A program made the translations under genes and the position numbers. A stretch of DNA of 64,000 nt from Thermococcus peptonophilus (lineage in GTDB: Archaea; Methanobacteriota_B; Thermococci; Thermococcales; Thermococcaceae). The notes under the pieces were generated by a model. The model was not told the DNA's origin. It was given only the letters and a program-made list of their open reading frames with translations, and made no database searches. Of the stretch, positions 1 to 64,000 are shown piece after piece. Every line of letters starts with the position of its first letter. Within the stretch, counting starts at the first letter, position 1. Location: NCBI RefSeq assembly GCF_001592435.1, contig NZ_CP014750.1, forward strand, positions 1,550,001 through 1,614,000, given 5' to 3'.

Positions 1-876
1 GAAGTTGTTGCAGGAGGAGACCTTGTACTTGGTGAACCCTCCCTGATAACCATCAAGATACTCGACAAGGCAACGCTTGAGCCAGTCAAGGGGGAGACCA
101 AGGTAATCGTAAACGGCAAGGAGTACTACGCAGTTGATGGAGAGCTCAGGTTTGTATACACACCGGCCTCTCTAGATGACATTAGCCTTAATGTCAAAAT
201 AATCAGCGACGAATATAAGGACTTTGAGGGAGTATTTAAGCTTAAAGTATCAGAACCCTTCGAAAAACCGGTAACCAAAGTGGAGGTGAACCTCGTAGAT
301 CAAGAGGCAGGAGCTAACGCCACCATAATGGAAGAAAAGATAGAGTCCTCTAAGGTAACCCTTGTTGTCAACGGAACCGAGAACACAACGGCGACGATAA
401 TGATAGTACTGCCGCCCAAGGCGACAGTTGAGAGTGTGACCACTGAACCGGCAGACCACCTCATTGACTGGTGGGTAGAGACAGGAAAGAAGGCAACATA
501 CCTCTTTGTCAAAATCAAGTTTGCTTCACCAGTAACGGTCCACGTCGAGTACAGGACTCCGAGAGAGGGCATCTCCCTCACACTCCTCAACTTCCTCGGC
601 TACCGCTGGTACAACATGTACCATGAGAAGTTCAACGAGACTTACCAGAAGGCTCTCGAGCTCGGAGTGGACAACGAGACCCTCCAGAAGGCTCTCGAGC
701 TCCACAAGGAGGCCGAGAAGTACTACAACGAGGCCCTTGAGGTCACCGACGGCAACATACTCACGTACCTCGGCGACCCGAGGCTCATAAGGCCACTGCG
801 CCTGGCGTACCTCAACGAGATGAAGGCAGTGAAGCTGCTCCTCGAGGCCATCGAGGAGCTTGAAACACAGCGCTGA
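1..876 (+). CDS. C-terminal part of a secreted protein with Ig-like and helical domains (5' end outside window)
   Basis: The frame is open from the first base, so the start lies upstream. The first ~90 residues look like a beta-rich Ig/carboxypeptidase-regulatory-like segment (ITIKILDKATLEPVKGET). The last ~95 residues are helical, with N-glycosylation sequons (FNETY, DNETL) and a TPR-like 13-residue repeat (QKALELGVDNETL then QKALELHKEAEKY) encoded by a 19-bp direct repeat at 645-663 and 684-702. There is no C-terminal membrane anchor. I infer an extracellular or envelope protein; the family is not recognised. Confidence 0.75.
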   Translation, partial: EVVAGGDLVLGEPSLITIKILDKATLEPVKGETKVIVNGKEYYAVDGELRFVYTPASLDDISLNVKIISDEYKDFEGVFKLKVSEPFEKPVTKVEVNLVDQEAGANATIMEEKIESSKVTLVVNGTENTTATIMIVLPPKATVESVTTEPADHLIDWWVETGKKATYLFVKIKFASPVTVHVEYRTPREGISLTLLNFLGYRWYNMYHEKFNETYQKALELGVDNETLQKALELHKEAEKYYNEALEVTDGNILTYLGDPRLIRPLRLAYLNEMKAVKLLLEAIEELETQR

Positions 877-890
877 AACCTTTTTAACCC
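877..890 (+). promoter_or_regulatory. Promoter (TATA-like box) of the DUF424 gene
   Basis: The sequence aacctttttaaccc begins at the upstream stop codon. A transcript start about 25 bases downstream would fall near 910, just before the ribosome-binding site GGTGG at 911-915. Confidence 0.45.
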
Positions 891-919
891 TCTTTTCTTC
901 CTTTTCTCCCGGTGGTAAA

Positions 920-1219
920 ATGATATATGTGAAGGTTTATCGGGTTCAGGGGGAAGTTCTTCTTGCCGCCTGCGACGAGGAACTGCTTGGGAAGACGTTT
1001 AGAGAGGGAGAGCTGAAGCTTGAAGTCAAGGAGCGCTTTTATAAGGGCGAACTCGTCGAGGAAGACCGTTTGAAGGAGCTTCTCGATGAGGCAACGATAG
1101 CAAACCTCACCGGCGAACGATGCGTCTCAAAGGCGATAGAACTCGGGTACGTTGATCCTGAAAGAGTCCTGAGAATCCAGGGTGTCCCCCACGCCCAGAT
1201 GGCGAGACTTTTCTTCTGA
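920..1219 (+). CDS. DUF424 family protein
   Basis: This 99-residue protein (MIYVKVYRVQGEVLLAACDE) matches the archaeal DUF424 family in length and in its N-terminal signature; the family's function is unknown. I chose ATG 920 because GGTGG lies 5 bases upstream; the frame stays open further up but without a ribosome-binding site. It sits immediately upstream of nmd3, and association with translation genes is common for this family. No catalytic motif is obvious. Confidence 0.8.
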   Translation: MIYVKVYRVQGEVLLAACDEELLGKTFREGELKLEVKERFYKGELVEEDRLKELLDEATIANLTGERCVSKAIELGYVDPERVLRIQGVPHAQMARLFF

Positions 1220-1264
1220 GTTAGGTTTTTAACTTATCTCCTGGCACCTTCTCCGGTGAGAGTA

Positions 1265-2440
1265 ATGAGCGAGAGGTTCTGTTACAGGTGTGGAATAAGC
1301 GAGCGAGAGGGTGGGCCGCTCATTGAGGGTCTCTGCCAGGTGTGCTACCGAAAAGAAAATCCAGTCCTTCTCATCGAGAACGAAATAAACACGGAGCTCT
1401 GCCAGAACTGCGGGAGCTATAAGAGGAGGGGTGTGTGGGTCGACCCCCAAAGCTACGAACTTGAGGAGCTCATATTTGAGGTTGCCGAAAACGCCCTGCT
1501 TGAGGCCCTTGAGGATTCCTTCAGCGACAAAATCCGCGAGTACGAGGTCGTACCACCTGAGGAGCTTGAAGAAACGGAAGAAATCCCCCTCGGCAGGGCG
1601 GTCGTCGCCTTCGAGCCAGTGGGTTACCATATAGAGTACTTCCCGGCCATAATAACATACGAAGTCCGCGTTAAGGCTAGGACCCACGAGCTCCAGAAGG
1701 AGCTTCACGACGAGCGGAAGAGGGTCACAGTGTACGTTCGCCAGACGGTCTGCCCGCGCTGTCAGAAGTTCCTCGGCGGCTATTTCGAGGCTATACTCCA
1801 GGTCAGGGCTGAGGACAGACCCCTGACGGAGGAAGAAAGAGAGGCTATCGGAAAGCTCGTCGAGGAGAAAGTGGATGAGATAATGCGCAGGGACAGGATG
1901 GGCTTTATCCAGGACACGATAGAGAAGGAAGAGGGTCTGGACTTCTACATGGGTTCAACCAGCGCCGCGAGAAAGCTGGCCCAGGCCATAAAGGAGCGCT
2001 TCGGTGGAAAGATAAGCGAAGCCTACGAGCTCGTGGGCATGGACAGGCAGACGAGCAGAGAGGTTTACAGGACGAGCGTCAGCGTCAGAATACCCAAGTT
2101 CCAGAGGGGAGATATAGTCACAGATAGGAGGGGAACCGTTTACGAAGTCGAGAGGGTTGACGGCAAAGGCATGACCCTGCGCAATCTCTCCACGGGGAAG
2201 AGCGAGCACAAGGACTGGAAGACCCTTGGCAGGGAGGGAGTTAATACAGTCGAGCACGAGGAGAGCGAGGCGATGGTTACGAGCATAGGGAGGGACGAAG
2301 TCCAGCTCATGGATATGGAGAGCTATGAGACCTACGAAATTGAAAAGCCAGGAGTTGAGCTTACCGAGGGTGATGTTTATAGAGTTGTTTCTGTGAAAGG
2401 GAAGCGGTACATACGCGGCCGCAAGGAAGAAGAAAAATAA
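1265..2440 (+). CDS. nmd3: NMD3-family ribosome-associated protein
   Basis: The 391-residue protein is the archaeal counterpart of eukaryotic NMD3, the 60S export adaptor; in archaea it probably acts in large-subunit maturation. The N-terminus has paired zinc knuckles: CYRCG near residue 6, CQVC, CQNCG near residue 45 and CPRC near residue 160. A basic OB/SH3-like region follows. ATG 1265 follows GGTGAG at 1255-1260; the in-frame GTG 1256 lies within that site and is less likely. A TATA-like gtttttaactta is at 1225-1236. Confidence 0.92.
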   Translation: MSERFCYRCGISEREGGPLIEGLCQVCYRKENPVLLIENEINTELCQNCGSYKRRGVWVDPQSYELEELIFEVAENALLEALEDSFSDKIREYEVVPPEELEETEEIPLGRAVVAFEPVGYHIEYFPAIITYEVRVKARTHELQKELHDERKRVTVYVRQTVCPRCQKFLGGYFEAILQVRAEDRPLTEEEREAIGKLVEEKVDEIMRRDRMGFIQDTIEKEEGLDFYMGSTSAARKLAQAIKERFGGKISEAYELVGMDRQTSREVYRTSVSVRIPKFQRGDIVTDRRGTVYEVERVDGKGMTLRNLSTGKSEHKDWKTLGREGVNTVEHEESEAMVTSIGRDEVQLMDMESYETYEIEKPGVELTEGDVYRVVSVKGKRYIRGRKEEEK

Positions 2441-2592
2441 GGTTGCCCAGAAAAGCGTAATAGTCAGATATAGTTGACGAGAGTGGTTTAGAAATTCATT
2501 GAGCACGTTGAAATAAGGAAAAGCTACGGAAGTGTTGTGGAATAGGTGAGGCTTCCGCTGGCTTTGTTAGACTTCCCTTTTCTGCCCACCAA

Positions 2593-2604
2593 CATTTTTA
2601 ACCA
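2593..2604 (+). promoter_or_regulatory. Promoter (TATA-like box) of the CoA-disulfide reductase gene
   Basis: The sequence catttttaacca lies about 30 bases before GGTGATG at 2624-2630 and the start at 2634. The rest of the 184-base gap (2441-2624) shows no gene or clear RNA structure. Confidence 0.45.
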
Positions 2605-2633
2605 AAGGTTTTGAACCTTTCCCGGTGATGGTG

Positions 2634-3962
2634 ATGGAGAGAAAGACGGTCGTTGTTATAGGTGGTGGAGCCGCTGGAATGAGTGCTGCCTCGCGCGTCA
2701 AGAGATTGAAGCCAGAATGGGACGTCAAGGTCTTTGAAGCGACGGAGTGGGTCAGCCACGCTCCATGTGGCATCCCCTACGTTGTTGAGGGTATTTCGCC
2801 CAAGGAGAAGCTCATGCACTATCCCCCCGAGGTCTTCATTAAGAAGCGCGGCATAGACCTCCACCTGAAGGCGGAGGTAATCGAGGTTGAGCAGGGCAGT
2901 GTCAAGGTGAGGGAAGAGGATGGAGAGAAGACCTACGAGTGGGACTACCTCGTCTTCGCCAACGGCGCCTCGCCCCAGATCCCCGCAATTGAGGGTATCG
3001 ACCTTCCCGGAGTCTTCACGGCAGACCTCCCGCCCGATGCAGTTGCCATAACAGAGTACCTAGAGAAAAACCCCGTCGAAAACGTTGTCGTTATCGGAAC
3101 CGGCTACATAGCCATTGAGATGGCTGAGGCCTTCGTTGAGAGGGGCAAGAACGTTACCCTCATCGGAAGGAGCGAAAGAGTTCTCAGGAAGACCTTCGAC
3201 AAGGAGATAACCGATATAGTTGAGGAAAAGCTCAGAAACCACCTCAACCTCCGCCTTGAGGAGGTTACACTCCGCATTGAAGGAAAAGAAAGGGTTGAGA
3301 AGGTCGTCACTGACGCCGGAGAGTACCCCGCTGACCTCGTGATAGTGGCGACGGGAATAAAGCCCAACACAGAACTTGCCAGAGGGCTCGGCGTCAGGAC
3401 AGGTGAGACCGGCGCCATCTGGACGAACGACAGGATGCAGACGAGCGTTGAGAACGTCTATGCCGCTGGGGACGTCGCTGAGACGAAGCATATCATAACG
3501 GGCAGACGCGTGTGGGTACCCCTCGCCCCGGCCGGAAACAAGATGGGATACGTGGCTGGAAGCAACATAGCAGGAAAGGAAATTCACTTCCCGGGCGTCC
3601 TTGGAACTAGCATAACCAAGTTCCTTGACCTTGAGATTGGAAAGACCGGGCTCACAGAGGCAGAAGCTATAAAGGAGGGCTACGACGTCAGGACGGCATT
3701 TATAAAGGCAGGAACGAGACCCCACTACTATCCTGGCTCAAAGACGATATGGCTCAAGGGTGTCGTTGACAACGAGACCAACAGGCTCCTCGGAGTGCAG
3801 GCAGTGGGCGGCGAAATCCTCCCCCGGATAGACACAGCGGCGGCCATGATCACGGCAGGGTTCACGACCAAAGATGTCTTCTTCACCGATCTGGCCTATG
3901 CACCGCCGTTTGCACCGGTCTGGGATCCGCTGATAGTCCTTGCTAGGGTTCTCAAGTTCTGA
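2634..3962 (+). CDS. nsr: CoA-disulfide reductase / NAD(P)H:sulfur oxidoreductase
   Basis: This 442-residue flavoprotein belongs to the pyridine-nucleotide disulfide oxidoreductase family. Its N-terminal FAD motif is [13 protein letters not shown], its second dinucleotide motif [11 protein letters not shown], and the FAD-contacting motif VYAAGDVAE lies near residue 280. The single redox cysteine in SHAPCGIPY (near residue 43) is the hallmark of CoA-disulfide reductases. In Thermococcales these enzymes reduce CoA disulfide and elemental sulfur with NAD(P)H, linking ferredoxin-derived electrons to sulfur respiration. The start ATG 2634 is 5 bases after GGTGA; GTG 2625 and ATG 2628 overlap the ribosome-binding site. 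Confidence 0.93.
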
Positions 3963-4004
3963 CTTTCTTTTTTGCTTATCTTTTGTACGGCAGTATGAAG
4001 TGGA

Positions 4005-4015
4005 AAGCTTTAAAG
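4005..4015 (+). promoter_or_regulatory. Promoter (TATA box) of the channel-fusion gene
   Basis: The sequence aagctttaaag is centred 29 bases before ATG 4039, which has no ribosome-binding site. This suggests a leaderless or near-leaderless transcript. Confidence 0.45.
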
Positions 4016-4038
4016 TGAGAGGTGCCGGTTTTTCTGTG

Positions 4039-5487
4039 ATGTGCGAGTACATCTACGAGAATGGGAAAAAGTGCAGGCTGAAACCCTTAGAAGGCTCAAA
4101 GTACTGTGTCCTCCACATCCCGAGGGAGGAAGGAGAGGTCCTCTACGGTGAGAGGCTGAAAGAGATCAAGAAAGAGGCCTTTGAGAAAAGATTGAAAGTA
4201 GGTCAGACCTATTTTGAGGGTGTTGACCTCTATGATGTCGCGATAAAGGACTTCACCGCTGAAAAAGTGCTAGTCTTCAAAAACTCTAGGGTTACAAACC
4301 TCATTATGGATGCTTCCTTGGTTAGGGGCCTTATCATGATTAACTCGAAAGTTGAGAGAGTTGTGATTTTTGAAAGCTCTCTCGAAACGATCCTCATAAA
4401 AAACTCGAGTATCTTTGGTCTCAACATTCTTAGGACGGAGTTTTCAAGCCACATCTCGATAAGGGACTCGGAAGTTAAGTATCTCATGATAAACTCGACG
4501 CGCTACAGACCTAAAGAGGAAGTTGGGGAGGAGAAGGCCTACGGAGAAACTGAGAGAATTGTCGGCAACATAGAGATTTCGAGTCTCACCGGCGTTAGAA
4601 GGATAGGAATAAACACCCGCTATCCGCTCCTTAGAGAGATTCTGAGGGAACACGGTGTAAACGTATCCGAGAGCAGGGAACGGAGCGTTAGGGCGCGGAA
4701 CCTAATCATTAGGGATGTATCGTTTGATGTGTCTCCCCGCTATAAGAGGAGAGTGAGGCTTACCGTTGCAGGCTTCCACGGCAGGCTGCACCTTGAGAAC
4801 CTCGAGGTTTTCGGTCACATTGAAATCCGGAAGAGCTACTTGGTCTCCCCGGAGTTCGTACACGTCAAGGTTGAGAGCAACCTGGTGTTAAGGAGCACCT
4901 CGATCCATACCGACTCTACTTGGGGCATGACGGTTCTTCCCAACCTTCCGATAGAACTTGAAGTGGGTGGTTTCATTATAGTAGATGACTGCAGGTTCAA
5001 CAGCCCCCGCGCGGAGGAGCTTTTCTACCGCCTCGCGAGGACGAGCTGGGAAAAGAGCGGAGACTTTGATAGGGCGGACGAGTACTACTACCTTGAGATG
5101 CTGGCGAAGAGGAAGGCCAAGCTCCAGTCGAGGAAAAAGGGGCTTAAAAGGATTATCAACATGGCAGAGGTTTGGTTTGAGTGGCTCTTTGCGGACTTGA
5201 CCTGCAAATACGGTACGGACTGGAAGAGGCCGATCCTCCTCTGGCTCGCCGCGGTAAACCTCATCTTTCCCCTCCTGTTCTGGACGACGAAGAGTGTTGA
5301 GGGCCTCTCAAGCTCCTTGAGCTTCCTTGACTATGAATACTTCAGCATCGTGACGGCTACGACCCTTGGCTACGGTGATTATCATCCCTTCGGTGTTGGC
5401 AGAATTATAGCGTCCATCGAGGCACTATTCGGAATGTTCATGTGGGCTGTCTTCCTCACGGTCTTCGCGAGGAAGTACATGAGGTAA
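4039..5487 (+). CDS. Zn-motif / parallel-repeat / two-TM potassium channel fusion protein
   Basis: The 482-residue protein has three parts. Residues 1-30 carry a Cys/His motif (CEYIYENGKKC ... YCVLH) resembling a small zinc-binding element. Residues ~50-380 are a repetitive, strand-rich region (VLVFKNSRVTNLIMDASL and similar) like a pentapeptide or beta-helix stack. The C-terminal ~100 residues form a K+ channel module: TM1 (ILLWLAAVNLIFPLLFW), pore helix, selectivity filter TTLGYGD and TM2 (IIASIEALFGMFMWAVFLTV). I infer a K+-selective channel with a cytosolic sensor or scaffold domain. The start is supported by the TATA distance; the frame extends upstream without support. Confidence 0.82.
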   Translation: MCEYIYENGKKCRLKPLEGSKYCVLHIPREEGEVLYGERLKEIKKEAFEKRLKVGQTYFEGVDLYDVAIKDFTAEKVLVFKNSRVTNLIMDASLVRGLIMINSKVERVVIFESSLETILIKNSSIFGLNILRTEFSSHISIRDSEVKYLMINSTRYRPKEEVGEEKAYGETERIVGNIEISSLTGVRRIGINTRYPLLREILREHGVNVSESRERSVRARNLIIRDVSFDVSPRYKRRVRLTVAGFHGRLHLENLEVFGHIEIRKSYLVSPEFVHVKVESNLVLRSTSIHTDSTWGMTVLPNLPIELEVGGFIIVDDCRFNSPRAEELFYRLARTSWEKSGDFDRADEYYYLEMLAKRKAKLQSRKKGLKRIINMAEVWFEWLFADLTCKYGTDWKRPILLWLAAVNLIFPLLFWTTKSVEGLSSSLSFLDYEYFSIVTATTLGYGDYHPFGVGRIIASIEALFGMFMWAVFLTVFARKYMR

Positions 5488-5491
5488 GGGC

Positions 5492-5503
5492 AAGCTTTAA
5501 GCC
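5492..5503 (+). promoter_or_regulatory. Promoter (TATA box) of the COG3199 kinase gene
   Basis: The sequence aagctttaagcc starts right after the channel gene's stop; a transcript start would fall near 5525. Confidence 0.4.
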
Positions 5504-5534
5504 CCTGCTCTTTTTACTGTCTCTGGGGATGTTC

Positions 5535-6680
5535 ATGAGAAAGCTAAAAGTGGGATTCATAGTCAATCCGATAGCCGGAATGGGCGGCAGGGTGGCACTT
5601 AAGGGAACCGACGGCGTTGTTGAGGAGGCGATAAGGAGGGGAGCAAGGCCTGTAGCCCCTGAGATTGCCCGCCTATTCCTGAGTGAGCTGAAGCACTACA
5701 AGGAGGCAGAGAACTTTGAATTTCTAACAGGACCCGGTCCTCTCGGGGAGGACTACCTCAGGGAGTTTGGGTTTGTCGTTGAGGTAATCAGGCACAGAGA
5801 GATCGGTTACCGTGAGATTGAAGGCGTGAGAGTCCCTGACACCACGCCGGAAGACACAAAAGCCCTTGCCCGTGGAATGCTTGGGAAGGTTGACATCATA
5901 GTCTTCGCCGGTGGCGACGGCACTGCGAGGGACGTTCATTCCGTTGTTGGCAAAAAAGTCCCGATCCTGGGCGTACCTACGGGTGTGAAGATGTTCTCTG
6001 GTATTTTCGCGGCTTCCCCTGAAAGTGCCGCCAGGCTTCTCGTCGAGTTCGCCAGCGGGAGAGCCCGGCTGGAAGAGAGGGACGTCATGGACCTCGATGA
6101 AGAGGCCTTCAGGAGGGATGAAGTCAAACCAAAGCACTACGGAAAGGCCCTAACACCAGTTGTCGAGCTACTTGTACAGGGCGCAAAGGAGCCGCAGAAA
6201 GTTGATGAGAGCGAGACCCTTGAGGCCATAGCCGATGCGGTAGCTGAGGAAATTTTGAGCGAGGACGGAATTTACTTTCTTGGAGCAGGTTCGACGATAA
6301 AAAGAATAAAGGACAGGATGGGAATAAATGGAACACTGCTCGGAGTTGACGTCGTTGGGGTAAAGGACGGAAAGGCCAGGCTCCTCGTGAAGGACGCGGC
6401 TGAGAAAGACCTCCTACGCTTTTCCGATAAGAACCCGAAGATAGTCGTTACGGTGATAGGCGGCCTGAACTTCCTATTCGGAAGAGGAAACCAGCAGTTC
6501 TCCGCTGAAGTTTTGAGAAGGATTCCGAAGGAGAACATTATAGTCGTTGCAACCCCCTCAAAAGTTGAAAGAGGGGTCATTCGCGTGTACACGGGAGATA
6601 AAGAGGTTGATGAAAAGCTAAGAGGCTACATCAGGGTAAGGGTCTCCCCATGGATGGAGAAGATGGTTAAGGTCATCTAG
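5535..6680 (+). CDS. ATP-NAD/AcoX-type kinase (COG3199)
   Basis: The 381-residue protein has the family's N-terminal motif (FIVNPIAGMGGRVALKGTDG) and the phosphate-binding FAGGDGTARDV. The family is described as predicted polyphosphate- or ATP-dependent NAD kinase, distinct from the canonical NadK. Its true substrate cannot be fixed from sequence alone. ATG 5535 is 6 bases after CTGGGG at 5523-5528; an in-frame ATG at 5529 directly abuts that site and is less likely. Confidence 0.85.
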   Translation: MRKLKVGFIVNPIAGMGGRVALKGTDGVVEEAIRRGARPVAPEIARLFLSELKHYKEAENFEFLTGPGPLGEDYLREFGFVVEVIRHREIGYREIEGVRVPDTTPEDTKALARGMLGKVDIIVFAGGDGTARDVHSVVGKKVPILGVPTGVKMFSGIFAASPESAARLLVEFASGRARLEERDVMDLDEEAFRRDEVKPKHYGKALTPVVELLVQGAKEPQKVDESETLEAIADAVAEEILSEDGIYFLGAGSTIKRIKDRMGINGTLLGVDVVGVKDGKARLLVKDAAEKDLLRFSDKNPKIVVTVIGGLNFLFGRGNQQFSAEVLRRIPKENIIVVATPSKVERGVIRVYTGDKEVDEKLRGYIRVRVSPWMEKMVKVI

Positions 6681-6687
6681 CGGAAGC

Positions 6688-6699
6688 CGTTTATATCCC
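6688..6699 (+). promoter_or_regulatory. Promoter (TATA box) of the gene at 6728
   Basis: The sequence cgtttatatccc predicts a transcript start near 6718, just before GGTGA at 6718-6722. Confidence 0.45.
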
Positions 6700-6727
6700 T
6701 CTGCAAATTCTATTTTTGGTGAATGCA

Positions 6728-7627
6728 ATGAAGTACAGCAGGATAGCGGTTAAGCTTTTTGAGAGGGAAGGTGAGGACGTTTTCTACGACCCCGTTTATC
6801 ACGGGAGGACGCTCAAGGTCTTCGGCATGGACGACTTCCTCGACAAGGCTATTGGCTACTTTGTAGGGGCTTACAGGGAGAAGGGATACTCGACAGTAGT
6901 CTTTGATACGAAGGGAACTTTTCCAAAAGAAGGATTTGACACGGTTCTTGAGATTGAGGACACGAAGCCCAATGGACTTGACCCCATAAAGTTTGCGATC
7001 GAAGGTTACTTCGACCCCTACACTGCAGCTACGATCGTCCAGACAGTCTATGGACTGGACAGGACACTCACGGAGAGGCTCTACTCGGACATACTCTCCG
7101 GTAAGGTTGGAAGCATTCCCGAGGCACTCAAGGCGGGTGAGAAGTACTCTGAGGTAATAGCTGAAAGCTATACTGTCATAGACCAGCTCCTCTACTCCGG
7201 CAACGTTCCGGAACTTGGGAAAAACATCCTCGTGGACTTTGGGAATGCTCACAGCATAACCCTCGTTGGCAATGCTTTCCTAATCCTAGCTGCGGCCCTC
7301 GAGAAGAGGAGGAACGCAATGATGAGCCTCAACGACGCTACTGTTCTGAGCTACACTTCGGCAGGCGGAGCCGGACTACCGCTCCTCACAAAGCCGATTC
7401 TAAGGAGGGTTACGGTGGTCGCCAGTGAATATGCCCTTGATTCGCTCCTCAACCTTGCCGGTCCTGTGCTCCTCCTTTACCACGACCCGGACATTCAGAG
7501 CTTGGTCTATGAGGCCAGCGGCGTCCCATCCGGGCCGATGCGGAAGCACGTTCACAAGGGTGAGGGAGCTTTCATCTACCGTACCCCGGAAACAATAAAC
7601 GTGGAGACGGGAGCATTTCACGGCTAA
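6728..7627 (+). CDS. Unrecognised protein, possibly a P-loop-less HerA/VirB4-like ATPase
   Basis: I do not recognise the family of this 299-residue protein. Several segments resemble the order seen in HerA/VirB4/FtsK-type ATPases. VVFDTKGTF near residue 60 recalls the strand after Walker A. GLDPIKF recalls their NPFDL-like motif. ILVDFGNA ... FLILAAALEKRR recalls the later beta-strand and helix, and RRVTVVASEY the sensor strand. Where the P-loop should be (VFGMDDFLDKA) there is no GxxxxGK[ST]. If the fold is right it would not hydrolyse ATP. ATG 6728 follows GGTGA by 5 bases. Confidence 0.6.
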   Translation: MKYSRIAVKLFEREGEDVFYDPVYHGRTLKVFGMDDFLDKAIGYFVGAYREKGYSTVVFDTKGTFPKEGFDTVLEIEDTKPNGLDPIKFAIEGYFDPYTAATIVQTVYGLDRTLTERLYSDILSGKVGSIPEALKAGEKYSEVIAESYTVIDQLLYSGNVPELGKNILVDFGNAHSITLVGNAFLILAAALEKRRNAMMSLNDATVLSYTSAGGAGLPLLTKPILRRVTVVASEYALDSLLNLAGPVLLLYHDPDIQSLVYEASGVPSGPMRKHVHKGEGAFIYRTPETINVETGAFHG

Positions 7628-7678
7628 AAAGCGTAATCTTTTTAACTTTCCCGCTTATTTATTACTCGGGGTGAAAGA

Positions 7679-8287
7679 ATGGTTTACTACGCACACGGGA
7701 CAACTCCTGTAATATTTGGCCTCCTTATATCCTTGTATTACTTCTCGATACCTGCTGCCCTGGCTCTGTGGTTTGCTCTCTCGAAGCCATACATCAGCAA
7801 GGGGGATTATCGCCTAAAGCGCCTTGCCGTTCTCCTCTTGCTGGCCTTTTTCGTTACCTCCCTGGCTGGTGAACAGGCCATAGACAAGTACCTATATATA
7901 CACTCTCCAGTTAGTCCGGAGTTCTGCCTCTCATCCTCGTGTGTAACCTCTTTTGAGCCTCTGCAGAGGTATCATGTTGACACTGAAAACCTTGAAGAGC
8001 TGGGGATTCCCTCTTACGGGCCAATGTGGGTTTACTTCCTAAATGACGTGGGTCCTACTCATTCACTTGGGCTCAACAAAAGGCTTGAAGCACTTGTGGT
8101 GGTGCGGCCGTTGCTCCTCCTTCCAGTTGTAGAAGTCAACTCCTATGAAATATCGAGAGGAGGAAAAATAATTGGGAGAGACAGGTTCTATGTCGTCTGG
8201 CCCATTTCCCCTGGAAACGTGCTTACGGAAAGGTTTGATTTTGAGTTTACGGTCATAATAGTTACAGGGGGAGGAGTTGGAGCTTAG
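7679..8287 (+). CDS. Hypothetical membrane protein with two N-terminal TM segments
   Basis: The 202-residue protein has hydrophobic segments at ~10-35 and ~48-63, then a probably extracytoplasmic domain with a Cys pair (FCLSSSCVTS) that could form a disulfide. No family is recognised. The start follows GGGGTGA, with TATA-like ctttttaac at 7638-7646. Its stop overlaps the convergent cysteine desulfurase gene by 4 bases. Confidence 0.7.
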   Translation: MVYYAHGTTPVIFGLLISLYYFSIPAALALWFALSKPYISKGDYRLKRLAVLLLLAFFVTSLAGEQAIDKYLYIHSPVSPEFCLSSSCVTSFEPLQRYHVDTENLEELGIPSYGPMWVYFLNDVGPTHSLGLNKRLEALVVVRPLLLLPVVEVNSYEISRGGKIIGRDRFYVVWPISPGNVLTERFDFEFTVIIVTGGGVGA

Positions 8288-9483
8288 CTCCTCAACCCTT
8301 TTGTCAGCTCTTCCATAACACCGAGGAACGTCTCGACTTCTTCAACGCTGTTGTAGACGTGGAATGAAGCCCTAACTGTCCCCTGCACCCCGAGCTTCTT
8401 CATTGCTGGCAGGGCGCAGTGGTGTCCTGAACGAACCATGATGTTGTGCTCATCGAGGATAGCAGCGACATCGTGCGGGTGTAGCGGTGGGACGTTGAAG
8501 CTGACGACGCCTGCGTGCTTTTTCAGGTTCCGCGGTCCGTACCACGGCACTTCGAGCTCGTCAAGGCCTTCTGTTGTACGTTTTACAAGCTTGTGCTCCT
8601 GCCTTTCGATCTTTTCTATTCCAATCTTCTCGATGTAGCGAATTCCAGCGGCGAGGCCTATAGCCCCCCCAATATTCGGCGTTCCTGCTTCAAAGCGCTC
8701 CGGCGGCTCTGCCAGCTTGTAAGAGTCGAGGCCAACGTCCTCGATAGTTCCCCCTCCTATGAGCGGCGGCTCGAAGACGTCGAAGAACTCGCTGTTGATG
8801 TAGAGAACCCCAATCCCTGTCGGCCCCATCGGCCCCTTGTGTCCGGAGAAGCCCAGGAAATCCGCGTGGAGCTTTTTAACGTCCACTTCCATGTGGCCAG
8901 CACTCTGGGCGGCGTCAACAACGAATATTGCGCCCTCCTCTTTTGCCATCTTTCCAAGTTCCTCCACCTCGTGAATTACTCCAAGGGCGTTCGAGACGTG
9001 CTGGACTGCCACGAGCTTTGCACCCTTGATCCTCTCCTCGGCATCGGCCAGGTCTAGGTTTCCCTCCAGGTCGCCCTCTATGAACTCTAGTCTGAGACCC
9101 TTCTTTTTAGCTAACCTCTGCCATGGGAGTAAGTCTGAGTGGTGCTCGTATGGTGTTGTCACTATCTTGTCGCCGGGTCTGAAGATGTGCTCCAGTCCGA
9201 GGGCGACTAAATTCAGGCTCTCGCTTGTGTTCTTGGTGAAGACTATCTCCTCGAACTTTGCATTGATGAAGTCCGCCACAACCTTTCTGCTCTCTTCGTA
9301 TTTGTGCGTTGCCATCTGAGAGAGCCTGTGGACACCCCTGTGGACGTTGGCACGGTATTTTAAGTAGTACTCATCAATCGCCTCGATAACTGGCTTTGGC
9401 GTGAGTGATGTGGCAGTGTTATCGAAGTAAATAACCTCGCTCGTGAGCGGTATGTCCTTCCTAATATCGTCCGGTATCTTCAT
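8284..9483 (-). CDS. sufS: Cysteine desulfurase, SufS-like class V aminotransferase
   Basis: The 399-residue PLP enzyme carries VDAAQSAGHMEVD with the cofactor-contacting Asp, the lysine that binds PLP in FLGFSGHKGPMGPTG, and the sulfur-relay cysteine in MVRSGHHCALPAM. Such enzymes take sulfur from cysteine for Fe-S clusters or tRNA thiolation. The start ATG 9483 follows GGAGGTGG and overlaps the stop of the small upstream gene by 4 bases, so the two are translationally coupled. A selenocysteine-lyase-like activity is also possible for this subfamily. Confidence 0.9.
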   Translation of the reverse strand: MKIPDDIRKDIPLTSEVIYFDNTATSLTPKPVIEAIDEYYLKYRANVHRGVHRLSQMATHKYEESRKVVADFINAKFEEIVFTKNTSESLNLVALGLEHIFRPGDKIVTTPYEHHSDLLPWQRLAKKKGLRLEFIEGDLEGNLDLADAEERIKGAKLVAVQHVSNALGVIHEVEELGKMAKEEGAIFVVDAAQSAGHMEVDVKKLHADFLGFSGHKGPMGPTGIGVLYINSEFFDVFEPPLIGGGTIEDVGLDSYKLAEPPERFEAGTPNIGGAIGLAAGIRYIEKIGIEKIERQEHKLVKRTTEGLDELEVPWYGPRNLKKHAGVVSFNVPPLHPHDVAAILDEHNIMVRSGHHCALPAMKKLGVQGTVRASFHVYNSVEEVETFLGVMEELTKGLRS

Positions 9484-9746
9484 GCTACCACCTCCAGGAT
9501 TCCCGCGCACTCATAGATTGTCTCGGCGATCTTCCTTCCAAGCTCGGCATCATCGAGGAGCTTGACTATTATCTTCCCGCTCGGATAAACGCTGACTTCG
9601 TAACCTTCCATTTCGAGAATGAGCATCATACCCGGGAGGAGCTTTTTCACGCTGTGCCCCCTCTCCCGGAGACACTGGGCTGTCTTTGTGAGGTCTACTT
9701 TTATTGGCTTCTCCCAGGAATAGCCCGATATTACAATCCCCTTCAT
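9480..9746 (-). CDS. Small conserved protein coupled to the cysteine desulfurase
   Basis: The 88-residue product (MKGIVISGYSWEKPIKVDL) has Cys residues at QCLRERGHS and YECAG. The segment EVSVYPSGKIIVKL ... AETIYE looks vaguely like one TBP-fold repeat. I recognise no function. The ATGA overlap with the desulfurase suggests a partner role such as sulfur acceptor, which is inference. The start is uncertain: GTG 9773 has a better-spaced GGTGG, while ATG 9746 has none. A minus-strand TATA-like box (ccgtataagccc) lies at 9800-9811. Confidence 0.65.
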   Translation of the reverse strand: MKGIVISGYSWEKPIKVDLTKTAQCLRERGHSVKKLLPGMMLILEMEGYEVSVYPSGKIIVKLLDDAELGRKIAETIYECAGILEVVA

Positions 9747-9890
9747 CGTAGTGCATGGTTTAGCGATTATCACCCCCACCACCGAAATGGATTTGGATTT
9801 TGGGCTTATACGGATTTCCTGAACCCAAGGTTAAGGACAGAAATGGGAAATGGATGAGTATTTTTAATTTGAACTTTTAACGTTTCGACA

Positions 9891-9901
9891 AGCTTATAAA
9901 G
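9891..9901 (+). promoter_or_regulatory. Promoter (TATA box) of the MFS transporter gene
   Basis: The sequence agcttataaag is centred ~28 bases before ATG 9924, implying a very short leader. It is divergent from the desulfurase promoter at 9800-9811 within a 177-base gap. Confidence 0.5.
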
Positions 9902-9923
9902 GACTGTCCTGGTATCCAGGTCG

Positions 9924-11084
9924 ATGAGAGAGTATTTTTCCTTCAGCCGCGACGCATATCTTGTGGTCATATACTCCTTCTTTGGCTGGTTAGGGGGCAA
10001 TATATCCTGGTTCATAGTCCCTTTCTACTTCAAGTCCCTCGGCATGGACTACTCGGCCATGGGCGTACTGTTCTCGCTCTCAACGATAGCTCAGGCCGCT
10101 CTTCTCCTCTTCACGGGGCCCCTTGCAGTAAAAATCGGGTACAAACGGAGCATAATCCTCGCACTTACATTTTTCACGTCTGGAAGGGTGATACAGGTCT
10201 TTCTGCCGGAGTTCCACTTCTTGGTCGTAGCTTCCGTGCTCCTTGGGGTTGGCATGGCACTAGAGGGGCCGGCTCTAATGTCTCTCCTCAGCGAGGAGGC
10301 GAGCGATGAGAACAGGCACTACCTATTTTCCCTGAATTCAGCGATGGGTACGTTTGGAGCGGCCTTCGGAACTCTCCTTGGAGGTTTTCTCCCAGGAGTC
10401 CTGGACGGGGAGAACCCGTACAGAGATACGCTGATGGTCTCAGTCAGCTTTATCTTCCTTCAACTTGCTGTTATATCTCTTGTACATCCAATACTGGACA
10501 GAAAAGGACGGGAGATAAAATTTGAGCGAGAAACTGTGATCAAAATCCTCAAGTTCTCGCTTCCCAGTGCCCTCATCGGTCTCGGTGCTGGAGTGACAAT
10601 CCCCTACATGGGCCTGTGGTTCAACAGGAAGTTTGGCACCAGTTTGGAGAGCATAGGAGGCCTCTTTGCAGTCCAGCAGTTTGTAATGGGCCTCGGCACT
10701 TTTCTCCTGCCCACCATAGCTGACAAGGCAGGGAGCGTCAGGACGATAGTTACCTTCAACGGCAGTGCCACGCTCCTCATTGCTGGAATGCCGTTCCTTC
10801 CGAGTTTTCCGCTGGCGGCGGTCGTTTACATCATCAGGACAATCCTGATGAACATAGTGAACCCAATATGGGACGCGTTTATGATGCGATTCTTCTCCAC
10901 AGAGGAGCGCTCGACGGCTTTAGCCCTTAGGAATCTCGCGTGGACCGCGACCTTTGGAGCAGGCCAGTACCTTGGGGGGCTGATATTTGATCGCTCACTC
11001 ACAGTACCATTCCTAATAACGGGCCTCCTGTACGGAGCTTCAATGGTGGCCTTCTGGGCCATGTTCTCAAAGGAAGAAGAATAA
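9924..11084 (+). CDS. Major facilitator superfamily transporter
   Basis: The 386-residue protein has about 12 hydrophobic segments. The loop after TM2 carries GPLAVKIGYKRSI, resembling the MFS GxLaDrxGrk motif, and a related motif (LPTIADKAGSVRTIV) opens the second half. The substrate is unknown. It has its own promoter and is convergent with hypE, with a 3-base gap. Confidence 0.85.
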   Translation: MREYFSFSRDAYLVVIYSFFGWLGGNISWFIVPFYFKSLGMDYSAMGVLFSLSTIAQAALLLFTGPLAVKIGYKRSIILALTFFTSGRVIQVFLPEFHFLVVASVLLGVGMALEGPALMSLLSEEASDENRHYLFSLNSAMGTFGAAFGTLLGGFLPGVLDGENPYRDTLMVSVSFIFLQLAVISLVHPILDRKGREIKFERETVIKILKFSLPSALIGLGAGVTIPYMGLWFNRKFGTSLESIGGLFAVQQFVMGLGTFLLPTIADKAGSVRTIVTFNGSATLLIAGMPFLPSFPLAAVVYIIRTILMNIVNPIWDAFMMRFFSTEERSTALALRNLAWTATFGAGQYLGGLIFDRSLTVPFLITGLLYGASMVAFWAMFSKEEE

Positions 11085-11087
11085 AAA

Positions 11088-12104
11088 TCAGCATATTCTC
11101 GGAACGGGGTCGCCTTCGGGAGGTTCCATAAACCTCTTTCCGCCTATTCCAGTCTCCAGGAGAACCTTGCCGCGGTACTCCTCTATCACTTCACCGATTA
11201 TCGCCGCATCCCTGCCCTTCTCCGTTCTCCTCATTGCTTCAAGGGCCTCTTCCGCGTACTCTCTCGCGACGACCATAACTACCTTACCCTCATTGGCGAC
11301 GTCGTATGGGCTTATCCCCAGCATCTCACTCGCGGCCCTCACCTCGGGCCTTATCGGGATGTCCGCTTCCCTCACGAGGATTCCAACGTTGCTCTTCCGA
11401 GCGATCTCGTTGAGTGCATTACTCAAGCCAGCTCTCGTTGGGTCTTTCATCGCATGGATGTTCTCCCAGCCGATTGCTTCAGCGACAGCCTTGACAACGT
11501 TCCATATCGGTGCGACATCGCTCTTTAGCTCGGTTTCGAAAGCTATACCTTCTCTGTGGCTCATTAGAGCTATGCCGTGGTCTCCTATTGTCCCGCTGAC
11601 CAATACAACGTCGCCGACCTTTGCCCCGGCGTCGCTTACCGGGTGCTCCGCTATTCCTATTCCAGCTGTTATCACGAACATCTCTATTTTGTCTTCAACG
11701 ACCTTGGTGTCACCCGTGACTATCGGGACCGGGACTTCCTTTGCCGTCTCGTCCATGGACTTGAGAACCCTCTTCAGGACTTCCATGTCAAGTCCCTCGC
11801 CGATTATCATCGAGTTTGCCAAAGCTACTGGCTCAGCGCCCATAACGGCCAGATCGTTCACCGTCCCGCTGACAGCTAGGCGCCCTATGTCTCCTCCTGG
11901 GAAGAAGAGGGGCCTTACCGTGTGCCCGTCTATCGTGAAGACGATGTGTTTGTCCCCAAAGGGTATGGTTGCACCGTCGTCGAGAGCATCTAACCCTATT
12001 CCTCCAGCCGACTTAAGCGTCAGGGTCTTGAGAACAACATCCCTCAAAAGCTCTTCCATTATTTCCCCGCCTGCTCCGTGTTCGAGCTTTATCTTTTCTC
12101 CCAT
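11088..12104 (-). CDS. hypE: Hydrogenase maturation protein HypE
   Basis: HypE (338 residues) dehydrates the carbamoyl group that HypF attaches to its C-terminal cysteine, giving the thiocyanate that donates the CN ligand of [NiFe]-hydrogenases. The sequence shows the AIR-synthase-like fold with KLEHGAGGEIMEELL at the N-terminus and the diagnostic C-terminus PVPRIC ending in the acceptor Cys. ATG 12104 is preceded by AGGTGG. The gene is 42 bases downstream of hypF in one operon. Confidence 0.95.
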   Translation of the reverse strand: MGEKIKLEHGAGGEIMEELLRDVVLKTLTLKSAGGIGLDALDDGATIPFGDKHIVFTIDGHTVRPLFFPGGDIGRLAVSGTVNDLAVMGAEPVALANSMIIGEGLDMEVLKRVLKSMDETAKEVPVPIVTGDTKVVEDKIEMFVITAGIGIAEHPVSDAGAKVGDVVLVSGTIGDHGIALMSHREGIAFETELKSDVAPIWNVVKAVAEAIGWENIHAMKDPTRAGLSNALNEIARKSNVGILVREADIPIRPEVRAASEMLGISPYDVANEGKVVMVVAREYAEEALEAMRRTEKGRDAAIIGEVIEEYRGKVLLETGIGGKRFMEPPEGDPVPRIC

Positions 12105-12146
12105 TTCAACCACCTAATCATGTATCTACAGTCCCTGCTTAAAAGG

Positions 12147-14465
12147 TTAGAGCATCAAATCCTCCTTCGTCAGGTAACCCTCCAGATAGAGGCCTCCAAG
12201 GAATGCCTGACCAACGTTTATGCCGTTGTCCCCCCTCGGCACCTCTGTCGTCACGTAGAAATCCAGCCCATTTGCTTCCACAACCTTCCGTATCGTCTTA
12301 GTTATGAGCTCGTTGTACGCAACTCCGCCGCTCAGGGCAACGTTCTTCACGCCGAATTCCCTGGCCCTTTCGACCGCAGTGTGGGCAAAGGCTCTCGCGA
12401 GGGCGAGGTGGGCAGAGTAGGCTATGTCCGCCGGAGAGGCACTATCAACGTTCTCAAGAATCTCCTCGAACAGACTCTCGACATTTATCAGCTCTCCTTC
12501 AACCGGAATCTCGAACTTCAGGTCGTTCTTGCCTTTGAAGGCGAAGCTCTCAAGCTTCATGGCTGGCTCTCCCTCGTAGTGCCTCCTGTAAGCGACGTTG
12601 AGAAGGACAGCTATGGCGTCGAGAACCCTCCCCGTTGAGGAGGCGTAGGCCGTGTTTATCCCCTTGGCGAGCTGGTTTAGAACAACGTTGAACTCGACCT
12701 TTCCGTACTTGAGGCTCTCGATGGCCTTCGGGCAGCAGCGCGTTATAACTCCTTCAAGCTCCTCAATCGAATAGACCTTGCTCAGTATCCCCATCAGCGC
12801 CCTCAATGGGTAATAACTCGCCAAATCTCCGCCAGGGAGTGGGTAGTAATCTATGTGAGCAAGCCGTTCAACGTCCTCGTAGCTGAGATACAGGACTTCG
12901 CCGCCCCAAGTGTTTCCGTCCGTTCCGTAGCCAACGCCGTCGAGAGCTACCCCGATCACTGAATCGAGGTTTTTCTCGGCCATGACGCTCGCTATATGGG
13001 CGTAGTGGTGCTGAACTTGGAGAAGCTCAACTTCAAACTCGTTCGCCATCTCCATCGCTAGCTTCGTCGTGTTGTAGCTCGGGTGGAGGTCGGCTATGAT
13101 GAGGTCGAGGTTCTTGACCCTTAGAATCTTCCGGAAGTGGGCTATTGCTTCCCTCATGAACTCAAGGACTTCGACCTTTCCTGTGTTGCCAATGTACTGG
13201 CTCGGGTAAACCTTTCCGTTCTTGGCGACGCCAAAGGCGTTCATGAGTTCTGCTCCAACAGCTAAGCCATTGTACTCAAAGGGTATCCCTATCGGGAGGG
13301 GCACGAAACCGCGGGAGCGCCTTATCACGGCTCTCTTTCCATCGACGAACCTTATCACACTGTCATCCGCGCGGTTCAGTATCCTCCTGTTGTGGAGGAG
13401 GAGGTAGTCCGCCATATCCTTAAGCTCCTGGAAGGCCCTATCGTTGTCCTTGACCATCGGCATTCCTGGGTAGTTGGCCGAGGTCATAACGTAGACGGGG
13501 GTCTTGCTCCAGTGGAAGAGAATATAGTGCGTCCCAGCATAGGGAAGCATGACCCCAATGGTGTGAAGTCCCGGTGCAAGGTTCTCGGGGAGCGGGAAGG
13601 GCTCCCTTTTGCGGAGCGTTAGTATTGGCCGCCTGTAGGAGGTCAGCTCCTCCTCTTCCTCTGGGCTCACATAGGCGAAGCTCTTGACGGTTTCGAGGTC
13701 TTTGGCCATTATTGCGAAGGGCTTCTGTGGTCGGAAAGTCCTTTTTCTCAGCTCTGCAACAACATCCTCCCTTGTGGCATCGCATGCCAGGTGTATTCCG
13801 CCTATCCCTTTGATTGCCACGATATACCCCTTATCTATAAGCTCGGCCGCCTTCCTCAGCGGGTCCCCGTATATCTCCTGCCCATCGTTGGTGTAGAGCC
13901 TGTATGAGGGCCCGCAGACGGGACAGGCCGTTGGCTCTGCATGATAGCGCCTGTTAAGAGGATCTTCGTATTCACTCCGGCAGAAGTCACACATCGGGAA
14001 CTCCTTCATCGTGGTGTTCTCGCGGTCGTAGGGAAGGTCCTCTATTATCGTGAACCTTGGCCCGCAGTTTGTACAGACGATGAATGGATACATATAGCGC
14101 TTGTTGGTGGGGTCAAAAAGCTCTCTCAGACAGTCGTCGCAGATGGCTATGTCAGGCGGAATTATTGAGTCTCCACCCTTTCCTCCTTTGGAGCTTTTCT
14201 CGATGTAGAACCTGTCAAAACCCTGCGGCGGAATTTCATTCTTCTCTATCCGGTCAATCCTTGCTAAGGGAGGCTTCTTTTTGTAGAGATCCTCGATGAA
14301 GGCCTTGATGTCCTCTTCCCTTCCCTCAACGACTATCTCAACGCCCGCATCGCCGAGGTTCTTGACGTAGCCCCTCAGGTTGTGCTCGTGGGCTATCCGA
14401 TAGACAAACGGCCGAAACCCTACCGCCTGAACGATTCCCTGAACGTGAATGTGATAAGCCTTCAT
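12147..14465 (-). CDS. hypF: Carbamoyltransferase HypF
   Basis: HypF (772 residues) makes carbamoyl-adenylate from carbamoyl phosphate and ATP and carbamoylates HypE. Domains in order are: acylphosphatase (1-90; GIVQAVGFRPFVYR with the Arg), paired zinc fingers (CDDCLRE, CTNCGPRF, CDFCRSEY, CPVCGPSY; ~105-190), a YrdC-like domain (~200-385), and a Kae1-like carbamoyltransferase domain with HHYAHIASVMAE and a VALSGGVAYN motif. The start follows AGGTGAG. All expected motifs are intact. Confidence 0.96.
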   Translation of the reverse strand: MKAYHIHVQGIVQAVGFRPFVYRIAHEHNLRGYVKNLGDAGVEIVVEGREEDIKAFIEDLYKKKPPLARIDRIEKNEIPPQGFDRFYIEKSSKGGKGGDSIIPPDIAICDDCLRELFDPTNKRYMYPFIVCTNCGPRFTIIEDLPYDRENTTMKEFPMCDFCRSEYEDPLNRRYHAEPTACPVCGPSYRLYTNDGQEIYGDPLRKAAELIDKGYIVAIKGIGGIHLACDATREDVVAELRKRTFRPQKPFAIMAKDLETVKSFAYVSPEEEEELTSYRRPILTLRKREPFPLPENLAPGLHTIGVMLPYAGTHYILFHWSKTPVYVMTSANYPGMPMVKDNDRAFQELKDMADYLLLHNRRILNRADDSVIRFVDGKRAVIRRSRGFVPLPIGIPFEYNGLAVGAELMNAFGVAKNGKVYPSQYIGNTGKVEVLEFMREAIAHFRKILRVKNLDLIIADLHPSYNTTKLAMEMANEFEVELLQVQHHYAHIASVMAEKNLDSVIGVALDGVGYGTDGNTWGGEVLYLSYEDVERLAHIDYYPLPGGDLASYYPLRALMGILSKVYSIEELEGVITRCCPKAIESLKYGKVEFNVVLNQLAKGINTAYASSTGRVLDAIAVLLNVAYRRHYEGEPAMKLESFAFKGKNDLKFEIPVEGELINVESLFEEILENVDSASPADIAYSAHLALARAFAHTAVERAREFGVKNVALSGGVAYNELITKTIRKVVEANGLDFYVTTEVPRGDNGINVGQAFLGGLYLEGYLTKEDLML

Positions 14466-14496
14466 GCTCTCACCTGTGTTCTTTTGGTATTCCGGG

Positions 14497-14509
14497 CCTT
14501 TATACCTTT
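14497..14509 (-). promoter_or_regulatory. Promoter of the hypFE operon
   Basis: Read on the minus strand, aaaggtataaagg has a TATA box preceded by purines like a BRE, about 35 bases before ATG 14465. The rest of 14466-14660 (195 bases) shows no other feature. Confidence 0.5.
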
Positions 14510-14660
14510 CCAAAACCAAAAGTTGAAAACCACACTGGAGTTTTAAACCTTTGGTGCCCCATTGTTCTCTTCTGGATTACCTGTGAAAAGAGAGTTACCC
14601 CCAAGAGAAACAAAATTCGGAAAAAATTATCCTGGAGAAAGGAAAAGAGAAATGGTGCTA

Positions 14661-15272
14661 TCAAGCGAAGGTAACGCCCCTGTCCTTGAGGGAGCGGTTG
14701 AGCAGGTCGGCGTGCTCGAGTGTGACCTGGTACTCCGCTATCTTCTCGAGCTTGATCTCCTCGCCGTCGAGGAGTATCTTGTTGACGTAGACCTTGCCCT
14801 CATCGAAGCCGACGGTGTAAACGAAGAGGTCCTTCTTGCCGAGGTACTCCCTGATCTTCTCGTCCTTGAGGGCCTCGGCGAGTCCTCCTGCCGCGAATAT
14901 TCTGACGTGGATGACGAATGCCCCAGGAACATCCTGCTCGGCGAACTGCCTGAGGGTCTCGACGAATATCCTTTTGGTCTCCTCGATTGGGGTCTCACCG
15001 CCGAACTGGAGGACGGTTACCTGAGGAGCGAACTCCTTGACGCGCCTAGCGACCTCAGCTTCTTTACCTGCCTCGGCGAGGAAGTGGTAAGTAACTCCTC
15101 CGCTGAGGGTTATGAAGGTCGCCTCGGTAGCTGTGGCTATGCTGGAGCAGATTATGTTCCTGCTGGCAACGACGGCAACCTTGTTGAGTCCAAGGTCGGC
15201 GAGGGCCTTTCCAACAACCCTCCCAGTAAGGGCCCTGAGGTAGATCTCCTCCTCGAAGGTCGTCTTCGCCAT
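14661..15272 (-). CDS. Conserved hypothetical protein
   Basis: The family of this 203-residue soluble protein is not recognised. It has no signal peptide or membrane segment and reads as an alternating alpha/beta protein (KVAVVASRNIICSS, PQVTVLQFGGETPIEE, KDLFVYTVGFDEGKV). The start follows GGGGTGGTG with good spacing. It is transcribed divergently from ferritin across a 303-base gap that contains a 12-bp direct repeat. Confidence 0.7.
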   Translation of the reverse strand: MAKTTFEEEIYLRALTGRVVGKALADLGLNKVAVVASRNIICSSIATATEATFITLSGGVTYHFLAEAGKEAEVARRVKEFAPQVTVLQFGGETPIEETKRIFVETLRQFAEQDVPGAFVIHVRIFAAGGLAEALKDEKIREYLGKKDLFVYTVGFDEGKVYVNKILLDGEEIKLEKIAEYQVTLEHADLLNRSLKDRGVTFA

Positions 15273-15575
15273 TCGCACCACCCCTTTACCCAGTTATGTG
15301 CGTTTGTTCTCGTTATTGTCCAGTGAAGTTAGGGAATATAACTTTTTTGGTTCTCCTAATGAACTTTTGTTGGCCGAATTAACATACCTTTTGTACAAGT
15401 GACAAAGACAGGCAGAAAAGTCGAACTTAAAATTGACGAATATACACCACAAAAAATGGGAAATTAACATACCGTCAATCACTGGCAGTGATATTGTCTC
15501 CTCAACAAAGCCTTGCTATGGTTCGGTGGATAAACTTATAACGTTCGAAAACAATAAATGGTTGAGGTGATTGTA
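15273..15575. promoter_or_regulatory. Divergent regulatory region with a 12-bp direct repeat
   Basis: This AT-rich gap contains no convincing gene. The 12-mer aattaacatacc occurs at 15377-15388 and again at 15462-15473, 85 bases apart, which is unusual for random sequence. A minus-strand TATA-like agttatattcc is near 15333-15345. The ferritin TATA (aacttataa) is at 15533-15541. The repeats could bind a regulator, for example one sensing iron; that is inference. Confidence 0.45.
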
Positions 15576-16100
15576 ATGTTGAGCGAGAGAATGCTGAAGG
15601 CCCTTAATGAGCAGCTCAACAAGGAACTGTTCTCGGCTTACTTCTACTTTGGAATTGCAGCGTATTTTAAGGACATGGGATTCGACGGCTTTGCCAGATG
15701 GATGGAGGCTCAAGCAGAAGAGGAACTCGGTCACGCCCTGAGGATATACGATTACATCTTCGACAGAGGTGGCAAAGTCGAGCTTGATAAGATTGAGAAG
15801 CCCAAGCAGACCTTTGAAAGCCCGCTGAAGGCCTTCGAAGCTGTTTACCTCCACGAGGTTGGTGTTACCCAGTCAATATTCAAGCTCGTTGAGCTTGCCC
15901 AGGAGGAGAAGGACCACGCAACCTATCAGTTCCTTCAGTGGTTTGTCGAGGAACAGGTCGAGGAGGAGGCCAGCACTAAGGCTATAGTCGACAAGCTCAA
16001 GATAATCGGCGATCACCCCCAGGGCCTCTTCATGCTCGACAGGGAGCTTGGAGCCAGGGCGCCGAAGCTTAGGGCACTGCTCACTCAAAAAAGTGAGTAA
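15576..16100 (+). CDS. ftn: Ferritin
   Basis: This non-heme ferritin (174 residues) oxidises and stores iron in a 24-subunit shell. Ferroxidase-site residues are visible in [11 protein letters not shown] (Glu), [15 protein letters not shown] (Glu and His) and [13 protein letters not shown] (Gln/Glu). There is no long C-terminal extension. ATG 15576 is chosen because GAGGTGA lies 5 bases upstream; ATG 15558 would bury that site inside the gene. A T-rich terminator follows. Confidence 0.95.
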
Positions 16101-16140
16101 GTATCGCTCGGGGTGGATATCTACCTCGAAAAGTTCTGAG

Positions 16141-16156
16141 CCTTTTCCCTTTTTTC
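16141..16156 (+). terminator. T-rich terminator after ferritin
   Basis: The run cttttcccttttttct lies 40 bases past the ferritin stop, as expected for archaeal intrinsic termination at oligo-T. Confidence 0.45.
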
Positions 16157-16157
16157 T

Positions 16158-16334
16158 TCAGTCGAAGTCCCATATCGTTCTTCCCTCATAGAACAGCATG
16201 ATGTAGCCGCAGTTCTTGCAGATAACTATCTTGACCTTGTGGGCAGTGAAGCCCCACTTGCTGTCGAGTTTGCCCTCCTCGACTTGGAAATCAGTTCCTC
16301 CACAGAGGGGACACTTAAGCTGTCTCCTCTCCAT
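16158..16334 (-). CDS. Small zinc-ribbon protein
   Basis: The 58-residue protein has two knuckles, CPLCGG near residue 7 and CKNCGY near residue 38, with a Trp-containing strand between them. It is a single zinc ribbon of unknown role. ATG 16334 is 5 bases after GGTGA; upstream in-frame codons lie before that site. A palindrome overlaps its predicted transcription start. Confidence 0.75.
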   Translation of the reverse strand: MERRQLKCPLCGGTDFQVEEGKLDSKWGFTAHKVKIVICKNCGYIMLFYEGRTIWDFD

Positions 16335-16350
16335 GATAATCACCATTTTT

Positions 16351-16366
16351 ACTACTATCAAGTAGT
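16351..16366. promoter_or_regulatory. Inverted repeat (candidate operator) at the start of the zinc-ribbon gene
   Basis: ACTACT-atca-AGTAGT is a perfect 6-bp inverted repeat. A minus-strand TATA-like ctataagc at 16380-16387 would place the transcript start near 16357, inside the repeat. A repressor bound here would block initiation. The binding protein is unknown. Confidence 0.4.
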
Positions 16367-16486
16367 GTAAATAGGTTTCGCTTATAGAAATGATAAAGTT
16401 TGCCTTCCAGTATTTTTGCCCCTGATAATCTGATATGTTGCTGTATCTGCTCTGTCAGGATAAAAATAAGGCGGGGAATCAGGTGG

Positions 16487-18283
16487 TTAAACCGCCTTCC
16501 AGAACGGGTCTTCTTTTGCCTTTACTTTCGCCGTCATCTTGAGGGCCTTTATGTCGGTCTCTTCAAGCTCGTCCTTGAGCTGCTTGGCGAGAATTATGAC
16601 GTCGTTCTTGCTGAGGTCGACGTAAAGGGTCTCCCCAGGGTGTATGTGCCTGCCGACTATCGCGCCCTCGATTGCTATTGCCACTGCATCGCCCTTCTTC
16701 GCCTCTTGGACGAAGTCGTTCTTGTTCTTTATCGACTTGATAACACCTACCCTCTCTCCGGTCTCCTTGATCAGAGTCACACCCGGCCTTATCCTGCCCT
16801 CGAGGACTTCGACGCCTACTATGGCCGGCTTGCTCCTCCTGAAGACGTAGCGCTCGTCCGGGTAGAGCCTTATCACGCCGGGGAAGGTGACGTTCTTGAG
16901 AAGCTCGCGCTTCCTCTTCTCCTCCTCTTCCTTAACCCAGGCCTCGTAGTCCTCTATGAGCTTGTATATGATGTTGCCGACGAAGATAGGAACGCCCTTT
17001 GCGTTCGCAACCTCTTCTGCATCTTCGTTGACCTTGACGTTGAAGCCGAGGACGACGCCGTACTTCGGCTCCTCTTCCCTAACGCTCAGGGCCTCCATGA
17101 CGTCGGTCTTGCTGATGTTGCCTACGTCTGCCTTCCTGATAGGGATTCCCTTCTCCTGGAGCTCCTTGCTGAGGGCCTCAAGGCTTCCAAGCGTGTCGGC
17201 TTTGACTATGACGCCGATCTTTCCAGTGTTTATGACGACGCTCTGAATCTGGCTGAGTATCTCCTGCTTTGCCTTCTCAATCTCCTCCTCGGAGCGTGCC
17301 GCTATGACCGGTGAACCTGCTAGGGCCTCTTCTAAACCGGGGGCGGCTATCTTGACACCCGCGGCGGCAGTTACTTCGTCAACTTGGTCGAAGCGGAACC
17401 TTGGGTCCCTGATTTCGTCGAGGGGCTTCGGCTTCAGGAGCGCGCGTATCTTGGTTACTATCGCCCTGTCCTTTCCACCAACGACTATCGTGTCGTCCTT
17501 TCTCAGAGTTCCGTCGTAGATGATGACGTCAATAGTTGTTCCAAGGCCGACCTCTTCCCTGATCTCAAGGATGGTACCGCGTGCGGGGCCTTCAACCTCT
17601 ATCTTCAGCTTCTCCTCAAGGTACTTCTGGGAGAGGCCGGCTATTAGTACTAGGAGCTCCGGAACGCCTATGCCGTACTTGGCGGAGATAGGAACTATCG
17701 CAAGCTCCCTGGTGAAGTCCTGGACGCGGTCGAAGCGGTTAGCGTTGAAGCCCATTTCGTAGAACTTGCCTATCAGCTCCCAGAGCTTGGTCTCCAGCTC
17801 CTGCATCGCCCTCTGATCCTGCTTCTTGATGTTGATGAGGAATGGCTCGTCCTCCTCGATTACCCAGCCCTTTATTCTGTCTATCTTGTTGGCGGCAACT
17901 ATGAAGGGCGTCCTATACCTCCTCAGGATTTCGATGCTCTCTATCGTCTGCGGCTGAAAGCCCTCGTTTATGTCCACAACGAGGACTGCTAAATCGGCGA
18001 GGCTTCCACCTCTCGCGCGCAGGCTTGTGAAAGCCTCGTGGCCGGGAGTGTCTATGAAGAGCAGTCCAGGGAGCTTTATCTCGCCCTTCCAGAGCTTGAT
18101 GAGCGGGCCGGCGAGCTGTTTGACAACATCAATTGGAACCTCGGTCGCACCTATGTGCTGGGTTATCCCGCCGGCTTCCTTTCCAGCCACGTTCGTATGC
18201 CTGATGCGGTCAAGTAGTGTCGTCTTACCGTGATCAACGTGGCCGAGAACCGCGATAATTGGCTGTCTAATTCTCTTCGTCAT
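16487..18283 (-). CDS. infB: Translation initiation factor aIF5B (IF2-like GTPase)
   Basis: The 598-residue GTPase promotes subunit joining and initiator tRNA positioning. The G domain shows GHVDHGKTTLLD (G1, residues ~14-25), DTPGHEAF (G3) and NKID (G4). Domain II, a Rossmann-like domain III and a C-terminal beta-barrel follow. The length is normal for an archaeal protein without intein: the P-loop, a known intein site in Pyrococcus homologs, is uninterrupted. The start follows AGGTGAG. A minus-strand TATA (ctttaaaag) lies near 18316-18323. Confidence 0.96.
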   Translation of the reverse strand: MTKRIRQPIIAVLGHVDHGKTTLLDRIRHTNVAGKEAGGITQHIGATEVPIDVVKQLAGPLIKLWKGEIKLPGLLFIDTPGHEAFTSLRARGGSLADLAVLVVDINEGFQPQTIESIEILRRYRTPFIVAANKIDRIKGWVIEEDEPFLINIKKQDQRAMQELETKLWELIGKFYEMGFNANRFDRVQDFTRELAIVPISAKYGIGVPELLVLIAGLSQKYLEEKLKIEVEGPARGTILEIREEVGLGTTIDVIIYDGTLRKDDTIVVGGKDRAIVTKIRALLKPKPLDEIRDPRFRFDQVDEVTAAAGVKIAAPGLEEALAGSPVIAARSEEEIEKAKQEILSQIQSVVINTGKIGVIVKADTLGSLEALSKELQEKGIPIRKADVGNISKTDVMEALSVREEEPKYGVVLGFNVKVNEDAEEVANAKGVPIFVGNIIYKLIEDYEAWVKEEEEKRKRELLKNVTFPGVIRLYPDERYVFRRSKPAIVGVEVLEGRIRPGVTLIKETGERVGVIKSIKNKNDFVQEAKKGDAVAIAIEGAIVGRHIHPGETLYVDLSKNDVIILAKQLKDELEETDIKALKMTAKVKAKEDPFWKAV

Positions 18284-18376
18284 TTTTCTCACCTGAGCTA
18301 AAATCCGGCGTGGGCTTTTAAAGGTTAGCCGGAGGAAGGATTAAAAATCCTGGTAGTAAGTCCGATCGGTGGTGAG

Positions 18377-19222
18377 ATGATTGAGTTTGCAGTTGGAACT
18401 TCACTCGGTATCCTTCTTGCTTTCATCGTGGGTAGACTGAGGGGAAGGGGTAGCGAGGTCATCACGGCTCTCTTTGGGATACCAGTCTTTACCTATGCAT
18501 TCTCAGTTCCGTTTAGGGAGTCTTGGCCTGATAATACCTACATCTGTGCTGGAACTTGTCTCAGTCTGCTTCAATGGGCCGGGATGGAGGTCTTTCTTTC
18601 ATCTCTCGTGGCAGTCGCATACTCCTATCTCAAGGCGAGGAAGAGCCTGAGCATTGACGAGTACATCAAGGTCTCGTACTTAGCTCTTGGAATATTTGCG
18701 GGGGCAGTCACGCTTTCATCTACACTGCTTCCTGCTTTGATAGTTCCTGGTATTCTTGCCTACACGCTCTTTACTTGGCCTAGGAAAGGAAGTTCTATAA
18801 AGTTCCTTAAGGTTGAGAGGGCAGGCTTCCTTGAAGGAGTTGAGGTTTACACCGATGAGAAGAGCATTATGGCCTTTAAGGATGGTAGAATGCTCTTCAT
18901 TGGTGGCGCAGTCCTCAAAGAATTTCCCCGCTCTAGGGAGTTTGCAGAATGCATTTTGAAGGCCCCAAATCCAAGCTCAGCAATGAAGCTTGCGATTTTA
19001 ATCGTTGGATTCCTCCCGGCAACGCTTCTCTTCATCGTTCCGAGGGGAGTCCTTGCAATAGCAGTCTACGGTATCGTCATCTTAATGACCACCATGCTCC
19101 TCGGAAAGGTTGCAGTTAGCGGGGCGAATAAAAGGCTTCCCGAGGAATGTCGCGAGGTTCTGAAGGAGTATTCGGACTTTATAAGGGAAAAGAAGGGGAA
19201 GCTCGACATTGTAATAGACTAA
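18377..19222 (+). CDS. Hypothetical polytopic membrane protein
   Basis: The 281-residue protein has about six hydrophobic segments (residues ~2-20, ~30-45, ~65-80, ~95-130 and a pair at ~195-235), with a soluble loop of ~65 residues in between and a charged C-terminus. No family is recognised. It lies on the opposite strand between ndk and infB, which are often adjacent in Archaea, so it may be an insertion in this lineage. The start follows GGTGGTGAG, and ggattaaaaatcc at 18338-18350 is a plausible promoter. Confidence 0.7.
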   Translation: MIEFAVGTSLGILLAFIVGRLRGRGSEVITALFGIPVFTYAFSVPFRESWPDNTYICAGTCLSLLQWAGMEVFLSSLVAVAYSYLKARKSLSIDEYIKVSYLALGIFAGAVTLSSTLLPALIVPGILAYTLFTWPRKGSSIKFLKVERAGFLEGVEVYTDEKSIMAFKDGRMLFIGGAVLKEFPRSREFAECILKAPNPSSAMKLAILIVGFLPATLLFIVPRGVLAIAVYGIVILMTTMLLGKVAVSGANKRLPEECREVLKEYSDFIREKKGKLDIVID

Positions 19223-19223
19223 A

Positions 19224-19748
19224 TCAGCGCTCCAGGCAGTCCATGCTGTCCAGATATTCCTTCTTTGCCCTTGCGTGGGTGTGATAGAACCAGTCGGCAG
19301 CCTTGCAGTACTCAAATAGCTCCTCCGGTTTGAAATATAGACTTATTTCCCTCTCCGCACTCTCCGGACTGTCGGAGGCGTGGATAACGTTGTAGATTGC
19401 ATCGCCAACGTCGAGGCCGTAATCGCCTCTTATGCTCCCCGGTTCGGCGTCCTTCGGGTCGGTAGCCCCGGCCATTTTCCTGACGACGCTTATGGCGTAT
19501 CTTCCCTCAACGACCATAACAACACTTGGAGCCTTTGTTATGTAGTCGATGAGCGGCTCGAAGAAGGGCTTGCCCTTGTGTTCCGCGTAGTGCTTCTCGG
19601 CGAGCTCCCTGTCAATCCATATCATCTTCATTCCAACGATCTTGAGGCCGCGCTTCTCAAAACGGCTAATGATTTCTCCTATAAGACCCCTAACAACGGC
19701 GTCGGGCTTCAGAATAACGAGGGTTCTTTCAATCTGTTTGTCTGCCAT
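19224..19748 (-). CDS. ndk: Nucleoside diphosphate kinase
   Basis: Ndk (174 residues) equilibrates NTP pools through a phosphohistidine. Visible motifs are [19 protein letters not shown] at the N-terminus and the active-site His in [16 protein letters not shown]. The protein is about 20 residues longer than typical bacterial Ndk because of a C-terminal extension ([20 protein letters not shown]). It is the fourth gene of the L7Ae-S28e-L24e-ndk cluster. Confidence 0.96.
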
Positions 19749-19846
19749 CGGCAACACCGGGGTTAATTGGCTAGGTGGTTAATAGGTTTTTTGGAAGTTC
19801 AAGAACCAGTACAATGAAACCATAAACGGGAAGGAAAAGAAGGAAA

Positions 19847-20050
19847 TCACTTCCTCTTGGCCCTCTGGAGTCTGGCCTCCTGGAAGGCCTTCGTCCACTT
19901 GAGCTTCCTCGGGTTCCTGCCCATGAAGTAGTACTTCTCGCACTTGCTTGAGCAGAAGAACAGGACTCTGCCGTCGTTCCTGACGAACATCTTGCCAGTT
20001 CCCGGCTCGAACTCCCTTCCGCAGTAGGAGCAGACGTTCCAGCGGGCCAT
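19847..20050 (-). CDS. rpl24e: 50S ribosomal protein L24e (eL24)
   Basis: The 67-residue protein is the zinc-binding eL24, with CSYCG near residue 6 and CSSKC near residue 33. ATG 20050 gives the canonical start [11 protein letters not shown] and a spaced GGAGG; ATG 20056 is two codons upstream and also possible. It directly follows rps28e. Confidence 0.95.
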
Positions 20051-20052
20051 CT

Positions 20053-20265
20053 TCATCTCCTCCTCCTGATCTCTCTGGCCTCACGCTCGGTTTCTCTGAG
20101 TATGACTATGTCACCAACGCGGACCGGCCCCTTAACGTTCCTTCTTATGACCCTACCCTTGTCGCGGCCTTCGAGGATTCTAACCTTGACCTGGGTAACG
20201 CCACCGGTGACGCCGGTCCTGCCGACGATTTCAATAACCTCAGCAGGGTATCCTTCGTCGCTCAT
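20053..20265 (-). CDS. rps28e: 30S ribosomal protein S28e (eS28)
   Basis: The 70-residue OB-fold protein matches S28e in length and in the core [20 protein letters not shown] and the basic tail [11 protein letters not shown]. The start follows GGTGTGAGGT. It lies 79 bases after rpl7ae and 2 bases before rpl24e. Confidence 0.95.
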
Positions 20266-20344
20266 ACCTCACACCCCTAAATCTAAAACTCCCTCGCAGA
20301 GATGACCTTAAACCTTTCGTGAATGTTAAGGAAGGAAAAGGAGC

Positions 20345-20716
20345 TCACTTCATGAGCTCCTTGACCTTCATAGCGATGTCCTCAACGAGCTCGCGGGCCT
20401 TACCCGGCTCAATGATGGCAACGCTTGCAGCGGCGACCTCAAGGCCAGCGGCCGCTCCAAGCTCCTTCTTGCTCGGGACGTAAACGTACGGGATCTCCTT
20501 CTCCTCGCAGAGCGGCGGGAGGTGGGCAACGATCTCCTCAGGGTCAACGTCCTCGGCTATGACAACGAGCTTGGCCTGGCCCCTCTCAACGGCCTTGGTG
20601 GTCTCGTTGGTGCCTTTCCTTATCCTTCCGGTGTCCCTTGCAATCTCAACGGCCTCAAGGGCCTTCTCAGCAAGCTCCTGTGGAACCTCAAACTTCACGT
20701 AGCTCGGCTTCGCCAT
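20345..20716 (-). CDS. rpl7ae: Ribosomal protein L7Ae (eL8), kink-turn binder
   Basis: The 123-residue protein has the kink-turn RNA-binding segment [14 protein letters not shown] near residues 32-45. Besides the ribosome and RNase P, it is the core protein of archaeal C/D and H/ACA guide RNPs, which is relevant to the five guide RNAs proposed here. The start follows GGAGGG at 6 bases. A minus-strand TATA-like box (acccttttaagcgg) is at about 20770-20783. Confidence 0.96.
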
Positions 20717-20790
20717 CCTCATCCCTCCGAAACCTCATCGTTCATCTGGTTTGCACCACCGAGTCTGGCTGACCGCTTAAAAGGGTTTCG

Positions 20791-21975
20791 CTATTCGGCG
20801 GGCCAGAAGACGAACTCACAATGATCCGCACCCATGGCCTCACACTTGGTTTCTTTGCCCTCCCACTTCTTCCCCGTGAATTCCGTCAGAAACTGGGCTA
20901 TTGAGCCTGCGTAGTGGACGTGATAGGGCAGGGGTGAACCCTTACCTCCTGGAAAGAGCTTTTTACCAGTTATCACTATGAGGTCTTCTCTGACCTCAAT
21001 TATCTCGATTGTACCACCCCCACTGGAGCGAGTGAGAAGTGCTATCTCCTTGAGTGCAGACCTCAGGTTGTCGGTACGCCTTTTTGCGTCTTTTCCGATT
21101 CCTATAAACTGCTTCTTGCCCCAGAGGTACAGGAACTCCTTGCCCTTTTCCGGCCCTAGGAACTCGTAGGCGGTCTCTATCGTGGCCCTTTCGCTTTCTT
21201 CGGTGATTATCTCCACTCTTTCCCAGTCAAGCCACAGAGTCCCGTCCGGTTCTGCCCTAAGCCTCTTTTTAATGCCTTCTACGGTTGTGTATTCTTCAAG
21301 AACGAGCTTTATTCCCTCCGAAGTTCTTACGTATGGGAAAACGGGCTTTGCTATCTTTAGCGGCTGGATGGAGCGTGTTATGATGATTTTTCCGCGGGAC
21401 ACCTCAAGGACGTAGTCAAAGGGTATTAAAGCAGCAGCCAGGTCGACTTTCTCGAACACATCCCCGCAGAGAGCGGCCATGGCAGTTACTCCGAGGGATT
21501 TCACTGAGTTCATTAAACGTACTAGAGTTTTTATGTAACCCTTCGGATTCGGCTGAAGGGTGTACTGGGCTGTTAAGTCGTCTATGACAAGGACGTCGAA
21601 TTCTCCTCTTGAGAGGCTGTTCCTAATTACGGCCGTTGTGATTCCTATGTCAAGCGGGTTAGAAAGTATGTTTTCTCCCTGCTTCTGGCCAGGAGCGTAG
21701 AGGTTGGTGTACCCGTCAAGGATTACCAGAGAACCGTCCTCGATGAAAGGGGCATAGTTGATCCCGTTGTGTTCTGTCTCTTTGAGCAGGGTGTTCGGAG
21801 CATGACGGAACGTCACGAGAAGCACTTTCTTCCCGTCTTTAAGAGCGTTCAGAGTGACCTGATGCATGAGAATTACGTTGTCGTATTCGAGTGAGCCAAC
21901 GAAGGCAACGGCGGAGCTCTCCATTATGCCGCCGTTAAGGGCATCGTCAACTTGCTTTATTTTAGTCTTTGGCAT
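20791..21975 (-). CDS. RecA/KaiC-like protein with degenerate P-loop and C-terminal V4R domain
   Basis: The 394-residue protein begins with a RecA-superfamily-like region (~1-230). After the AVAFVG strand the usual P-loop is replaced by SLEYDNVIL, with no GxxxxGK[ST], while the Walker B-like strand FDVLVIDDLTAQ remains. The last ~150 residues are a V4R (4-vinyl reductase) domain with its typical end KETKCEAMGADHCEFVFWP, whose two cysteines are conserved in the family and may bind a metal. V4R domains are predicted small-molecule sensors. The gene has no operon partner. ATP hydrolysis looks unlikely. Confidence 0.8.
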   Translation of the reverse strand: MPKTKIKQVDDALNGGIMESSAVAFVGSLEYDNVILMHQVTLNALKDGKKVLLVTFRHAPNTLLKETEHNGINYAPFIEDGSLVILDGYTNLYAPGQKQGENILSNPLDIGITTAVIRNSLSRGEFDVLVIDDLTAQYTLQPNPKGYIKTLVRLMNSVKSLGVTAMAALCGDVFEKVDLAAALIPFDYVLEVSRGKIIITRSIQPLKIAKPVFPYVRTSEGIKLVLEEYTTVEGIKKRLRAEPDGTLWLDWERVEIITEESERATIETAYEFLGPEKGKEFLYLWGKKQFIGIGKDAKRRTDNLRSALKEIALLTRSSGGGTIEIIEVREDLIVITGKKLFPGGKGSPLPYHVHYAGSIAQFLTEFTGKKWEGKETKCEAMGADHCEFVFWPAE

Positions 21976-22085
21976 TTTTCTCACCCTTGGGGAGTTTATT
22001 TGTGAAGTTTATAATCTTTTGGTTAACGTCTGGGAAGATCTTGAGCAAGATAGGATTTGGTAAAAAAATTCCCAAAATGCCGCGC

Positions 22086-22134
22086 TCAGGAGCGGCCAAG
22101 CTCATCATCCACTCAGCTCAGGACTCCTCATCAT
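22086..22134 (-). ncRNA. C/D box guide sRNA (overlaps the 3' end of the zinc-finger gene)
   Basis: Read on the minus strand: box C ATGATGA (22134-22128), 11-nt guide ggagtcctgag, box D' CTGA (22116-22113), 4-nt spacer, box C' ATGATGA (22108-22102), 12-nt guide gcttggccgctc, box D CTGA (22089-22086). This is the canonical archaeal layout. Predicted targets are CUCAGGACUCC and GAGCGGCCAAGC, 2'-O-methylated at the fifth base of each by the D+5 rule. Box C and the first guide lie inside the last codons of the gene ending at 22118. A terminal stem is weak. Confidence 0.85.
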
Positions 22135-22729
22135 AGCCCCGATATATTTCGAGGCTTCTTCTGGCTCTCGCTTTTGGAATCTGGTGTCCCATTATGGCCA
22201 CAATCTCATCGGCTTTTGCCTTTCCGTGGTGGAGCATCTTCCTCTCGGTCTTTATCTTCTCCACCCTGAAAGTGTAGCCTCCAACTTCGATGACTTCTCC
22301 AACAACGAACTCCTCGCTCCTCGGCACCTTCACCTTAAAGGCCTGGGTGATGCCCTTTGGAAGATAGATGGAGACCTTTATGACCTTTGGGTAAGTTAAG
22401 CTCTCGCCCCAGAGGGTCTTGATTTCTTCCACCTTAGCCTTATTGACTCTTTTATCCCCGTCTAATTCTATCCCGGTTATCCTGACTTCATCGTTCTCCG
22501 TCTCTACGATGTCGCCGACCTTTATTTCTTCTCCCTCTGGAAGCTCGGCCTCGCTCTTGAAGCTCCTCTCGTGCTTGCTGACGATGAGTGGAACCTTCCT
22601 GAACTTCGGAAGAGTAACGTGCCAGACGTTGCCGCAGTCGTTACAGCGAAGGGTAAGATCTCTCCCCCTCTCCTTGATAACCTCAACGTTCTCGCTACCG
22701 CATTCGGGACATACAAACAGCTCTTCCAT
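22118..22729 (-). CDS. HVO_0476-family zinc-finger protein
   Basis: The 203-residue protein starts with a zinc ribbon (CPECGS ... CNDCGNVWHV) followed by two small beta-rich modules (VGDIVETENDEVRITGIE and VGEVIEVGGYTFRVEKI). It matches the archaeal HVO_0476 family of unknown function, probably nucleic-acid binding. ATG 22729 follows GGTGAG. A C/D box sRNA overlaps its 3' end. Confidence 0.82.
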   Translation of the reverse strand: MEELFVCPECGSENVEVIKERGRDLTLRCNDCGNVWHVTLPKFRKVPLIVSKHERSFKSEAELPEGEEIKVGDIVETENDEVRITGIELDGDKRVNKAKVEEIKTLWGESLTYPKVIKVSIYLPKGITQAFKVKVPRSEEFVVGEVIEVGGYTFRVEKIKTERKMLHHGKAKADEIVAIMGHQIPKARARRSLEIYRGYDEES

Positions 22730-22774
22730 TTCTCTCACCGGAAGGGAAGAAGGGGAAATGGTTTATAAACCTGC

Positions 22775-24670
22775 CTAAAGCTGGCTCCCCTCCTCGGGGT
22801 TCTTGATCTTTAACAGCGGGCAGACGTCCATGCACTCGCGACAGTGGACGCACGCGTCCCAGTCAACGATTATCTTCTTGCTCCTCTCGTCTATGCTCAG
22901 CGCGTTCTCTGGGCATTTACCGACGCAGACGCCACAGCCGACGCACTCGTAGGCTCTCTTGACGAGGTAGTAGGCGCTCCAGGCCTCTTCTTCATTCGGA
23001 GCTCTGGCCCTTCTCGTTCCGGTTAGGAACTCAACCTGCCCCGCCTTGATAACGTCGCCCTCAACTTCTACCTCCCCGAGGATTGGGGTCACCTCAAGGA
23101 GCCTCTTCTTGTTGAGGACGGTGTTGAAGGTCAGCTCGTAGCCATCGTCGGTCTCTTGAATCTGGACTTTCACAGGCTCCCACGAGCGCTCCTCCGGAAT
23201 ATTAACACCCAGCTTCCGCGCTATTGACTTCTCGCCCTTGCTGAGCCTCTTCCAGCGCCAGAAGCCGTAGGTCACCCACTCCTCTGGCAGGTCAAAGCGC
23301 TTCCTCCAGTACTCCAGCGCGTTTCTCCACTTCTTCCAGAGTTCGGGCTTCTCCCTCTTCAGCCTCTCGAACTCAGCTAATGAAGCGCTCGGACAGAGGA
23401 AGCAGCCTATTCTGTCGAAACCGCGGGCGTAGAGCGGGTTGTACTTCAGCTTCCTGCTGAATATGTAGAGCCAGACCTCTATGGCCCTCCAGTGGAAGAT
23501 CGGCGAGGCTCCAATCTCATTTGGCACCCACTCGTTTCTCCACACGCGCGGCTGTTTGAAGCGCTTTATGCTCTCGTACTTCCTCTGGCCAACGAACATG
23601 AGAACGCCCTTTGGATAGTTCTCTTTTATCGCCATCGTGATCGGTCCGAGCTTCGTAACTTTACAGCACCAGCGGTAGTCCCTCCCCGGCGGCGAGAAGA
23701 CGTATAGAGCCCTCCAGAAGGCGTCGCCGGCGTCGGCCACTATGAAGCTAACCCCCTTAGGCTCAAGCTCCTTTCTCAGCTCTTCAACGTATTGAACTGT
23801 CTCAGGGAACTCGATGCCCGTGTTGTTGAAGAAGACCGTGAAGTCGGTCCCAAACTCTTCCAGCGCCAGACCAAGGACCACTAAACTGTCCTTTCCGCCC
23901 GAGAACGCGACTGCCTTTGGGAGATCGGAGTATTTGTTGGCAACCCTCCTCATGAACTCCCTGCTCTTTACGACCTTCTCTTCGAGCGCTATGCTGTTCG
24001 CCCGCAGAACATCCTCCATGGTGGCCTTCTTGCCCTCGCGGTAGTTGATTGTCTTCTGCCTCTTCGGCTTTACGCCGCTTCCCCTCTCGCCTCTCATCAG
24101 AGCATCATAGTCCTTTTTTGCTATTCCGGTGGCAAAAACTTCTCCATCTTCGGTAACGAGTACGACCTCATCTCCAACCCTTATGCTCGGATCAGCCTCG
24201 ACCACACCGACAGCCATCAGGTTCGCACCCTTCTTTATAGGCTCTACAGCTCCCTTATCAACGACTACCCACTTCTTCATCTTCTTTCCGAAGCGCTTCC
24301 AGAGGGCGATGGCTCCCTCTACCTTCAGCCCCGCGTGCCACTTCAGCTCGAGCGGGTCGAACTTCACATAACCAAAAACGTAGCCGTCGAGGATTATCTC
24401 ATAGGCATCATCCTCGCTCGGAAGCTTGTTGAGGAGGACGATCTTCCCTTCAAGGATTTCGCCGATGTCAACGCCGTAGTGCTCCATGAACACTGAGCGG
24501 ATGAACTCAATGTCTTTCTCAAAGGCGAAGCGCAGATCTCCCGGCGGAGTGATGTTTAGCCTGAAGACTCCTTCCTTTCCGTGGATAGCGCAGGAATCGC
24601 CAATGAGCGGGACGTTGCACTTCTCGCACCAGTTTATGTAAGCCTTTCCGAGGAAGACGGGTCTCCCCAT
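22775..24670 (-). CDS. PAPS-reductase-family protein fused to PUA-like and 2[4Fe-4S] ferredoxin domains
   Basis: The 631-residue protein has an N-terminal Cys/His element (WCEKCNVPLIGDSCAIHG), a PUA-like domain (~130-190), an adenylyl-binding PP-loop core with AVAFSGGKDSLVVL near residue 260, a cysteine-rich PAPS-reductase region (YRWCCKVTK, RIGCFLCPSA), and a C-terminal double ferredoxin (CVGCGVCVGKCPENAL and CVHCRECMDVCP). The family resembles phosphoadenosine phosphosulfate reductases. The PUA and ferredoxin parts suggest a redox or thiolation reaction on RNA or a small substrate instead of simple sulfate assimilation; that is inference. Confidence 0.85.
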   Translation of the reverse strand: MGRPVFLGKAYINWCEKCNVPLIGDSCAIHGKEGVFRLNITPPGDLRFAFEKDIEFIRSVFMEHYGVDIGEILEGKIVLLNKLPSEDDAYEIILDGYVFGYVKFDPLELKWHAGLKVEGAIALWKRFGKKMKKWVVVDKGAVEPIKKGANLMAVGVVEADPSIRVGDEVVLVTEDGEVFATGIAKKDYDALMRGERGSGVKPKRQKTINYREGKKATMEDVLRANSIALEEKVVKSREFMRRVANKYSDLPKAVAFSGGKDSLVVLGLALEEFGTDFTVFFNNTGIEFPETVQYVEELRKELEPKGVSFIVADAGDAFWRALYVFSPPGRDYRWCCKVTKLGPITMAIKENYPKGVLMFVGQRKYESIKRFKQPRVWRNEWVPNEIGASPIFHWRAIEVWLYIFSRKLKYNPLYARGFDRIGCFLCPSASLAEFERLKREKPELWKKWRNALEYWRKRFDLPEEWVTYGFWRWKRLSKGEKSIARKLGVNIPEERSWEPVKVQIQETDDGYELTFNTVLNKKRLLEVTPILGEVEVEGDVIKAGQVEFLTGTRRARAPNEEEAWSAYYLVKRAYECVGCGVCVGKCPENALSIDERSKKIIVDWDACVHCRECMDVCPLLKIKNPEEGSQL

Positions 24671-24732
24671 TTTCTCACCTGCTCACAAATACGTCCAGGG
24701 TTTAAAAAGTAGACCCTCACAAACCTGGGAAA

Positions 24733-24742
24733 GGCTTATAAG
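24733..24742 (+). promoter_or_regulatory. Promoter (TATA box) of the stomatin operon
   Basis: The sequence ggcttataag predicts a transcript start near 24765, before AGGAGGA at 24774-24780. A divergent TATA-like box (tttttaaacc on the minus strand, about 24691-24701) serves the PAPS-reductase-family gene. Confidence 0.5.
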
Positions 24743-24787
24743 GAGTTCAACAAAAAGAGATTTGAAAAATTCTAGGAGGAAGTGGTA

Positions 24788-25741
24788 ATGGCTGGCTTTG
24801 CTGCCTTTGTAATACTCGTCCTGGGCCTGTTTTTACTGCTGCTGCTGTTACTGGGCGTCAAGATAATCAGGCCCTATGAGAAAGGACTAGTGGAGAGGCT
24901 CGGAAAGTTCAACAGAATCCTCGACCCTGGCGTGCACTTCATAATCCCCTTCATGGAGAGAGTAAAGAAAGTTGACATGAGGGAGCACGTCATTGATGTT
25001 CCCCCACAGGAAGTCATCTGTAAGGACAACGTCGTCGTAACCGTTGATGCCGTCGTCTACTACCAGATAATGGACCCGGTAAAGGCCGTCTACAACGTGA
25101 GCAACTTCCTGATGGCCATCGTCAAGCTCGCTCAGACCAACCTGCGTGCCATAATCGGTGAGATGGAGCTTGATGAGACGCTCTCTGGAAGGGACATAAT
25201 CAACGCCCGCCTCAGGGAAGAGCTCGACAAGATAACCGACCGCTGGGGCGTTAAGATAACCCGCGTCGAGATACAGAGGATAGACCCGCCGAAGGACATC
25301 CAGGAGGCAATGGCTAAGCAGATGACCGCGGAGAGGGAGAAGAGGGCCATGATCCTTCTGGCGGAAGGTAAGAAGGAGAGCGCCATAAGGGAGGCCGAGG
25401 GTCAGAAGCAGGCTGCCATTCTAAAGGCCGAAGGTGAAAAGCAGAGACAGATACTCATAGCGGAGGGTCAGGCCGAGGCAATCAGGAAGGTTCTCGAGGC
25501 CCTCAGGATGGCGGACGAGAAGTACCTCACGCTCCAGTACATCGAGAAGCTTCCCGACCTTGCCAAGTACGGTAACCTCATAGTCCCATACGACACAGAG
25601 GCCCTAATTGGCCTGCTGAGGATCCTTCAGAAGGTCAAGGACATGCCGCTTCCAAAGCCGCCCGAGAGCGAGAAGGAAGAGCTTCAGGGAAGTGGTGAGA
25701 ACAACGAAGAGCTTGAAAAGCCCAAAGATATGATGGAGTGA
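24788..25741 (+). CDS. Stomatin/prohibitin-like SPFH-domain membrane protein
   Basis: The 317-residue protein has one N-terminal membrane segment (~5-27), an SPFH domain (IIRPYEKGLVERLGKFNRIL to about residue 190), a long coiled coil rich in AEG repeats (REAEGQKQAAILKAEGEKQ) and an acidic C-terminal tail. It forms membrane-associated oligomers. It is co-transcribed with an NfeD-like partner 6 bases downstream, the standard stomatin operon. The start follows AGGAGGA. Confidence 0.93.
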   Translation: MAGFAAFVILVLGLFLLLLLLLGVKIIRPYEKGLVERLGKFNRILDPGVHFIIPFMERVKKVDMREHVIDVPPQEVICKDNVVVTVDAVVYYQIMDPVKAVYNVSNFLMAIVKLAQTNLRAIIGEMELDETLSGRDIINARLREELDKITDRWGVKITRVEIQRIDPPKDIQEAMAKQMTAEREKRAMILLAEGKKESAIREAEGQKQAAILKAEGEKQRQILIAEGQAEAIRKVLEALRMADEKYLTLQYIEKLPDLAKYGNLIVPYDTEALIGLLRILQKVKDMPLPKPPESEKEELQGSGENNEELEKPKDMME

Positions 25742-25747
25742 GGGGCC

Positions 25748-26167
25748 ATGGATCCCCTCCCGATTTTTCTCCTCATCCTTGGACTGCTAATAATCCTGCT
25801 CGACATGATGGTTACGGCCTTCATAACGCCTATAGGGGTTACCTTCGCTGTTCTTGGAATTCTCTTAGGCTTCGGCTGGAACTTCACGGAAAGCTTTGTC
25901 GTTGCGTTGATCTTCGGCGTCCTCGCCTATATCCTCGTCGGCAGGTACATCAGGAAAGATGTAGTTGACATCGGGGCAAAGGAGAAGAAGTACACTTTTG
26001 ACCCTGTTGGAAAGCGGGGGAGAGTCCTGAAGGTAGCCGAGGATCACTACCTCGTTGAGCTTGAGGGGGACAACTGGATAGCGCTCAGTGATGATAGGCT
26101 TGAAGTCGGGGACACCGTAGAGGTTGTCAAGGTTGATGGGGTCAAGCTGATCGTGAAGAAAGTCTGA
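25748..26167 (+). CDS. Short NfeD-like membrane protein, stomatin partner
   Basis: The 139-residue protein has about three membrane segments in the first 75 residues and a C-terminal OB-fold beta-barrel ([20 protein letters not shown]). This is the short NfeD form that lacks the ClpP-like protease domain. Together with stomatin it is thought to regulate membrane protease activity or organise the membrane. The start follows GAGGGGCC. Confidence 0.88.
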
Positions 26168-26214
26168 GCCCAAACCATTTTAACCCTTCCTTTTCACTTT
26201 CCTCGGCGAAACCG

Positions 26215-26799
26215 ATGCACCCGGGCGGTTTTCTTGAGGTCATAACTGGCCCAATGTTCGCCGGAAAGACGACAGAGCTCATCAAGAGGGTCGAGAGGCA
26301 GATTTTCGCCAAGAGAAAGGCGGCGCTGTTCAAACCAGCCATAGACAACCGTTATTCCGAAAGGGAAGTCGTTGCCCACAACGGGCTCAGGTACGAGGCC
26401 TTCGTAGTGCCGACCACCGAGGAAGGAGTGGAGAGGATAAAGGAGATAACGCTCAATGAAGGCTACGAGGTCATTGGAATAGATGAGGTTCAGTTCTTCC
26501 CGATGTCAATTGTGGAGGCCTTAAACGAGCTCGCCGACAAGGGAATTTACGTCATAGCCAGCGGCCTCAACCTGGACTTCAAGGGCGATCCGTTCCCTGT
26601 GACCAAAGAACTTCTCGTGAGGGCGGACAACATCGTCTATCTGACGGCGGTCTGTACGGTCTGCGGAAAGCCCGCGACGAGGAGCCAGAGATTGATAGAC
26701 GGGAAGCCCGCTCCAAAGAATTCGCCGGTTATCCTTGTTGGGGGAAGGGAAAGCTACGAGGCCCGGTGTCGGGAGCACCACATTGTGCCTGAGGAGTGA
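26215..26799 (+). CDS. tdk: Thymidine kinase
   Basis: The 194-residue type II thymidine kinase salvages thymidine to dTMP. It shows P-loop GPMFAGKTTELIKR, the Walker B-like IGIDEVQFF and a zinc lasso with CTVCGKPATRSQR and a later Cys in EARCREHH. There is no clear ribosome-binding site; ccattttaaccc at 26176-26187 suggests a very short leader. Confidence 0.95.
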   Translation: MHPGGFLEVITGPMFAGKTTELIKRVERQIFAKRKAALFKPAIDNRYSEREVVAHNGLRYEAFVVPTTEEGVERIKEITLNEGYEVIGIDEVQFFPMSIVEALNELADKGIYVIASGLNLDFKGDPFPVTKELLVRADNIVYLTAVCTVCGKPATRSQRLIDGKPAPKNSPVILVGGRESYEARCREHHIVPEE

Positions 26800-26877
26800 T
26801 ACTTCTGAGTGATGAATACAAAAAAGCTTAAAAACGGATTTCCAAAGCATGAACAGGCAAAAGGAGGGGGTGTAACT

Positions 26878-27033
26878 ATGGCCAGGAACAAGCCGTTTGC
26901 GAAGAAGCTCAGGCTCGCCAAGGCTGCAAAGCAGAACAGACGCGTCCCTGTTTGGGTTATTGTGAAGACCAACAGGAAAGTTATCACTCACCCGAAGAGG
27001 AGACACTGGAGGAGGACAAAGCTTAAGGAGTGA
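26878..27033 (+). CDS. rpl39e: 50S ribosomal protein L39e (eL39)
   Basis: This tiny basic protein (51 residues; [20 protein letters not shown]) lines the exit tunnel. The start follows GGAGGGGG. It heads the L39e-L31e-aIF6-L18a cluster common in Archaea. A TATA-like aagcttaaaaacg lies at 26824-26836. Confidence 0.96.
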
Positions 27034-27043
27034 GGTGATGTAA

Positions 27044-27316
27044 ATGCCGATCAAGCCCGGTGAAGAGGTCATATTCGTCGTCCCGATAAACAAGATCAAG
27101 AAGAGGGTTCCCCGCTGGAAGAGGGCACCCAGGGCTGCCCGCTTCGTCCGCGAGTGGATAGCCAGGCACGCCAAGGCTGACGAGGTCATAATCGGCACCG
27201 ACGTCAACGAGAAGATCTGGGAGCGCGGCGCTGAGAAGCCGCCAGGAAAGCTCCGCGTCAAGGTCGTCGTCGAGGAGAGCGAGGGGAAGAGGATAGCAAG
27301 GGTCTCCCTCGCCTGA
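27044..27316 (+). CDS. rpl31e: 50S ribosomal protein L31e (eL31)
   Basis: The 90-residue protein has the family pattern [20 protein letters not shown] and [14 protein letters not shown]. It is located at the exit tunnel rim. The start follows GAGGTGATG. It lies 10 bases after rpl39e in the same operon. Confidence 0.96.
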
Positions 27317-27343
27317 TTTTAACCACTTTTTAGAGGTGACGAG

Positions 27344-28033
27344 ATGCACATAGAGAGACTCGATTTTGAGAACTCCCCATATCTCGGCGTTTACGGGCGC
27401 GCAACTGACAGGGTTCTTCTCCTGAGAGAGGGACTGGGTGAGAAGAAGCTGGAAGTCCTGAGAGAAGTTCTCAAAGTCCCAATCATCGAGACCAGCATCA
27501 TGAAGTCGAGGATAGTTGGAATATTCGCCGCCGGCAACTCCAACGCAATCATCGTCCCTTGGTACATCTGGGACGCTGAGCTTGAGAGAATCAAAACTGC
27601 TCTCAACGAGTTCGGTATTGACATGGACGTTGTCCCCTTTAAGAGCAGGCTCACAGCCCTTGGCAACCTTGTCCTGACCAACGATAAGGCCGCCCTCGTC
27701 AGCAAGGAGTTCACGAGGGAGGAGGCAAACGCGATAGGCGAGATACTGGGCGTTGATGAGGTCGAGAGGGGAATGATAGCCAGCTACCACTCGGTCGGCA
27801 GCGTTGGCGTCGTCACGAACAAGGGCGGGCTTGTTCATCCCGAGGCAACTGACGAGGAGCTTGAGTGGCTGAGCGACCTCTTCGGCGTTGATATCTACGT
27901 CGGTACAGCCAACATGGGCGTTCCATTCGTTGGCTCTTGCATGCTGGCCAACTCGTATGGTGTCGTTGTCGGGCACCTAACGACTGGTCCTGAGATAGTG
28001 AAGATCGAGGAAGCCCTCGGCTTCCTTGGTTGA
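27344..28033 (+). CDS. eif6: Translation initiation factor aIF6
   Basis: The 229-residue pentein-fold protein is an anti-association factor bound to the 50S subunit. Repeats with SVGSVGVVTNKGGLVHP and MGVPFVGSCMLANSYGVV are characteristic. GAGGTGACGAG precedes the start. It is the third gene of the L39e cluster. Confidence 0.96.
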   Translation: MHIERLDFENSPYLGVYGRATDRVLLLREGLGEKKLEVLREVLKVPIIETSIMKSRIVGIFAAGNSNAIIVPWYIWDAELERIKTALNEFGIDMDVVPFKSRLTALGNLVLTNDKAALVSKEFTREEANAIGEILGVDEVERGMIASYHSVGSVGVVTNKGGLVHPEATDEELEWLSDLFGVDIYVGTANMGVPFVGSCMLANSYGVVVGHLTTGPEIVKIEEALGFLG

Positions 28034-28085
28034 AGCAAAGCTTAAAAAATGGCCTGAGTAGTGGCGGAGGAAGGAGGTGTGAAAA

Positions 28086-28319
28086 ATGGAGGTCAAGGTT
28101 TTCCGCGTCAAGGGTACCTTTGAGAGGCTCGGAAAGAAGCAGCCCTTCACCAAAGAGTACAGGGCCCTCAAGGAGGAGCACGTAAGGGAGCTCGTTTACT
28201 CTGACCTCGGGAGCAAGCACAGGGTTCCGAGAACAAAGATATGGATTGAGAGCATCGAGGAGATAAAGCCTGAGGAGGCCGAAGACCCAGTCGTCAGAAG
28301 GCTCAGCCTCGAGCTTTGA
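28086..28319 (+). CDS. rpl18a: 50S ribosomal protein L18Ae (LX/eL20)
   Basis: The 77-residue protein ([20 protein letters not shown]) is the archaeal LX protein. GGAGGTG precedes the start. Its last 17 bases overlap the end of the convergent PP-loop gene. Confidence 0.93.
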
Positions 28320-28920
28320 CCTTTTCTTCCTTCCATCCAAGGACCCTTGATTGGTAATGTTTTCTTGGAAATATTGACAGTGGGTCGATTCCCCTCTCCC
28401 TCAAGAGGTGCCTAAGCTCAACTTCGTAGTCGCTCTTCTCAAGCTCCTCGCTCTCCCTTATCTCGACCTCAAAGAGCCGTCCAACGAGCTCGTTTATCGT
28501 CCTGTAGCCTAGACCGAGGAGCGGCCTTATATATGCCACCCCGAACCTGTCCTCAAGTGAACGCGCCTTTGACAGGTCAAGGTATGGGACTCTATCGTCT
28601 CTTCTCGTCCCGTCGCTTACCCTCTCAACGTCAGGTTTCGAGGCCAGGGCCTCAAGAGCCTTTTCGTGGATGAACTGAATCGCCCTTCCAGGTCTTCCGT
28701 CTTCAACTGCCATTTCGGCGGCCCTCTCAAGGAGTTCCCGAGGGAGCTTGAGAATTTCATGCTTGAAACCGAGCCTTCTGGCTGTTTCCTCTGCGTACTT
28801 CCAGTTATCGAGCATCCCGAAGGTCACCGTAACCAGCTTGACCTCGTACCCTATTCTCGTCAGTATCCACGCCGCCAAGCTGGAGTCCTTGCCACCGGAA
28901 TATAGGTGGTATACCCTCAT
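28303..28920 (-). CDS. PP-loop ATP pyrophosphatase, COG2117-like
   Basis: The 205-residue protein has the PP-loop [14 protein letters not shown] at residues ~7-20 and no extra zinc finger. It resembles the archaeal COG2117 family, related to tRNA-thiolation enzymes. Adenylation of a substrate by ATP is expected; the substrate is unknown. GGGTGAGACG precedes ATG 28920. Confidence 0.8.
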
Positions 28921-29028
28921 CGTCTCACCCCTCTTCGGTTATGCCGTCGTTTTTTAGTGGTTCTGTTAAGCCATTCCGTTTACGCAATCGATTTATAGGC
29001 TATGGGACCATTAACTTCGGTGGTAGAA

Positions 29029-30231
29029 ATGGCGTTCCTTAAGGTGGTTCCGCTGGAAAAGGCGATAAAAGTCATCGAGTCCTTCAACTTTGAACCGAAG
29101 GTTGAGAGGGTTCCGCTTGGGGATGCACTCGGCAGGGTTCTCGCTGAGGATGTTGTATCCCCAATAGACGTTCCCCCCTTTGACAGGGCCACCGTGGACG
29201 GCTACGCAGTACGGGCCCAAGACACGTTTATGGCGAGCGAGAGCCAACCAGTGAAGCTGAAGATTGTGGGCGAGATAAACGCAGGAGATACTCCCTCAGT
29301 TCAGCCGAAGGAGGGTGAGGCCGTCTATATCTCCACTGGTGCACCCCTCCCTGAGAGCGCCGATGCGGTCATTCAGTTCGAGGACGTTGAGAGGGAGGGG
29401 GACACTGTCATCATCTACAAGCCTGCTTATCCTGGCCTCGGGGTGATGAAGGCTGGAACTGACATTCCGAAGGGCAAGCTCCTCTTGAAGAGGGGCACGA
29501 GACTGGGCTTCAAGGAGACAGCCCTTCTTTCAGCTGTGGGTCTCTCTGAAGTGCCAGTGTTTAGAAAGCCCAGGGTGGCAGTGATAAGCACAGGGAACGA
29601 GATAGTCCTCCCTGGGGAAGAACTCAGGCCGGGCAAAATTTACGACATCAACGGAAGGGCTATAACCGACGCCGTCAGGGAGCTCGGAGGGGAAGGAGTC
29701 TTCCTCGGCATAGCGAGGGACGACCGAGATAGCCTGAAGAACCTGATACTCAAAGGACTTGAGTGCTGTGATATCGTCCTCCTCAGCGGTGGTGCTAGTG
29801 GAGGAATAAGGGACCTGACGAGCTCAATAATTGAGGAGCTTGGCAGAGTTTACATCCATGGGATAGCAATACAGCCTGGGAAGCCAACGATAATCGGGGA
29901 GATAAACGGCAAGCCAATCTTTGGACTTCCGGGCTACCCTACGAGCTGTCTGACAAACTTCACGCTCCTTGTGGCACCGCTCCTGAGGAAGCTGATTGGG
30001 AGGGAAGCTGAGATCAGGAAGGTCAAGAAGAGGCTCGCCCACAAGGTTTTCTCTGTCAAAGGTAGAAGGCAGTTCCTTCCTGTCAGGATCGAGGGAGAGA
30101 AGGCAGTTCCCATTTTAAAGGGCAGTGGTGCAGTGACCAGCTTTGTAGATGCTGACGGTTTCATAGAAGTCCCGGAGACAGTTGAAATACTTGAGGCTGG
30201 AGAAGAGGTTGAAGTCACGCTGTTTGGGTGA
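29029..30231 (+). CDS. moeA: Molybdopterin molybdotransferase MoeA
   Basis: The 400-residue MoeA inserts molybdate, or tungstate in Thermococcales, into adenylylated molybdopterin for tungsten enzymes such as aldehyde:ferredoxin oxidoreductases. Visible motifs are [46 protein letters not shown] and LLSGGASGG, followed by the C-terminal beta-barrel. ATG 29029 follows GGTGGTAG. TATA-like gatttataggc lies at 28989-28999. Confidence 0.95.
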
Positions 30232-30316
30232 CTCTTCAAACTTTGAAGTAGTGTACAGCTGGCAGGCTGAGGCAAAGCCTAAATACTCCTTTTTCCTATC
30301 CTCTCTGGTGGTGAGA

Positions 30317-31339
30317 ATGGGAGTCCAGATCGGTGAGCTGATACCGCGGAAGGAGATAGAGCTGGAAAACCTCTACGGCAAGAAGGTTGCCATAGACGCT
30401 TTCAACGCCATGTACCAGTTCCTCTCAACGATAAGGCAGCGCGATGGGACTCCACTAATGGATTCACAGGGGAGGATAACTTCTCATCTCAGCGGCTTTT
30501 TCTACAGAACCATCAACCTGATGGAAGCCGGTATAAAGCCGGCCTACGTCTTCGATGGCGAACCTCCGGAGTTCAAGAAGAAGGAGCTTGAGAAGAGGCG
30601 TGAGGCTAGAGAAGAAGCCGAGGAAAAGTGGTATGAAGCCCTTGAAAAAGGTGACCTTGAGGAGGCCAAGAAGTATGCGATGCGTGCCACGAGGGTGAAC
30701 GAGCAGCTGATAAACGACGCCAAAAAGCTCCTTGAGCTTATGGGCATTCCAGTTGTCCAAGCTCCGAGCGAGGGAGAGGCTCAAGCGGCTCACATGGCCG
30801 CCAAGAAAGCTGTCTATGCCTCAGCAAGCCAGGACTATGACTCCCTTCTCTTCGGTGCGCCGAGGCTCGTGAGAAACCTCACGATAACCGGAAGGAGGAA
30901 GCTCCCCGGGAAGAACGTCTATGTTGAGGTCAAGCCGGAGCTGGTTGTCCTTGAGGAAGTTCTCAAGGAACTCGGCATAGACAGGGAGAAGCTTATCGAG
31001 CTGGCAATCCTTGTTGGAACGGACTACAACCCTGGTGGAATCAAAGGCATAGGTCCAAAGAAAGCCCTCACGATCGTTAAGAGAACCAAAGACCCCCTTA
31101 AGAAGTACCAGAAGGAGAGCGACGTTGACCTCTACGCCATAAAGGAGTTCTTCTTAAATCCCCCCGTTACGGACGACTACGAGCTTAAGTGGCGCGAGCC
31201 AGACGAGGAAGGCATCCTCAAGTTCCTCTGCGATGAGCACGACTTCAGTGAGGAGAGGGTCAAAAACGGCCTTGAAAGGCTCAAGAAAGCGGTAAAAGCT
31301 GGAAAACAGAGAACCCTGGAGAGCTGGTTTGGACGTTGA
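30317..31339 (+). CDS. fen1: Flap endonuclease 1
   Basis: FEN-1 (340 residues) cleaves 5' flaps in Okazaki-fragment maturation. The N region ([21 protein letters not shown]), the I region ([25 protein letters not shown]) and the helix-hairpin-helix ([18 protein letters not shown]) carry the metal-binding acids. The C-terminal PCNA-interacting peptide QRTLESWF is intact. The start follows GGTGGTGAG. Its stop abuts the convergent tfb gene without a gap. Confidence 0.97.
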
Positions 31340-32242
31340 TCACGCTATTGGAACCTTGAGCTTCAGCTTTTCCACCAGCTCTTTATACCTGTTCCTCACG
31401 GTAACCTCAGTGACTCTGGCAACTTCCGCTACCTCTCTTTGGGTTCTCTTCTCGCCCTCGATCAGGCTCGCGATATAAAGCGCGGCCGCTACCAGACCAG
31501 CTGGACTCTTCCCGCTCGTGAGACCCCTCTGATAGGCCTCTTCGAGGATCTCTATGGCCCGTCTCCTGACCTTTTCGCTGAGGCCGAGCTCATCAGCGAA
31601 CTTGTTCACGTAATCCGTAGGCTTGACGAAGAGTTTCTTTGGAGTGAGGTTGAGGTGCCTCGCTATGAAGCGGAAGCTCCTTCCTATCTCTTTCTTGTCA
31701 ACGCGGGAAACATCGGCAATCTCATCAAGGGTCCTTGGAACTTTCAGAAGCCTGCAGGCGGCGTAAACACAGGCGGCTATGACGGCCTCTATTGAGCGGC
31801 CTCTAATGAGGCCCTTCCTAACGGCCTCACGGTAGAGCCTCGCCGCCTCTTCCTCAACGTGCTTTGGAAGGCTGAGGTTGCTCGCGAGCCTGTCAAGTTC
31901 GCTCAGGGCAAAGGCAAGATTTCTCTCTGCTGCATCGCTTACCCTGAGGCGGGACTGCCACTTCCTCAGCCTGTACATCTTCTCGCGCATCAAGCCAGTT
32001 AGCGACCTGTCTATTCCAATGTCAGTGGAAAGTCCCTTGTCGTGGAGAAGTATGCTCTCGGGAGCACCGACGCGCGCCCTCTTCTCTCTCTGGCCCGGAT
32101 CAAAGGCCCTCCACTCAGGGCCCTCATCGACCACGTTCTCCTCGATGACGTAACCGCAAACCTTACAGACTATTTCACCCCTGCTGGGGTCATATATGAA
32201 CTCCGTTGAGCCACACACGGGACAGACTCTCTTCCCGCTCAC
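31340..32242 (-). CDS. tfb: Transcription factor B (TFB)
   Basis: TFB (300 residues) bridges TBP-bound promoter DNA and RNA polymerase. It has a zinc ribbon (CPVCGS ... CKVCGYV), a B-finger/linker ([20 protein letters not shown]) and two cyclin folds, the second with an HTH ([22 protein letters not shown]). The start is GTG 32242, 6 bases after GGGGTG. It is last in the PDCD5-unknown-tfb operon and directly abuts the upstream gene. Confidence 0.96.
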
Positions 32243-32557
32243 TCAAACACCCCCGACCGGCGGGCTGTTGGGCAAACCCCTTATAACCTTAACCTTTGGA
32301 AAGACGTACCTAACCAACCAGAGGATATCCTCCTTCTTGAAGGTTATCCTCTCAAGAACGCGAACATCGTCGTCTTCCTCAACTACGTTGGCGTAAATCC
32401 ACAGGAAGACAGGATCACCATCACTGCCGACGTGCTTGTTCTTGTAGAGTATATCTGCAGTCCCATCGTCATTCTCCTTTATTGAGACGACCTTCCAGGT
32501 GTCCAGACTCACCTCTCCCTTTTCGTCGAGGATTTTGATGATCATGGAAGCTTCCAT
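32243..32557 (-). CDS. Conserved small protein between PDCD5 and TFB genes
   Basis: This ~104-residue acidic protein is not recognised. It has a beta-rich core (DTWKVVSIKENDDGTADILYKN) and a hydrophobic WLVRYVFPKVKVIRGLP end. The start is uncertain: GTG 32575 would overlap the PDCD5 stop, ATG 32557 follows AAAGGGA, and ATG 32545 is also in frame. Its stop is adjacent to the GTG of tfb, so coupling is likely. Confidence 0.7.
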   Translation of the reverse strand: MEASMIIKILDEKGEVSLDTWKVVSIKENDDGTADILYKNKHVGSDGDPVFLWIYANVVEEDDDVRVLERITFKKEDILWLVRYVFPKVKVIRGLPNSPPVGGV

Positions 32558-32568
32558 ATGCGATCCCT

Positions 32569-32907
32569 TTACCACTTGATCTTGAAGTCTCTCCTCGTTC
32601 TGGCGTCTATCTCGGCCAGAATCCTCTTCAGCTTTGCGTCGTCTATCCTCTCCCTTATCTGCCCAGCCTGATAGAGCTGGACTAAGAGCAGCTCAACCTG
32701 TCTCGCCAGTTCCGGTTTGACGAGTTTGACCCGTCCAAGCCTCTCTCTTGCTTCAGGTGTGAGGATTTTTCTCATAATAGCCTCAAGCTGGGCTTCCAGC
32801 TCCATCTCCCTCTTAAGGGCTTCTTCCTGGGCCTTCTGCTGTTCAAGGTACTTCTTCTGGAGCTCCATGAGCTTGCGCTTCCTGATCTCCTCTATGTCCT
32901 CCGCCAT
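32569..32907 (-). CDS. PDCD5-family DNA-binding protein
   Basis: The 112-residue helical basic/acidic protein matches archaeal PDCD5 (TFAR19), with a charged N-terminal helix (IEEIRKRKLMELQKKYLEQQ) and the core LTPEARERLGRVKLVKPELA. It probably binds nucleic acid; its cellular role in Archaea is not settled. The start follows GGAGGTGAGAGC. A minus-strand TATA-like acctttttaacggg lies at about 32936-32949. Confidence 0.92.
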   Translation of the reverse strand: MAEDIEEIRKRKLMELQKKYLEQQKAQEEALKREMELEAQLEAIMRKILTPEARERLGRVKLVKPELARQVELLLVQLYQAGQIRERIDDAKLKRILAEIDARTRRDFKIKW

Positions 32908-33021
32908 GCTCTCACCTCCAGGTTAAAATTGGAAGTCCCGTTAAAAAGGTATTGGGACGAAAAGCTTAAAGGGAAAATAACAACTTAGGAATGTAATAGA
33001 ACTCTTGATATGGTGATTAAA

Positions 33022-34662
33022 ATGAATCACTATGGAAAATTGCTTACCCTCATATTTGTTTTGATTGTGCTCTCATCATCCTACGTGAGTGCCTACAGCA
33101 CAGCCTGGTGTGAAAGCTGTCACCAGTTGCTCGTTGAGAACGACGGGCTTTTTGTGTACAATGGGAGCGAATTCCAGGATCTAACATGGAAGCTTGAAGC
33201 GGAGGGCCTCAAGGGCGAAGAACTTTTGGATTTTATAGGAACCTTAAGAGTTGCAAACGCCGGAAACTTGACTCTCGTCTATGCGTATCCTTACGACGGG
33301 CTCTACATGGGGGTGTACAACGGAAGCGCTCCCATAGTTTTGAAACCTGTCCTTGCCTGGTACGTGGACTACGCGCGCGATTTCCTGTTCTACGACGGAA
33401 GCATATTCCTCGTGGCCAGCACTGGATCCTCCCCTCACTCAGCCAGCGACAGCGTTTTCAGGCTCGATCCAAAAACACTTAACGTTACCGGGGAGTGGGA
33501 TTTGGCCTGGGCCGCGAGAGATATAATCGCCCCTGAAAATGCTGGCAACATCCCCTACGCGTGGGTTTACCTCGGACTGGACAATAAAAACCGCCTGTGG
33601 GCCCGCGTTGATATGATCCTGCCGAACACTACAGTCTATTACCTCTACCACAACGGAGACCTCGAGCTTAAAAACGAGACTCCAGTGGGATTTCACATTC
33701 CCGAAGTTAAAGCGCCCTTCAATATTGCTGTTGAGGATGGAATCAGGTACGAGCTGCCATCTTTCCTTCCAGAATACACTCTCACTAGGTATTTCCTGGT
33801 CACAAACGGCACGAAGAGAGATATCACAAAGGAAGTTCTAAAGTTGGCGTACTCGTCGAGACCGCTGAAGTCCCTCTACGGTTTCTGGTCGTGGGAGAAA
33901 AACGAGTGGGTGGTCTCGTTTAGGTTGTACAACCTTCCAGTTGTGTATAGGGTTAGTGGAAAGTGCAGAGAAGCCCTCTATATAGATGGCCTCCCCATCG
34001 CTGAGTACAAAGGTTCCTACGTCATCCTGGGAAACGGAACCCTCTCCTGGAGAAACTACACCGTCGAAACTCCAAGGAAAACCTACTACTGGCTGGACTA
34101 CCAGGAAGATGAAAACGAACATTCCTCCGTTTGGGTTCAAGTTTACAGAAAGAATGATCATCCCCTTGTTGCCTTCCTGTGGGAGATACGACAGAACGGG
34201 ACCACTACCGAGGGCTTCACTGCCTACGAGCTGACCGATGAGGGCTTCAAAATCTTCAACACGACGGATGAGAGGGATCTGGGAAAGAACCTGATCCCCC
34301 CTAGATATATTCCCGTGAATGGCGAATACATCCTGAATAACGAAACTGGAACCCTTCAAATTGATCACGAGAATAATACTGCACTCATCATAAACAACAG
34401 CAGAAGGATACCCATTAGCTACGCCCTTGCGGATAAAACCGAAGCCGTTGTCGTAGGTAACAACACGTTTCTCCTTATCACCTGGAGAGATGCCTACATC
34501 GTCCCACCGTATTATGAACCCCTTAGCGTGCTCGGCCTCCCGCTTTGCTCAGATCTAAACACGGGAATGAGAGAGAACGCCCCTAGAATAGCGGTTCTCA
34601 CGGTGGTGGCCGTGATTCTGGTCGGCATACTCCTCTGGAGGTTGAGAACTAGGGGGGCATGA
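33022..34662 (+). CDS. Large cell-surface protein anchored by a C-terminal TM helix
   Basis: The 546-residue protein has a signal peptide (MNHYGKLLTLIFVLIVLSSSYVSAYS), a ~490-residue extracellular part with many N-glycosylation sequons (YNGSE, NLTLV, NNTFL), and a C-terminal TM helix (IAVLTVVAVILVGILLW) followed by RLRTRGA. A Cys pair WCESCHQLL lies just after the signal. The repeated short strand pattern could be a beta-propeller; no family is recognised. ATG 33022 is 5 bases after GGTGA. Confidence 0.78.
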   Translation: MNHYGKLLTLIFVLIVLSSSYVSAYSTAWCESCHQLLVENDGLFVYNGSEFQDLTWKLEAEGLKGEELLDFIGTLRVANAGNLTLVYAYPYDGLYMGVYNGSAPIVLKPVLAWYVDYARDFLFYDGSIFLVASTGSSPHSASDSVFRLDPKTLNVTGEWDLAWAARDIIAPENAGNIPYAWVYLGLDNKNRLWARVDMILPNTTVYYLYHNGDLELKNETPVGFHIPEVKAPFNIAVEDGIRYELPSFLPEYTLTRYFLVTNGTKRDITKEVLKLAYSSRPLKSLYGFWSWEKNEWVVSFRLYNLPVVYRVSGKCREALYIDGLPIAEYKGSYVILGNGTLSWRNYTVETPRKTYYWLDYQEDENEHSSVWVQVYRKNDHPLVAFLWEIRQNGTTTEGFTAYELTDEGFKIFNTTDERDLGKNLIPPRYIPVNGEYILNNETGTLQIDHENNTALIINNSRRIPISYALADKTEAVVVGNNTFLLITWRDAYIVPPYYEPLSVLGLPLCSDLNTGMRENAPRIAVLTVVAVILVGILLWRLRTRGA

Positions 34663-34713
34663 AGCTATCCAAATTTAGTATTTGGACTCTCAAAAAACAT
34701 ATGAGAAGAGAGC

Positions 34714-35166
34714 TCAGTACTTCTTGAGCTCGGGGATCTGCTCCTCAAGCTCCTTCTTGAGCTCGGTGGCTATCTTGTCGAGGAAGCTCTGGCCCTTTGG
34801 AGTAACGATCCTTCCCTCGCCCGGAACCTTCTGGACGAACCCAGCGGCCTCAAGCTGCTGGAGGGCCTTCCTGATGATGCTTCCTCCGGCCTTGTAGAAG
34901 TGTTCCGGAGCGTGACCGCGGTTCTTCCTTCCGCCGTACCAGGTTCTGAGCCTCTCTATTCCAACGGGTCCGTCCACGTAGACCTTCCTGAAGACGCTGG
35001 CAACGCGGTAGTACCACCAGTCCTCCTGCTCGGGAAGCCTCTCCTTGTGCCTCCCGGTCTTGACGAACGGGGCCCACTCTGGTGGCTTTATCTCGGGAAC
35101 CTCCTTCAGAGCCTTGGCAACCCTCTCGACGAGCAGGTCACCGGGAACGTCATAGACAGTCGCCAT
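34714..35166 (-). CDS. rps19e: 30S ribosomal protein S19e (eS19)
   Basis: The 150-residue protein shows [47 protein letters not shown] and a winged-helix core with [14 protein letters not shown]. It follows the YhbY gene by 3 bases on the minus strand and likely shares its promoter. Confidence 0.96.
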
Positions 35167-35169
35167 CTT

Positions 35170-35580
35170 TCAATCCCTCCCCTTCTTAAACTTCTTCCTG
35201 AAGTTAGCGATATCGAGCCTGACTTTCTGGACGGGTTTCTCCTCCCGCCTCTGGGCGGACGCCTTTCTTTCAAGGCGCCTTAAATACCTTTCCCAGCCTT
35301 CCCTCGGTTTGAACAATATAAACCTTTTGCCCCTGATGTCTATAAGCTCGCTGTCGGTGAGCTCCGCGACCCTCTCTGCTAGGGCCTTTCTGTCCATTCC
35401 GGTTGAGATGAGCGCGCCCTTCCTTATCTCGACCTTCAGGATTCCGTCCTTCTCAAGCTGGGTGTTTATCTCTTCGATAACACTCTCGGCTAATCCTCTC
35501 TTTCCAATCCACGCTCGCGGCTCTATGTCGTAGTATCTCGCGCGAATAGCTCTTCTCACGCTGCCGGGTAGTCTCTTCAT
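35170..35580 (-). CDS. YhbY (CRM-domain) RNA-binding protein
   Basis: The 136-residue protein has a CRS1-YhbY domain, including WIGKRGLAESVIEEINTQLE and a GxxG-like loop, plus a basic C-terminal tail. YhbY proteins bind rRNA during large-subunit assembly. It lies directly upstream of rps19e. A minus-strand TATA-like ctttttaaagcc is near 35608-35620. Confidence 0.88.
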   Translation of the reverse strand: MKRLPGSVRRAIRARYYDIEPRAWIGKRGLAESVIEEINTQLEKDGILKVEIRKGALISTGMDRKALAERVAELTDSELIDIRGKRFILFKPREGWERYLRRLERKASAQRREEKPVQKVRLDIANFRKKFKKGRD

Positions 35581-35658
35581 AGTCTCTCACCTTCCACCCT
35601 CTTTGAAAATGGCTTTAAAAAGTTGACCCAAAGAACAGGAAATGTAAAGAAGGCAAGC

Positions 35659-38325
35659 TCAGAAGAACAGAACGACGGCGTCCCCGACGACCGCCGTCTC
35701 GACCTCTTCTCCCTCGCTGAAGACGGCCTTCCTGAGCACGATATCGTCCTTGCTCAGCTCGACCTTCTGACCGTCGACCCCGAACTCGACCTTTCCGCTC
35801 TCCTTGAGGGCCTTTGCCACCTCCTCCGCGTTCTCCTTGAGGTAGGCGATGATCTTTGGCACGAGCTTGCCATACTTCGGCCCAACGCTCTTGAAGTTTG
35901 GCTTTATCTCGATGATCCTCTCTTCAAGCTCGGGCTCGCCCTTGATTATCTCAAGCTTCTCGATGTTCATAGTTCCAGCTATGTCCTTCTCGATCGTCTT
36001 GAGCTTCTCATAGGAATCGGTGGCGTAGATAGCGACGTGCTTGAGCTTGGCGTTGAGCGAGAGGCCGTGGCTGTTCTTGTAGCGTCTCATGGCACCTATT
36101 ATCTCGCGAGCGAGCTCTCCGAGCTTTTCAGCCTCCTCATCTATCCTGGCCTCGTCGTACTTCGGCCACTCGAGAAGGTGGACGCTCTTCACTCCAATCC
36201 TATCGCGGAAGAGGTTCTGGTAGAGCTCCTCGGTAATGTGAGGCACGAACGGAGCCAGTAGAAGCATCACGTTGTAAAGCAGTTCGTAGAGGGCCGCCTT
36301 GGCCTTCAGCTTGCTCTCCTCGTCGTCGCCGTAGAGCCGGTACTTGATCATCTCGATGTAGTCATCGGCCACTTCATGCCAGACGAAGGTTATCAGCTCT
36401 CTTGTAAGCAGGTTGAAGCGGTACTTCTCCATCTCCTCCGTCGCGAACTTGATGAGCCTGTGAAGTCTGCTGAGTATCCAGCGGTCGAGCGGCTCAAGCT
36501 CCTCCGGGGCGTTTGAAGGATCAAAGCCCTCAAGGTGCCTCTCGGCGAAGCGGTAGATGTTCCAGACCTTCTGGAGGAAGCGGTAGTTGTAGTCGACTGT
36601 CTCCCACTTGAACGGATGGTCCTCTCCTGGCGGCGCTAAAGCCGTCCAGAGCCTGAGGGCATCGGCGCCGTACTTCGGAATGACCTCGTCCGGAGCAACA
36701 ACGTTACCATAGCTCTTGCTCATCTTCCTTCCGTCAGGTCCAGCGACCATACCGTTGATGAGGATGTCGTGCCAGGGTTTCTGGCCGGTAAGAACCCACG
36801 TCCTGAATATTGTGTAGAATGCCCACGTTCTTATGATGTCGGTCCCCTGCGGCCTTAGAGCGGTGGGGAAGTTGTGCTCGAACCACTTCTTGGCCTTTTC
36901 GTCGCCCTTGATGGCCTCGTGCCATTTCGTGATTATGAGCGGAGTTATACTTGAATCGACCCAGCAGTCGAGGACGTCAGTTACTGGCTTTGGCTCGCTC
37001 CCGTCGGAACACTTCCTCGGGGGCTTGTCGAAGCGCGGATCAACGGGTAAGTCTTCCTCGTTCGGCAGGATTATCTCGCCGTTATCGCAGACCCAGAAGG
37101 GTATCGGCGTTCCAAAGACTCTCTGCCTGCTGATGACCCAGTCCCAGTCCATCGACTCCGCCCAGTCCTTCAGGCGGAGGAACATGTCGCTCGGATACCA
37201 GTTGATCCCCTCGGCAACTTTAACTATTTCATCCGTGAAGTCCTTAACCTTGATGAACCACTGCTTCTTCGGCAGGAGCTCGATGGGGGCCATACAGGAG
37301 CTCCTCTCGGTGTGGCGGAGAACCCTGTGCTTTATCTTCTCCTTCTTGTAGAGGAGGCCCATCTTTTCAAGGTCTTCGGCTATCTTCTTTCTGGCTTCCT
37401 CTGTCTTGAGGCCGGCGTAGGGCCCGGCGTTCTCGTTCATGGTTCCGTCCTCGTTGATGGCAATGATAACCGGAAGGTTGTAGCGCTTCTGCCAGACTAC
37501 GTCCTGCTCGTCGCCGTAGGTACAGTTGTAGACCGCTCCCGTTCCAAAGCTCGGGTCAACGTCCTCGTCGGCCAGAACGGGAACTTCCCTCTCGAATATC
37601 GGGAGCTTAACCTTCTTGCCGACAACGTCCTTGTAGCGTTCATCATCTGGGTGAACGAAGACGGCAACACAAGCGGGCATGAGCTCAGGTCTGGTGGTGG
37701 CTATTGGAACGTAGCCGGAGCCGTCCGCCAGTGGAAGCTTGATATAGTAGAGGAAGCCCTCCTCTTCAACGTAGCCAACTTCAGCCTTAGCTAAGCTCGT
37801 CCTACATCTCGGGCACCAGTAAACCGGATGCTCCGCCTGGTAGAGCAACCCCTTCTTGTAGAACTCGATGAGGGACTTCTGGACAGCTGCCTTATACCAG
37901 TCGTCCATAGTGTGATATTCGAGATCCCAGTCGGCGGAATAGCCTATCCTTATGAACTGGTTCCTCATAGCTTCGATGGCCTGCCAGGTCCACTCGATGC
38001 ACTTCTTAAGGAAGAGCTCGGGCTGGTCCTTGCTTATTCCGAACTCCTTCTCGACTTTCAGCTCGGTCGGGAGTCCGTGGTTGTCGAATCCCTGGGGAAA
38101 GAGCACGTTGTAGCCGGTCATCCTCTTATACCTAGCTATAATGTCGATCCAGGTGTGGCTGAGAACGTGGCCGAGATGGAGTGTCCCGCTCGTGAACGGT
38201 GGGGGTGTATCAATCGCGTAGCTCGGCCTCTTTTCGTCCAGTTCGTACTTATATATCTTCTCATCGAGCCAGAACTTCTGCCACTTGGGCTCAATCTCGT
38301 TGGGGTCGTAGTTTTTGGGGAGCAT
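35659..38325 (-). CDS. valS: Valyl-tRNA synthetase
   Basis: The 888-residue class I synthetase shows FTSGTLHLGHVLSHT (HIGH motif) near residue 50 and RKMSKSYGN (KMSKS) near residue 530, with the CP1 editing domain between them and an anticodon-binding domain after. ATG 38325 is 5 bases after GGTGA; ATG 38331 overlaps that site. An inverted repeat lies upstream (38393-38485). Confidence 0.97.
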   Translation of the reverse strand: MLPKNYDPNEIEPKWQKFWLDEKIYKYELDEKRPSYAIDTPPPFTSGTLHLGHVLSHTWIDIIARYKRMTGYNVLFPQGFDNHGLPTELKVEKEFGISKDQPELFLKKCIEWTWQAIEAMRNQFIRIGYSADWDLEYHTMDDWYKAAVQKSLIEFYKKGLLYQAEHPVYWCPRCRTSLAKAEVGYVEEEGFLYYIKLPLADGSGYVPIATTRPELMPACVAVFVHPDDERYKDVVGKKVKLPIFEREVPVLADEDVDPSFGTGAVYNCTYGDEQDVVWQKRYNLPVIIAINEDGTMNENAGPYAGLKTEEARKKIAEDLEKMGLLYKKEKIKHRVLRHTERSSCMAPIELLPKKQWFIKVKDFTDEIVKVAEGINWYPSDMFLRLKDWAESMDWDWVISRQRVFGTPIPFWVCDNGEIILPNEEDLPVDPRFDKPPRKCSDGSEPKPVTDVLDCWVDSSITPLIITKWHEAIKGDEKAKKWFEHNFPTALRPQGTDIIRTWAFYTIFRTWVLTGQKPWHDILINGMVAGPDGRKMSKSYGNVVAPDEVIPKYGADALRLWTALAPPGEDHPFKWETVDYNYRFLQKVWNIYRFAERHLEGFDPSNAPEELEPLDRWILSRLHRLIKFATEEMEKYRFNLLTRELITFVWHEVADDYIEMIKYRLYGDDEESKLKAKAALYELLYNVMLLLAPFVPHITEELYQNLFRDRIGVKSVHLLEWPKYDEARIDEEAEKLGELAREIIGAMRRYKNSHGLSLNAKLKHVAIYATDSYEKLKTIEKDIAGTMNIEKLEIIKGEPELEERIIEIKPNFKSVGPKYGKLVPKIIAYLKENAEEVAKALKESGKVEFGVDGQKVELSKDDIVLRKAVFSEGEEVETAVVGDAVVLFF

Positions 38326-38392
38326 GGGCATCACCTTTTGGGTTTTCTAAAGATGGGATAACCTCAGAAGGGCCTTTTAAAAACCTTAGCCG

Positions 38393-38485
38393 CGGTGGTG
38401 CCGGAACCTGAACTAACCCAGAAGGGTGGAATGCCTGAAATTCATGGGTTGAAATCGGTGTTACGGTGGACGATAGGCACCACCG
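38393..38485. repeat. Long inverted repeat upstream of valS
   Basis: CGGTGGTGCC (38393-38402) pairs perfectly with GGCACCACCG (38476-38485). Inside, AACCCA (38415-38420) can pair with TGGGTT (38445-38450). The element lies in the 198-base gap between a methyltransferase gene and valS. A symmetric TATA-like ccttttaaaaacc (38373-38385) is adjacent. It may be a terminator, an attenuator or a small RNA; it lacks C/D boxes and a terminal ACA on either strand. Confidence 0.45.
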
Positions 38486-38523
38486 GGGTATGAAAATGGA
38501 CAGGAGGTTTAAAAAAGTTTGGG

Positions 38524-39273
38524 TCACTTCACGGCCACCAGCCAGTACCTCCTATCATTGGGGGCGAGGCTCCTCCTCAGGTTCCCGTAGATTTTGACCT
38601 CATGGAAGTGCCGCGTTGCCAGAAGTCTCATCTCTCTCGGCGTGTAGATATTGAGTTCGTCATCAACGAAAAACGCTTTTGTCTCTCCGTTCGGCCTGAT
38701 TATTTGCACGAGCCTCTTAAAGCGGAGCTTTTGAAATGCCGGCTCAACCTCCCGCCAGTCGGTTATCACGAGCCTTTCATCTCCTCTCCTTTCGTCCCAC
38801 ACTATCGGGCCATCGTTCCCGCCGTAGAACCAGCATGGGAAGTCAGCTATGAAGATCCCTCCTGGCTTCAGCGCCTGCCTTACAGAATTAAATAATTCCT
38901 GAATTGCAGAATCATCGAAATACATGATTGAGGAGAAGAACATCGTAACAGCGTCGAACTCCTCATCAAAGCTTATATCGAGGGCATTGCCCTGAATGAA
39001 CTTGACGTTCAGCCCTTGAGCCTCCGCCTTCCGCCTCGCAACCCTCAGCATCTCTTCATGCAGGTCAAGACCAATGACTTCGTAGCCCCTCCGGGCCAGC
39101 TCAAGGGTAGGAATGCCTGTGCCACAGGCGAGGTCGAGAACCCGTTTAATTTCCCTCTCCGCGTCCTCTCTAAAGATCTCCTCCACGAAGTCTATCTCCT
39201 CCTTAACCCTCTCGACCCTCCTCTGGTAGATCGCGTCGTAGTACTCGGCGAGGATGGTGTAGAGCTCGTGCAC
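38524..39273 (-). CDS. Class I SAM-dependent methyltransferase
   Basis: The 249-residue protein carries the SAM motif I VLDLACGTGIPTLEL near residue 48, motif II EVIGLDLHEEML and a later ALKPGGIFIADFP. The substrate is not predictable. I favour GTG 39273 because GGTGG is 5 bases upstream on the minus strand; the frame continues further up without a site. Confidence 0.85.
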   Translation of the reverse strand: MHELYTILAEYYDAIYQRRVERVKEEIDFVEEIFREDAEREIKRVLDLACGTGIPTLELARRGYEVIGLDLHEEMLRVARRKAEAQGLNVKFIQGNALDISFDEEFDAVTMFFSSIMYFDDSAIQELFNSVRQALKPGGIFIADFPCWFYGGNDGPIVWDERRGDERLVITDWREVEPAFQKLRFKRLVQIIRPNGETKAFFVDDELNIYTPREMRLLATRHFHEVKIYGNLRRSLAPNDRRYWLVAVK

Positions 39274-39307
39274 ATAGACCACCAAAATATGAATGGTAGT
39301 TCTGACG

Positions 39308-40285
39308 TTAAAGTGTTTTGTTTTCAATCTCCTGGAATGCTCTAATTAGCACCTCGTTCTCCTCCGGCTTCCTGACCGAGAACCTAATGTATTCTGGAAG
39401 GCCGAAGCTTGTGCAGTCCCTCACGAGTATTCCCCTCTTCTTCAGCTCCTCAACAGTCTTTTTGGCATTTTCCACGTGTTTTATGAAGAAGTTCGCATCG
39501 CTCTTGACCCCAAGGGCTTTTTCGATCCGTTTCTTTTCCCGCCAGATTAATGGCATTGTCTTCCTCAGGTGTTGGAACATGTCATCCATCAAGAACTCAA
39601 GGAATGCTACTCCAGTCGAGCCTATTGCCCACGGCATCCTGACGCTCCTGAAAGCTTCGCTAAAGCCCAGAACATAGCCGATCCTTATCCCAGGCAGGCC
39701 GTAGCTCTTGGTGAACGTCCTTAGCTTCACAATGTTCTCCCCCTCCGGGCTTTCGGGCCTTTCAACGAAGTCAATGAAGGCCTCGTCAAGGACGAGTAAG
39801 GCGTTCTTGTCCTCTATGGCGTCCAGGAGGGGTCTTAGCCCTTTTTCCCTGTAGAACCTCCCGTCCGGGTTGTTGGGGTTGCAGAAGAAGACGACGGAAC
39901 TTTCCTCAACGAGCTGGGAGAGTCCCTCTGGATCGTTCGGTCCCTTAATAACATCTGCCCCGAAGATTCTGGCGACCCTTTCGTACTCGCCGTAGGTGTG
40001 AGTTGGGATTATCACCTTCCTTCTCCTCAGCGCGAGGATTCCTAGGAGGTAAAGGGCCTCGGTTATTCCGGCCGTCACGGTAACGGACTCTCCTACCAGT
40101 TCTGACAGGCCGTCCTCAAGCTCTTCGTAGTAGGGATAGCGGTCGCTTATCTCCTTGGCCCTCTCGAACATCTCATTCAGCCACTTCGGAGGGTAGGGAT
40201 TAAGGGAGGCCGAGAAGTCTATCAGGCCTTCTTCCTTTCTCCTTGCTCCACCGTGATATGCCGAGAACTTCACGGGCTCAAGCAT
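39308..40285 (-). CDS. cobD: CobD/HisC-like aminotransferase, probable threonine-phosphate decarboxylase
   Basis: The 325-residue fold-type I PLP enzyme has [12 protein letters not shown] and the PLP lysine in [15 protein letters not shown]. It resembles both histidinol-phosphate aminotransferase and CobD, which makes aminopropanol phosphate for the nucleotide loop of cobamides. Position decides: it overlaps cbiB by 16 bases and lies in the cobamide cluster, and no his genes are near. ATG 40285 follows GGGGTGTG. Confidence 0.85.
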
Positions 40286-41154
40286 GGACACACCCCCAAC
40301 CCCAGCAGTATAGTAATTATTAACGTCCATTCTGCAACTACGGTCCAGTAAACTTTCAAAGCTTGTTTTATGTCCTCGTTTTTTGGCTCTCCACCTGGGA
40401 AGCTGTAAACACCAGGCTTTTCGAGCCAGACTCTAAGAACCGCACTCATCACAGCTATAGGCTTGTCGGAGTTTATCTTGAACCTTGCTAGCTTGTAGTA
40501 CTCCAAAACTTTCTTTCTACCCAGCGGAAGGTAGAGGAGAACCGTTAGACGGGCCGGAATGAAGTTGAGAACGTCGTCGAGCCTCGCCGAAAACTTGCCA
40601 AAGAACTCGTAACGCTCGTTTCTATAGCCGAGCATCGCATCGAGAGTGTTCACGGCGCGATAAACAACCGCCCCGGGGAGTCCAAAGAGGAGAAAATAAA
40701 AGAGTGGAGCAATGACAGAATCGTTCAGGTTCTCCGCTAGGCTCTCTATCGCGGCGGAATTTAGATGGGCCTCGTCAAGGATTTTGGTGTCCCTGCTCAC
40801 TATCATTGAGACTGCCCTTCTCTTCTCCTCGAGATCGTTAGTTACCGTCCTCGAAACATGCTCGTGGAGGCTCCTTATGGCAAAAGAGCTCTTGAGGAGG
40901 TAAACAGCAAGAAGATAGTTGAGAGGAAAATGCGTGTAAAACGGCAGTATTGAAAGCAGAAAAGCTAAGAAAATCACCGTTAGCGCTGTGATTAGGCCGG
41001 CTGTAAAATCAATGACTGGAGAGCGCCTTTCATATCTGGAGTCAAGAAAACCGGCCATCTTTCCGAACCAGACTACTGGGTGAACTACCGCAGGAGGCTC
41101 TCCGAGTGCCAAATCCCATGTGAAGGCCAGCAGGAAAAGGACTAAAGTGCCCAT
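40270..41154 (-). CDS. cbiB: Adenosylcobinamide-phosphate synthase CbiB
   Basis: The 294-residue membrane protein attaches aminopropanol (phosphate) to cobyric acid. Diagnostic segments are [20 protein letters not shown] and the catalytic region [24 protein letters not shown], plus [39 protein letters not shown]. It overlaps the glycosylase gene upstream by 13 bases and cobD downstream by 16. Confidence 0.94.
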
Positions 41155-41888
41155 TCCCCAAATGCCCCCGTTATTACGCGGTATTCCTTGAGGATTTCCT
41201 CGTTTGGTTCCCTAACGCCCCTCCTCACGTACCACGCAGGATGGCGGATGTAAACCGCATCAAAGCCGAGCTCACCCAAGGCCCTCTCCGCAGTTCTACC
41301 AACAGCAAAGAGGGCTTTTGGTCTCAAAATCTCCAGCTCTTCAGCAAGAAACTCCAGCGCGCCCTCTGGGACACCTCTCAGCCTGTTCCCGGGCGGATTG
41401 CACTTGACGACGTTGGTTATGTAAACGAAGTCGGGGTTCACTCCAAGCGCGAACAGAACTTTCCTGAGGAGCATCCCTGAAGCGTCCCGGTAGAAGCATA
41501 TCCCGGTCTTTCCGCAACCCCTTCTCCCGGGGGCTTCCCCCACGAGCACTACTCCCGAACCGGGCCAGCCGTTGGCAAGGGGCAGTCCTTTAAACTCCCT
41601 AACCTGGAGCTGATAGCGGTAGTTCTCTTCGCCGCAGAAATATGTGGGGTTTTCCAAAAGTTCCTGGTAGAGTTCCATGAGCCCTTTTCCCACGCTAATA
41701 TCCTGTTTCTCGATCACAAGAAATCTCTCGGAGGGGTTGTAGATCGTCCTTGCGTAAACTCCGTAGGTTTTCTCGTCAAGCGATAGGAAGTCCCTCCAGT
41801 CCCGGATAAGCGGGGGAGCAGTCTTCAGATTCCTTGGGTTGAGATAAACCTCTCCAACCTTCCTGAGCCTTTTGAGTTCTAGGAGCAT
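41142..41888 (-). CDS. Divergent uracil-DNA glycosylase superfamily protein
   Basis: The 248-residue protein has the glycosylase motif [25 protein letters not shown] and a His-Pro motif in YIRHPAWYV. Cysteines in [14 protein letters not shown] and VKCNPP could hold a [4Fe-4S] cluster as in family 4/5 enzymes, but the stretch after GEAPG differs from the usual family 4 pattern. Start 41888 fits leaderless transcription from the minus TATA at 41910-41920; ATG 41906 is in frame but lies upstream of that start site. Confidence 0.78.
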
Positions 41889-41891
41889 AAT

Positions 41892-41920
41892 GGATAAAAA
41901 CTCCATGGGGTTTATATGTT
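41892..41920. promoter_or_regulatory. Overlapping divergent promoters
   Basis: The + strand ggataaaaac at 41892-41901 would start transcription near 41923 for the PP-loop gene (ATG 41931). The minus strand aacatataaac at 41910-41920 would start near 41889 for the glycosylase gene (ATG 41888). The two TATA boxes face away across each other, so initiation may be mutually exclusive. Confidence 0.5.
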
Positions 41921-41930
41921 TGGTGGTTTG

Positions 41931-42575
41931 ATGGGTAGGGGAGTCGCGTTCTTTTCAGGCGGCAAAGACGGACTTTACGCTCTCTACCTTGCAGAGAGAG
42001 AAGGAATAGATGTGCCGTATCTCCTAACTCTCAAAACGAGCATAGGCCTCTCGCCCCACTGGGAGAACTTTGAGGCGTTAAAAGTGCTGGCGGATGCAGT
42101 GGGGAAGGAGTTGCTGACCTTTGACATGAAGGAGGGGAGCGATGCACTGGCGGAGTTCATAGGATCACTCGGCGTAGACTATCTCATCGCGGGTGATGTT
42201 TACCTCGAAGACCACCTGGGGTGGGTAAAGCTCCTTGCCGAGAAAGCTAGAGTTAAAAGCCTAGAGCCCCTCTGGGGAAGGAACACGAGAGAGCTTGCCG
42301 AAGAGATGCTGGGGGCTGACTTTGAGTGGGCTATAATTGCCGTGGACAGAGAAAAGCTTGGAAGGGAATGGCTCGGCTACATCTTCCGCTCGGTTGATGA
42401 TCTGGAAGATTTTCTCAGCGCCAACCCTCACGTTGACCCAGTTGGGGAGGCCGGTGAGTTTCACACTGTCGTCTTGGAAGCTCCCTTCTTTGAAGAAAGG
42501 TTTGGCCTCGAAGTGAAGTCCGTTGAAGAGAGCGAGAGGTACTGGTGGATGAAGTTCAGGCTGGTGAGAAAATGA
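41931..42575 (+). CDS. Dph6-like ATP pyrophosphatase (COG2102)
   Basis: The 214-residue protein has a PP-loop GVAFFSGGKDGLYALYLA and the family's C-terminal signature DPVGEAGEFHT. The family includes diphthine-ammonia ligase, which amidates diphthine on EF-2. Coupling to cobZ by an ATGA overlap also raises a cobamide-related amidation role; that is inference. GGTGG precedes ATG 41931. Confidence 0.82.
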   Translation: MGRGVAFFSGGKDGLYALYLAEREGIDVPYLLTLKTSIGLSPHWENFEALKVLADAVGKELLTFDMKEGSDALAEFIGSLGVDYLIAGDVYLEDHLGWVKLLAEKARVKSLEPLWGRNTRELAEEMLGADFEWAIIAVDREKLGREWLGYIFRSVDDLEDFLSANPHVDPVGEAGEFHTVVLEAPFFEERFGLEVKSVEESERYWWMKFRLVRK

Positions 42576-42985
42576 ATTCTCAAGAACTCCTCAAAAAGCT
42601 CGAATCCAAAGGGGTAACCCTGGAAGGGATGCTCGACACAGCCATGGAGCTCTATATAGGGGAGGAAAAAGAAGCCGCCAGAGAAAAGCTCAGAGAGCTG
42701 ATGCTCCGCTACCTAACCGATATCAACGTCCAGGCCCTTTTGATGGCCGCCCTGCTTCTCGAAGAGGGTTTCAGAGTTGAAGGTGACCCTGTGAACCTTG
42801 TGGCGGATGAACTCATCGGGATAAACATCGCCGAGTACATCGGTGGAAAGATGGCGCTCTTCAACTTCTTCTACTACGATACGAGGAAGCCTGGAATCCT
42901 GGCCGAACTTCCGCCGTTCCTTGATGATGCCATCGGCGGGTTTATAGCTGGGTGCATGACAAAAGTTTTTGAAACAGGTTCTTAG
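42572..42985 (+). CDS. cobZ: Alpha-ribazole phosphatase CobZ (PgpA-like fold)
   Basis: The 137-residue protein resembles phosphatidylglycerophosphatase A (ADELIGINIAEYIGG ... FFYYDTRKPG ... LPPFLDDAIGGFIAGC). The archaeal CobZ, a non-orthologous replacement for CobC, shares this fold, and the setting among cbiB, cobD and cobS supports that reading over PgpA. It overlaps the preceding gene by 4 bases. Confidence 0.82.
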   Translation: MNSQELLKKLESKGVTLEGMLDTAMELYIGEEKEAAREKLRELMLRYLTDINVQALLMAALLLEEGFRVEGDPVNLVADELIGINIAEYIGGKMALFNFFYYDTRKPGILAELPPFLDDAIGGFIAGCMTKVFETGS

Positions 42986-43040
42986 GTTATCGTACTTTAT
43001 TGCTGCTCTTGTCTTACCTACAATCCTCGTGACGTGAAAA

Positions 43041-43048
43041 TTATAAAA
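43041..43048 (+). promoter_or_regulatory. Promoter (TATA box) of the radical-SAM gene
   Basis: The sequence ttataaaa is centred 27 bases before ATG 43072, and no ribosome-binding site lies between. This predicts a leaderless mRNA. Confidence 0.5.
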
Positions 43049-43071
43049 CCTGCCACGAGTACCTGTTGATA

Positions 43072-44250
43072 ATGACGAAGCTTGGGCGCTTTATGATAGG
43101 CACGAGCAGTCACGTGAGCGGACTGTGCCACAGCATAGTCAGGGGAGAGGTTTTTACGACCTGTTCGCTTGGGTGTACATACTGCTATGCCAGATGGTAC
43201 AGGGGGCCTCACGGAAAGCCAAAGCCCATCTTTGATGTGCTCAGACTCGTCAAATCCTTTGGAAGACTCGTTGAAAGCGGCATCTCGGTGACACCCATCC
43301 GGTTTTCAACTCTGAGTGAACCCTTCCAGCCTCCTGCGAAGATAACTCTTAGGGCCCTAAAGCTGGCCTACAAACTCAACGTGCCGGTCATCGTAAATAC
43401 CAAACTTCATCCCTCTGAGAAGCACTTCAAAGTGCTTGAAGACCTCGCTTCCAGGGGCCTTCTGGTTCTCCAGGTAAGCATACTGGCCAAAAAAGACTAT
43501 CCAGAGGTCAAAATTCTCGAACCCTTTGCCAGTCCAATAGAGGACAGATTGAAGTTCGTGGAAAAAGCGAGCGAAGCCGGAATCCCAGTTGTGGTGAGGA
43601 TTCAGCCCCTCGTCCCGGGCTTGAGCGATAGAAACGTGGAAGGGTTTCTCGACGAAATCTCAAGTGCTGGCGCAAAGATGGTTATAATCGAGTTCCTGCG
43701 CATTGAAAGGGAGGCCTTTGGACTCTACAAGCGGCTCTTTTCGGAGTTCACCGATGTCTACGATGAGGAGTGGGAGTCTTATCTCCCGAGAACGGCAAAC
43801 GAAGAAGCTCCATTGATTCAGGTTTCCCTCAGATATAAACTCGAAAAAGCGGAGATCTTTGCGAAAGAGGCAAGAAAAAGAAAACTTACCTTTGCAACGT
43901 GTAAAGAAGGCCTGTTCCACCTTCACGAGCCTAAAATCATTGACTGCTGTGGAATGGGATTTTTGGGAGTTGAATGGACAAGGAGGCCAACTCTCTGGGA
44001 TCTCTACTTGGAAGCCCACGAGAGAGGAAAGGCACGAGCAGAGGATTTGTGGGTTAGATGTGAGGAAAAAGGGCTTTTATGCGGTGAGCGCTTGAAGGTG
44101 TACCCTTCATGGCTATCGAGGGGATTCAAGGCCCACGAGAAACGGTTAAAGAGCATACTGAAGAAGCCTGAGCTCGTAGAGAAGCTTGTGCCGGTTTTAA
44201 AGTATCGCGATGGGTATTACGTGGTTAATGAACCGGAGGATAATAAATAG
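43072..44250 (+). CDS. Radical SAM protein, SPL/COG1533-like
   Basis: The 392-residue protein has the radical-SAM cluster motif CSLGCTYCYARWY near residue 34 (CxxxCxxC) and a C-terminal Cys set (FATCKEG, IDCCGMG, RCEEKGLLCGE) that could bind another Fe-S cluster. The N-terminal half fits the spore-photolyase-like COG1533 group. The substrate is unknown. It lies between cobZ and cobS, which may be chance. The start is predicted to be leaderless. Confidence 0.85.
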   Translation: MTKLGRFMIGTSSHVSGLCHSIVRGEVFTTCSLGCTYCYARWYRGPHGKPKPIFDVLRLVKSFGRLVESGISVTPIRFSTLSEPFQPPAKITLRALKLAYKLNVPVIVNTKLHPSEKHFKVLEDLASRGLLVLQVSILAKKDYPEVKILEPFASPIEDRLKFVEKASEAGIPVVVRIQPLVPGLSDRNVEGFLDEISSAGAKMVIIEFLRIEREAFGLYKRLFSEFTDVYDEEWESYLPRTANEEAPLIQVSLRYKLEKAEIFAKEARKRKLTFATCKEGLFHLHEPKIIDCCGMGFLGVEWTRRPTLWDLYLEAHERGKARAEDLWVRCEEKGLLCGERLKVYPSWLSRGFKAHEKRLKSILKKPELVEKLVPVLKYRDGYYVVNEPEDNK

Positions 44251-44323
44251 GCTTCCCAACACGTTGTTCTTAAGGCAAGTTTTTAAGCCTTAAACGGTTT
44301 GGATAATTAAACCGGGTGATTGC

Positions 44324-45022
44324 ATGAGGAACATCCTGCCATTCCTCACAAGAATCCCCGTCAAAGGGGATTTTGAAAAGGCCCGAAGCGAACTGTGGGC
44401 CTTTCCACTTGTGGCGCTGGTCAGCTCAGCCCTTCCGATTCTCATCTTGTACCTTAAACTTCCCCTCGCTAATTTACTCGCGGTTCTTGCCCTTTACTGG
44501 ATGATTGGTTTGCTCCACCTCGATGGTTTAGCGGACTGGGCCGATGGAATAATGGCAAAAGGTGACAGAGAGAAGAAAATTCAGGTTATGAAGGACGTGA
44601 ACACTGGTATAGCCGGGCTCTTTGCGGTAGTGATGGTTATTCTCCTTCAAGTTTATTCCCTTCAGTTCCTTCCTTTCTACGCCCTCTTCCTAGCCGAGCT
44701 GAACTCAAAAACGGCAATGCTGTTTGCTCTGGCAACTAAAAAGCCCCTTGGGAATGGTTTGGGTGCGTATTTCATGGAGAAAATAAATAGGATGCAGCTT
44801 GCTCTGGGAGTTTTTCTCTATGTCCTGCTCTCCTCTCTAGCTTTTCTCACTGATCCACTGAGCATGAGTGGGGTTTTGGGACTTGTCTTTGGGGCCTACA
44901 TAATAAGACTCTCACTAAAGAATTTTGGCGGCATTAATGGGGACTGCATCGGCGCCGTTGCCGAGATTGTGAGGGCTGGAAGTCTCCTTATCATGGCTCT
45001 TGCAGTGTCCTTTCTCGCCTGA
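44324..45022 (+). CDS. cobS: Adenosylcobinamide-GDP ribazoletransferase (cobalamin synthase) CobS
   Basis: The 232-residue membrane enzyme joins adenosylcobinamide-GDP and alpha-ribazole (phosphate). It shows FLTRIPVKG at the N-terminus, [15 protein letters not shown] with the metal-binding Asp residues, and [15 protein letters not shown] near the C-terminus. GGGTGATTGC precedes ATG. The guanylyltransferase CobY expected in this pathway is not in the window. Confidence 0.95.
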
Positions 45023-45133
45023 GAGCGTAACTGGACATAGAGACCGCTCCTATGGATAACATCTAACTTCCAAACAATGTTATTGCGAAACATTTTAAAA
45101 CGTAACAACAGAGGTTGTAAAGGTGGCAGTAAA

Positions 45134-45769
45134 ATGAAGAAAATATTGATGCTCATTGAGTTATCTAAGAGAAACGCGATAGGACGGCCCGTTCGAATTA
45201 CGATAAGGGAACTTGCCGATGCCCTTAATACATCCCCCCAGACTGTTCTCCGTCTTCTTGCTGAACTTGAGGATGATGGGCTGATAGAGAGAAAGACAGA
45301 AGGAAAGAAAACATATATTGAGATTCTCCCAAAAGGCCTCGATTTTCTTCAGGATATCTGCGACAAAATATCAAACGCACTCTCAAAAGGCGTGATAGTG
45401 GGCGAAGTTGTATCCGGGCTGGGAGAGGGGGCTTATTATGTAAAGCAGTACGAACCTCTCATTGAGGAGTACCTTGGGTTCAAGCCGTATCCTGGCACTC
45501 TGAACGTTAAAATTCTGTTTCCCAAAACCGTGCTTGATGCGGTCTGTAATATTAGACCAGTAATAATTCCCGGCTTCGTCAAAGATGGCAGAACTTTTGG
45601 TGATGTTAAAGCCTACCCCGTTAGGATAGAGGACATTGAAGGGGCCATAGTCGTTCCTTCTCGAACGATACACCCACCCAGGATAGCGGAGGTAATTGCA
45701 CCGGTAAATTTAAGGGAGAAGTTGAAGCTTAAAGATGGGGACAGGATACGACTGGAGGTAATTCAATGA
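45134..45769 (+). CDS. rbkR: CTP-dependent riboflavin kinase with N-terminal HTH (RbkR-type regulator)
   Basis: Residues 1-75 are a winged-helix domain ([33 protein letters not shown]). Residues ~85-211 are a DUF120 riboflavin kinase ([14 protein letters not shown] ... YPGTLNVKI ... [18 protein letters not shown]). Such fusions are known in Archaea as bifunctional enzyme-repressors of riboflavin genes that use CTP. The start follows AGGTGG. A TATA-like cattttaaaac lies near 45092-45102. No rib biosynthesis genes are in the window, so any regulon lies elsewhere. Confidence 0.93.
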
Positions 45770-46296
45770 ATGGCAAATTGAACGCTGTTCTGACGTACTT
45801 TGGGCTGGGAGCCTTTTTGGGATTCTTGGTTGTTTTCTTTGGATATGCTCCAAGCAGGGATTACTTGTCCTACTCCATACTTCTGGGTGCGGCTGTGGGT
45901 GTTGCGCTCGGATTGTATCTCGGGCGGACTGAGTTTAGTGTTGCCCCTGCGGCTTCCTTGATGGGGGTGGTTTTCACTGCGGTACTCATACTCTCTTGGG
46001 CATATGGGGGCGGAGTGAAAAGCCTTGATTACATTTTTGCGTTTCTAGCCCTGGTAGTTGCCTTTGTGACAAAACCCACCGATTTAAGTGATGCAATTTT
46101 GGGCTTTTCTAATTATGTTGGTGGATTTGCAGCTGCTCTTCTCTTGTTTAGGGGATTTGAGCCATTCCAGGAAGCTGAGGGCGGCCTCTTTTCAGTGATA
46201 AAGGGTAGCGGACGTATAGCCCTTTTTTTGGTGTCTGGTGCTCTGATGAGGTGGGGGTTCGAACGATTTGGGGGCGTTCCAAAAGACAACGTTTAA
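45766..46296 (+). CDS. Hypothetical membrane protein coupled to rbkR
   Basis: The 176-residue protein has about six hydrophobic segments and glycine-rich helices. It overlaps rbkR by 4 bases (ATGA), so translation is coupled. I do not recognise a family. Coupling to the riboflavin regulator suggests a flavin-related role such as transport, but it does not match RibU that I can see. Confidence 0.68.
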
Positions 46297-46330
46297 ATAC
46301 GTCCATTGCTAACCTGCCCTGGTGATTGCA

Positions 46331-46540
46331 ATGGTGATGAGGCTCTCGGCAATATACGGCAAGCAGATATACAACACAAAAGGCAACTACGTCGGTTATG
46401 TTGATGAGGTTCTAATAGAGATAGATCAGGGCCGCGGCAGGGTGCTGGCACTAGTGCTTCCCGGTGAGAAGGTTGGTGTCCCCTACGACCGCGTTACCGC
46501 AATTGGAGATATAATACTCGTAAGGGCAAAAGAGGAGTAA
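46331..46540 (+). CDS. PRC-barrel domain protein
   Basis: The 69-residue single-domain PRC barrel (RLSAIYGKQIYNTKGNYVGYV ... VGVPYDRVTAIGDIILV) matches small archaeal PRC proteins of unknown role, some linked to RNA metabolism or cell division. GGTGATTGCA precedes ATG 46331. Its own TATA-like cgtttaaatacg at 46290-46301 lies in the end of the preceding gene. Confidence 0.85.
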   Translation: MVMRLSAIYGKQIYNTKGNYVGYVDEVLIEIDQGRGRVLALVLPGEKVGVPYDRVTAIGDIILVRAKEE

Positions 46541-46582
46541 TTCTTGCAATTAAAAAAGAACAGGGAATCGTCCGCTTTTCCT

Positions 46583-48046
46583 TTAGCCTTCCTTTATGTT
46601 CAGTGCTTCAAGGAATTTTTCCGTTATAGCCTCCTCCGCTAGCCTAAGGAGGGAGTTCTTGTCTTTGGCCAGCTTGAAGAGCCCGAGCGGGATTCTTGCA
46701 CCCCCTGCACGGGCATGGCCGCCGCCACTGCCGATTTCCCCGAATGCATCCTTCATGACTTTCCCTATGTTGACGCGGACGTCGCGAGTTCTGGCGGACA
46801 TCTCTATGTAGTCTTCTACTATACCAAAGACCAGAACGGTTGTTATTCCTTCCAGCCTAAGGAGGAAGTCCGCCGCCTCTGCCAGGGCATCTCTGTTCTT
46901 TATGAAGCCCACGTTGCTGATAACGACGTTCTTGTACATCCTGCGATTCAGTATTGCCCTTGCGAGTATCTCGGCAGTTTCGGTGCTTATGTCAGGGTGC
47001 TCTATCTTGTCGAGAACTTCGTAATCGACCTTTCCTGCGAGGAACTCAATTGCCTTCAGATCCACCGGGCTGAGCTTGGAGAACTTTTTGGTGTCCACGT
47101 ATATTCCATAGAACAGTGCCGTAGCCAGAGCCGGGGTCAGAGGATAGTTCATTCCCCTGAGATATTCCGCAAGGATAGCAGAAGCTGAGTTTACCTCTGG
47201 ACGGATATCTGTGAACGCGTCTTCGGGCAGTAGCTCACTTAGGTGCTGGAGGATCTGGTGGTGGTCTATCACTATCTTGATCTTCTCGAGGTCGGCATCT
47301 TCGAGGATGGTCAGATTGCCGTTTGGCTGGCAGTCCACCAATGCAAGGAATGGCATCCTCTTTATTTCATACGATCCCCTTGAAACTTTGGTGAGTTCAA
47401 TTCCAAGCAGGTTTATGAAAGCTCTGTTTTCGTGGTGGGTTATCTCCCCACCGTGGAAAATCTTTGTTTTAAATCCAAGCGTCTGGGCAATAGCCGCCAG
47501 AGCTGTGGCGCTTGCTATTGAATCCGGATCTGGATTGTCGTGCATTATTATTCCAAGTGTATCGGCGGACTCTCTAAGCTCCCTTAACTTTTTGAGGAGG
47601 AGGTTCAGGTTCTTCTTTTCACCAATGCGGTGAATGACCCTCAGAAGGGCATCCCTAAGAGCATCCATTGGTGTTATTGCGTAGTCAATGGCTAAATCGG
47701 CCTCAAATGAGGCTTTTAGGTCCTCTTTAAAGCTCTCAAGAGTTGTGCCCTCAGGTAGGACTGTAACTATCGGGATGTCCTTGTTGTTGCTCCTTACCAC
47801 ATAAACAGTTTTTTTGATGGTTCCGAGGTCCATCGTAGTTATCACTAAGAGGTCTGCCCTGTCGATGCCTGCTTTCAGGAGTGTGGCAGTATATGAAAAA
47901 TCACCTTGGACTACATTTAACCCGCCTTCACTCAGGGTTTGAGCTCTCAGCTCGTCTTTCTCTATGATGGTTACCTCAAATTCACCGCGGAGTGCCTCCG
48001 CTATCAGGCGTCCCAGGATGCCACCACCGAGTATTAGTATCCTCAT
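46583..48046 (-). CDS. RCK (TrkA-N) domain fused to a DHH/DHHA1 phosphoesterase
   Basis: The 487-residue protein begins with a Rossmann RCK_N domain (ILILGGGILGRLIAEAL, ~1-125) of the kind that binds nucleotides and gates K+ transport. A DHH domain follows (HDNPDPDSIASATAL near 165, then VIDHHQ near 265), and a C-terminal DHHA1 domain with GEIGSGGGHARAGGARI. DHH-DHHA1 proteins cleave c-di-AMP, pAp or short oligonucleotides. The RCK part suggests a link to K+ or NAD status. The start follows GGGTGA. Confidence 0.9.
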   Translation of the reverse strand: MRILILGGGILGRLIAEALRGEFEVTIIEKDELRAQTLSEGGLNVVQGDFSYTATLLKAGIDRADLLVITTMDLGTIKKTVYVVRSNNKDIPIVTVLPEGTTLESFKEDLKASFEADLAIDYAITPMDALRDALLRVIHRIGEKKNLNLLLKKLRELRESADTLGIIMHDNPDPDSIASATALAAIAQTLGFKTKIFHGGEITHHENRAFINLLGIELTKVSRGSYEIKRMPFLALVDCQPNGNLTILEDADLEKIKIVIDHHQILQHLSELLPEDAFTDIRPEVNSASAILAEYLRGMNYPLTPALATALFYGIYVDTKKFSKLSPVDLKAIEFLAGKVDYEVLDKIEHPDISTETAEILARAILNRRMYKNVVISNVGFIKNRDALAEAADFLLRLEGITTVLVFGIVEDYIEMSARTRDVRVNIGKVMKDAFGEIGSGGGHARAGGARIPLGLFKLAKDKNSLLRLAEEAITEKFLEALNIKEG

Positions 48047-48160
48047 CAGCATCACCCTAGTAGGACAATAATGTTTAAATAGTTACCACAGTACACTATG
48101 AAGTGGACTTGGCATTTGGTTCTATTGATGAGGCGATATATATAGCTAATGGTGGTGCCG

Positions 48161-49840
48161 ATGGAGCTTCCAACAAAGACTCCCTTGGTGGAGAACGCGG
48201 TCGTTATGTCTAAAATAGATTTAGCCAATCTGATTCAAAAGGCCCTCGCCCGGGAAAGGGGAGTCTTCCTTAAAATCTTCTCAAAGGATGCTGAGAACAA
48301 GTATTACATAACTCTCCTGCTCGATAGCAGTAAGGTTCTCGCGGCTGAAGGCATTGTAGTGGATACCAAAGAAAAATACGGCGGGGATAAAACACTCGAG
48401 CTCTTCAGAGCTCTCCTTGGCAAGCCAATGATAGTTGACGTTTATTCTCTGGATGAAATAGAACTAAAACTTGCCATAGCTGAGAACCTTGAGGCATACT
48501 CAGAGACACCAAAAGTGCCCCTCGGTGAGCTCTTTGGGGGGGCCGGTAGAACACCCAAAGCAGAGATCGTTGAGAAGCCGCAACCGCCAAAGAAGATCGT
48601 TCCTGAAAGAGAACTAACTGTTCCGAAAGCTGAAAAACCCCCGGAGCTTGCGCCCCAGAAAGTGGAAACAACGACTGAGCCCGAGATTTCCATAAAGCTC
48701 GAGAGTGGAGAAATCCCGGATGAAGCATTTAAGAAATACGCTGAGGCTATACAGAGGGACTCTGAAAAAATCCGTGGAATCAGAATAAGGAAGATTGAAT
48801 TCGACGGCACTGTGGGTGAGGGCGTCGTATACCTCAATGTTACCGTCTACGGGAGCTCGGAAAGCAAAAACCGCAGGGATATAGAGATTTCGGAGAGGAG
48901 GATTTTTCATATAGTAAGCAAGAACGCCCCCATAATACTTCGGGTCTCGGAGTACAAGCCGATACTCAAGGACATAAGGGTTATTCTCAATGGTGAAGAG
49001 GCTAAACCCAGGGAAATAATTGAAAAAGAAAAGAAGAAAACCGACTACGTTGACAGGGCAAAGAAGATCCAGCTGTCAGTGCTTGAGGACGTGTGGCCGT
49101 ATTTCAGCAACTTTGCCAGAACTGTTATCCAGGAAATTGAAGGCGCAGGAATGGAAGTGGAGCGCGCGTACTTTGATATAAAGGGGAGAAATGAGTTCGA
49201 GATAAATCTCTCAATCGTTGTGAAGGGAGAATATGATAAGGACACCGCAGAGAGGGCTATTAGAACCGTGCTGGCCCGTCATGCGAGGGAGCTCTCTAAA
49301 GCCATAGAACGCTACATTTCAATTCACACCGTTACGGTTGAGGTGATTCGCCCTAAGGGCGCTGTTCCTTCTAAACCCCCCGCGAAGCCAACGTCCGCAA
49401 AGGCCTCCGAAATCCTGGCAAAGAAAGAACTCCTAGAGAAAGAGGTAGAGAAGCTTCTTCAGGAGGCAGGAATAGACGAGCTTGCGTTCCTAACTGAGGA
49501 AAAGAAGAAGGAAGCAGAACAGACCCTTCTTAAGAGTAGGGTTGAGCCGGCGATTGATGCTCTCAAGGCTAGAATTCATGCGGAGCTGAAACTTGTGCCC
49601 CGTGTTACCTTTAAGTGGTTAAAGCTCAACCACGAGGTTCAGGGTTCCACTGTGTATGTTGATATAGAGGCCAGCTTCGCAAAGGAAGAAGTTGGTGGGC
49701 TCTTTGGTGCGTACTCGGGAGTCTCTGATGAAAAAATAAAGGAGGATGTTGCCAACACCATAAACAGGGTTATCAAAGAGGTGTCCAGTGAGTACAGCAT
49801 CTCAATCCGCTTGCGGAAGCTCAACATAATCCTCCGCTGA
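48161..49840 (+). CDS. Unrecognised 559-residue protein with charged repeats
   Basis: The N-terminal ~110 residues (SKIDLANLIQKALARERGVFLKIFSKD ... LLLDSSKVLAAEG) look like a small domain. A Pro/Lys/Glu-rich linker follows (~125-180). The rest has three similar alpha/beta segments, each with a long beta-strand pair (YLNVTVYGSSES, EINLSIVVKGEYDKDTAERA, TVYVDIEASFAKEEV). No membrane segment or known motif is seen. ATG 48161 follows GGTGG; TATA gatatatatagc (48134-48145) is close, so the leader is very short. It is divergent from the RCK-DHH gene. Confidence 0.72.
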   Translation: MELPTKTPLVENAVVMSKIDLANLIQKALARERGVFLKIFSKDAENKYYITLLLDSSKVLAAEGIVVDTKEKYGGDKTLELFRALLGKPMIVDVYSLDEIELKLAIAENLEAYSETPKVPLGELFGGAGRTPKAEIVEKPQPPKKIVPERELTVPKAEKPPELAPQKVETTTEPEISIKLESGEIPDEAFKKYAEAIQRDSEKIRGIRIRKIEFDGTVGEGVVYLNVTVYGSSESKNRRDIEISERRIFHIVSKNAPIILRVSEYKPILKDIRVILNGEEAKPREIIEKEKKKTDYVDRAKKIQLSVLEDVWPYFSNFARTVIQEIEGAGMEVERAYFDIKGRNEFEINLSIVVKGEYDKDTAERAIRTVLARHARELSKAIERYISIHTVTVEVIRPKGAVPSKPPAKPTSAKASEILAKKELLEKEVEKLLQEAGIDELAFLTEEKKKEAEQTLLKSRVEPAIDALKARIHAELKLVPRVTFKWLKLNHEVQGSTVYVDIEASFAKEEVGGLFGAYSGVSDEKIKEDVANTINRVIKEVSSEYSISIRLRKLNIILR

Positions 49841-49856
49841 TTCCATTCTTTTTTGT

Positions 49857-49909
49857 TCAGCACTCAAGATCCTCATCATCCGGTAGTCAGTTTTTGCCTG
49901 GTTCATCAT
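49857..49909 (-). ncRNA. C/D box guide sRNA
   Basis: On the minus strand: box C ATGATGA (49909-49903), 12-nt guide accaggcaaaaa, box D' CTGA (49890-49887), 7-nt spacer, box C' ATGATGA (49879-49873), 12-nt guide ggatcttgagtg, box D CTGA (49860-49857). Both guide lengths and all four boxes are canonical. Predicted targets are UUUUUGCCUGGU and CACUCAAGAUCC, methylated at the fifth base. It lies between two + strand genes; flanks tttg/caaa can form a short terminal stem. Confidence 0.88.
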
Positions 49910-49981
49910 TATCAAATGTATTCTTAAATGGGGAGACTAATAAAAGCATCTCTTCTATGGACATCTAAACGCTAAGCCAAT

Positions 49982-49992
49982 AATTTTTTAAA
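49982..49992 (+). promoter_or_regulatory. Promoter (TATA-like box) of the DMT transporter gene
   Basis: The sequence aattttttaaa would start transcription near 50012, almost at ATG 50014, which lacks a ribosome-binding site. A leaderless or near-leaderless mRNA is likely. Confidence 0.4.
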
Positions 49993-50013
49993 GTGTCTCT
50001 TCAAGTGTGCACC

Positions 50014-50880
50014 ATGAACTCCCTGATGATTGGAATCCTCGCGGCGCTGGTTTCGGCGTTTTCGTGGGCGTCAGCGACTATCCTTGTGAGAATAGGTTTA
50101 AAAAGGCTGTCCCCCATAAGTGCGAATATTTTACGGCTCTATGTTGCAGCCCTGACTTTCTTGGGTATTTTCCTCGTTACAAACAATATGGGAGTCTTTG
50201 GACTTTCTCCCAGGCTTCTTCTGGTGGCTTTTATCTCTGCCCAGTTTGGTTTCGTTATAGGGGATTACTTCTACTTCTCTGCCTTAAAACGGATGGGAGT
50301 GTCAAGGACAGTACCGATTACCTCCACGTACCCCCTCTGGACAATACTGTGGGCTGTCCTCCTTTTGAGCAGAAAAGTCAGTATTCAGGTGGTTATTGGG
50401 GCCCTGCTGGTCGTAACGGCCATAATACTAGTCAGGAGAGCAGAGGAAGAGGAGCAGGTTGATGGACTCGGTTTTGTATATGCCCTATTGGCCCCAATAT
50501 CTTGGAGTGTGGCAATAACTCTACTGGACTACTTGAGCTCTGACGTCCCGGTACTTCAACTTGCCGGTATTAGAATGATGTTTGCAGCAATGGGTATCAC
50601 CATCCTTCTTCCGAAGTACCATGGAGAGATTAGGAGCATTACACTGGGTGAATTTCTAACGATAAGCGGTGCCGCTGTGCTCGGACTGATTCTCGGTCAG
50701 TACCTATTTGTGTACTCAGTTTCAAAGGTCGGTTCCCCGATAGCGGCGCCCGTTTCGGCAATAAACCCGATTATATCCTCACTTCTGGCTGTTCTCCTCC
50801 TCGGTGAGAAGCCTAACAGGAGAATCTTCGAAGGCTTAGCCTTGGCAGTTATGGGTATTATCTTAATCTCCACCGGTTGA
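50014..50880 (+). CDS. EamA/DMT-family transporter
   Basis: The 288-residue protein has ten hydrophobic segments in two EamA repeats (SAFSWASATILVRIG and APISWSVAITLLDYL begin each half; PLWTILWAVLLL and PIISSLLAVLLLGEKP close them). The substrate is unknown; the family carries small metabolites out of or into cells. Confidence 0.9.
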   Translation: MNSLMIGILAALVSAFSWASATILVRIGLKRLSPISANILRLYVAALTFLGIFLVTNNMGVFGLSPRLLLVAFISAQFGFVIGDYFYFSALKRMGVSRTVPITSTYPLWTILWAVLLLSRKVSIQVVIGALLVVTAIILVRRAEEEEQVDGLGFVYALLAPISWSVAITLLDYLSSDVPVLQLAGIRMMFAAMGITILLPKYHGEIRSITLGEFLTISGAAVLGLILGQYLFVYSVSKVGSPIAAPVSAINPIISSLLAVLLLGEKPNRRIFEGLALAVMGIILISTG

Positions 50881-50916
50881 GCTATGTTTTTAAACTTCTC
50901 CGGATACTTTAACATG

Positions 50917-51078
50917 CCGACAGCGAGGGGACAGTCAGTCTCCTCGCAGGGCTCGGTACAACCGCCTCCGCAAGGCATCGGGTTCCGTGAGCGGAGCGTG
51001 CTCACGCCGAGCCCACAGGGCCGGGAGCATCCACCCGCGGGAGCAGTGACCGCGGGCCTCTGTACCCGGCCCACACTT
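50917..51078 (+). ncRNA. Double H/ACA guide sRNA
   Basis: This GC-rich stretch folds into two consecutive H/ACA units. Unit 1: lower stem GGGCTCGG (50949-50956)/CCGAGCCC (51007-51014), upper stem 50963-50971/50991-50998, then ACA at 51015. Unit 2: lower stem GGGCCGGG (51018-51025)/CCCGGCCC (51065-51072), upper stem CCCGCGG/CCGCGGG (51034-51040/51050-51056) capped by a K-loop-like GAGCAGTGA, then ACA at 51073. In both, the 3' pocket strand begins 16 nt before ACA, as in known guides. A hairpin at 50923-50947 precedes them. The TATA-like tgtttttaaac (50885-50895) sets the 5' end estimate. Confidence 0.85.
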
Positions 51079-51098
51079 CGATGCACTTCTCAAGAAAG

Positions 51099-51108
51099 CC
51101 TTATAATA
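51099..51108 (+). promoter_or_regulatory. Promoter (TATA box) of the HTH-CBS gene
   Basis: The sequence ccttataata predicts a transcript start near 51129, just before GGTGG at 51129-51133. Confidence 0.5.
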
Positions 51109-51139
51109 CCCACCACCGTCCAATAACTGGTGGTTATTG

Positions 51140-51718
51140 ATGGTCACCATACCCCGGCCGATAGACCCCCGGGAGATCAGGAAAATCCGAAAGGAGCTGG
51201 GTATAACACAGGAGGAGCTTGCAAAAAAAGCTGGAGTTACTCAGGCCTACATAGCCAAGCTCGAGGCCGGAAAGGTTGATCCAAGGCTCTCAACCCTCAA
51301 CCGGATTCTTCAAGCCCTCCTTGAGTGCAAAAAGGCCCAGCCGAAGGCTAAGGATGTCATGTCATCTCCAGTCATATCGGTCAAGCCCTACGACAGCGTG
51401 GAGAAGGTCATCCGGCTTATGAGCGAACACAACATCTCCCAGATTCCAGTCATCTCCGGAAACAAGGTCGTTGGTTCAATCACCGAGAGGACGCTTGTGC
51501 GTCAGAGCCTTGAGTACGACGACATTTATGGGCACAAGGTTATGGAGGTCATGGAAGAACCTTTCCCAATCGTCAATGAGGATGAAGACCTTGAGGTTGT
51601 CAAGTACCTCCTTGAGGATCACCCTGCCGTTCTTGTCCAAGACAAGGCTGGGAAGATCGTTGGCATCATAACCAGGGTTGATCTGTTCAGACTCGGAAAG
51701 ACTCTATCTAGGGAGTAA
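51140..51718 (+). CDS. XRE-type HTH regulator with a CBS-domain pair
   Basis: The 192-residue protein has an HTH_3 domain (IRKELGITQEELAKKAGVTQ; ~10-62) and two CBS motifs (DVMSSPVISVKPYDSVEKV; VMEEPFPIVNEDEDLEVV) forming a nucleotide-sensing Bateman module. Adenine nucleotides are the usual ligands of such modules. The DNA targets are unknown. ATG 51140 follows GGTGG. It is probably co-transcribed with the small membrane protein downstream. Confidence 0.9.
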   Translation: MVTIPRPIDPREIRKIRKELGITQEELAKKAGVTQAYIAKLEAGKVDPRLSTLNRILQALLECKKAQPKAKDVMSSPVISVKPYDSVEKVIRLMSEHNISQIPVISGNKVVGSITERTLVRQSLEYDDIYGHKVMEVMEEPFPIVNEDEDLEVVKYLLEDHPAVLVQDKAGKIVGIITRVDLFRLGKTLSRE

Positions 51719-51733
51719 TGGAAGGTGCCTGAG

Positions 51734-51904
51734 ATGAAGAAGAAGCAGGTTTACCGTATTCTTCTTGCTCTGGTGATCCTTTTAACCATTCTCTATACCC
51801 TTGGAGTCGTTGGTATTCTGCCCTTTGAGGTCAGCGAGGCCGTAACGGTTTTCATGGTCGTTCTCTTCTTTATCCTAAGGTTCAAAGAGAGAACAAGGAG
51901 ATGA
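51734..51904 (+). CDS. 56-residue two-TM membrane protein
   Basis: ATG 51734 follows GGTG with 6-base spacing and opens a 57-codon frame ending TGA at 51902-51904. The product starts MKKKQVYRILLALVILLTI and has two hydrophobic helices, with a short polar turn (LPFEVSEA) and a basic tail (RFKERTRR). It lies 15 bases after the HTH-CBS gene. Basic ends suggest both termini face the cytoplasm. The function is unknown. Confidence 0.72.
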   Translation: MKKKQVYRILLALVILLTILYTLGVVGILPFEVSEAVTVFMVVLFFILRFKERTRR

Positions 51905-51939
51905 CCTCACAATTAATTAGATGCAAACAAAATAAGAAT

Positions 51940-53847
51940 TCATGAAGACCCATAAAGCGGCAGGGCCTCCCTTATTCTCCTGAGAAGCTCGTCCTTCTCC
52001 GGCCCGTCCTGGAGTGCTATCTCCAGCACCTGGTCTATGGTCTCGACCGGGTAGATTTCAATCTTCTCCGCCTTGTCTGGGCTGAGGAAGACGTCCTTCT
52101 CGTTGGCCTTGGGTATTATGACCTTCTTTATGCCCGCCTCTATCGCAGCCTCTATCTTTGGCGTCGCCCCACCTATTGGGAGCACTTCTCCGCGGACGCT
52201 GAGAGAGCCTGTCATAGCGACGTCCTGCCTTATTGGTATGTTCTCAAGAGCCGAGATGACGGCCGTTGCAACGCTTATGCTCGCCGAGTCACCTTCGACG
52301 CCCTCATAAGTCTGGAGGAACTGGACGTGGATGTCGTACCTGCTGATGTCCTCCCCTTTGTAGCGCTTGATTATTGCCGAGACGTTCTGGACAGCTTCCT
52401 TTGCTATCTCACCGAGCTTTCCGGTGACTATGATTTTGCCCTCTTCCTTGCTCGCAGCCGGGGCAACAACTGCCTCTATCGGGAGCACTATACCGCTCTG
52501 CTCGCCTATAACGGCGAGGCCGTTCACTCTGCCTATCTCGCCGCCCTCGGTCTTTATGACCTGGTACTCCTTCTTGTTCTCTATGTACCAGTCGGCGAGC
52601 TGTTTCTCCAGCGGTTTGGCCATTCTCATTGCCTCAAGGACATCCTCTTTCTCGACGTACTTCTTGCCTTTCTTGACGGCTATATCGCCGGCGGCCCTGA
52701 CGATACCGCCGAGATCCCTGAGGCGGAGGGTGAGGTGGCCCTTTCTTCCGGCTCTCTTCTGAGCTTCTCTCACTATCTCCTCAACGGCCTCTTTAGTGAA
52801 GTGCGGTATCTTGCCGTCCCTCTTGACTTCCTGGGCAACGAACTGGACGAGCTTTTTCCTGTTCTCGATGGTGTCGGGCATCGTGGTCCTCATGTAGACC
52901 TCGTAACCGTAGCCCCTTATACGGGAGCGCAGAGCAGGGTGCATTTTGTCTATGGTGTCTAAGTTTCCGGCCGCGACGAGAATGAAGTCGCACGGAACCG
53001 GTTCGGTTCTCACCATTGCACCGCTTGACATCTCGCTCTGACCTGTTATGGGGAACTTCTTCTCCTGCATCGCCGTGAGTAGGCTCTGCTGCATCTTGAG
53101 GGAGAGGGTGGCTATCTCGTCTATGAAGAGGACTCCCTTGTGGGCGCGGTGTATCATGCCCGGCTCAACGCGCTCATGGGCGGGCGTTCCGAGGCCGCCG
53201 CTCTGGAAGGGGTCGTGCCTGACGTCGCCGAGCAGTGCTCCTGCGTGTGCACCAGTGGCGTCAACGAAGGGGGCCTTCGTCCTGCCGCAGTTGTCAACGA
53301 GCAACTTCGGCACGAGAACCGTGTTCCTGAAGCGCATGTTGGAGAGCACCATCATGCTGAGGAGCACCACGAACATTCCCATGAGGAGAGTGGTTGCGGT
53401 TGGCTCCATGAGGATTGCTAGTATTACCGTGAATATGACGAACATGAGGAGGTAGTTCTTGATTCCCTCCTGATCTTTTGCTTTCCGGCGGTAGTTCTCC
53501 ACTATGCGCCTTCCTTGGCAGGCGGGAACTGTCTTTATCTTGGGCATGTTCTCGTCTTCGGGGTTTGGAAAGACCAGGATGTCCTCCAGGTTTTCCGTTG
53601 GGAGGAGCTCCGCCATTGCCTGGCCGAGCATTGACTTACCCGTTCCCGGCTCGCCTATAAGGAGGACGTGCCTCCTCTGGTTGGCGGCAGTTTTTATGAC
53701 TTCAACGGCATGTTCCTGACCGATGACCTGGTCGATAAGCCTTTCAGGTACTGGAATTTCCTCCGTAGTCTTGAAATCAATCCCCAGATCGAGACTTTCT
53801 CCGTACTCGCGGGGGACCAGTCTCTCCTTGGTGGACTCGTCGTCCAT
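51940..53847 (-). CDS. lonB: Archaeal membrane-anchored Lon protease (LonB)
   Basis: The 635-residue ATP-dependent protease has Walker [11 protein letters not shown] near residue 64, two membrane segments (~130-170, [16 protein letters not shown] and [16 protein letters not shown]) inserted in the AAA+ domain, Walker [12 protein letters not shown], and the protease domain with the Ser-Lys dyad (GDSASISVA Ser; [11 protein letters not shown] Lys). No intein interrupts the P-loop. A minus-strand TATA (ggttataaattg) lies at about 53891-53902. Confidence 0.97.
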
Positions 53848-53969
53848 CTTTCTTCCCTCTCTCAGCTCTAGGGTTGAGTGGATTGACCCAATTTATAACC
53901 TTTTTTGAGGGTACCGGTATCTCCACAAAAAAGCTAAAAGCCAAATATCAAACTCTCTTCGGTGAGAAC

Positions 53970-54758
53970 ATGAGGATAGAGGAGCACGTTGCATTCACAG
54001 CAAAACATAATGACTGGCAGGTTGCCAAGAAGCTCACGGAGCTTGAGGACGAGGCCGTTGCCCACTTCCTAGCAGGGATAGCGAACTCCGTTAACACTAG
54101 GATACCTCATTACATGTCAGAGAACATTGACCTTGAGGGAATAAGACGACTGGCAGAAGAAGTCAGAAAAGACACTCTCAGCGACACGATAGTTGCTCTA
54201 AAATCTCCTGGAACATCAAGGAAGCTGGGTGCACTGGTCAAGGAAGGAGACAAAAAGCTCAAGAAGTTGCTCGTAGATGCAGCAAAGGCTGTCCTCGTCA
54301 GGATAACACTAGAGGAAATAGTCCCCGTTAATTACCCCGAAGGTGAGCTTACTGGGGTTGACGTTGAGTTTCCGTACGAGGAAGATCACGTGAACTTCAC
54401 TGCCAAGCATGGAAAGTGGATAGTTGTCAAGAGGCTCATCATAGACGAGAAAACGCCCCTACTTGACGTTGCCAGACTTCTGGCGAGCATCAACGAGACG
54501 GTCACTCTGAAGCTTCCCGCGTATGCGCACATAGACCTTGAGGGTATAGAAGGCGAGTTCTCGGCGTTCAAAAAGGTTAAAAAGTCCGACATCCCGAAGG
54601 TTGTGGAGGCCTACGAGGCGTTCGAGCCTTCAGCCTACGCCGATGAACCGTTCCTTGAGCACGCTAGGGTCTACGCTCTCCGCGTGGCTCTTGAGAAGAT
54701 AGGGCTTCCTCTAGATGTCCCGTCCAAGAGCCTCGAAAAGTACCTTGAGAAGGCGTGA
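53970..54758 (+). CDS. Internally duplicated protein, probably DUF2666
   Basis: The 262-residue protein contains two copies of a ~120-residue unit: EEHVAFTAKHNDWQVAKKL ... ENIDLEGIRR and EDHVNFTAKHGKWIVVKRL ... AHIDLEGIEG. I believe this matches the archaeal DUF2666 family of unknown function. GGTGAG precedes ATG 53970. Its stop codon overlaps box C of a C/D sRNA. Confidence 0.8.
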   Translation: MRIEEHVAFTAKHNDWQVAKKLTELEDEAVAHFLAGIANSVNTRIPHYMSENIDLEGIRRLAEEVRKDTLSDTIVALKSPGTSRKLGALVKEGDKKLKKLLVDAAKAVLVRITLEEIVPVNYPEGELTGVDVEFPYEEDHVNFTAKHGKWIVVKRLIIDEKTPLLDVARLLASINETVTLKLPAYAHIDLEGIEGEFSAFKKVKKSDIPKVVEAYEAFEPSAYADEPFLEHARVYALRVALEKIGLPLDVPSKSLEKYLEKA

Positions 54759-54803
54759 TGATGCCGAGGACACCTGAGCGGTGATGACTCTTCGCTTCGC
54801 TGA
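54755..54803 (+). ncRNA. C/D box guide sRNA overlapping the DUF2666 gene stop
   Basis: Box C GTGATGA (54755-54761), 12-nt guide TGCCGAGGACAC, box D' CTGA (54774-54777), 3-nt spacer, box C' GTGATGA (54781-54787), 12-nt guide CTCTTCGCTTCG, box D CTGA (54800-54803). All boxes are perfect. Flanks agaagg and cctttct can form a terminal stem. Predicted targets are GUGUCCUCGGCA and CGAAGCGAAGAG with methylation at the fifth base. The TGA of the upstream gene lies within box C. Confidence 0.92.
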
Positions 54804-54831
54804 CCTTTCTTCCCATTTTGAGGTGCCGCCC

Positions 54832-55203
54832 ATGAAAACGATAAAAATCCGGAGGGAGCTTCTGGAATACCTTCTTCAGTTAGCCCGGAGTGCCTATCCA
54901 AACGAGTTTGCCGGCTTTTTGAGGGAGAAGAACGGAATTTTCGAGGAAGTTCTGATAGCTCCCCGCCAGTACTCAGGCAGAAATTCCGTCTTTTTCGACC
55001 ACTGGATGCTCCCGCTGGATGAGAGCATAAAGGGGACTGTTCACTCCCATCCATCACCGACTTTCTGGCCCTCTGAGGCTGACCTGAGGTTCTTCTCAAA
55101 GTTCGGGGGAGTTCATCTGATAATCTCCTGGCCCTTCACCGAGGACGATGTGAGGGCCTACACATCCTCTGGAGAAGAAGTTTTTATTGAGATCATTGAT
55201 TGA
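54832..55203 (+). CDS. JAMM/MPN-domain metalloprotease-like protein
   Basis: The 123-residue protein has a JAB1/MPN fold: NEFAGFL with the upstream Glu, then the zinc motif HSHPSPTFWPSEADL (His, His and Asp ligands plus Ser). Archaeal relatives cleave isopeptide bonds of ubiquitin-like SAMPs. Target proteins here are unknown. ATG 54832 follows GAGGTG. Confidence 0.88.
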   Translation: MKTIKIRRELLEYLLQLARSAYPNEFAGFLREKNGIFEEVLIAPRQYSGRNSVFFDHWMLPLDESIKGTVHSHPSPTFWPSEADLRFFSKFGGVHLIISWPFTEDDVRAYTSSGEEVFIEIID

Positions 55204-55206
55204 ATA

Positions 55207-55218
55207 TTTCATGTGAAA
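55207..55218. promoter_or_regulatory. Palindrome upstream of the ArsR gene (candidate operator)
   Basis: TTTCA-tg-TGAAA lies 4 bases before a TATA-like gatttattta (55221-55230) and about 40 bases before ATG 55262. The position suits autoregulation by the ArsR-type protein. Confidence 0.4.
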
Positions 55219-55261
55219 AAGATTTATTTAGGGATCTGTAGGATTTTCCTCGGTGGGGAAT

Positions 55262-55648
55262 ATGAAGGTAAGGGACGTAGTGGAGAAACTTCCTGAGAGG
55301 CCCAAAAAGAGCGTCTTCAAGTGCTACGAGAAATGCGGACTTCCCGAGATGGAAGCGGAGCTTGAACCGGAAGTTGATAAAGAACTAATTGAGTTCCTAA
55401 AGGCCCTGTCCAACCCGATAAGGCTCAAGATTCTGAAGCTCACCCGCGACCACTGGCTCTGTGTGTGCCTGCTCTCTGAAGTCCTCGGTGAGGATCAGAC
55501 CCTCATAAGCCATCACCTACGTACACTAAAGACGCTCGGCCTTTTGAAGGAGCGCAGGGAGGGCAGGATGCGCTTCTATAAGGCCAACACAGAGAGGATT
55601 GAAGAGCTCTTAAAGAAAGTGGAGGGGGTGCTCGTTGGAGATGAATGA
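55262..55648 (+). CDS. ArsR-family metal-responsive regulator
   Basis: The 128-residue winged-helix protein has KALSNPIRLKILKLTRDHWLCVCLLSEVL, with LCVC at the position of the ArsR metal motif, and the recognition helix DQTLISHHLRTLKTLGLL. An N-terminal CYEKCG offers two further thiols. It probably represses until a soft metal or metalloid binds. GGTGGGG precedes ATG 55262. The start of the MazG gene overlaps its end. Confidence 0.9.
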   Translation: MKVRDVVEKLPERPKKSVFKCYEKCGLPEMEAELEPEVDKELIEFLKALSNPIRLKILKLTRDHWLCVCLLSEVLGEDQTLISHHLRTLKTLGLLKERREGRMRFYKANTERIEELLKKVEGVLVGDE

Positions 55649-55919
55649 ACTTCAGAAGAGGGTCGATGAACTGATTCAGAAGCAGGGGGGCTACTGGCCC
55701 CCTTTCCAGATGCTTGCGGCGCTAGTGGAGGAAGTCGGTGAACTCGCCGATGCCATGCTCGCGGTCGAGGGCGTTAAGGGGAGTGAGAAAAAAGAAAAAC
55801 TTGAAGAGGAACTCGGCGACGTTCTCTACGCCCTTCTCTGTATAGCCAACTACTATGGAATTGACGCCTTCCAAGCCCTTAACAATACCGTGCTTAAATA
55901 CTTAAAGAGAGATTTGTGA
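55641..55919 (+). CDS. MazG-like nucleotide pyrophosphohydrolase
   Basis: The 92-residue helical protein has the all-alpha NTP-pyrophosphatase signature EEVGELADAML ... EEELGDVLYALL with the Mg-binding acids. It probably hydrolyses non-canonical NTPs. The start overlaps the arsR end by 8 bases; in-frame TTG 55635 has a better-spaced GGAGGGGGTG and is an alternative. Confidence 0.88.
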   Translation: MNELQKRVDELIQKQGGYWPPFQMLAALVEEVGELADAMLAVEGVKGSEKKEKLEEELGDVLYALLCIANYYGIDAFQALNNTVLKYLKRDL

Positions 55920-56064
55920 TGCTGATAGTTTTATCTTTGTTCTTGTATCTGCGTAGTAAAACCACGTAACCGTAACACTTTTGAATATCCAATAGCCAGT
56001 TTACCAAGATTTCTGGTGGCACCCTAATAACTGGATTATGTCGAAGTACATCCAAAAACGAAAC

Positions 56065-56075
56065 ATTTTTATATG
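56065..56075 (+). promoter_or_regulatory. Promoter (TATA box) of the Lrp-family gene
   Basis: The sequence tttttatatgc follows a purine-rich BRE-like cgaaaca. The downstream tttgtaaacaactcaaacaa is AT-rich and could hold an autoregulatory site. Apart from this promoter, the gap 55920-56116 shows no gene I can support. Confidence 0.5.
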
Positions 56076-56116
56076 CATTTGTAAACAACTCAAACAAACG
56101 TTAGGGGGTGACTGTG

Positions 56117-56566
56117 ATGGCGGATAAAATAAATCCCGTTGACCATCGCATCCTCAAGCTCCTCTCAAAGAACGCCCGCCTCACATACAAGGAGCTTGCC
56201 GAGCTTCTTGGCACAACAAGGCAGAGGATTTCCCGCAGGATGAACCGCCTTGAGCAGAGCGGTGTAATTTTGAAGTACACAGTGATACCCGATTATGATG
56301 CCCTTGGCTACATTCACGTTGTTCTGGGCATTACTCTGAAGCCGGGGGCGGATGTCAGGGAGGCCATAGAGGCCCTCAAGACGGATGAACACGTCAAGGT
56401 AATCCAGCGTGCACTCGGCTCGCACAACCTTGTGATCCACGTAATTGGGCCGAAGGACATGAGGGAGCTTGAAAGAATAATCTCTGAGATCTCCAAGAAG
56501 GTGCCAGCGATAGACCACATGGATGTCACGTTCATTACTGAGACAATCAAGTTTGAGACTCTCTAG
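56117..56566 (+). CDS. Lrp/AsnC-family transcriptional regulator
   Basis: The 149-residue protein has an N-terminal HTH (DHRILKLLSKNARLTYKELAELLG) and a C-terminal RAM ligand-binding domain (GYIHVVLGITLKPGADV ... GSHNLVIHVIGPKDMREL). Ligand and targets are unknown. ATG 56117 follows GGGGGTGACTG; GTG 56108 and GTG 56114 are less likely. Confidence 0.92.
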   Translation: MADKINPVDHRILKLLSKNARLTYKELAELLGTTRQRISRRMNRLEQSGVILKYTVIPDYDALGYIHVVLGITLKPGADVREAIEALKTDEHVKVIQRALGSHNLVIHVIGPKDMRELERIISEISKKVPAIDHMDVTFITETIKFETL

Positions 56567-56631
56567 TCTCTGTTCCTCTTCTATTTTCAAATAGGGAAAA
56601 AGTAATAAACCTTCTTCAGAGCACTACCAAG

Positions 56632-57360
56632 ATGACGGTGATGACTTTGAACATCATTGCTGATATAATCACAGTGCTCCTCCTTGGAATCCTGGCATAT
56701 CGCTCCCGGGCCTTGGATGCCAATGGTTCGGTAGCCGCGGGCTTCTTGGGCTTAGGCGTCCTTGTATTTGGTGGAATATGGACGTTTCTGGCGCTTTTGG
56801 TGTTCCTTATCCTTGGAGTTTTGGCTACCAAATATAAATACAAAGAAAAGGTTAAAAAAGGCCTTGCACAGCCAAACAACGGAACAAGAGGCCTTGGTAA
56901 CGTTCTTGGGAACGGGTTGGCTGTGCTGATATTCCTTCTGATAGAAACGGCTGTGAAGGAGGACATTTTCTGGGCAGCAACGTTTGCCTCAATAGCCACT
57001 GTGAACGGAGATACTCTGGCGAGTGAGCTAGGGAAGATTCTCGGAAGAAGACCGAGGCTGATAACCAACTTGAAACCCGTCACACCTGGAACGGATGGTG
57101 CCGTCTCTCTCCAGGGTGAGATTATAGCCCTTATCGGGGCTTTGATAATAGCTCTCTTTGCCCTACCACTGACCACTCACACTTGGGAGATGATACTCGC
57201 CGTTACAGTCGGCGGGTTCATAGGGGTTAACATCGACAGCCTCATTGGAGCGACCCTCGAAGAAAAGGGGATCACAGATAACAACTCCACCAACTTTCTG
57301 GCAAGCCTTTTTGGCGGTCTAATCGGTGCCGCTCTGTTCTACGCTCTTGAGATGGTATAA
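56632..57360 (+). CDS. DUF92 / TMEM19-like integral membrane protein
   Basis: The 242-residue protein has about six TM helices and the family motif ATVNGDTLASELGK with TNLKPVTPGTDGAVSLQGE. The plant relative VTE6 is a phytyl-phosphate kinase, so an isoprenoid-phosphate (CTP-dependent) kinase role is conceivable. ATG 56632 and ATG 56641 are both possible; TATA-like agtaataaacc (56601-56611) favours a leaderless start at 56632. Confidence 0.87.
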   Translation: MTVMTLNIIADIITVLLLGILAYRSRALDANGSVAAGFLGLGVLVFGGIWTFLALLVFLILGVLATKYKYKEKVKKGLAQPNNGTRGLGNVLGNGLAVLIFLLIETAVKEDIFWAATFASIATVNGDTLASELGKILGRRPRLITNLKPVTPGTDGAVSLQGEIIALIGALIIALFALPLTTHTWEMILAVTVGGFIGVNIDSLIGATLEEKGITDNNSTNFLASLFGGLIGAALFYALEMV

Positions 57361-57366
57361 GACTCC

Positions 57367-57425
57367 GGCGGATGATGACTACGGCGGATTCCCGAGCGGT
57401 GAGGACGACCTTAGGGTCTGACGCC
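57367..57425 (+). ncRNA. C/D box guide sRNA
   Basis: Box C ATGATGA (57372-57378), guide ctacggcggattc, degenerate box D' CCGA (57392-57395), 3-nt spacer, box C' GTGAGGA (57399-57405, one mismatch), 12-nt guide cgaccttagggt, box D CTGA (57418-57421). Flanks ggcg (57367-57370) and cgcc (57422-57425) form a clear terminal stem. The D-guide target is ACCCUAAGGUCG. It fills the gap between two convergent genes. Confidence 0.85.
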
Positions 57426-57441
57426 GATTTAAAGAAAAGGA

Positions 57442-58509
57442 TCAGGAGGGGGCCTCGGCTTTTTCTTCACTCTTCCTGAGGAACTCCTCATAAACCTCCC
57501 AGAGAGAGACCAGCGTCGCAGGTATGCCGTGCTCGGTCGCAAACGTCATGTAAGGGGCTAGGTCAATGACGTAATCGGCAAACCTGAAGAGGCCCCTTGG
57601 TATGCCCTCCCGTGAGCCTATGAAGATAACAACTTCCTTGGCGTAGTGCATGTCCCTTGCCAGCTTTTCCTTGACCTCTGCTAAAGTCGGCCCCTTCGGG
57701 TCGGTGATTATGAGCAACCTCTTGTTCCTCCTCTTGTCTCTAACAACCTGGTAGAGATCCCACACCGAGACAGGAACCTTCTCGACCTTCCAAGGATAGG
57801 CCTCCCTCTGTATCTGGTACCTGCTCTCCTGGCCTGTCTTGATGCCCCTGAGGAACTCCATCAGCTCGTAGGCGTCCATCTTCTCCTTGGGTGCTATGAT
57901 CAGCTCTTTTACCTCAAAGGCCTGGGCCGCCCTGCCGATCTTCTCACCGAACTTCCTGCAGGCCTTGTAATCACCCCAGTAAGGCATTTGAACAAGGGTA
58001 ACCTTGGAAAGGAGCTTCCTGGCGTCGAACTTGTCCGGGGTGTACTTGCGGTATTCCTCACCAGGAAGGACTGAGATGAACGCCCTGTCTCCTATTATCT
58101 CGACCTGGACGACCTTGTCTGGCCAGCTCAGGTTTACGTCGGCATCGGTGAGCTCCTTAATCTTCGCACCGAGAACGCGGTTGACGTCAATGCTTGAAAA
58201 GTCGTGCTTTCCGCGCCTCTTGGTCTTGACGGCGAAGGTTTCATCTTTGCTTATAAGACTAGCTATCTCATTGGCGGCTTTCACGATCTCTCCAAGCTCT
58301 GCATTCGTCTCAACGAGAACGGGGATAACACGCTCCACTTCAGGTATCTCAAGGATTTTTTCCTCCGCGTTCTCATCATTGGTTTCAACTATTACAAGAC
58401 CCGAATAACCCATGGGAGAAGCCCAGACTTCAGCGTTGGGGAGGGCTTCCCTGATGTAATTCCCCGCAACTGATTCCATGCCCTTCTGGGTCTTGACGAG
58501 AAACTTCAA
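57442..58509 (-). CDS. THUMP-domain SPOUT-like RNA methylase (COG1818-like)
   Basis: The 355-residue protein has an N-terminal THUMP region (~1-160; KTKRRGKHDFSSIDVNRVLG) and a C-terminal SPOUT-like domain (KRLLIITDPKGPTLAEVKEK, EVVIFIGSREGIPRGLFRFADYV). It probably methylates or binds tRNA. The start codon is TTG 58509, supported by GGAGGTGA 4-5 bases upstream and no ATG or GTG nearby. A minus-strand TATA-like gttatattaacc lies at about 58579-58590. Confidence 0.85.
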   Translation of the reverse strand: MKFLVKTQKGMESVAGNYIREALPNAEVWASPMGYSGLVIVETNDENAEEKILEIPEVERVIPVLVETNAELGEIVKAANEIASLISKDETFAVKTKRRGKHDFSSIDVNRVLGAKIKELTDADVNLSWPDKVVQVEIIGDRAFISVLPGEEYRKYTPDKFDARKLLSKVTLVQMPYWGDYKACRKFGEKIGRAAQAFEVKELIIAPKEKMDAYELMEFLRGIKTGQESRYQIQREAYPWKVEKVPVSVWDLYQVVRDKRRNKRLLIITDPKGPTLAEVKEKLARDMHYAKEVVIFIGSREGIPRGLFRFADYVIDLAPYMTFATEHGIPATLVSLWEVYEEFLRKSEEKAEAPS

Positions 58510-58661
58510 GGTATCACCTCCTCAGACTGTTGTGGAGTGTAGTCTTAATGACCTTAAGGCCCGATCCATTTTGGAAGCGGTTAATATAACGTTTTGCCTT
58601 TTGTAGCAATTTGACGAGGTATGGCTAGAAAAGTAGCTAAAAATAGGATATTAGAGAGCCT

Positions 58662-59264
58662 TCAGGCGGAAGGCTCGGCGAGAACCTTTATCTTCCTGAC
58701 CTCGGCGCGCTTGATCGGGTATATCTTCCTCGCTTCCTTGGCTATCTCGCTGGCTATCTGACCGTTGACGGACTGGAGAACGAAGTCAGCGAAGTTGAGC
58801 TCCTCAGCCTTCTTGTAGATGATGTCCTGGATGATCTTCCTGATTGCCCTCTCCTGGCTGGTCTGAATCCTCCTGTAAGCGATGACCATGCCCATAACGC
58901 GGAGCTTGTAGCCGTCCTTGGTGGTGATGTTGAATATTCCATCAACCCTGGTGGTCCTCCTCCTGACGAGGCTCCTTATGTAGCTCCTCGCGAGGGTGTG
59001 GCCCTTAAACTTGGTGTAAGCGTTCTGGCCCTTAACGTCGTAGACCTGGAAGTAGAGCTTGACGTGGCCCTTGGTGAAGTCGCCGGTGAGGTCCTTCAGA
59101 GTTGTTTCAATAACCCTGCCTATAACCTTCTCAGGGTCGTCAGCGGGAGTGAGGCCTATCTCCTTGCTCCCGAAGAATTCGGGAGCGTAAACAATGTACC
59201 ACTCTTTCATCTTCCACTTATCCTTAGCCGCAGCGGCCCTCTTCCTTGGGTTACCTCTTGCCAT
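58662..59264 (-). CDS. rps3ae: 30S ribosomal protein S3Ae (eS1)
   Basis: The 200-residue eS1 protein shows [18 protein letters not shown], the [21 protein letters not shown] core and [14 protein letters not shown]. It ends the S15-GAN-Pcc1-S3Ae operon, 15 bases after pcc1. GGAGGTG precedes the start. Confidence 0.96.
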
Positions 59265-59279
59265 CTTAACACCTCCAGT

Positions 59280-59537
59280 TCACACCTCTACGCTATCTTC
59301 GGCGATTTTGACCGAAAACACAATGTCATCGAGCGCTTTGATGAGGGTGTCAATCTCACCCGAGTATTTAACCTTTGTTATGACGTCTCCATCAACCCAT
59401 CGGGTTTGCACATTTAAACTTTTCTTTAGTTCCTCCGGCATGCTCTCGTTGTCCACCTGGATTGCTTCAGCTATTGCCCTCGCCTTGGCTTCATCGCCGT
59501 AGTGCCAGACGATTTCAACCCTCGCCTTCACTTCCAT
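59280..59537 (-). CDS. pcc1: KEOPS complex subunit Pcc1
   Basis: The 85-residue protein dimerises in KEOPS, which makes t6A37 in ANN-decoding tRNAs. It matches archaeal Pcc1 in size and fold pattern ([20 protein letters not shown] ... [20 protein letters not shown]). It overlaps the end of the upstream RecJ-like gene by 23 bases. Other KEOPS genes are not in the window. Confidence 0.92.
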
Positions 59538-60948
59538 CCTTTTTCACCTGCCTTCCAAGCGCCTCATTGAAGAGCCTGATGAATTCATCTATCCTGCTCT
59601 TCGGGAAGCGTATGCCGGCGGCTATGGCGTGCCCGCCGCCTTCTCCCCCAAGTCTCTCAGCAACCTCTCTCAACGCTTCCCCGAGGTGGTAGCCCTTCTT
59701 CAGGGCTTTCTCCGTGGTTCTTGCAGAGCCCTTTACAAGGTTCTCGTCCTCTTCACTGTCAGCCAGAACCACAACCGGTTTCTCTGGGTCAGCAAGGCCG
59801 GCGTTGATTGCCATATTAGCCGCTATTCCAACGAGAGTGTCCCGTATGTTCTTGCCAGCGTAGAAGACGTAGGCGTGTTCCCCCTCTTCAGCCATGTTCC
59901 AGTTCTGGATTATGAACTTCCTCGCCTCTATCTGCTCTTTCTTGTAGTCATCGAGCATCTTTCTGGCGACTTTGTAGGCTTCCTCGTCGCCCAGGCAGAT
60001 GGCAACTCCCAGCGTTCCAGCGTTCAGCCTTCCCGTGGCGTTGAGAAGCGTTGCGAACTCCCTCGCCTCATGCCTCACGTCCCCCTCAGGGTAGAGCGGA
60101 CTTATGACAACATCGCCAATGAGTCTGTCTATTGCTTCTTTCGGTGCTCCGTGCTTTATCATGTGAACAAGAAGAGCCTCGTGGAGCTTTCTCTTCTCTT
60201 CCTCCCTCAGCTGCCAGTACTTCATCTCCGGGTCAAAGCCCTTAGCCCTAAGCCATTCTATCGCCTTCCTTTCGTCTCCCGTTATCTCTGGAATCTCAGG
60301 ATTGGTAGCATAAGCGAGCATCTGGTAGAGCGGCCTGCTCTCCCTTCCAAAGAGCCTGAGCTCTTTCCTGACTTCAAGAATGCCCAGCTCCTTTCCATCT
60401 TCTATGATTTCAATGTTGAGCCCGTGGAAGGTCCCGTCTATCTCCTGCATGTCCCCAACGGCACCGACGATTGCTATGTAAGCCATGTCCCTGTTTTTCC
60501 TGTTCATCTCTCTTGCTACGAAGTAAGCCACCCCAGAGCCGCTCAAGTCCCTAACGCTGTTCGCCCCAAACGGGACCGGGTTAATGAGGATGTGGGAATC
60601 AGTTGAGAACGAGTCCTTTTCTGGTGGGTGGTGGTCGGCAACGACGACGGTGGCAAAGTTCAGCTTTTCTTCGATGAGTTCAATTGAGCCGCTGCCGAGG
60701 TCGCTGAAAACGTAGATTTCCCTCTTCTCCCTTGCAAGCTGGTCTATAAGCTCCTCACTCACCTGCTTGACTATGCTGAGCTGGAATGTCCCTCCTTCCC
60801 TCGCAACGGCCTTCGCGAGAATAGCACCGGCCGTGATGCCGTCCGCATCCCTGTGGGAGATGAGTCTTATCGTGTGACCTAACTCAATGTGCATTTTGAT
60901 TAACTCGGCCCCTTCCCTAACGCGCTCCAAAAAAGCCTCCTTATCCAC
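59515..60948 (-). CDS. gan: GINS-associated RecJ-like exonuclease (GAN)
   Basis: The 477-residue DHH-family nuclease shows [14 protein letters not shown] (motif I), [10 protein letters not shown] (DHH) and a DHHA1 tail with [15 protein letters not shown]. In Thermococcus the protein of this size, encoded beside rps15, is GAN, a 5'-3' exonuclease bound to GINS in the replisome and related to Cdc45. The start is GTG 60948, 6 bases after GGTGA. It overlaps pcc1. Confidence 0.94.
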
Positions 60949-60978
60949 GCGGCATCACCGGAAGAAGAAGGAAAGGGA

Positions 60979-61434
60979 TCAGCGGACCAGGAGTTTGGCC
61001 TGCTCTGGGTCGTAGCGCCACTTTGCCGGCAGCTTTCCGGTTCTCCTGTAGTACTTGACGAGCCTCCTGATCTTGCTCTCGATGAGCTGAAGGCCCCTCC
61101 TTGAGTGCTTGTCCTTCGGGTGCTGCTCGAGGTGCTTCCTGAGGTTGACGGCCCTCCTGATGAGGAACATGAGGTCCTCAGGGATCTCCGGCGCGAGACC
61201 GTTCTCTTCGAGTATCTTGGTTATCTTCTTGCCGGTTATCAGCTTGACGCTCGGGATGCCGTACTGGTCGCGAAGAATCGTACCTATCATGGCCGTGCTA
61301 TATCCTTCCTTCCTGAGCTTGACAACCAGAGCCTCGACCTCCTCCGCCGTGTACTCAACCCATGCCGGCGGAGCGGTCCTCGGTGGCCTCTTTGAACCAG
61401 ACTTACCCCTCTTTCTCGCGTGTATCCTCGCCAT
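60979..61434 (-). CDS. rps15: 30S ribosomal protein S15 (uS15)
   Basis: The 151-residue archaeal S15 has an N-terminal extension ([20 protein letters not shown]) and the conserved [52 protein letters not shown]. It heads the operon. GAGGTG precedes ATG 61434. A GNRA-capped hairpin lies in its leader. Confidence 0.96.
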
Positions 61435-61454
61435 ATCATACACCTCCCGGTGAC

Positions 61455-61472
61455 GGCCAGCTCTCGCCAGCC
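61455..61472 (-). promoter_or_regulatory. Leader hairpin upstream of rps15 (candidate S15 feedback site)
   Basis: On the minus strand GGCUGGC-GAGA-GCUGGCC forms a 7-bp stem capped by a GNRA tetraloop, with tandem U-G and G-U pairs next to G-C pairs. It ends about 8 bases before the ribosome-binding site. A TATA-like actttttaaagct (61499-61511) puts the transcript start near 61478, so the hairpin is transcribed. Confidence 0.5.
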
Positions 61473-61551
61473 GCCCCTTCGCTCGGAAATCGGAGCAAGC
61501 TTTAAAAAGTTATCCCCGCTAGTTCACAAATTCAACTTATTACTTTTAGAT

Positions 61552-61564
61552 AAAGTTTAAAAAC
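61552..61564 (+). promoter_or_regulatory. Promoter (TATA-like box) of the LAGLIDADG gene
   Basis: The sequence aaagtttaaaaac is centred about 27 bases before ATG 61585. No ribosome-binding site precedes that start, so the mRNA is probably leaderless. Confidence 0.4.
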
Positions 61565-61584
61565 AACGAGTTTAAATAGTCATC

Positions 61585-62499
61585 ATGCGAACCCTGCGAG
61601 AGCTGTCTCAGGAGGAGCTTACGGAGGTTCATCGACGAGTTTTGGAGCTCAGAGAACGGGGATTGATCTACTCGCAGATCACAAAGGAAATTTCGAAAGA
61701 ACTCAACGTTAGGGTTTCCAAAGCTACCGTCCTTCGTTGGTGCAAAGGGACGCATAACACGTTCAATAGAATGAAAAGGATAAACCTCAATTCGTCTCCT
61801 GCGCTCGCATATATCGTTGGAGTTTATTTTGGCGATGCGCCCCTGCTTCAGAAGAGCAACCACAGGTACGGGATTAGATTGAAGGTTATCGACAAGGATT
61901 TTGCAGAGGCCTTCGCCAAAGCTTTAGGAGAAATCGGCCTGAACCCGTCGGTCGGTTTTGAACGAGAGAAAACGAGGAGCAACCGGTGGTACGTTGAAGC
62001 ATACGGAAAGGGCCTCTTCACTTTCTTGAAGGGGCCAAAGGAGAGGCTTTTCGATGTGGCGAGGGCTTATCCTAGGGAGTTTTTGAGGGGATTCTTTGAT
62101 AGCGAGGGAACTGTCGGCTATAGCTCTAATTCTGCTAAATCAAACTTGTTTGTTAGCGCTGCAAACTACGACTTGGATGTTCTTGAACTATGCTCGGAGT
62201 TGCTGGATGAGTTGGACATTCACTCCAAGATATACCTTAGGTCACCAAAGGGAACTCCTGTCAAAATACGTGGTAAATGGTATGAATACAAACAAGATTT
62301 GTATGAAATCCGTGTTTATCGGAGAAAAAGCGTGTTAAACTACTACCTCCAGGTAGGGTTCACAATCCAGAGAAGGCAACAAAAGCTGGCACAAGCCCTT
62401 TATGAGTTGGGACTACTTAATGAACAAACACAAACATCAATATACAAAAATGGCCTGGTAGCGGGGGGAGGATTTGAACCTCCGACCTCCGGGTTATGA
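61585..62499 (+). CDS. LAGLIDADG homing-endonuclease-like protein with N-terminal HTH
   Basis: Residues 1-60 contain an HTH-like region (ISKELNVRVSKATVLRWCKG). Two LAGLIDADG-type motifs follow: AYIVGVYFGDAPL near residue 73 and EFLRGFFDSEGTVG near residue 170, each with an acidic residue at the catalytic position. It is free-standing, not within an intein or intron. The last ~15 codons (GGGFEPPTSGL) read antisense through the tRNA-Met gene and the stop lies in its anticodon region, so the original C-terminus was probably lost or replaced. Activity is uncertain. Confidence 0.78.
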   Translation: MRTLRELSQEELTEVHRRVLELRERGLIYSQITKEISKELNVRVSKATVLRWCKGTHNTFNRMKRINLNSSPALAYIVGVYFGDAPLLQKSNHRYGIRLKVIDKDFAEAFAKALGEIGLNPSVGFEREKTRSNRWYVEAYGKGLFTFLKGPKERLFDVARAYPREFLRGFFDSEGTVGYSSNSAKSNLFVSAANYDLDVLELCSELLDELDIHSKIYLRSPKGTPVKIRGKWYEYKQDLYEIRVYRRKSVLNYYLQVGFTIQRRQQKLAQALYELGLLNEQTQTSIYKNGLVAGGGFEPPTSGL

Positions 62500-62533
62500 G
62501 CCCGGCGGGCACTCCTAGCTGCCCCACCCCGCT
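62456..62533 (-). tRNA. Initiator tRNA-Met (CAU), CCA encoded
   Basis: The minus strand folds as a cloverleaf starting AGCGGGG and ending CCCCGCT-A-CCA. The anticodon loop ctCATaa is closed by GGG/CCC pairs, a hallmark of initiators, and position 1-72 is A-U as in archaeal initiators. The T-loop is ttcaaat. The CCA end is genomic (62456-62458). The 3' half is also read antisense by the LAGLIDADG frame. Confidence 0.96.
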
Positions 62534-62563
62534 GCTCGACCCGTTAGTTAGTGAACCGGAGAG

Positions 62564-62575
62564 GGTTTATAAATT
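62564..62575 (-). promoter_or_regulatory. Promoter (TATA box) of initiator tRNA-Met
   Basis: The minus-strand atttataaac core lies 31-40 bases before the tRNA 5' end. The motif tttataaa is self-complementary. Confidence 0.5.
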
Positions 62576-62626
62576 TTGCGGAGGCGGTTTTATAACGTTC
62601 TCAGGCCTAATTATATCGGTGGTAGA

Positions 62627-63787
62627 ATGTACCTGACGAAGGAGGAGGAGCTTATTCTGGCCGGAGAGTACGGCTATGCACTGCAGAAGGCAATGGAGAT
62701 ACTCGTGGCTTTGGGAGACATCTACGGTGCAGACAGACTCATACCGATCAAGAGCGCCCAGGTTGCAGGGGTCTCTTACAAAAACATTGGTGATGCTGGA
62801 ATTGAGTTCCTGAGGGACTTTGTAGAGGCCGGATCAAAGGTCAGCGTTTACACAACTCTCAACCCGGCAGGAATAGGCGACGACGAGTTCATGGAAAAGC
62901 AGATGGAAGTCCTTGAGCTTTACAGAAAAATGGGCATCGAGGTCACATCCACCTGCACCCCCTACTACGGCGCAAACCTCCCCAAGTTCGGGGATCATGT
63001 AGCCTGGAGCGAAAGCTCCGCCGTCAGCTTTGCAAACTCAATTCTGGGGGCAAGAACTAACCGAGAAGGCGGTCCCTCAAGCCTTGCCGCGGCAATAGTC
63101 GGTAAAACTCCAAACTACGGGTTGCATCTTGATGAAAACAGAAAAGCAACTGTGGTGGTGGAAGTTCAGGCCAAGGTGAAGAGTTTTGCCGACTACTCAG
63201 CTCTCGGTTACCACCTTGGTAAAACCCTCGGAAACGATGTCCCCTATTTCAAAAACCTGAAGCCAGAGAAGACCGAGTTCCTCAAGGAGCTTGGAGCGGC
63301 GATGGCCGCTACCGGCTCGATAGCACTCTACCACGTCGAGGGAGAGACTCCAGAGTACAGGGACGCTATAGCCGACAAGCTGGAGACGATAACCGTCGAG
63401 GACTCTGATCTAAAAGCCGTTAGAGAATCCTTCCAGGACGACTGGAGCGAAATAGGCATGATCCTTGTAGGCTGTCCCCACGCTTCCCTACCAGAGGTCA
63501 AAGAAATAGCAGAACTCCTGAGAATGCGGGGGAAGCCCCTAAAGATACCCTTGTTTATTACAGCAAGCAGGGCAGTGAAGGCTCTGGCGGATGCCCTTGG
63601 CTACACGGAAACAATCGAACGCTACAACGGGAAGATCATACCTGATTCATGCTTCGTCGTCTCTCCGATAAAGGGCTGGTACAGTGGAATAGCCACAAAC
63701 AGCGGCAAGTCAGCCTTCTACTTCCGCTCCTTCGGCTTCAGCGTGAGGCTTGACGACGTCGAGAACCTGATAAAGGAGGCCCCGTGA
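62627..63787 (+). CDS. Phosphomevalonate dehydratase large subunit (aconitase X)
   Basis: The 386-residue AcnX catalytic subunit converts 5-phosphomevalonate to trans-anhydromevalonate 5-phosphate in the archaeal mevalonate pathway for lipids. Fe-S ligand cysteines are expected in [21 protein letters not shown] and PDSCFVVSP, all present. Other family motifs are [20 protein letters not shown] and [14 protein letters not shown] 62627 follows GGTGG. The small subunit gene starts 10 bases downstream. Confidence 0.93.
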
Positions 63788-63797
63788 GGTGGTTGCG

Positions 63798-64000
63798 ATG
63801 AAGCTCAAGGGCAGGAGAATCGTTGGTGGTAAAGCCGAGGGAGAGGTAATAGTCTCCAGGAAGCCCCTCTCCTTCCTCGGCGGCGTTGATCCGGAAACTG
63901 GCATTGTCACCGACGCAGAGAGTGACATCAGAGGACAGAGCATAGCAGGTAAGATACTCGTCTTTCCTCGGGGTAAGGGCTCCACCGTTGGCTCCTATGT
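63798..64000 (+). CDS. Phosphomevalonate dehydratase small subunit (partial, runs off the window)
   Basis: ATG 63798 follows GAGGTGG. The first 67 residues ([20 protein letters not shown] ... [14 protein letters not shown]) match the swivelling DUF126 domain that forms the AcnX heterodimer; GKGSTVGSY is its conserved loop. The 3' end lies outside the window. Confidence 0.92.

Follow-up and report, generated by a model that had tools for sequence, protein, structure and literature searches.

Does the end of this zinc-finger gene encode a C/D box sRNA, which RNA would that sRNA target, and are the same bases held both as protein and as guide? These questions were raised by an initial annotation of Thermococcus peptonophilus DNA, which placed a C/D box sRNA on the minus strand, overlapping the 3' end of a gene for a zinc-finger protein. 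We analysed the locus within the window, by which we mean the whole stretch of 64,000 nucleotides, and compared it with 94 genomes of the family, including 61 of the genus.

Architecture of the sRNA at the zinc-finger gene end

Counted from box C to box D the sRNA covers 22134-22086 of the minus strand, with mature ends likely at ~22138-22084, and it carries the canonical boxes of an archaeal C/D box sRNA in order: box C (ATGATGA, 22134-22128), box D' (CTGA, 22116-22113), box C' (ATGATGA, 22108-22102) and box D (CTGA, 22089-22086). Arm 1, or guide 1 (GGAGTCCTGAG, 22127-22117), has 11 nt and guide 2 (GCTTGGCCGCTC, 22101-22090) has 12 nt, where the norm is ~10-12 nt, and the D'-C' spacer, GTGG, is short at 4 nt. 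The span of 22086-22134 and the guide lengths of 11 and 12 nt originally assigned to the sRNA are therefore correct. An extra CTGA lies inside arm 1 at 22121-22118, and its use as box D' would give an arm of only 6 nt.

A strict double C/D pattern matched three places in the window, namely this sRNA, the Rfam sR45 RNA and a site at 49857-49909 on the minus strand, with no match in dinucleotide shuffles of the window (n=200), and both this and the box order agree with the original claim of a C/D box sRNA at the gene end. Box-like words do arise easily from TGA stop codons and from GAT and GAG codons, but a chance likeness of the ORF tail and UTR to such an RNA is contradicted by the 0/200 shuffles and by the conservation in the family searches described below, and we regard it as extremely improbable. 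An Rfam search at 22084-22138 found no family that attained its gathering score, and sub-threshold matches from many C/D families covered the segment, the top one being snoPyro_CD at 29.0 bits (cut-off 45). Folding of the whole RNA showed ordinary stability (z -0.55), as expected for a C/D RNA, which needs proteins. Taken on its sequence, 22134-22086 on the minus strand is a predicted but real C/D box sRNA.

Other RNA architectures were seen elsewhere in the window. The match at 49857-49909 on the minus strand is intergenic, with no ORF of at least 80 amino acids over it, and scores 39.6 bits to snoPyro_CD, below the cut-off of 45; it is probably an unlisted C/D sRNA. A looser version of the C/D architecture, in which CCGA stands for D' and TGAGGA for C', lies between two ORFs on the plus strand at 57372-57421 and has weak matches to several sR families. 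The Rfam RNAs, also on the plus strand, are HgcF (H/ACA) at 50916-51086 and sR45 (C/D) at 54751-54805.

The host gene (22738-22118, minus strand) encodes a 206-residue CPxCG-related zinc-finger protein (PF19769 CPxCG_zf, 5.4e-46) with the C-terminus YRGYDEES. Its final codons, GGC TAT GAT GAG GAG TCC TGA, hold box C, which is read within the ORF as Tyr-Asp-Glu, together with 10 of the 11 arm 1 bases including the stop codon; the initial annotation had the last codons encoding both box C and guide 1, which holds for box C and for most of guide 1. Two genes downstream of the sRNA is a gene for a protein of the ribosomal protein L7Ae family (PF01248, 20345-20722, minus strand), the family to which the core C/D sRNP protein belongs.

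The two arms and the predicted tRNA-Gln target

For an archaeal C/D box sRNA it is enough that one guide matches a stable RNA and places the target nucleotide at N+5, which here is true of guide 2 and not of guide 1. The D-loop of both glutamine tRNAs (UUG and CUG) is complementary to guide 2 (GCUUGGCCGCUC) for 11 nt, with position 1 of the guide unpaired opposite tRNA U13. Among 16S, 23S and 44 tRNAs the next best Watson-Crick run is 7, against 11 for the two tRNA-Gln. The target search proposed for this guide (GAGCGGCCAAGC) did lead to a target, with a match for 11 of the 12 guide bases in the D-loops of the two tRNA-Gln. A run of 11 was attained by 9/1000 shuffled guides, guide 2 being G+C-rich; a score-based shuffle null was weak, with 31/200 shuffles reaching the score of guide 2 and with the rRNAs and some tRNAs on the wrong strand. 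In the own genome the guide complement AGCGGCCAAGC is present four times: in each of the two tRNA-Gln genes, as the complement of the sRNA itself and at a single further place.

Counting back from box D, the fifth guide base pairs with linear tRNA residue 17, which is the leading G of the invariant D-loop GG and, by our reading of the numbering, canonical G18. According to the sections of PMC7668247 that deal with archaeal tRNA-Gln, G18 of Sulfolobus acidocaldarius tRNA-Gln(UUG) is a predicted C/D target (snoRNAdb) and is said to be observed, and in Pyrococcus furiosus a C/D target is predicted at tRNA-Gln C16, which was not detected there by mass spectrometry. The C16 prediction fits the box positions of most g3 genomes, where the box after the guide (D') comes one base later than here (GCTAC|CCGA) and N+5 moves to C16. 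Those copies speak for an sRNA whose site is C16, or whose chief role is that of an RNA chaperone for tRNA-Gln. In the own genome, however, and at those g4 and g5 loci that were viewed, GCTN is directly followed by the box and N+5 is G18, which together with the S. acidocaldarius G18 makes this reading improbable for the sRNA studied here.

We also compared the guide with its target across genomes, using a hand-made table of G000-G083 without G038 and G070 (no tRNA match), in which genomes with inexact guides (G029, G046 and G047) were counted as without the guide. The tRNA-Gln departs from AGCGGCCAAGC in 6/24 genomes without the exact guide versus 2/58 with it (Fisher p 0.007, a value that takes these related genomes as independent). 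In G021 and G032, both guide-bearing, tRNA-Gln(UUG) reads AGCGGACAATC and pairing is broken at two positions, and these exceptions count against strict guide-target dependence.

Arm 1 (CUCAGGACUCC) gave a different result, as the search for its target found none in 16S, 23S and 44 tRNAs, where its longest Watson-Crick run was 6, a length matched or beaten by 994/1000 shuffles of the arm. Likewise, the first arms of G012 and G057 had no target in the same set. The passages of PMC7994747 on tRNA-targeting sRNAs describe cases in which the other guide has no target. A double-guide sRNA, in which guide 1 also directs rRNA or tRNA methylation, would fit the normal guide length of 11 nt that arm 1 keeps at 9/11 of the loci with box C in the ORF (below), and gapped or imperfect pairings of arm 1 were scored only in part; the run of 6 and the variation of arm 1 among relatives speak against this reading, which we consider unlikely.

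The comparison of relatives bears on the arm directly. At loci with box C in the ORF the arm is exactly 11 nt in 9/11 cases, with eight different sequences, and at loci with box C in the 3' UTR it runs to 13-32 nt and is mostly pyrimidine-rich (28/29 readable), some of these arms containing what look like hairpins. On this sequence comparison it is the length of the arm that is kept, not its sequence, and only within the ORF layout. Arm 1 as a constrained guide is not supported, given the run of 6 against 994/1000 shuffles and its divergence in relatives. With no target and no conservation the arm looks like spacing, so that the idea of the same bases being constrained both as protein and as guide fails for guide 1, while it holds for box C and the spacing. 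In G006 (L105) and G039 (L124), with L106 (G014) listed alongside, arm 1 holds an apparent inserted hairpin. Its stem is not the same in G006 (AACCGGGG..CCCCCGTT) as in G039 (AATTGGGG..CCCCAATT), as if paired changes had kept it.

The explanation that we favour, and hold to be probable, is an archaeal C/D box sRNA with a single target, which would derive from the zinc-finger mRNA 3' end and guide the methylation of tRNA-Gln G18. We infer that the zinc-finger mRNA would be transcribed as the precursor, and that the transcript would form two motifs of the kink-turn type (C/D and C'/D'). L7Ae, Nop5 and fibrillarin would then bind and protect the sRNA while the flanking mRNA is trimmed off, and guide 2, beside box D, would pair with the D-loop of the UUG and CUG isoacceptors of tRNA-Gln and direct 2'-O-methylation of G18. 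Arm 1 would serve as a spacer of required length, with no target of its own. TrmH and TRM3 are stand-alone Gm18 methyltransferases, with the same product as predicted for the sRNA. In its passages on Gm18, PMC7912444 reports the modification in archaeal thermophiles, for which a C/D guide has been suggested, and no TrmH homologue identified in Archaea; the sRNA is a candidate guide for Gm18 in Thermococcales tRNA-Gln, where no stand-alone archaeal Gm18 enzyme is known to that source.

Conservation of the guide block and the layouts of box C

A protein search across the 94 family genomes found 89 places of the zinc-finger gene in 88 genomes, of which 83 were classified (G040, G063, G078, G079, G082 and G088 were left unclassified), with the two gene copies of G054, on different contigs, both counted as loci. 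Box C', guide 2 and box D form the conserved unit. The 11-nt core AGCTTGGCCGC was exact at 39/83 gene loci, and 48/83 carried it with at most two mismatches, at the gene 3' end; the core with box D was present in 66/94 family genomes, compared with 20/94 for a reversed control pattern. The initial annotation would have been undone by boxes lacking conservation in close relatives, and both the boxes and guide 2 are kept.

The guide block was missing from 35 loci, 26 in other genera and nine in the own genus. The latter correspond to 9/61 genus genomes (G003, G022, G033, G034, G036, G042, G043, G051 and G052) that have the gene end and no adjoining guide block, four of them being <90% complete. 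In other genera the guide 2 sequence is found at another locus, where it passes the threshold of the Rfam family RF01119 (sR32), and a stricter search placed 19/94 genomes above the RF01119 cut-off.

Among the loci with the guide block, 29 have box C (TGATGA) in the 3' UTR, 11 have it in the ORF tail and none has it in both; all 29 UTR-type loci are without TATGANGA in the ORF tail and all 11 ORF-type loci are without the UTR box. The empty 'both' class is as expected if exactly one box C is needed. The remaining eight guide-block loci are of other kinds: by our reading G017, G029 and G055 carry the guide next to box D', with other second arms, box C spans the stop codon in G048, a clear C/D' half is absent from G016 and G028, and the guide blocks of G046 and G054b are decayed. 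A CC..GG stem lies between D' and C' in 28/29 UTR-type loci; in most ORF-type loci 3-5 nt of spacer take its place. As side observations, the L7Ae gene apparently follows next after the sRNA in several UTR-type relatives (e.g. L022 and L023), and its leader in UTR-type relatives carries a k-turn-like GATGAACGATGAGG.

The layout of box C is mirrored in the protein. Two residues past Gly-Tyr the protein has K/R in 29/29 UTR-type loci and D/E in 11/11 ORF-type loci. The acidic residues are partly definitional, since the ORF-type call requires TATGANGA, unlike the K/R at all 29 UTR-type loci and the lack of any locus with both boxes.

On the gene tree (48 rows, 594 columns) at least eight changes between ORF and UTR type are needed, with G048 taken as ORF-type in one tree count and excluded in the other. 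Well-supported branches carry only three independent pairs (sign test p 0.25). The at least eight changes speak against an ORF-tail box C that arose as a single event, but with only three such pairs they need not equal the number of independent recruitments. In sister pairs of opposite type (G050/G007 and G012/G056) the gene is 92-99% identical and the downstream DNA is unrelated, which makes exchange of the tail with its downstream DNA as likely as repeated recruitment. Recombination within or beside the zinc-finger gene is likely. Strong gene-order shuffling around this gene was seen in L006/L016 and L003/L028, where the gene is 92-99% identical and the downstream DNA unrelated, as is the upstream DNA in one pair.

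Since DNA beside the gene is exchanged while the guide block is retained, the block could in principle be conserved as DNA, for instance as a site of recombination or integration, and only resemble an sRNA. An att site, however, accounts neither for how the boxes are spaced and the target falls at N+5 nor for a guide identical to that of the sR32 RNA family, and we judge this reading very improbable.

A broader proposal, which we put forward tentatively and at slightly less than even confidence, is that the half-modules of the sRNA turn over separately, with the unit of box, tRNA-Gln guide and box kept and its partner half rebuilt from flanking sequence on either side. In several Thermococcus lineages that flanking sequence would be the zinc-finger frame, where box C would dictate the C-terminus (Tyr as TAT, then two acidic residues, with K/R at the second in relatives), and a one-base change between guide and box would have shifted the methylation site between C16 and G18 among genera. 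The locus is a small, self-contained example, seen in many sequenced relatives, of a protein whose final residues appear to be set by an RNA motif.

Relation to known C/D box systems

In the open-licence literature the sRNA is not described, as far as we found. For work in a related species, PMC4247193 includes a list of 54 C/D RNAs in Thermococcus kodakarensis, and according to PMC9014305 gene deletion is established in that organism.

The closest known RNA is sR32 (RF01119), a Thermococcales C/D box sRNA whose box and guide block ATGATGAGCTTGGCCGCT is identical and complements the tRNA-Gln D-loop. Like sR32, the sRNA has the guide GCTTGGCCGCT straight after an ATGATGA box, with the core of guide 2 as in the sR32 D' guide. 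However, sR32 has this guide at D', followed by a second arm (AAACUCCGGUG) before box D, and is encoded at other loci, whereas here the guide is at D, beside an unrelated second arm, and an ORF contains the 5' half. The RF01119 score is 20.4 bits (19.5 in the stricter search) against a gathering score of 40. By its sequence the sRNA is related to sR32 through the guide, yet falls below the threshold of the sR32 model.

Both ORF overlap and single tRNA-targeting guides are already known for archaeal C/D sRNAs, to which we compare this one by analogy. The relevant part of PMC7994747, reporting Tripp et al. 2017, gives 25% of C/D genes as overlapping an ORF 3' end and flanking sequence as dispensable for maturation. 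In almost half of the ORF-overlap cases treated there the stop codon lies in box C, while in this sRNA the stop codon belongs to arm 1, and sense codons make up box C. The same part of PMC7994747 cites Lui et al. 2018 for Pyrobaculum sRNAs that target tRNA with one guide, the other being targetless, an arrangement that would here be found in Thermococcales. Finally, the S. acidocaldarius C/D sRNA has the same predicted nucleotide in the same tRNA, as given in PMC7668247, in an archaeon of another phylum.

Follow-up and report, generated by a model that had tools for sequence, protein, structure and literature searches.

The Thermococcus peptonophilus ortholog of the HgcF/Pab35 guide RNA and the complementarity of its 5' end to 23S rRNA

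The RNA encoded at positions 50916-51086 (+ strand) of the 64,000-nucleotide stretch of T. peptonophilus DNA analysed here (the window) is almost certainly HgcF/Pab35, in its Thermococcus orthologous form; this is an archaeal guide RNA of the box H/ACA class with two pockets. The analysis established its family identity and orthology, the conservation of its stems and boxes, and the match of its targets to published ones. This RNA is already known, and the sole new point about it lies at its 5' end, which is complementary to catalytic-centre 23S rRNA.

Identity and architecture of the RNA

Positions 50916-51086 (+) are a full-length match to the Rfam family HgcF/Pab35 (RF00058, model positions 1-168), with a covariance score of 163.4 bits (E = 2.4e-38) where the curated gathering score is 70 bits. 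A covariance search had been suggested in the first-pass annotation, made from the sequence alone, and its outcome, together with the two stem units, their ACA boxes and the orthologs, bears out the class proposed there, a double H/ACA guide RNA. The same annotation called the RNA unannotated; that part fails because it is one and the same as HgcF/Pab35, orthologous to the published Pyrococcus abyssi Pab35. Pab35 was published at 318,231-398 (PMC4652768), and the RF00058 match in one of the genomes searched (G064) has exactly these coordinates; we therefore regard G064 as P. abyssi and the homology as direct.

HgcF was found in 74/74 good Thermococcaceae genomes, covering six genera, with one copy above the cut-off per genome; a search of sister families outside the Thermococcaceae found no copy. 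Weak second matches (~25-37 bits) in several genomes were considered as possible paralogs, and the four examined were HgcE/Pab105, a different family. The plasmid records searched held nothing similar to HgcF DNA. Transcription has been described for HgcF in T. onnurineus (PMC5316973) and for Pab35 in P. abyssi (PMC4652768). Small ORFs overlap the locus, but a protein-coding reading was rejected in view of the covarying stems and of the position between genes for an EamA transporter and a CBS/HTH protein. The region is ~70% GC, and the suspicion of a chance GC-rich inverted repeat with no RNA gene is refuted by the Rfam match, by the folding of the HgcF strand (z = -5.4; 0/200 shuffles as stable), by orthology and by compensatory changes, leaving it practically no weight.

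A putative TATA-like promoter element, TTTTTAAA (50887-50894, +), can be read directly ~25 nt upstream of the RNA, and a T-rich/AAA element lies at the same distance upstream of HgcF in many orthologs. The RNA itself opens with an unpaired and nearly invariant 5' leader, GCCGACA (50916-50922, +), defined by the alignment of 88 orthologs and a search for complements in the organism's own rRNA. There follows a 5' hairpin (50923-50947, +) with arms at 50923-50932 and 50938-50947, which had been noticed as a third hairpin lacking an ACA; its 10 bp are continuous, no ANA follows, and it is not an H/ACA unit because it has neither pocket nor ANA box, a K-turn being absent as well.

Unit 1 (Pab35.1; 50949-51014, +) consists of a lower stem (50949-50957/51006-51014), an upper stem (50963-50971/50991-50998), a 3' guide at 50999-51005 and a 5' guide near 50958-50963; the lower stem has nine pairs, the innermost a U.G, leaving eight Watson-Crick pairs, and its ACA box is at 51015-51017 (+). 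Unit 2 (Pab35.2; 51018-51072, +) has an eight-pair lower stem (51018-51025/51065-51072), an upper stem (51034-51040/51050-51056), guides at 51026-51033 and 51057-51064, a predicted K-loop at 51041-51049 and an ACA box at 51073-51075 (+). Two adjacent units, each with lower stem, pocket, upper stem and immediate ACA, are therefore present as first described. The 16 nt counted earlier between pocket and ACA is likewise obtained in both units when the count starts at the final Watson-Crick pair of the upper stem, and becomes 15 nt if one non-canonical layer is allowed to join that stem. Both units conform to the rule of 14-16 nt from upper stem to ANA (productive distances being 14-15 nt; PMC4652768), with the ANA directly after the lower stem. 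The resemblance of the end of unit 2 to a K-loop also stood, the tandem G.A/A.G being clear by sequence in GAGCAGUGA (51041-51049), and a K-turn on the GUGAGCGG strand of unit 1 is plausible. In each unit, the pocket and ANA box would be the docking site of Cbf5-Nop10-Gar1 and the K-turn or K-loop that of L7Ae, and pairing of the unit with domain V of 23S rRNA would lead to the isomerisation of one uridine.

Stems, boxes and leader were scored over the alignment of 88 HgcF orthologs. Standard pairs fill 97% of lower-stem and 97% of upper-stem cells in unit 1, and 95% and 90%, respectively, in unit 2; compensatory double changes occur at 15 of the 32 stem pairs, affecting both units. An ANA follows unit 1 in 88/88 aligned orthologs (AUA in six of them), an ACA follows unit 2 in 88/88, and the unit 1 3' guide, UGCUCAC, is invariant.

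The alternative 7-bp hairpin noted earlier within unit 1, CGUGAGC/GCUCACG (50986-50992/51000-51006, +), is exact and can be read directly. The 5' arm of this hairpin, CGUGAGC, repeats the rRNA target segment, and the other arm is the 3' guide of unit 1; the predicted protein-free centroid of the unit contains six of the seven hairpin pairs. It is possible that this target copy sequesters the 3' guide in cis as a self-inhibited fold, and the folding model suggests that the hairpin could reduce unit 1 activity when proteins are absent; L7Ae bound to the putative K-turn of unit 1 would probably tip the balance towards the productive fold.

Two C/D box sRNAs lie in the same window. The first, at 49857-49909 (-), in the gap that precedes the EamA gene, is canonical (ATGATGA, CTGA, GATGATGA, CTGA) and scores 39.6 bits, just under the 45-bit cut-off of Rfam snoPyro_CD. 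Many orthologous loci have it at the same distance, and its D-guide, GATCTTGAGTG, is near-invariant and similar to a sequence complementary to a CAA anticodon loop; an rRNA target of at least 8 nt was not found for this sRNA, and an exact 11-mer target of GATCTTGAGTG occurs nowhere else in the genome. The second, at 54751-54805 (+), is sR45 (RF01274, 75.9 bits), the D guide of which is complementary over 10 nt to 23S rRNA from position 2157.

Predicted pseudouridylation targets

All 641 uridines scored in T. peptonophilus 16S and 23S rRNA were ranked for bipartite pairing with the two guides, a scan that the first-pass annotation had proposed, and U2676 and U2701 each came first. For unit 1, the rank 1/641 site is CGUGAGC-U2676G-GGUU, with 7+4 pairs; for unit 2, it is GACAGG-U2701C-GGAUGCU, with 5+7 pairs (ACAGG and GGAUGCU). 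U2553 ranks 11/641 for unit 2 (AACAGAG-U2553C), with six upstream pairs (ACAGAG) on the 3' guide alone, and no stable downstream pairing was found there in the scan of the organism's own rRNA. The targets deduced earlier, CGUGAGCA-UN-GUUGUA for unit 1 and UACAGAGG-UN-UGGAUGCU for unit 2, were close to these sites in sequence, but in both the register was about one base off.

Shuffled rRNA equalled the top target score in 3/60 trials for unit 1 and in 1/60 for unit 2; because this sometimes happens, the scores alone are modest evidence, and the case for the targets leans also on those published for the ortholog. In P. abyssi, these are Pa35.1-L2672 and Pa35.2-L2549, and at L2549 the 3' duplex consists of a single base pair (PMC4652768). 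The six-bp 5' duplex of unit 2 at U2553, with no stable 3' duplex, is like that published for L2549. Numbering of 23S rRNA is offset by +4 from P. abyssi to Thermococcus (2585/2589, 2588/2592, 2603/2607; PMC6138745), and T. peptonophilus 23S rRNA has a U at 2553, 2589, 2592, 2607 and 2676; the published targets thus carry over to U2676 and U2553. Unit 1 would then guide Psi2676 (P. abyssi 2672), and unit 2 would guide Psi2553 (P. abyssi 2549) and probably also Psi2701, U2701 (P. abyssi 2697) being a predicted target. That HgcF modifies these uridines in T. peptonophilus is what we infer from the published P. abyssi work.

The 5' leader and its complement in 23S rRNA

Taken together, the leader and the beginning of the hairpin's 5' arm (50916-50928, GCCGACAGCGAGG) complement 23S positions 2594-2606, CCUCGCUGUCGGC, perfectly over 13 nt; the leader proper (50916-50922) complements 2600-2606 and the arm residues (50923-50928) complement 2594-2599. 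From its position, we take this rRNA segment to belong to the peptidyl-transferase strand, at about 2498-2510 in E. coli numbering. The first-pass annotation recorded the ACA-less hairpin but missed this match, which is the longest between HgcF and rRNA, the next longest being 9 nt. A longest match of at least 13 nt was obtained in 114/5000 shuffles (2.3%) and in 22/2552 overlapping 171-nt stretches of the window (0.9%). The duplex would start one base after U2592-A2593 and end against U2607, and the site lies between Psi2592 and Psi2607 and also between the HgcF targets 2553 and 2676; Psi2589, Psi2592 and Psi2607 have all been mapped in T. kodakarensis (PMC6138745).

Leader and hairpin persist in 88 of the 89 full-length orthologs examined. 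The exception, a divergent HgcF of the same genus (L099, in genome G033), has both guide units without either leader or 5' hairpin, and is a natural leader-hairpin deletion useful for probing the role of the leader. Nine of the 13 columns of the element are invariant, the variants being G1A (one genome), A7G (two), C9U (30) and A11G (13); across six genera the seven unpaired bases of the leader hardly vary, and the bases just upstream have mostly diverged. Three of the four variant types (A7G, C9U and A11G) keep the rRNA pairing as G.U, a proportion of pairing-keeping change types to be set against 18/64 in the other stems; the difference lies in the expected direction but falls short of significance (p = 0.08, in a small test). 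The hairpin is also kept in the variants, by changes in the other arm or by G.U pairs, and a compensatory C-G to U-A change is among these. On the rRNA side, 2594-2606 shows a single sequence throughout the Thermococcaceae genomes that yielded the pattern.

We lean slightly towards the reading that leader and hairpin form a 5' cap, protecting the RNA or setting its end, and that the rRNA complement is accidental. The stable 10-bp hairpin with its compensatory change is consistent with such a cap, as is the P. abyssi transcript, which begins 4 nt upstream of the leader (PMC4652768); however, neither the near-invariance of the seven unpaired leader bases across six genera nor the 13-nt rRNA match itself is explained by it.

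Both would be accommodated if the element were added to the guide role as a third, non-modifying rRNA-binding arm, antisense to 23S 2594-2606, although we consider this tentative and rather unlikely. Pairing of the leader with that site, which we infer from complementarity, is offered as a lead. The perfection and length of the match, the conservation of leader and arm next to diverged upstream sequence, the retained G.U pairing, the unchanging rRNA site and its location amid the pseudouridines and HgcF targets all argue for it, and the duplex is predicted to be more stable than the hairpin, both at 37 C (-27.4 vs -19.1 kcal/mol) and at 85 C (-9.7 vs -3.3 kcal/mol). However, a match with a chance of ~1-2% that was picked after looking is weak, element positions 8-13 are explained by the hairpin alone, the G033 lineage has both guide units with neither leader nor hairpin, and HgcG, whose guide complements the same rRNA site, would be a competitor for it. 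Were the arm real, the leader GCCGACA would land on 2600-2606 of nascent 23S rRNA as a toehold, and the 5' hairpin would then open by strand exchange to yield the 13-bp duplex with 2594-2606. That duplex would tether the RNP to domain V, or hold the catalytic-centre strand open during assembly, keeping it accessible during the formation of Psi2553, Psi2676 and neighbouring sites.

Far less probable is a third guide, atypical or decayed, of which the leader would be one half, with Psi2592 or the orphan Psi2589 as its target. The duplex start one base after U2592-A2593 is in the H/ACA register for Psi2592, Psi2589 needs an RNA of unknown type (PMC6138745), and a third Pab35 motif, 35.3, appears in the 2015 paper (PMC4652768). 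However, Psi2592 is already guided by Pab40, a conserved partner half for 2585-2591 was not found in the ortholog alignment, the 5' hairpin has no ANA box or K-turn, and the six known P. abyssi H/ACA RNAs made no Psi2585 in vitro (PMC6138745). As a Psi2589 guide, the leader was rejected: the register misfits U2589, and the candidate 3' half (GCAAG, near 50970/after the hairpin) is unconserved.

Comparison with known systems

The T. peptonophilus RNA shares with HgcF/Pab35 (RF00058) the 5' hairpin, the two H/ACA units and the 23S targets, and the guides are near-identical. It differs from P. abyssi Pab35 in its longer 5' hairpin and in the unit 2 pocket, which is 6/6 nt rather than 5/6 nt, a switch already noted for T. 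kodakarensis (PMC4652768). As a guide RNA, it is a further ortholog within a family already known. If the 13-nt leader does pair with the catalytic centre, it would point to a role of an archaeal H/ACA RNA that is neither modification nor catalysis, and would offer a testable link to the pseudouridine cluster 2589/2592/2607, of which 2589 is without a known guide (PMC6138745). Such non-modification functions are known for eukaryotic snoRNAs and are reported as not yet known in archaea (PMC7991803); in the literature consulted, no archaeal H/ACA RNA was described with an accessory antisense element. Archaeal C/D sRNAs have been proposed as rRNA chaperones (PMC7994747) and are like the HgcF leader in that antisense pairing to rRNA would aid folding, but what they guide is 2'-O-methylation, and they carry C and D boxes, which the leader lacks.

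HgcG/Pab40 (RF00064), likewise an archaeal H/ACA guide with several units, has a 5' guide, CAGCGAGGU (in L115 and L114), that complements 23S 2593-2601, overlapping the site of the HgcF leader, and the two RNAs could thus compete or act in sequence there. In HgcG, CAGCGAGGU sits inside a pseudouridylation pocket (for P. abyssi Psi2588, here 2592), whereas the HgcF element is a pocketless 5' leader.

Extra pairing with rRNA outside the guide is a feature of some eukaryotic snoRNAs, among them yeast C/D snoRNPs and snR30/U17. It is to these accessory antisense elements, which aid modification or processing, that the proposed HgcF arm may be likened.
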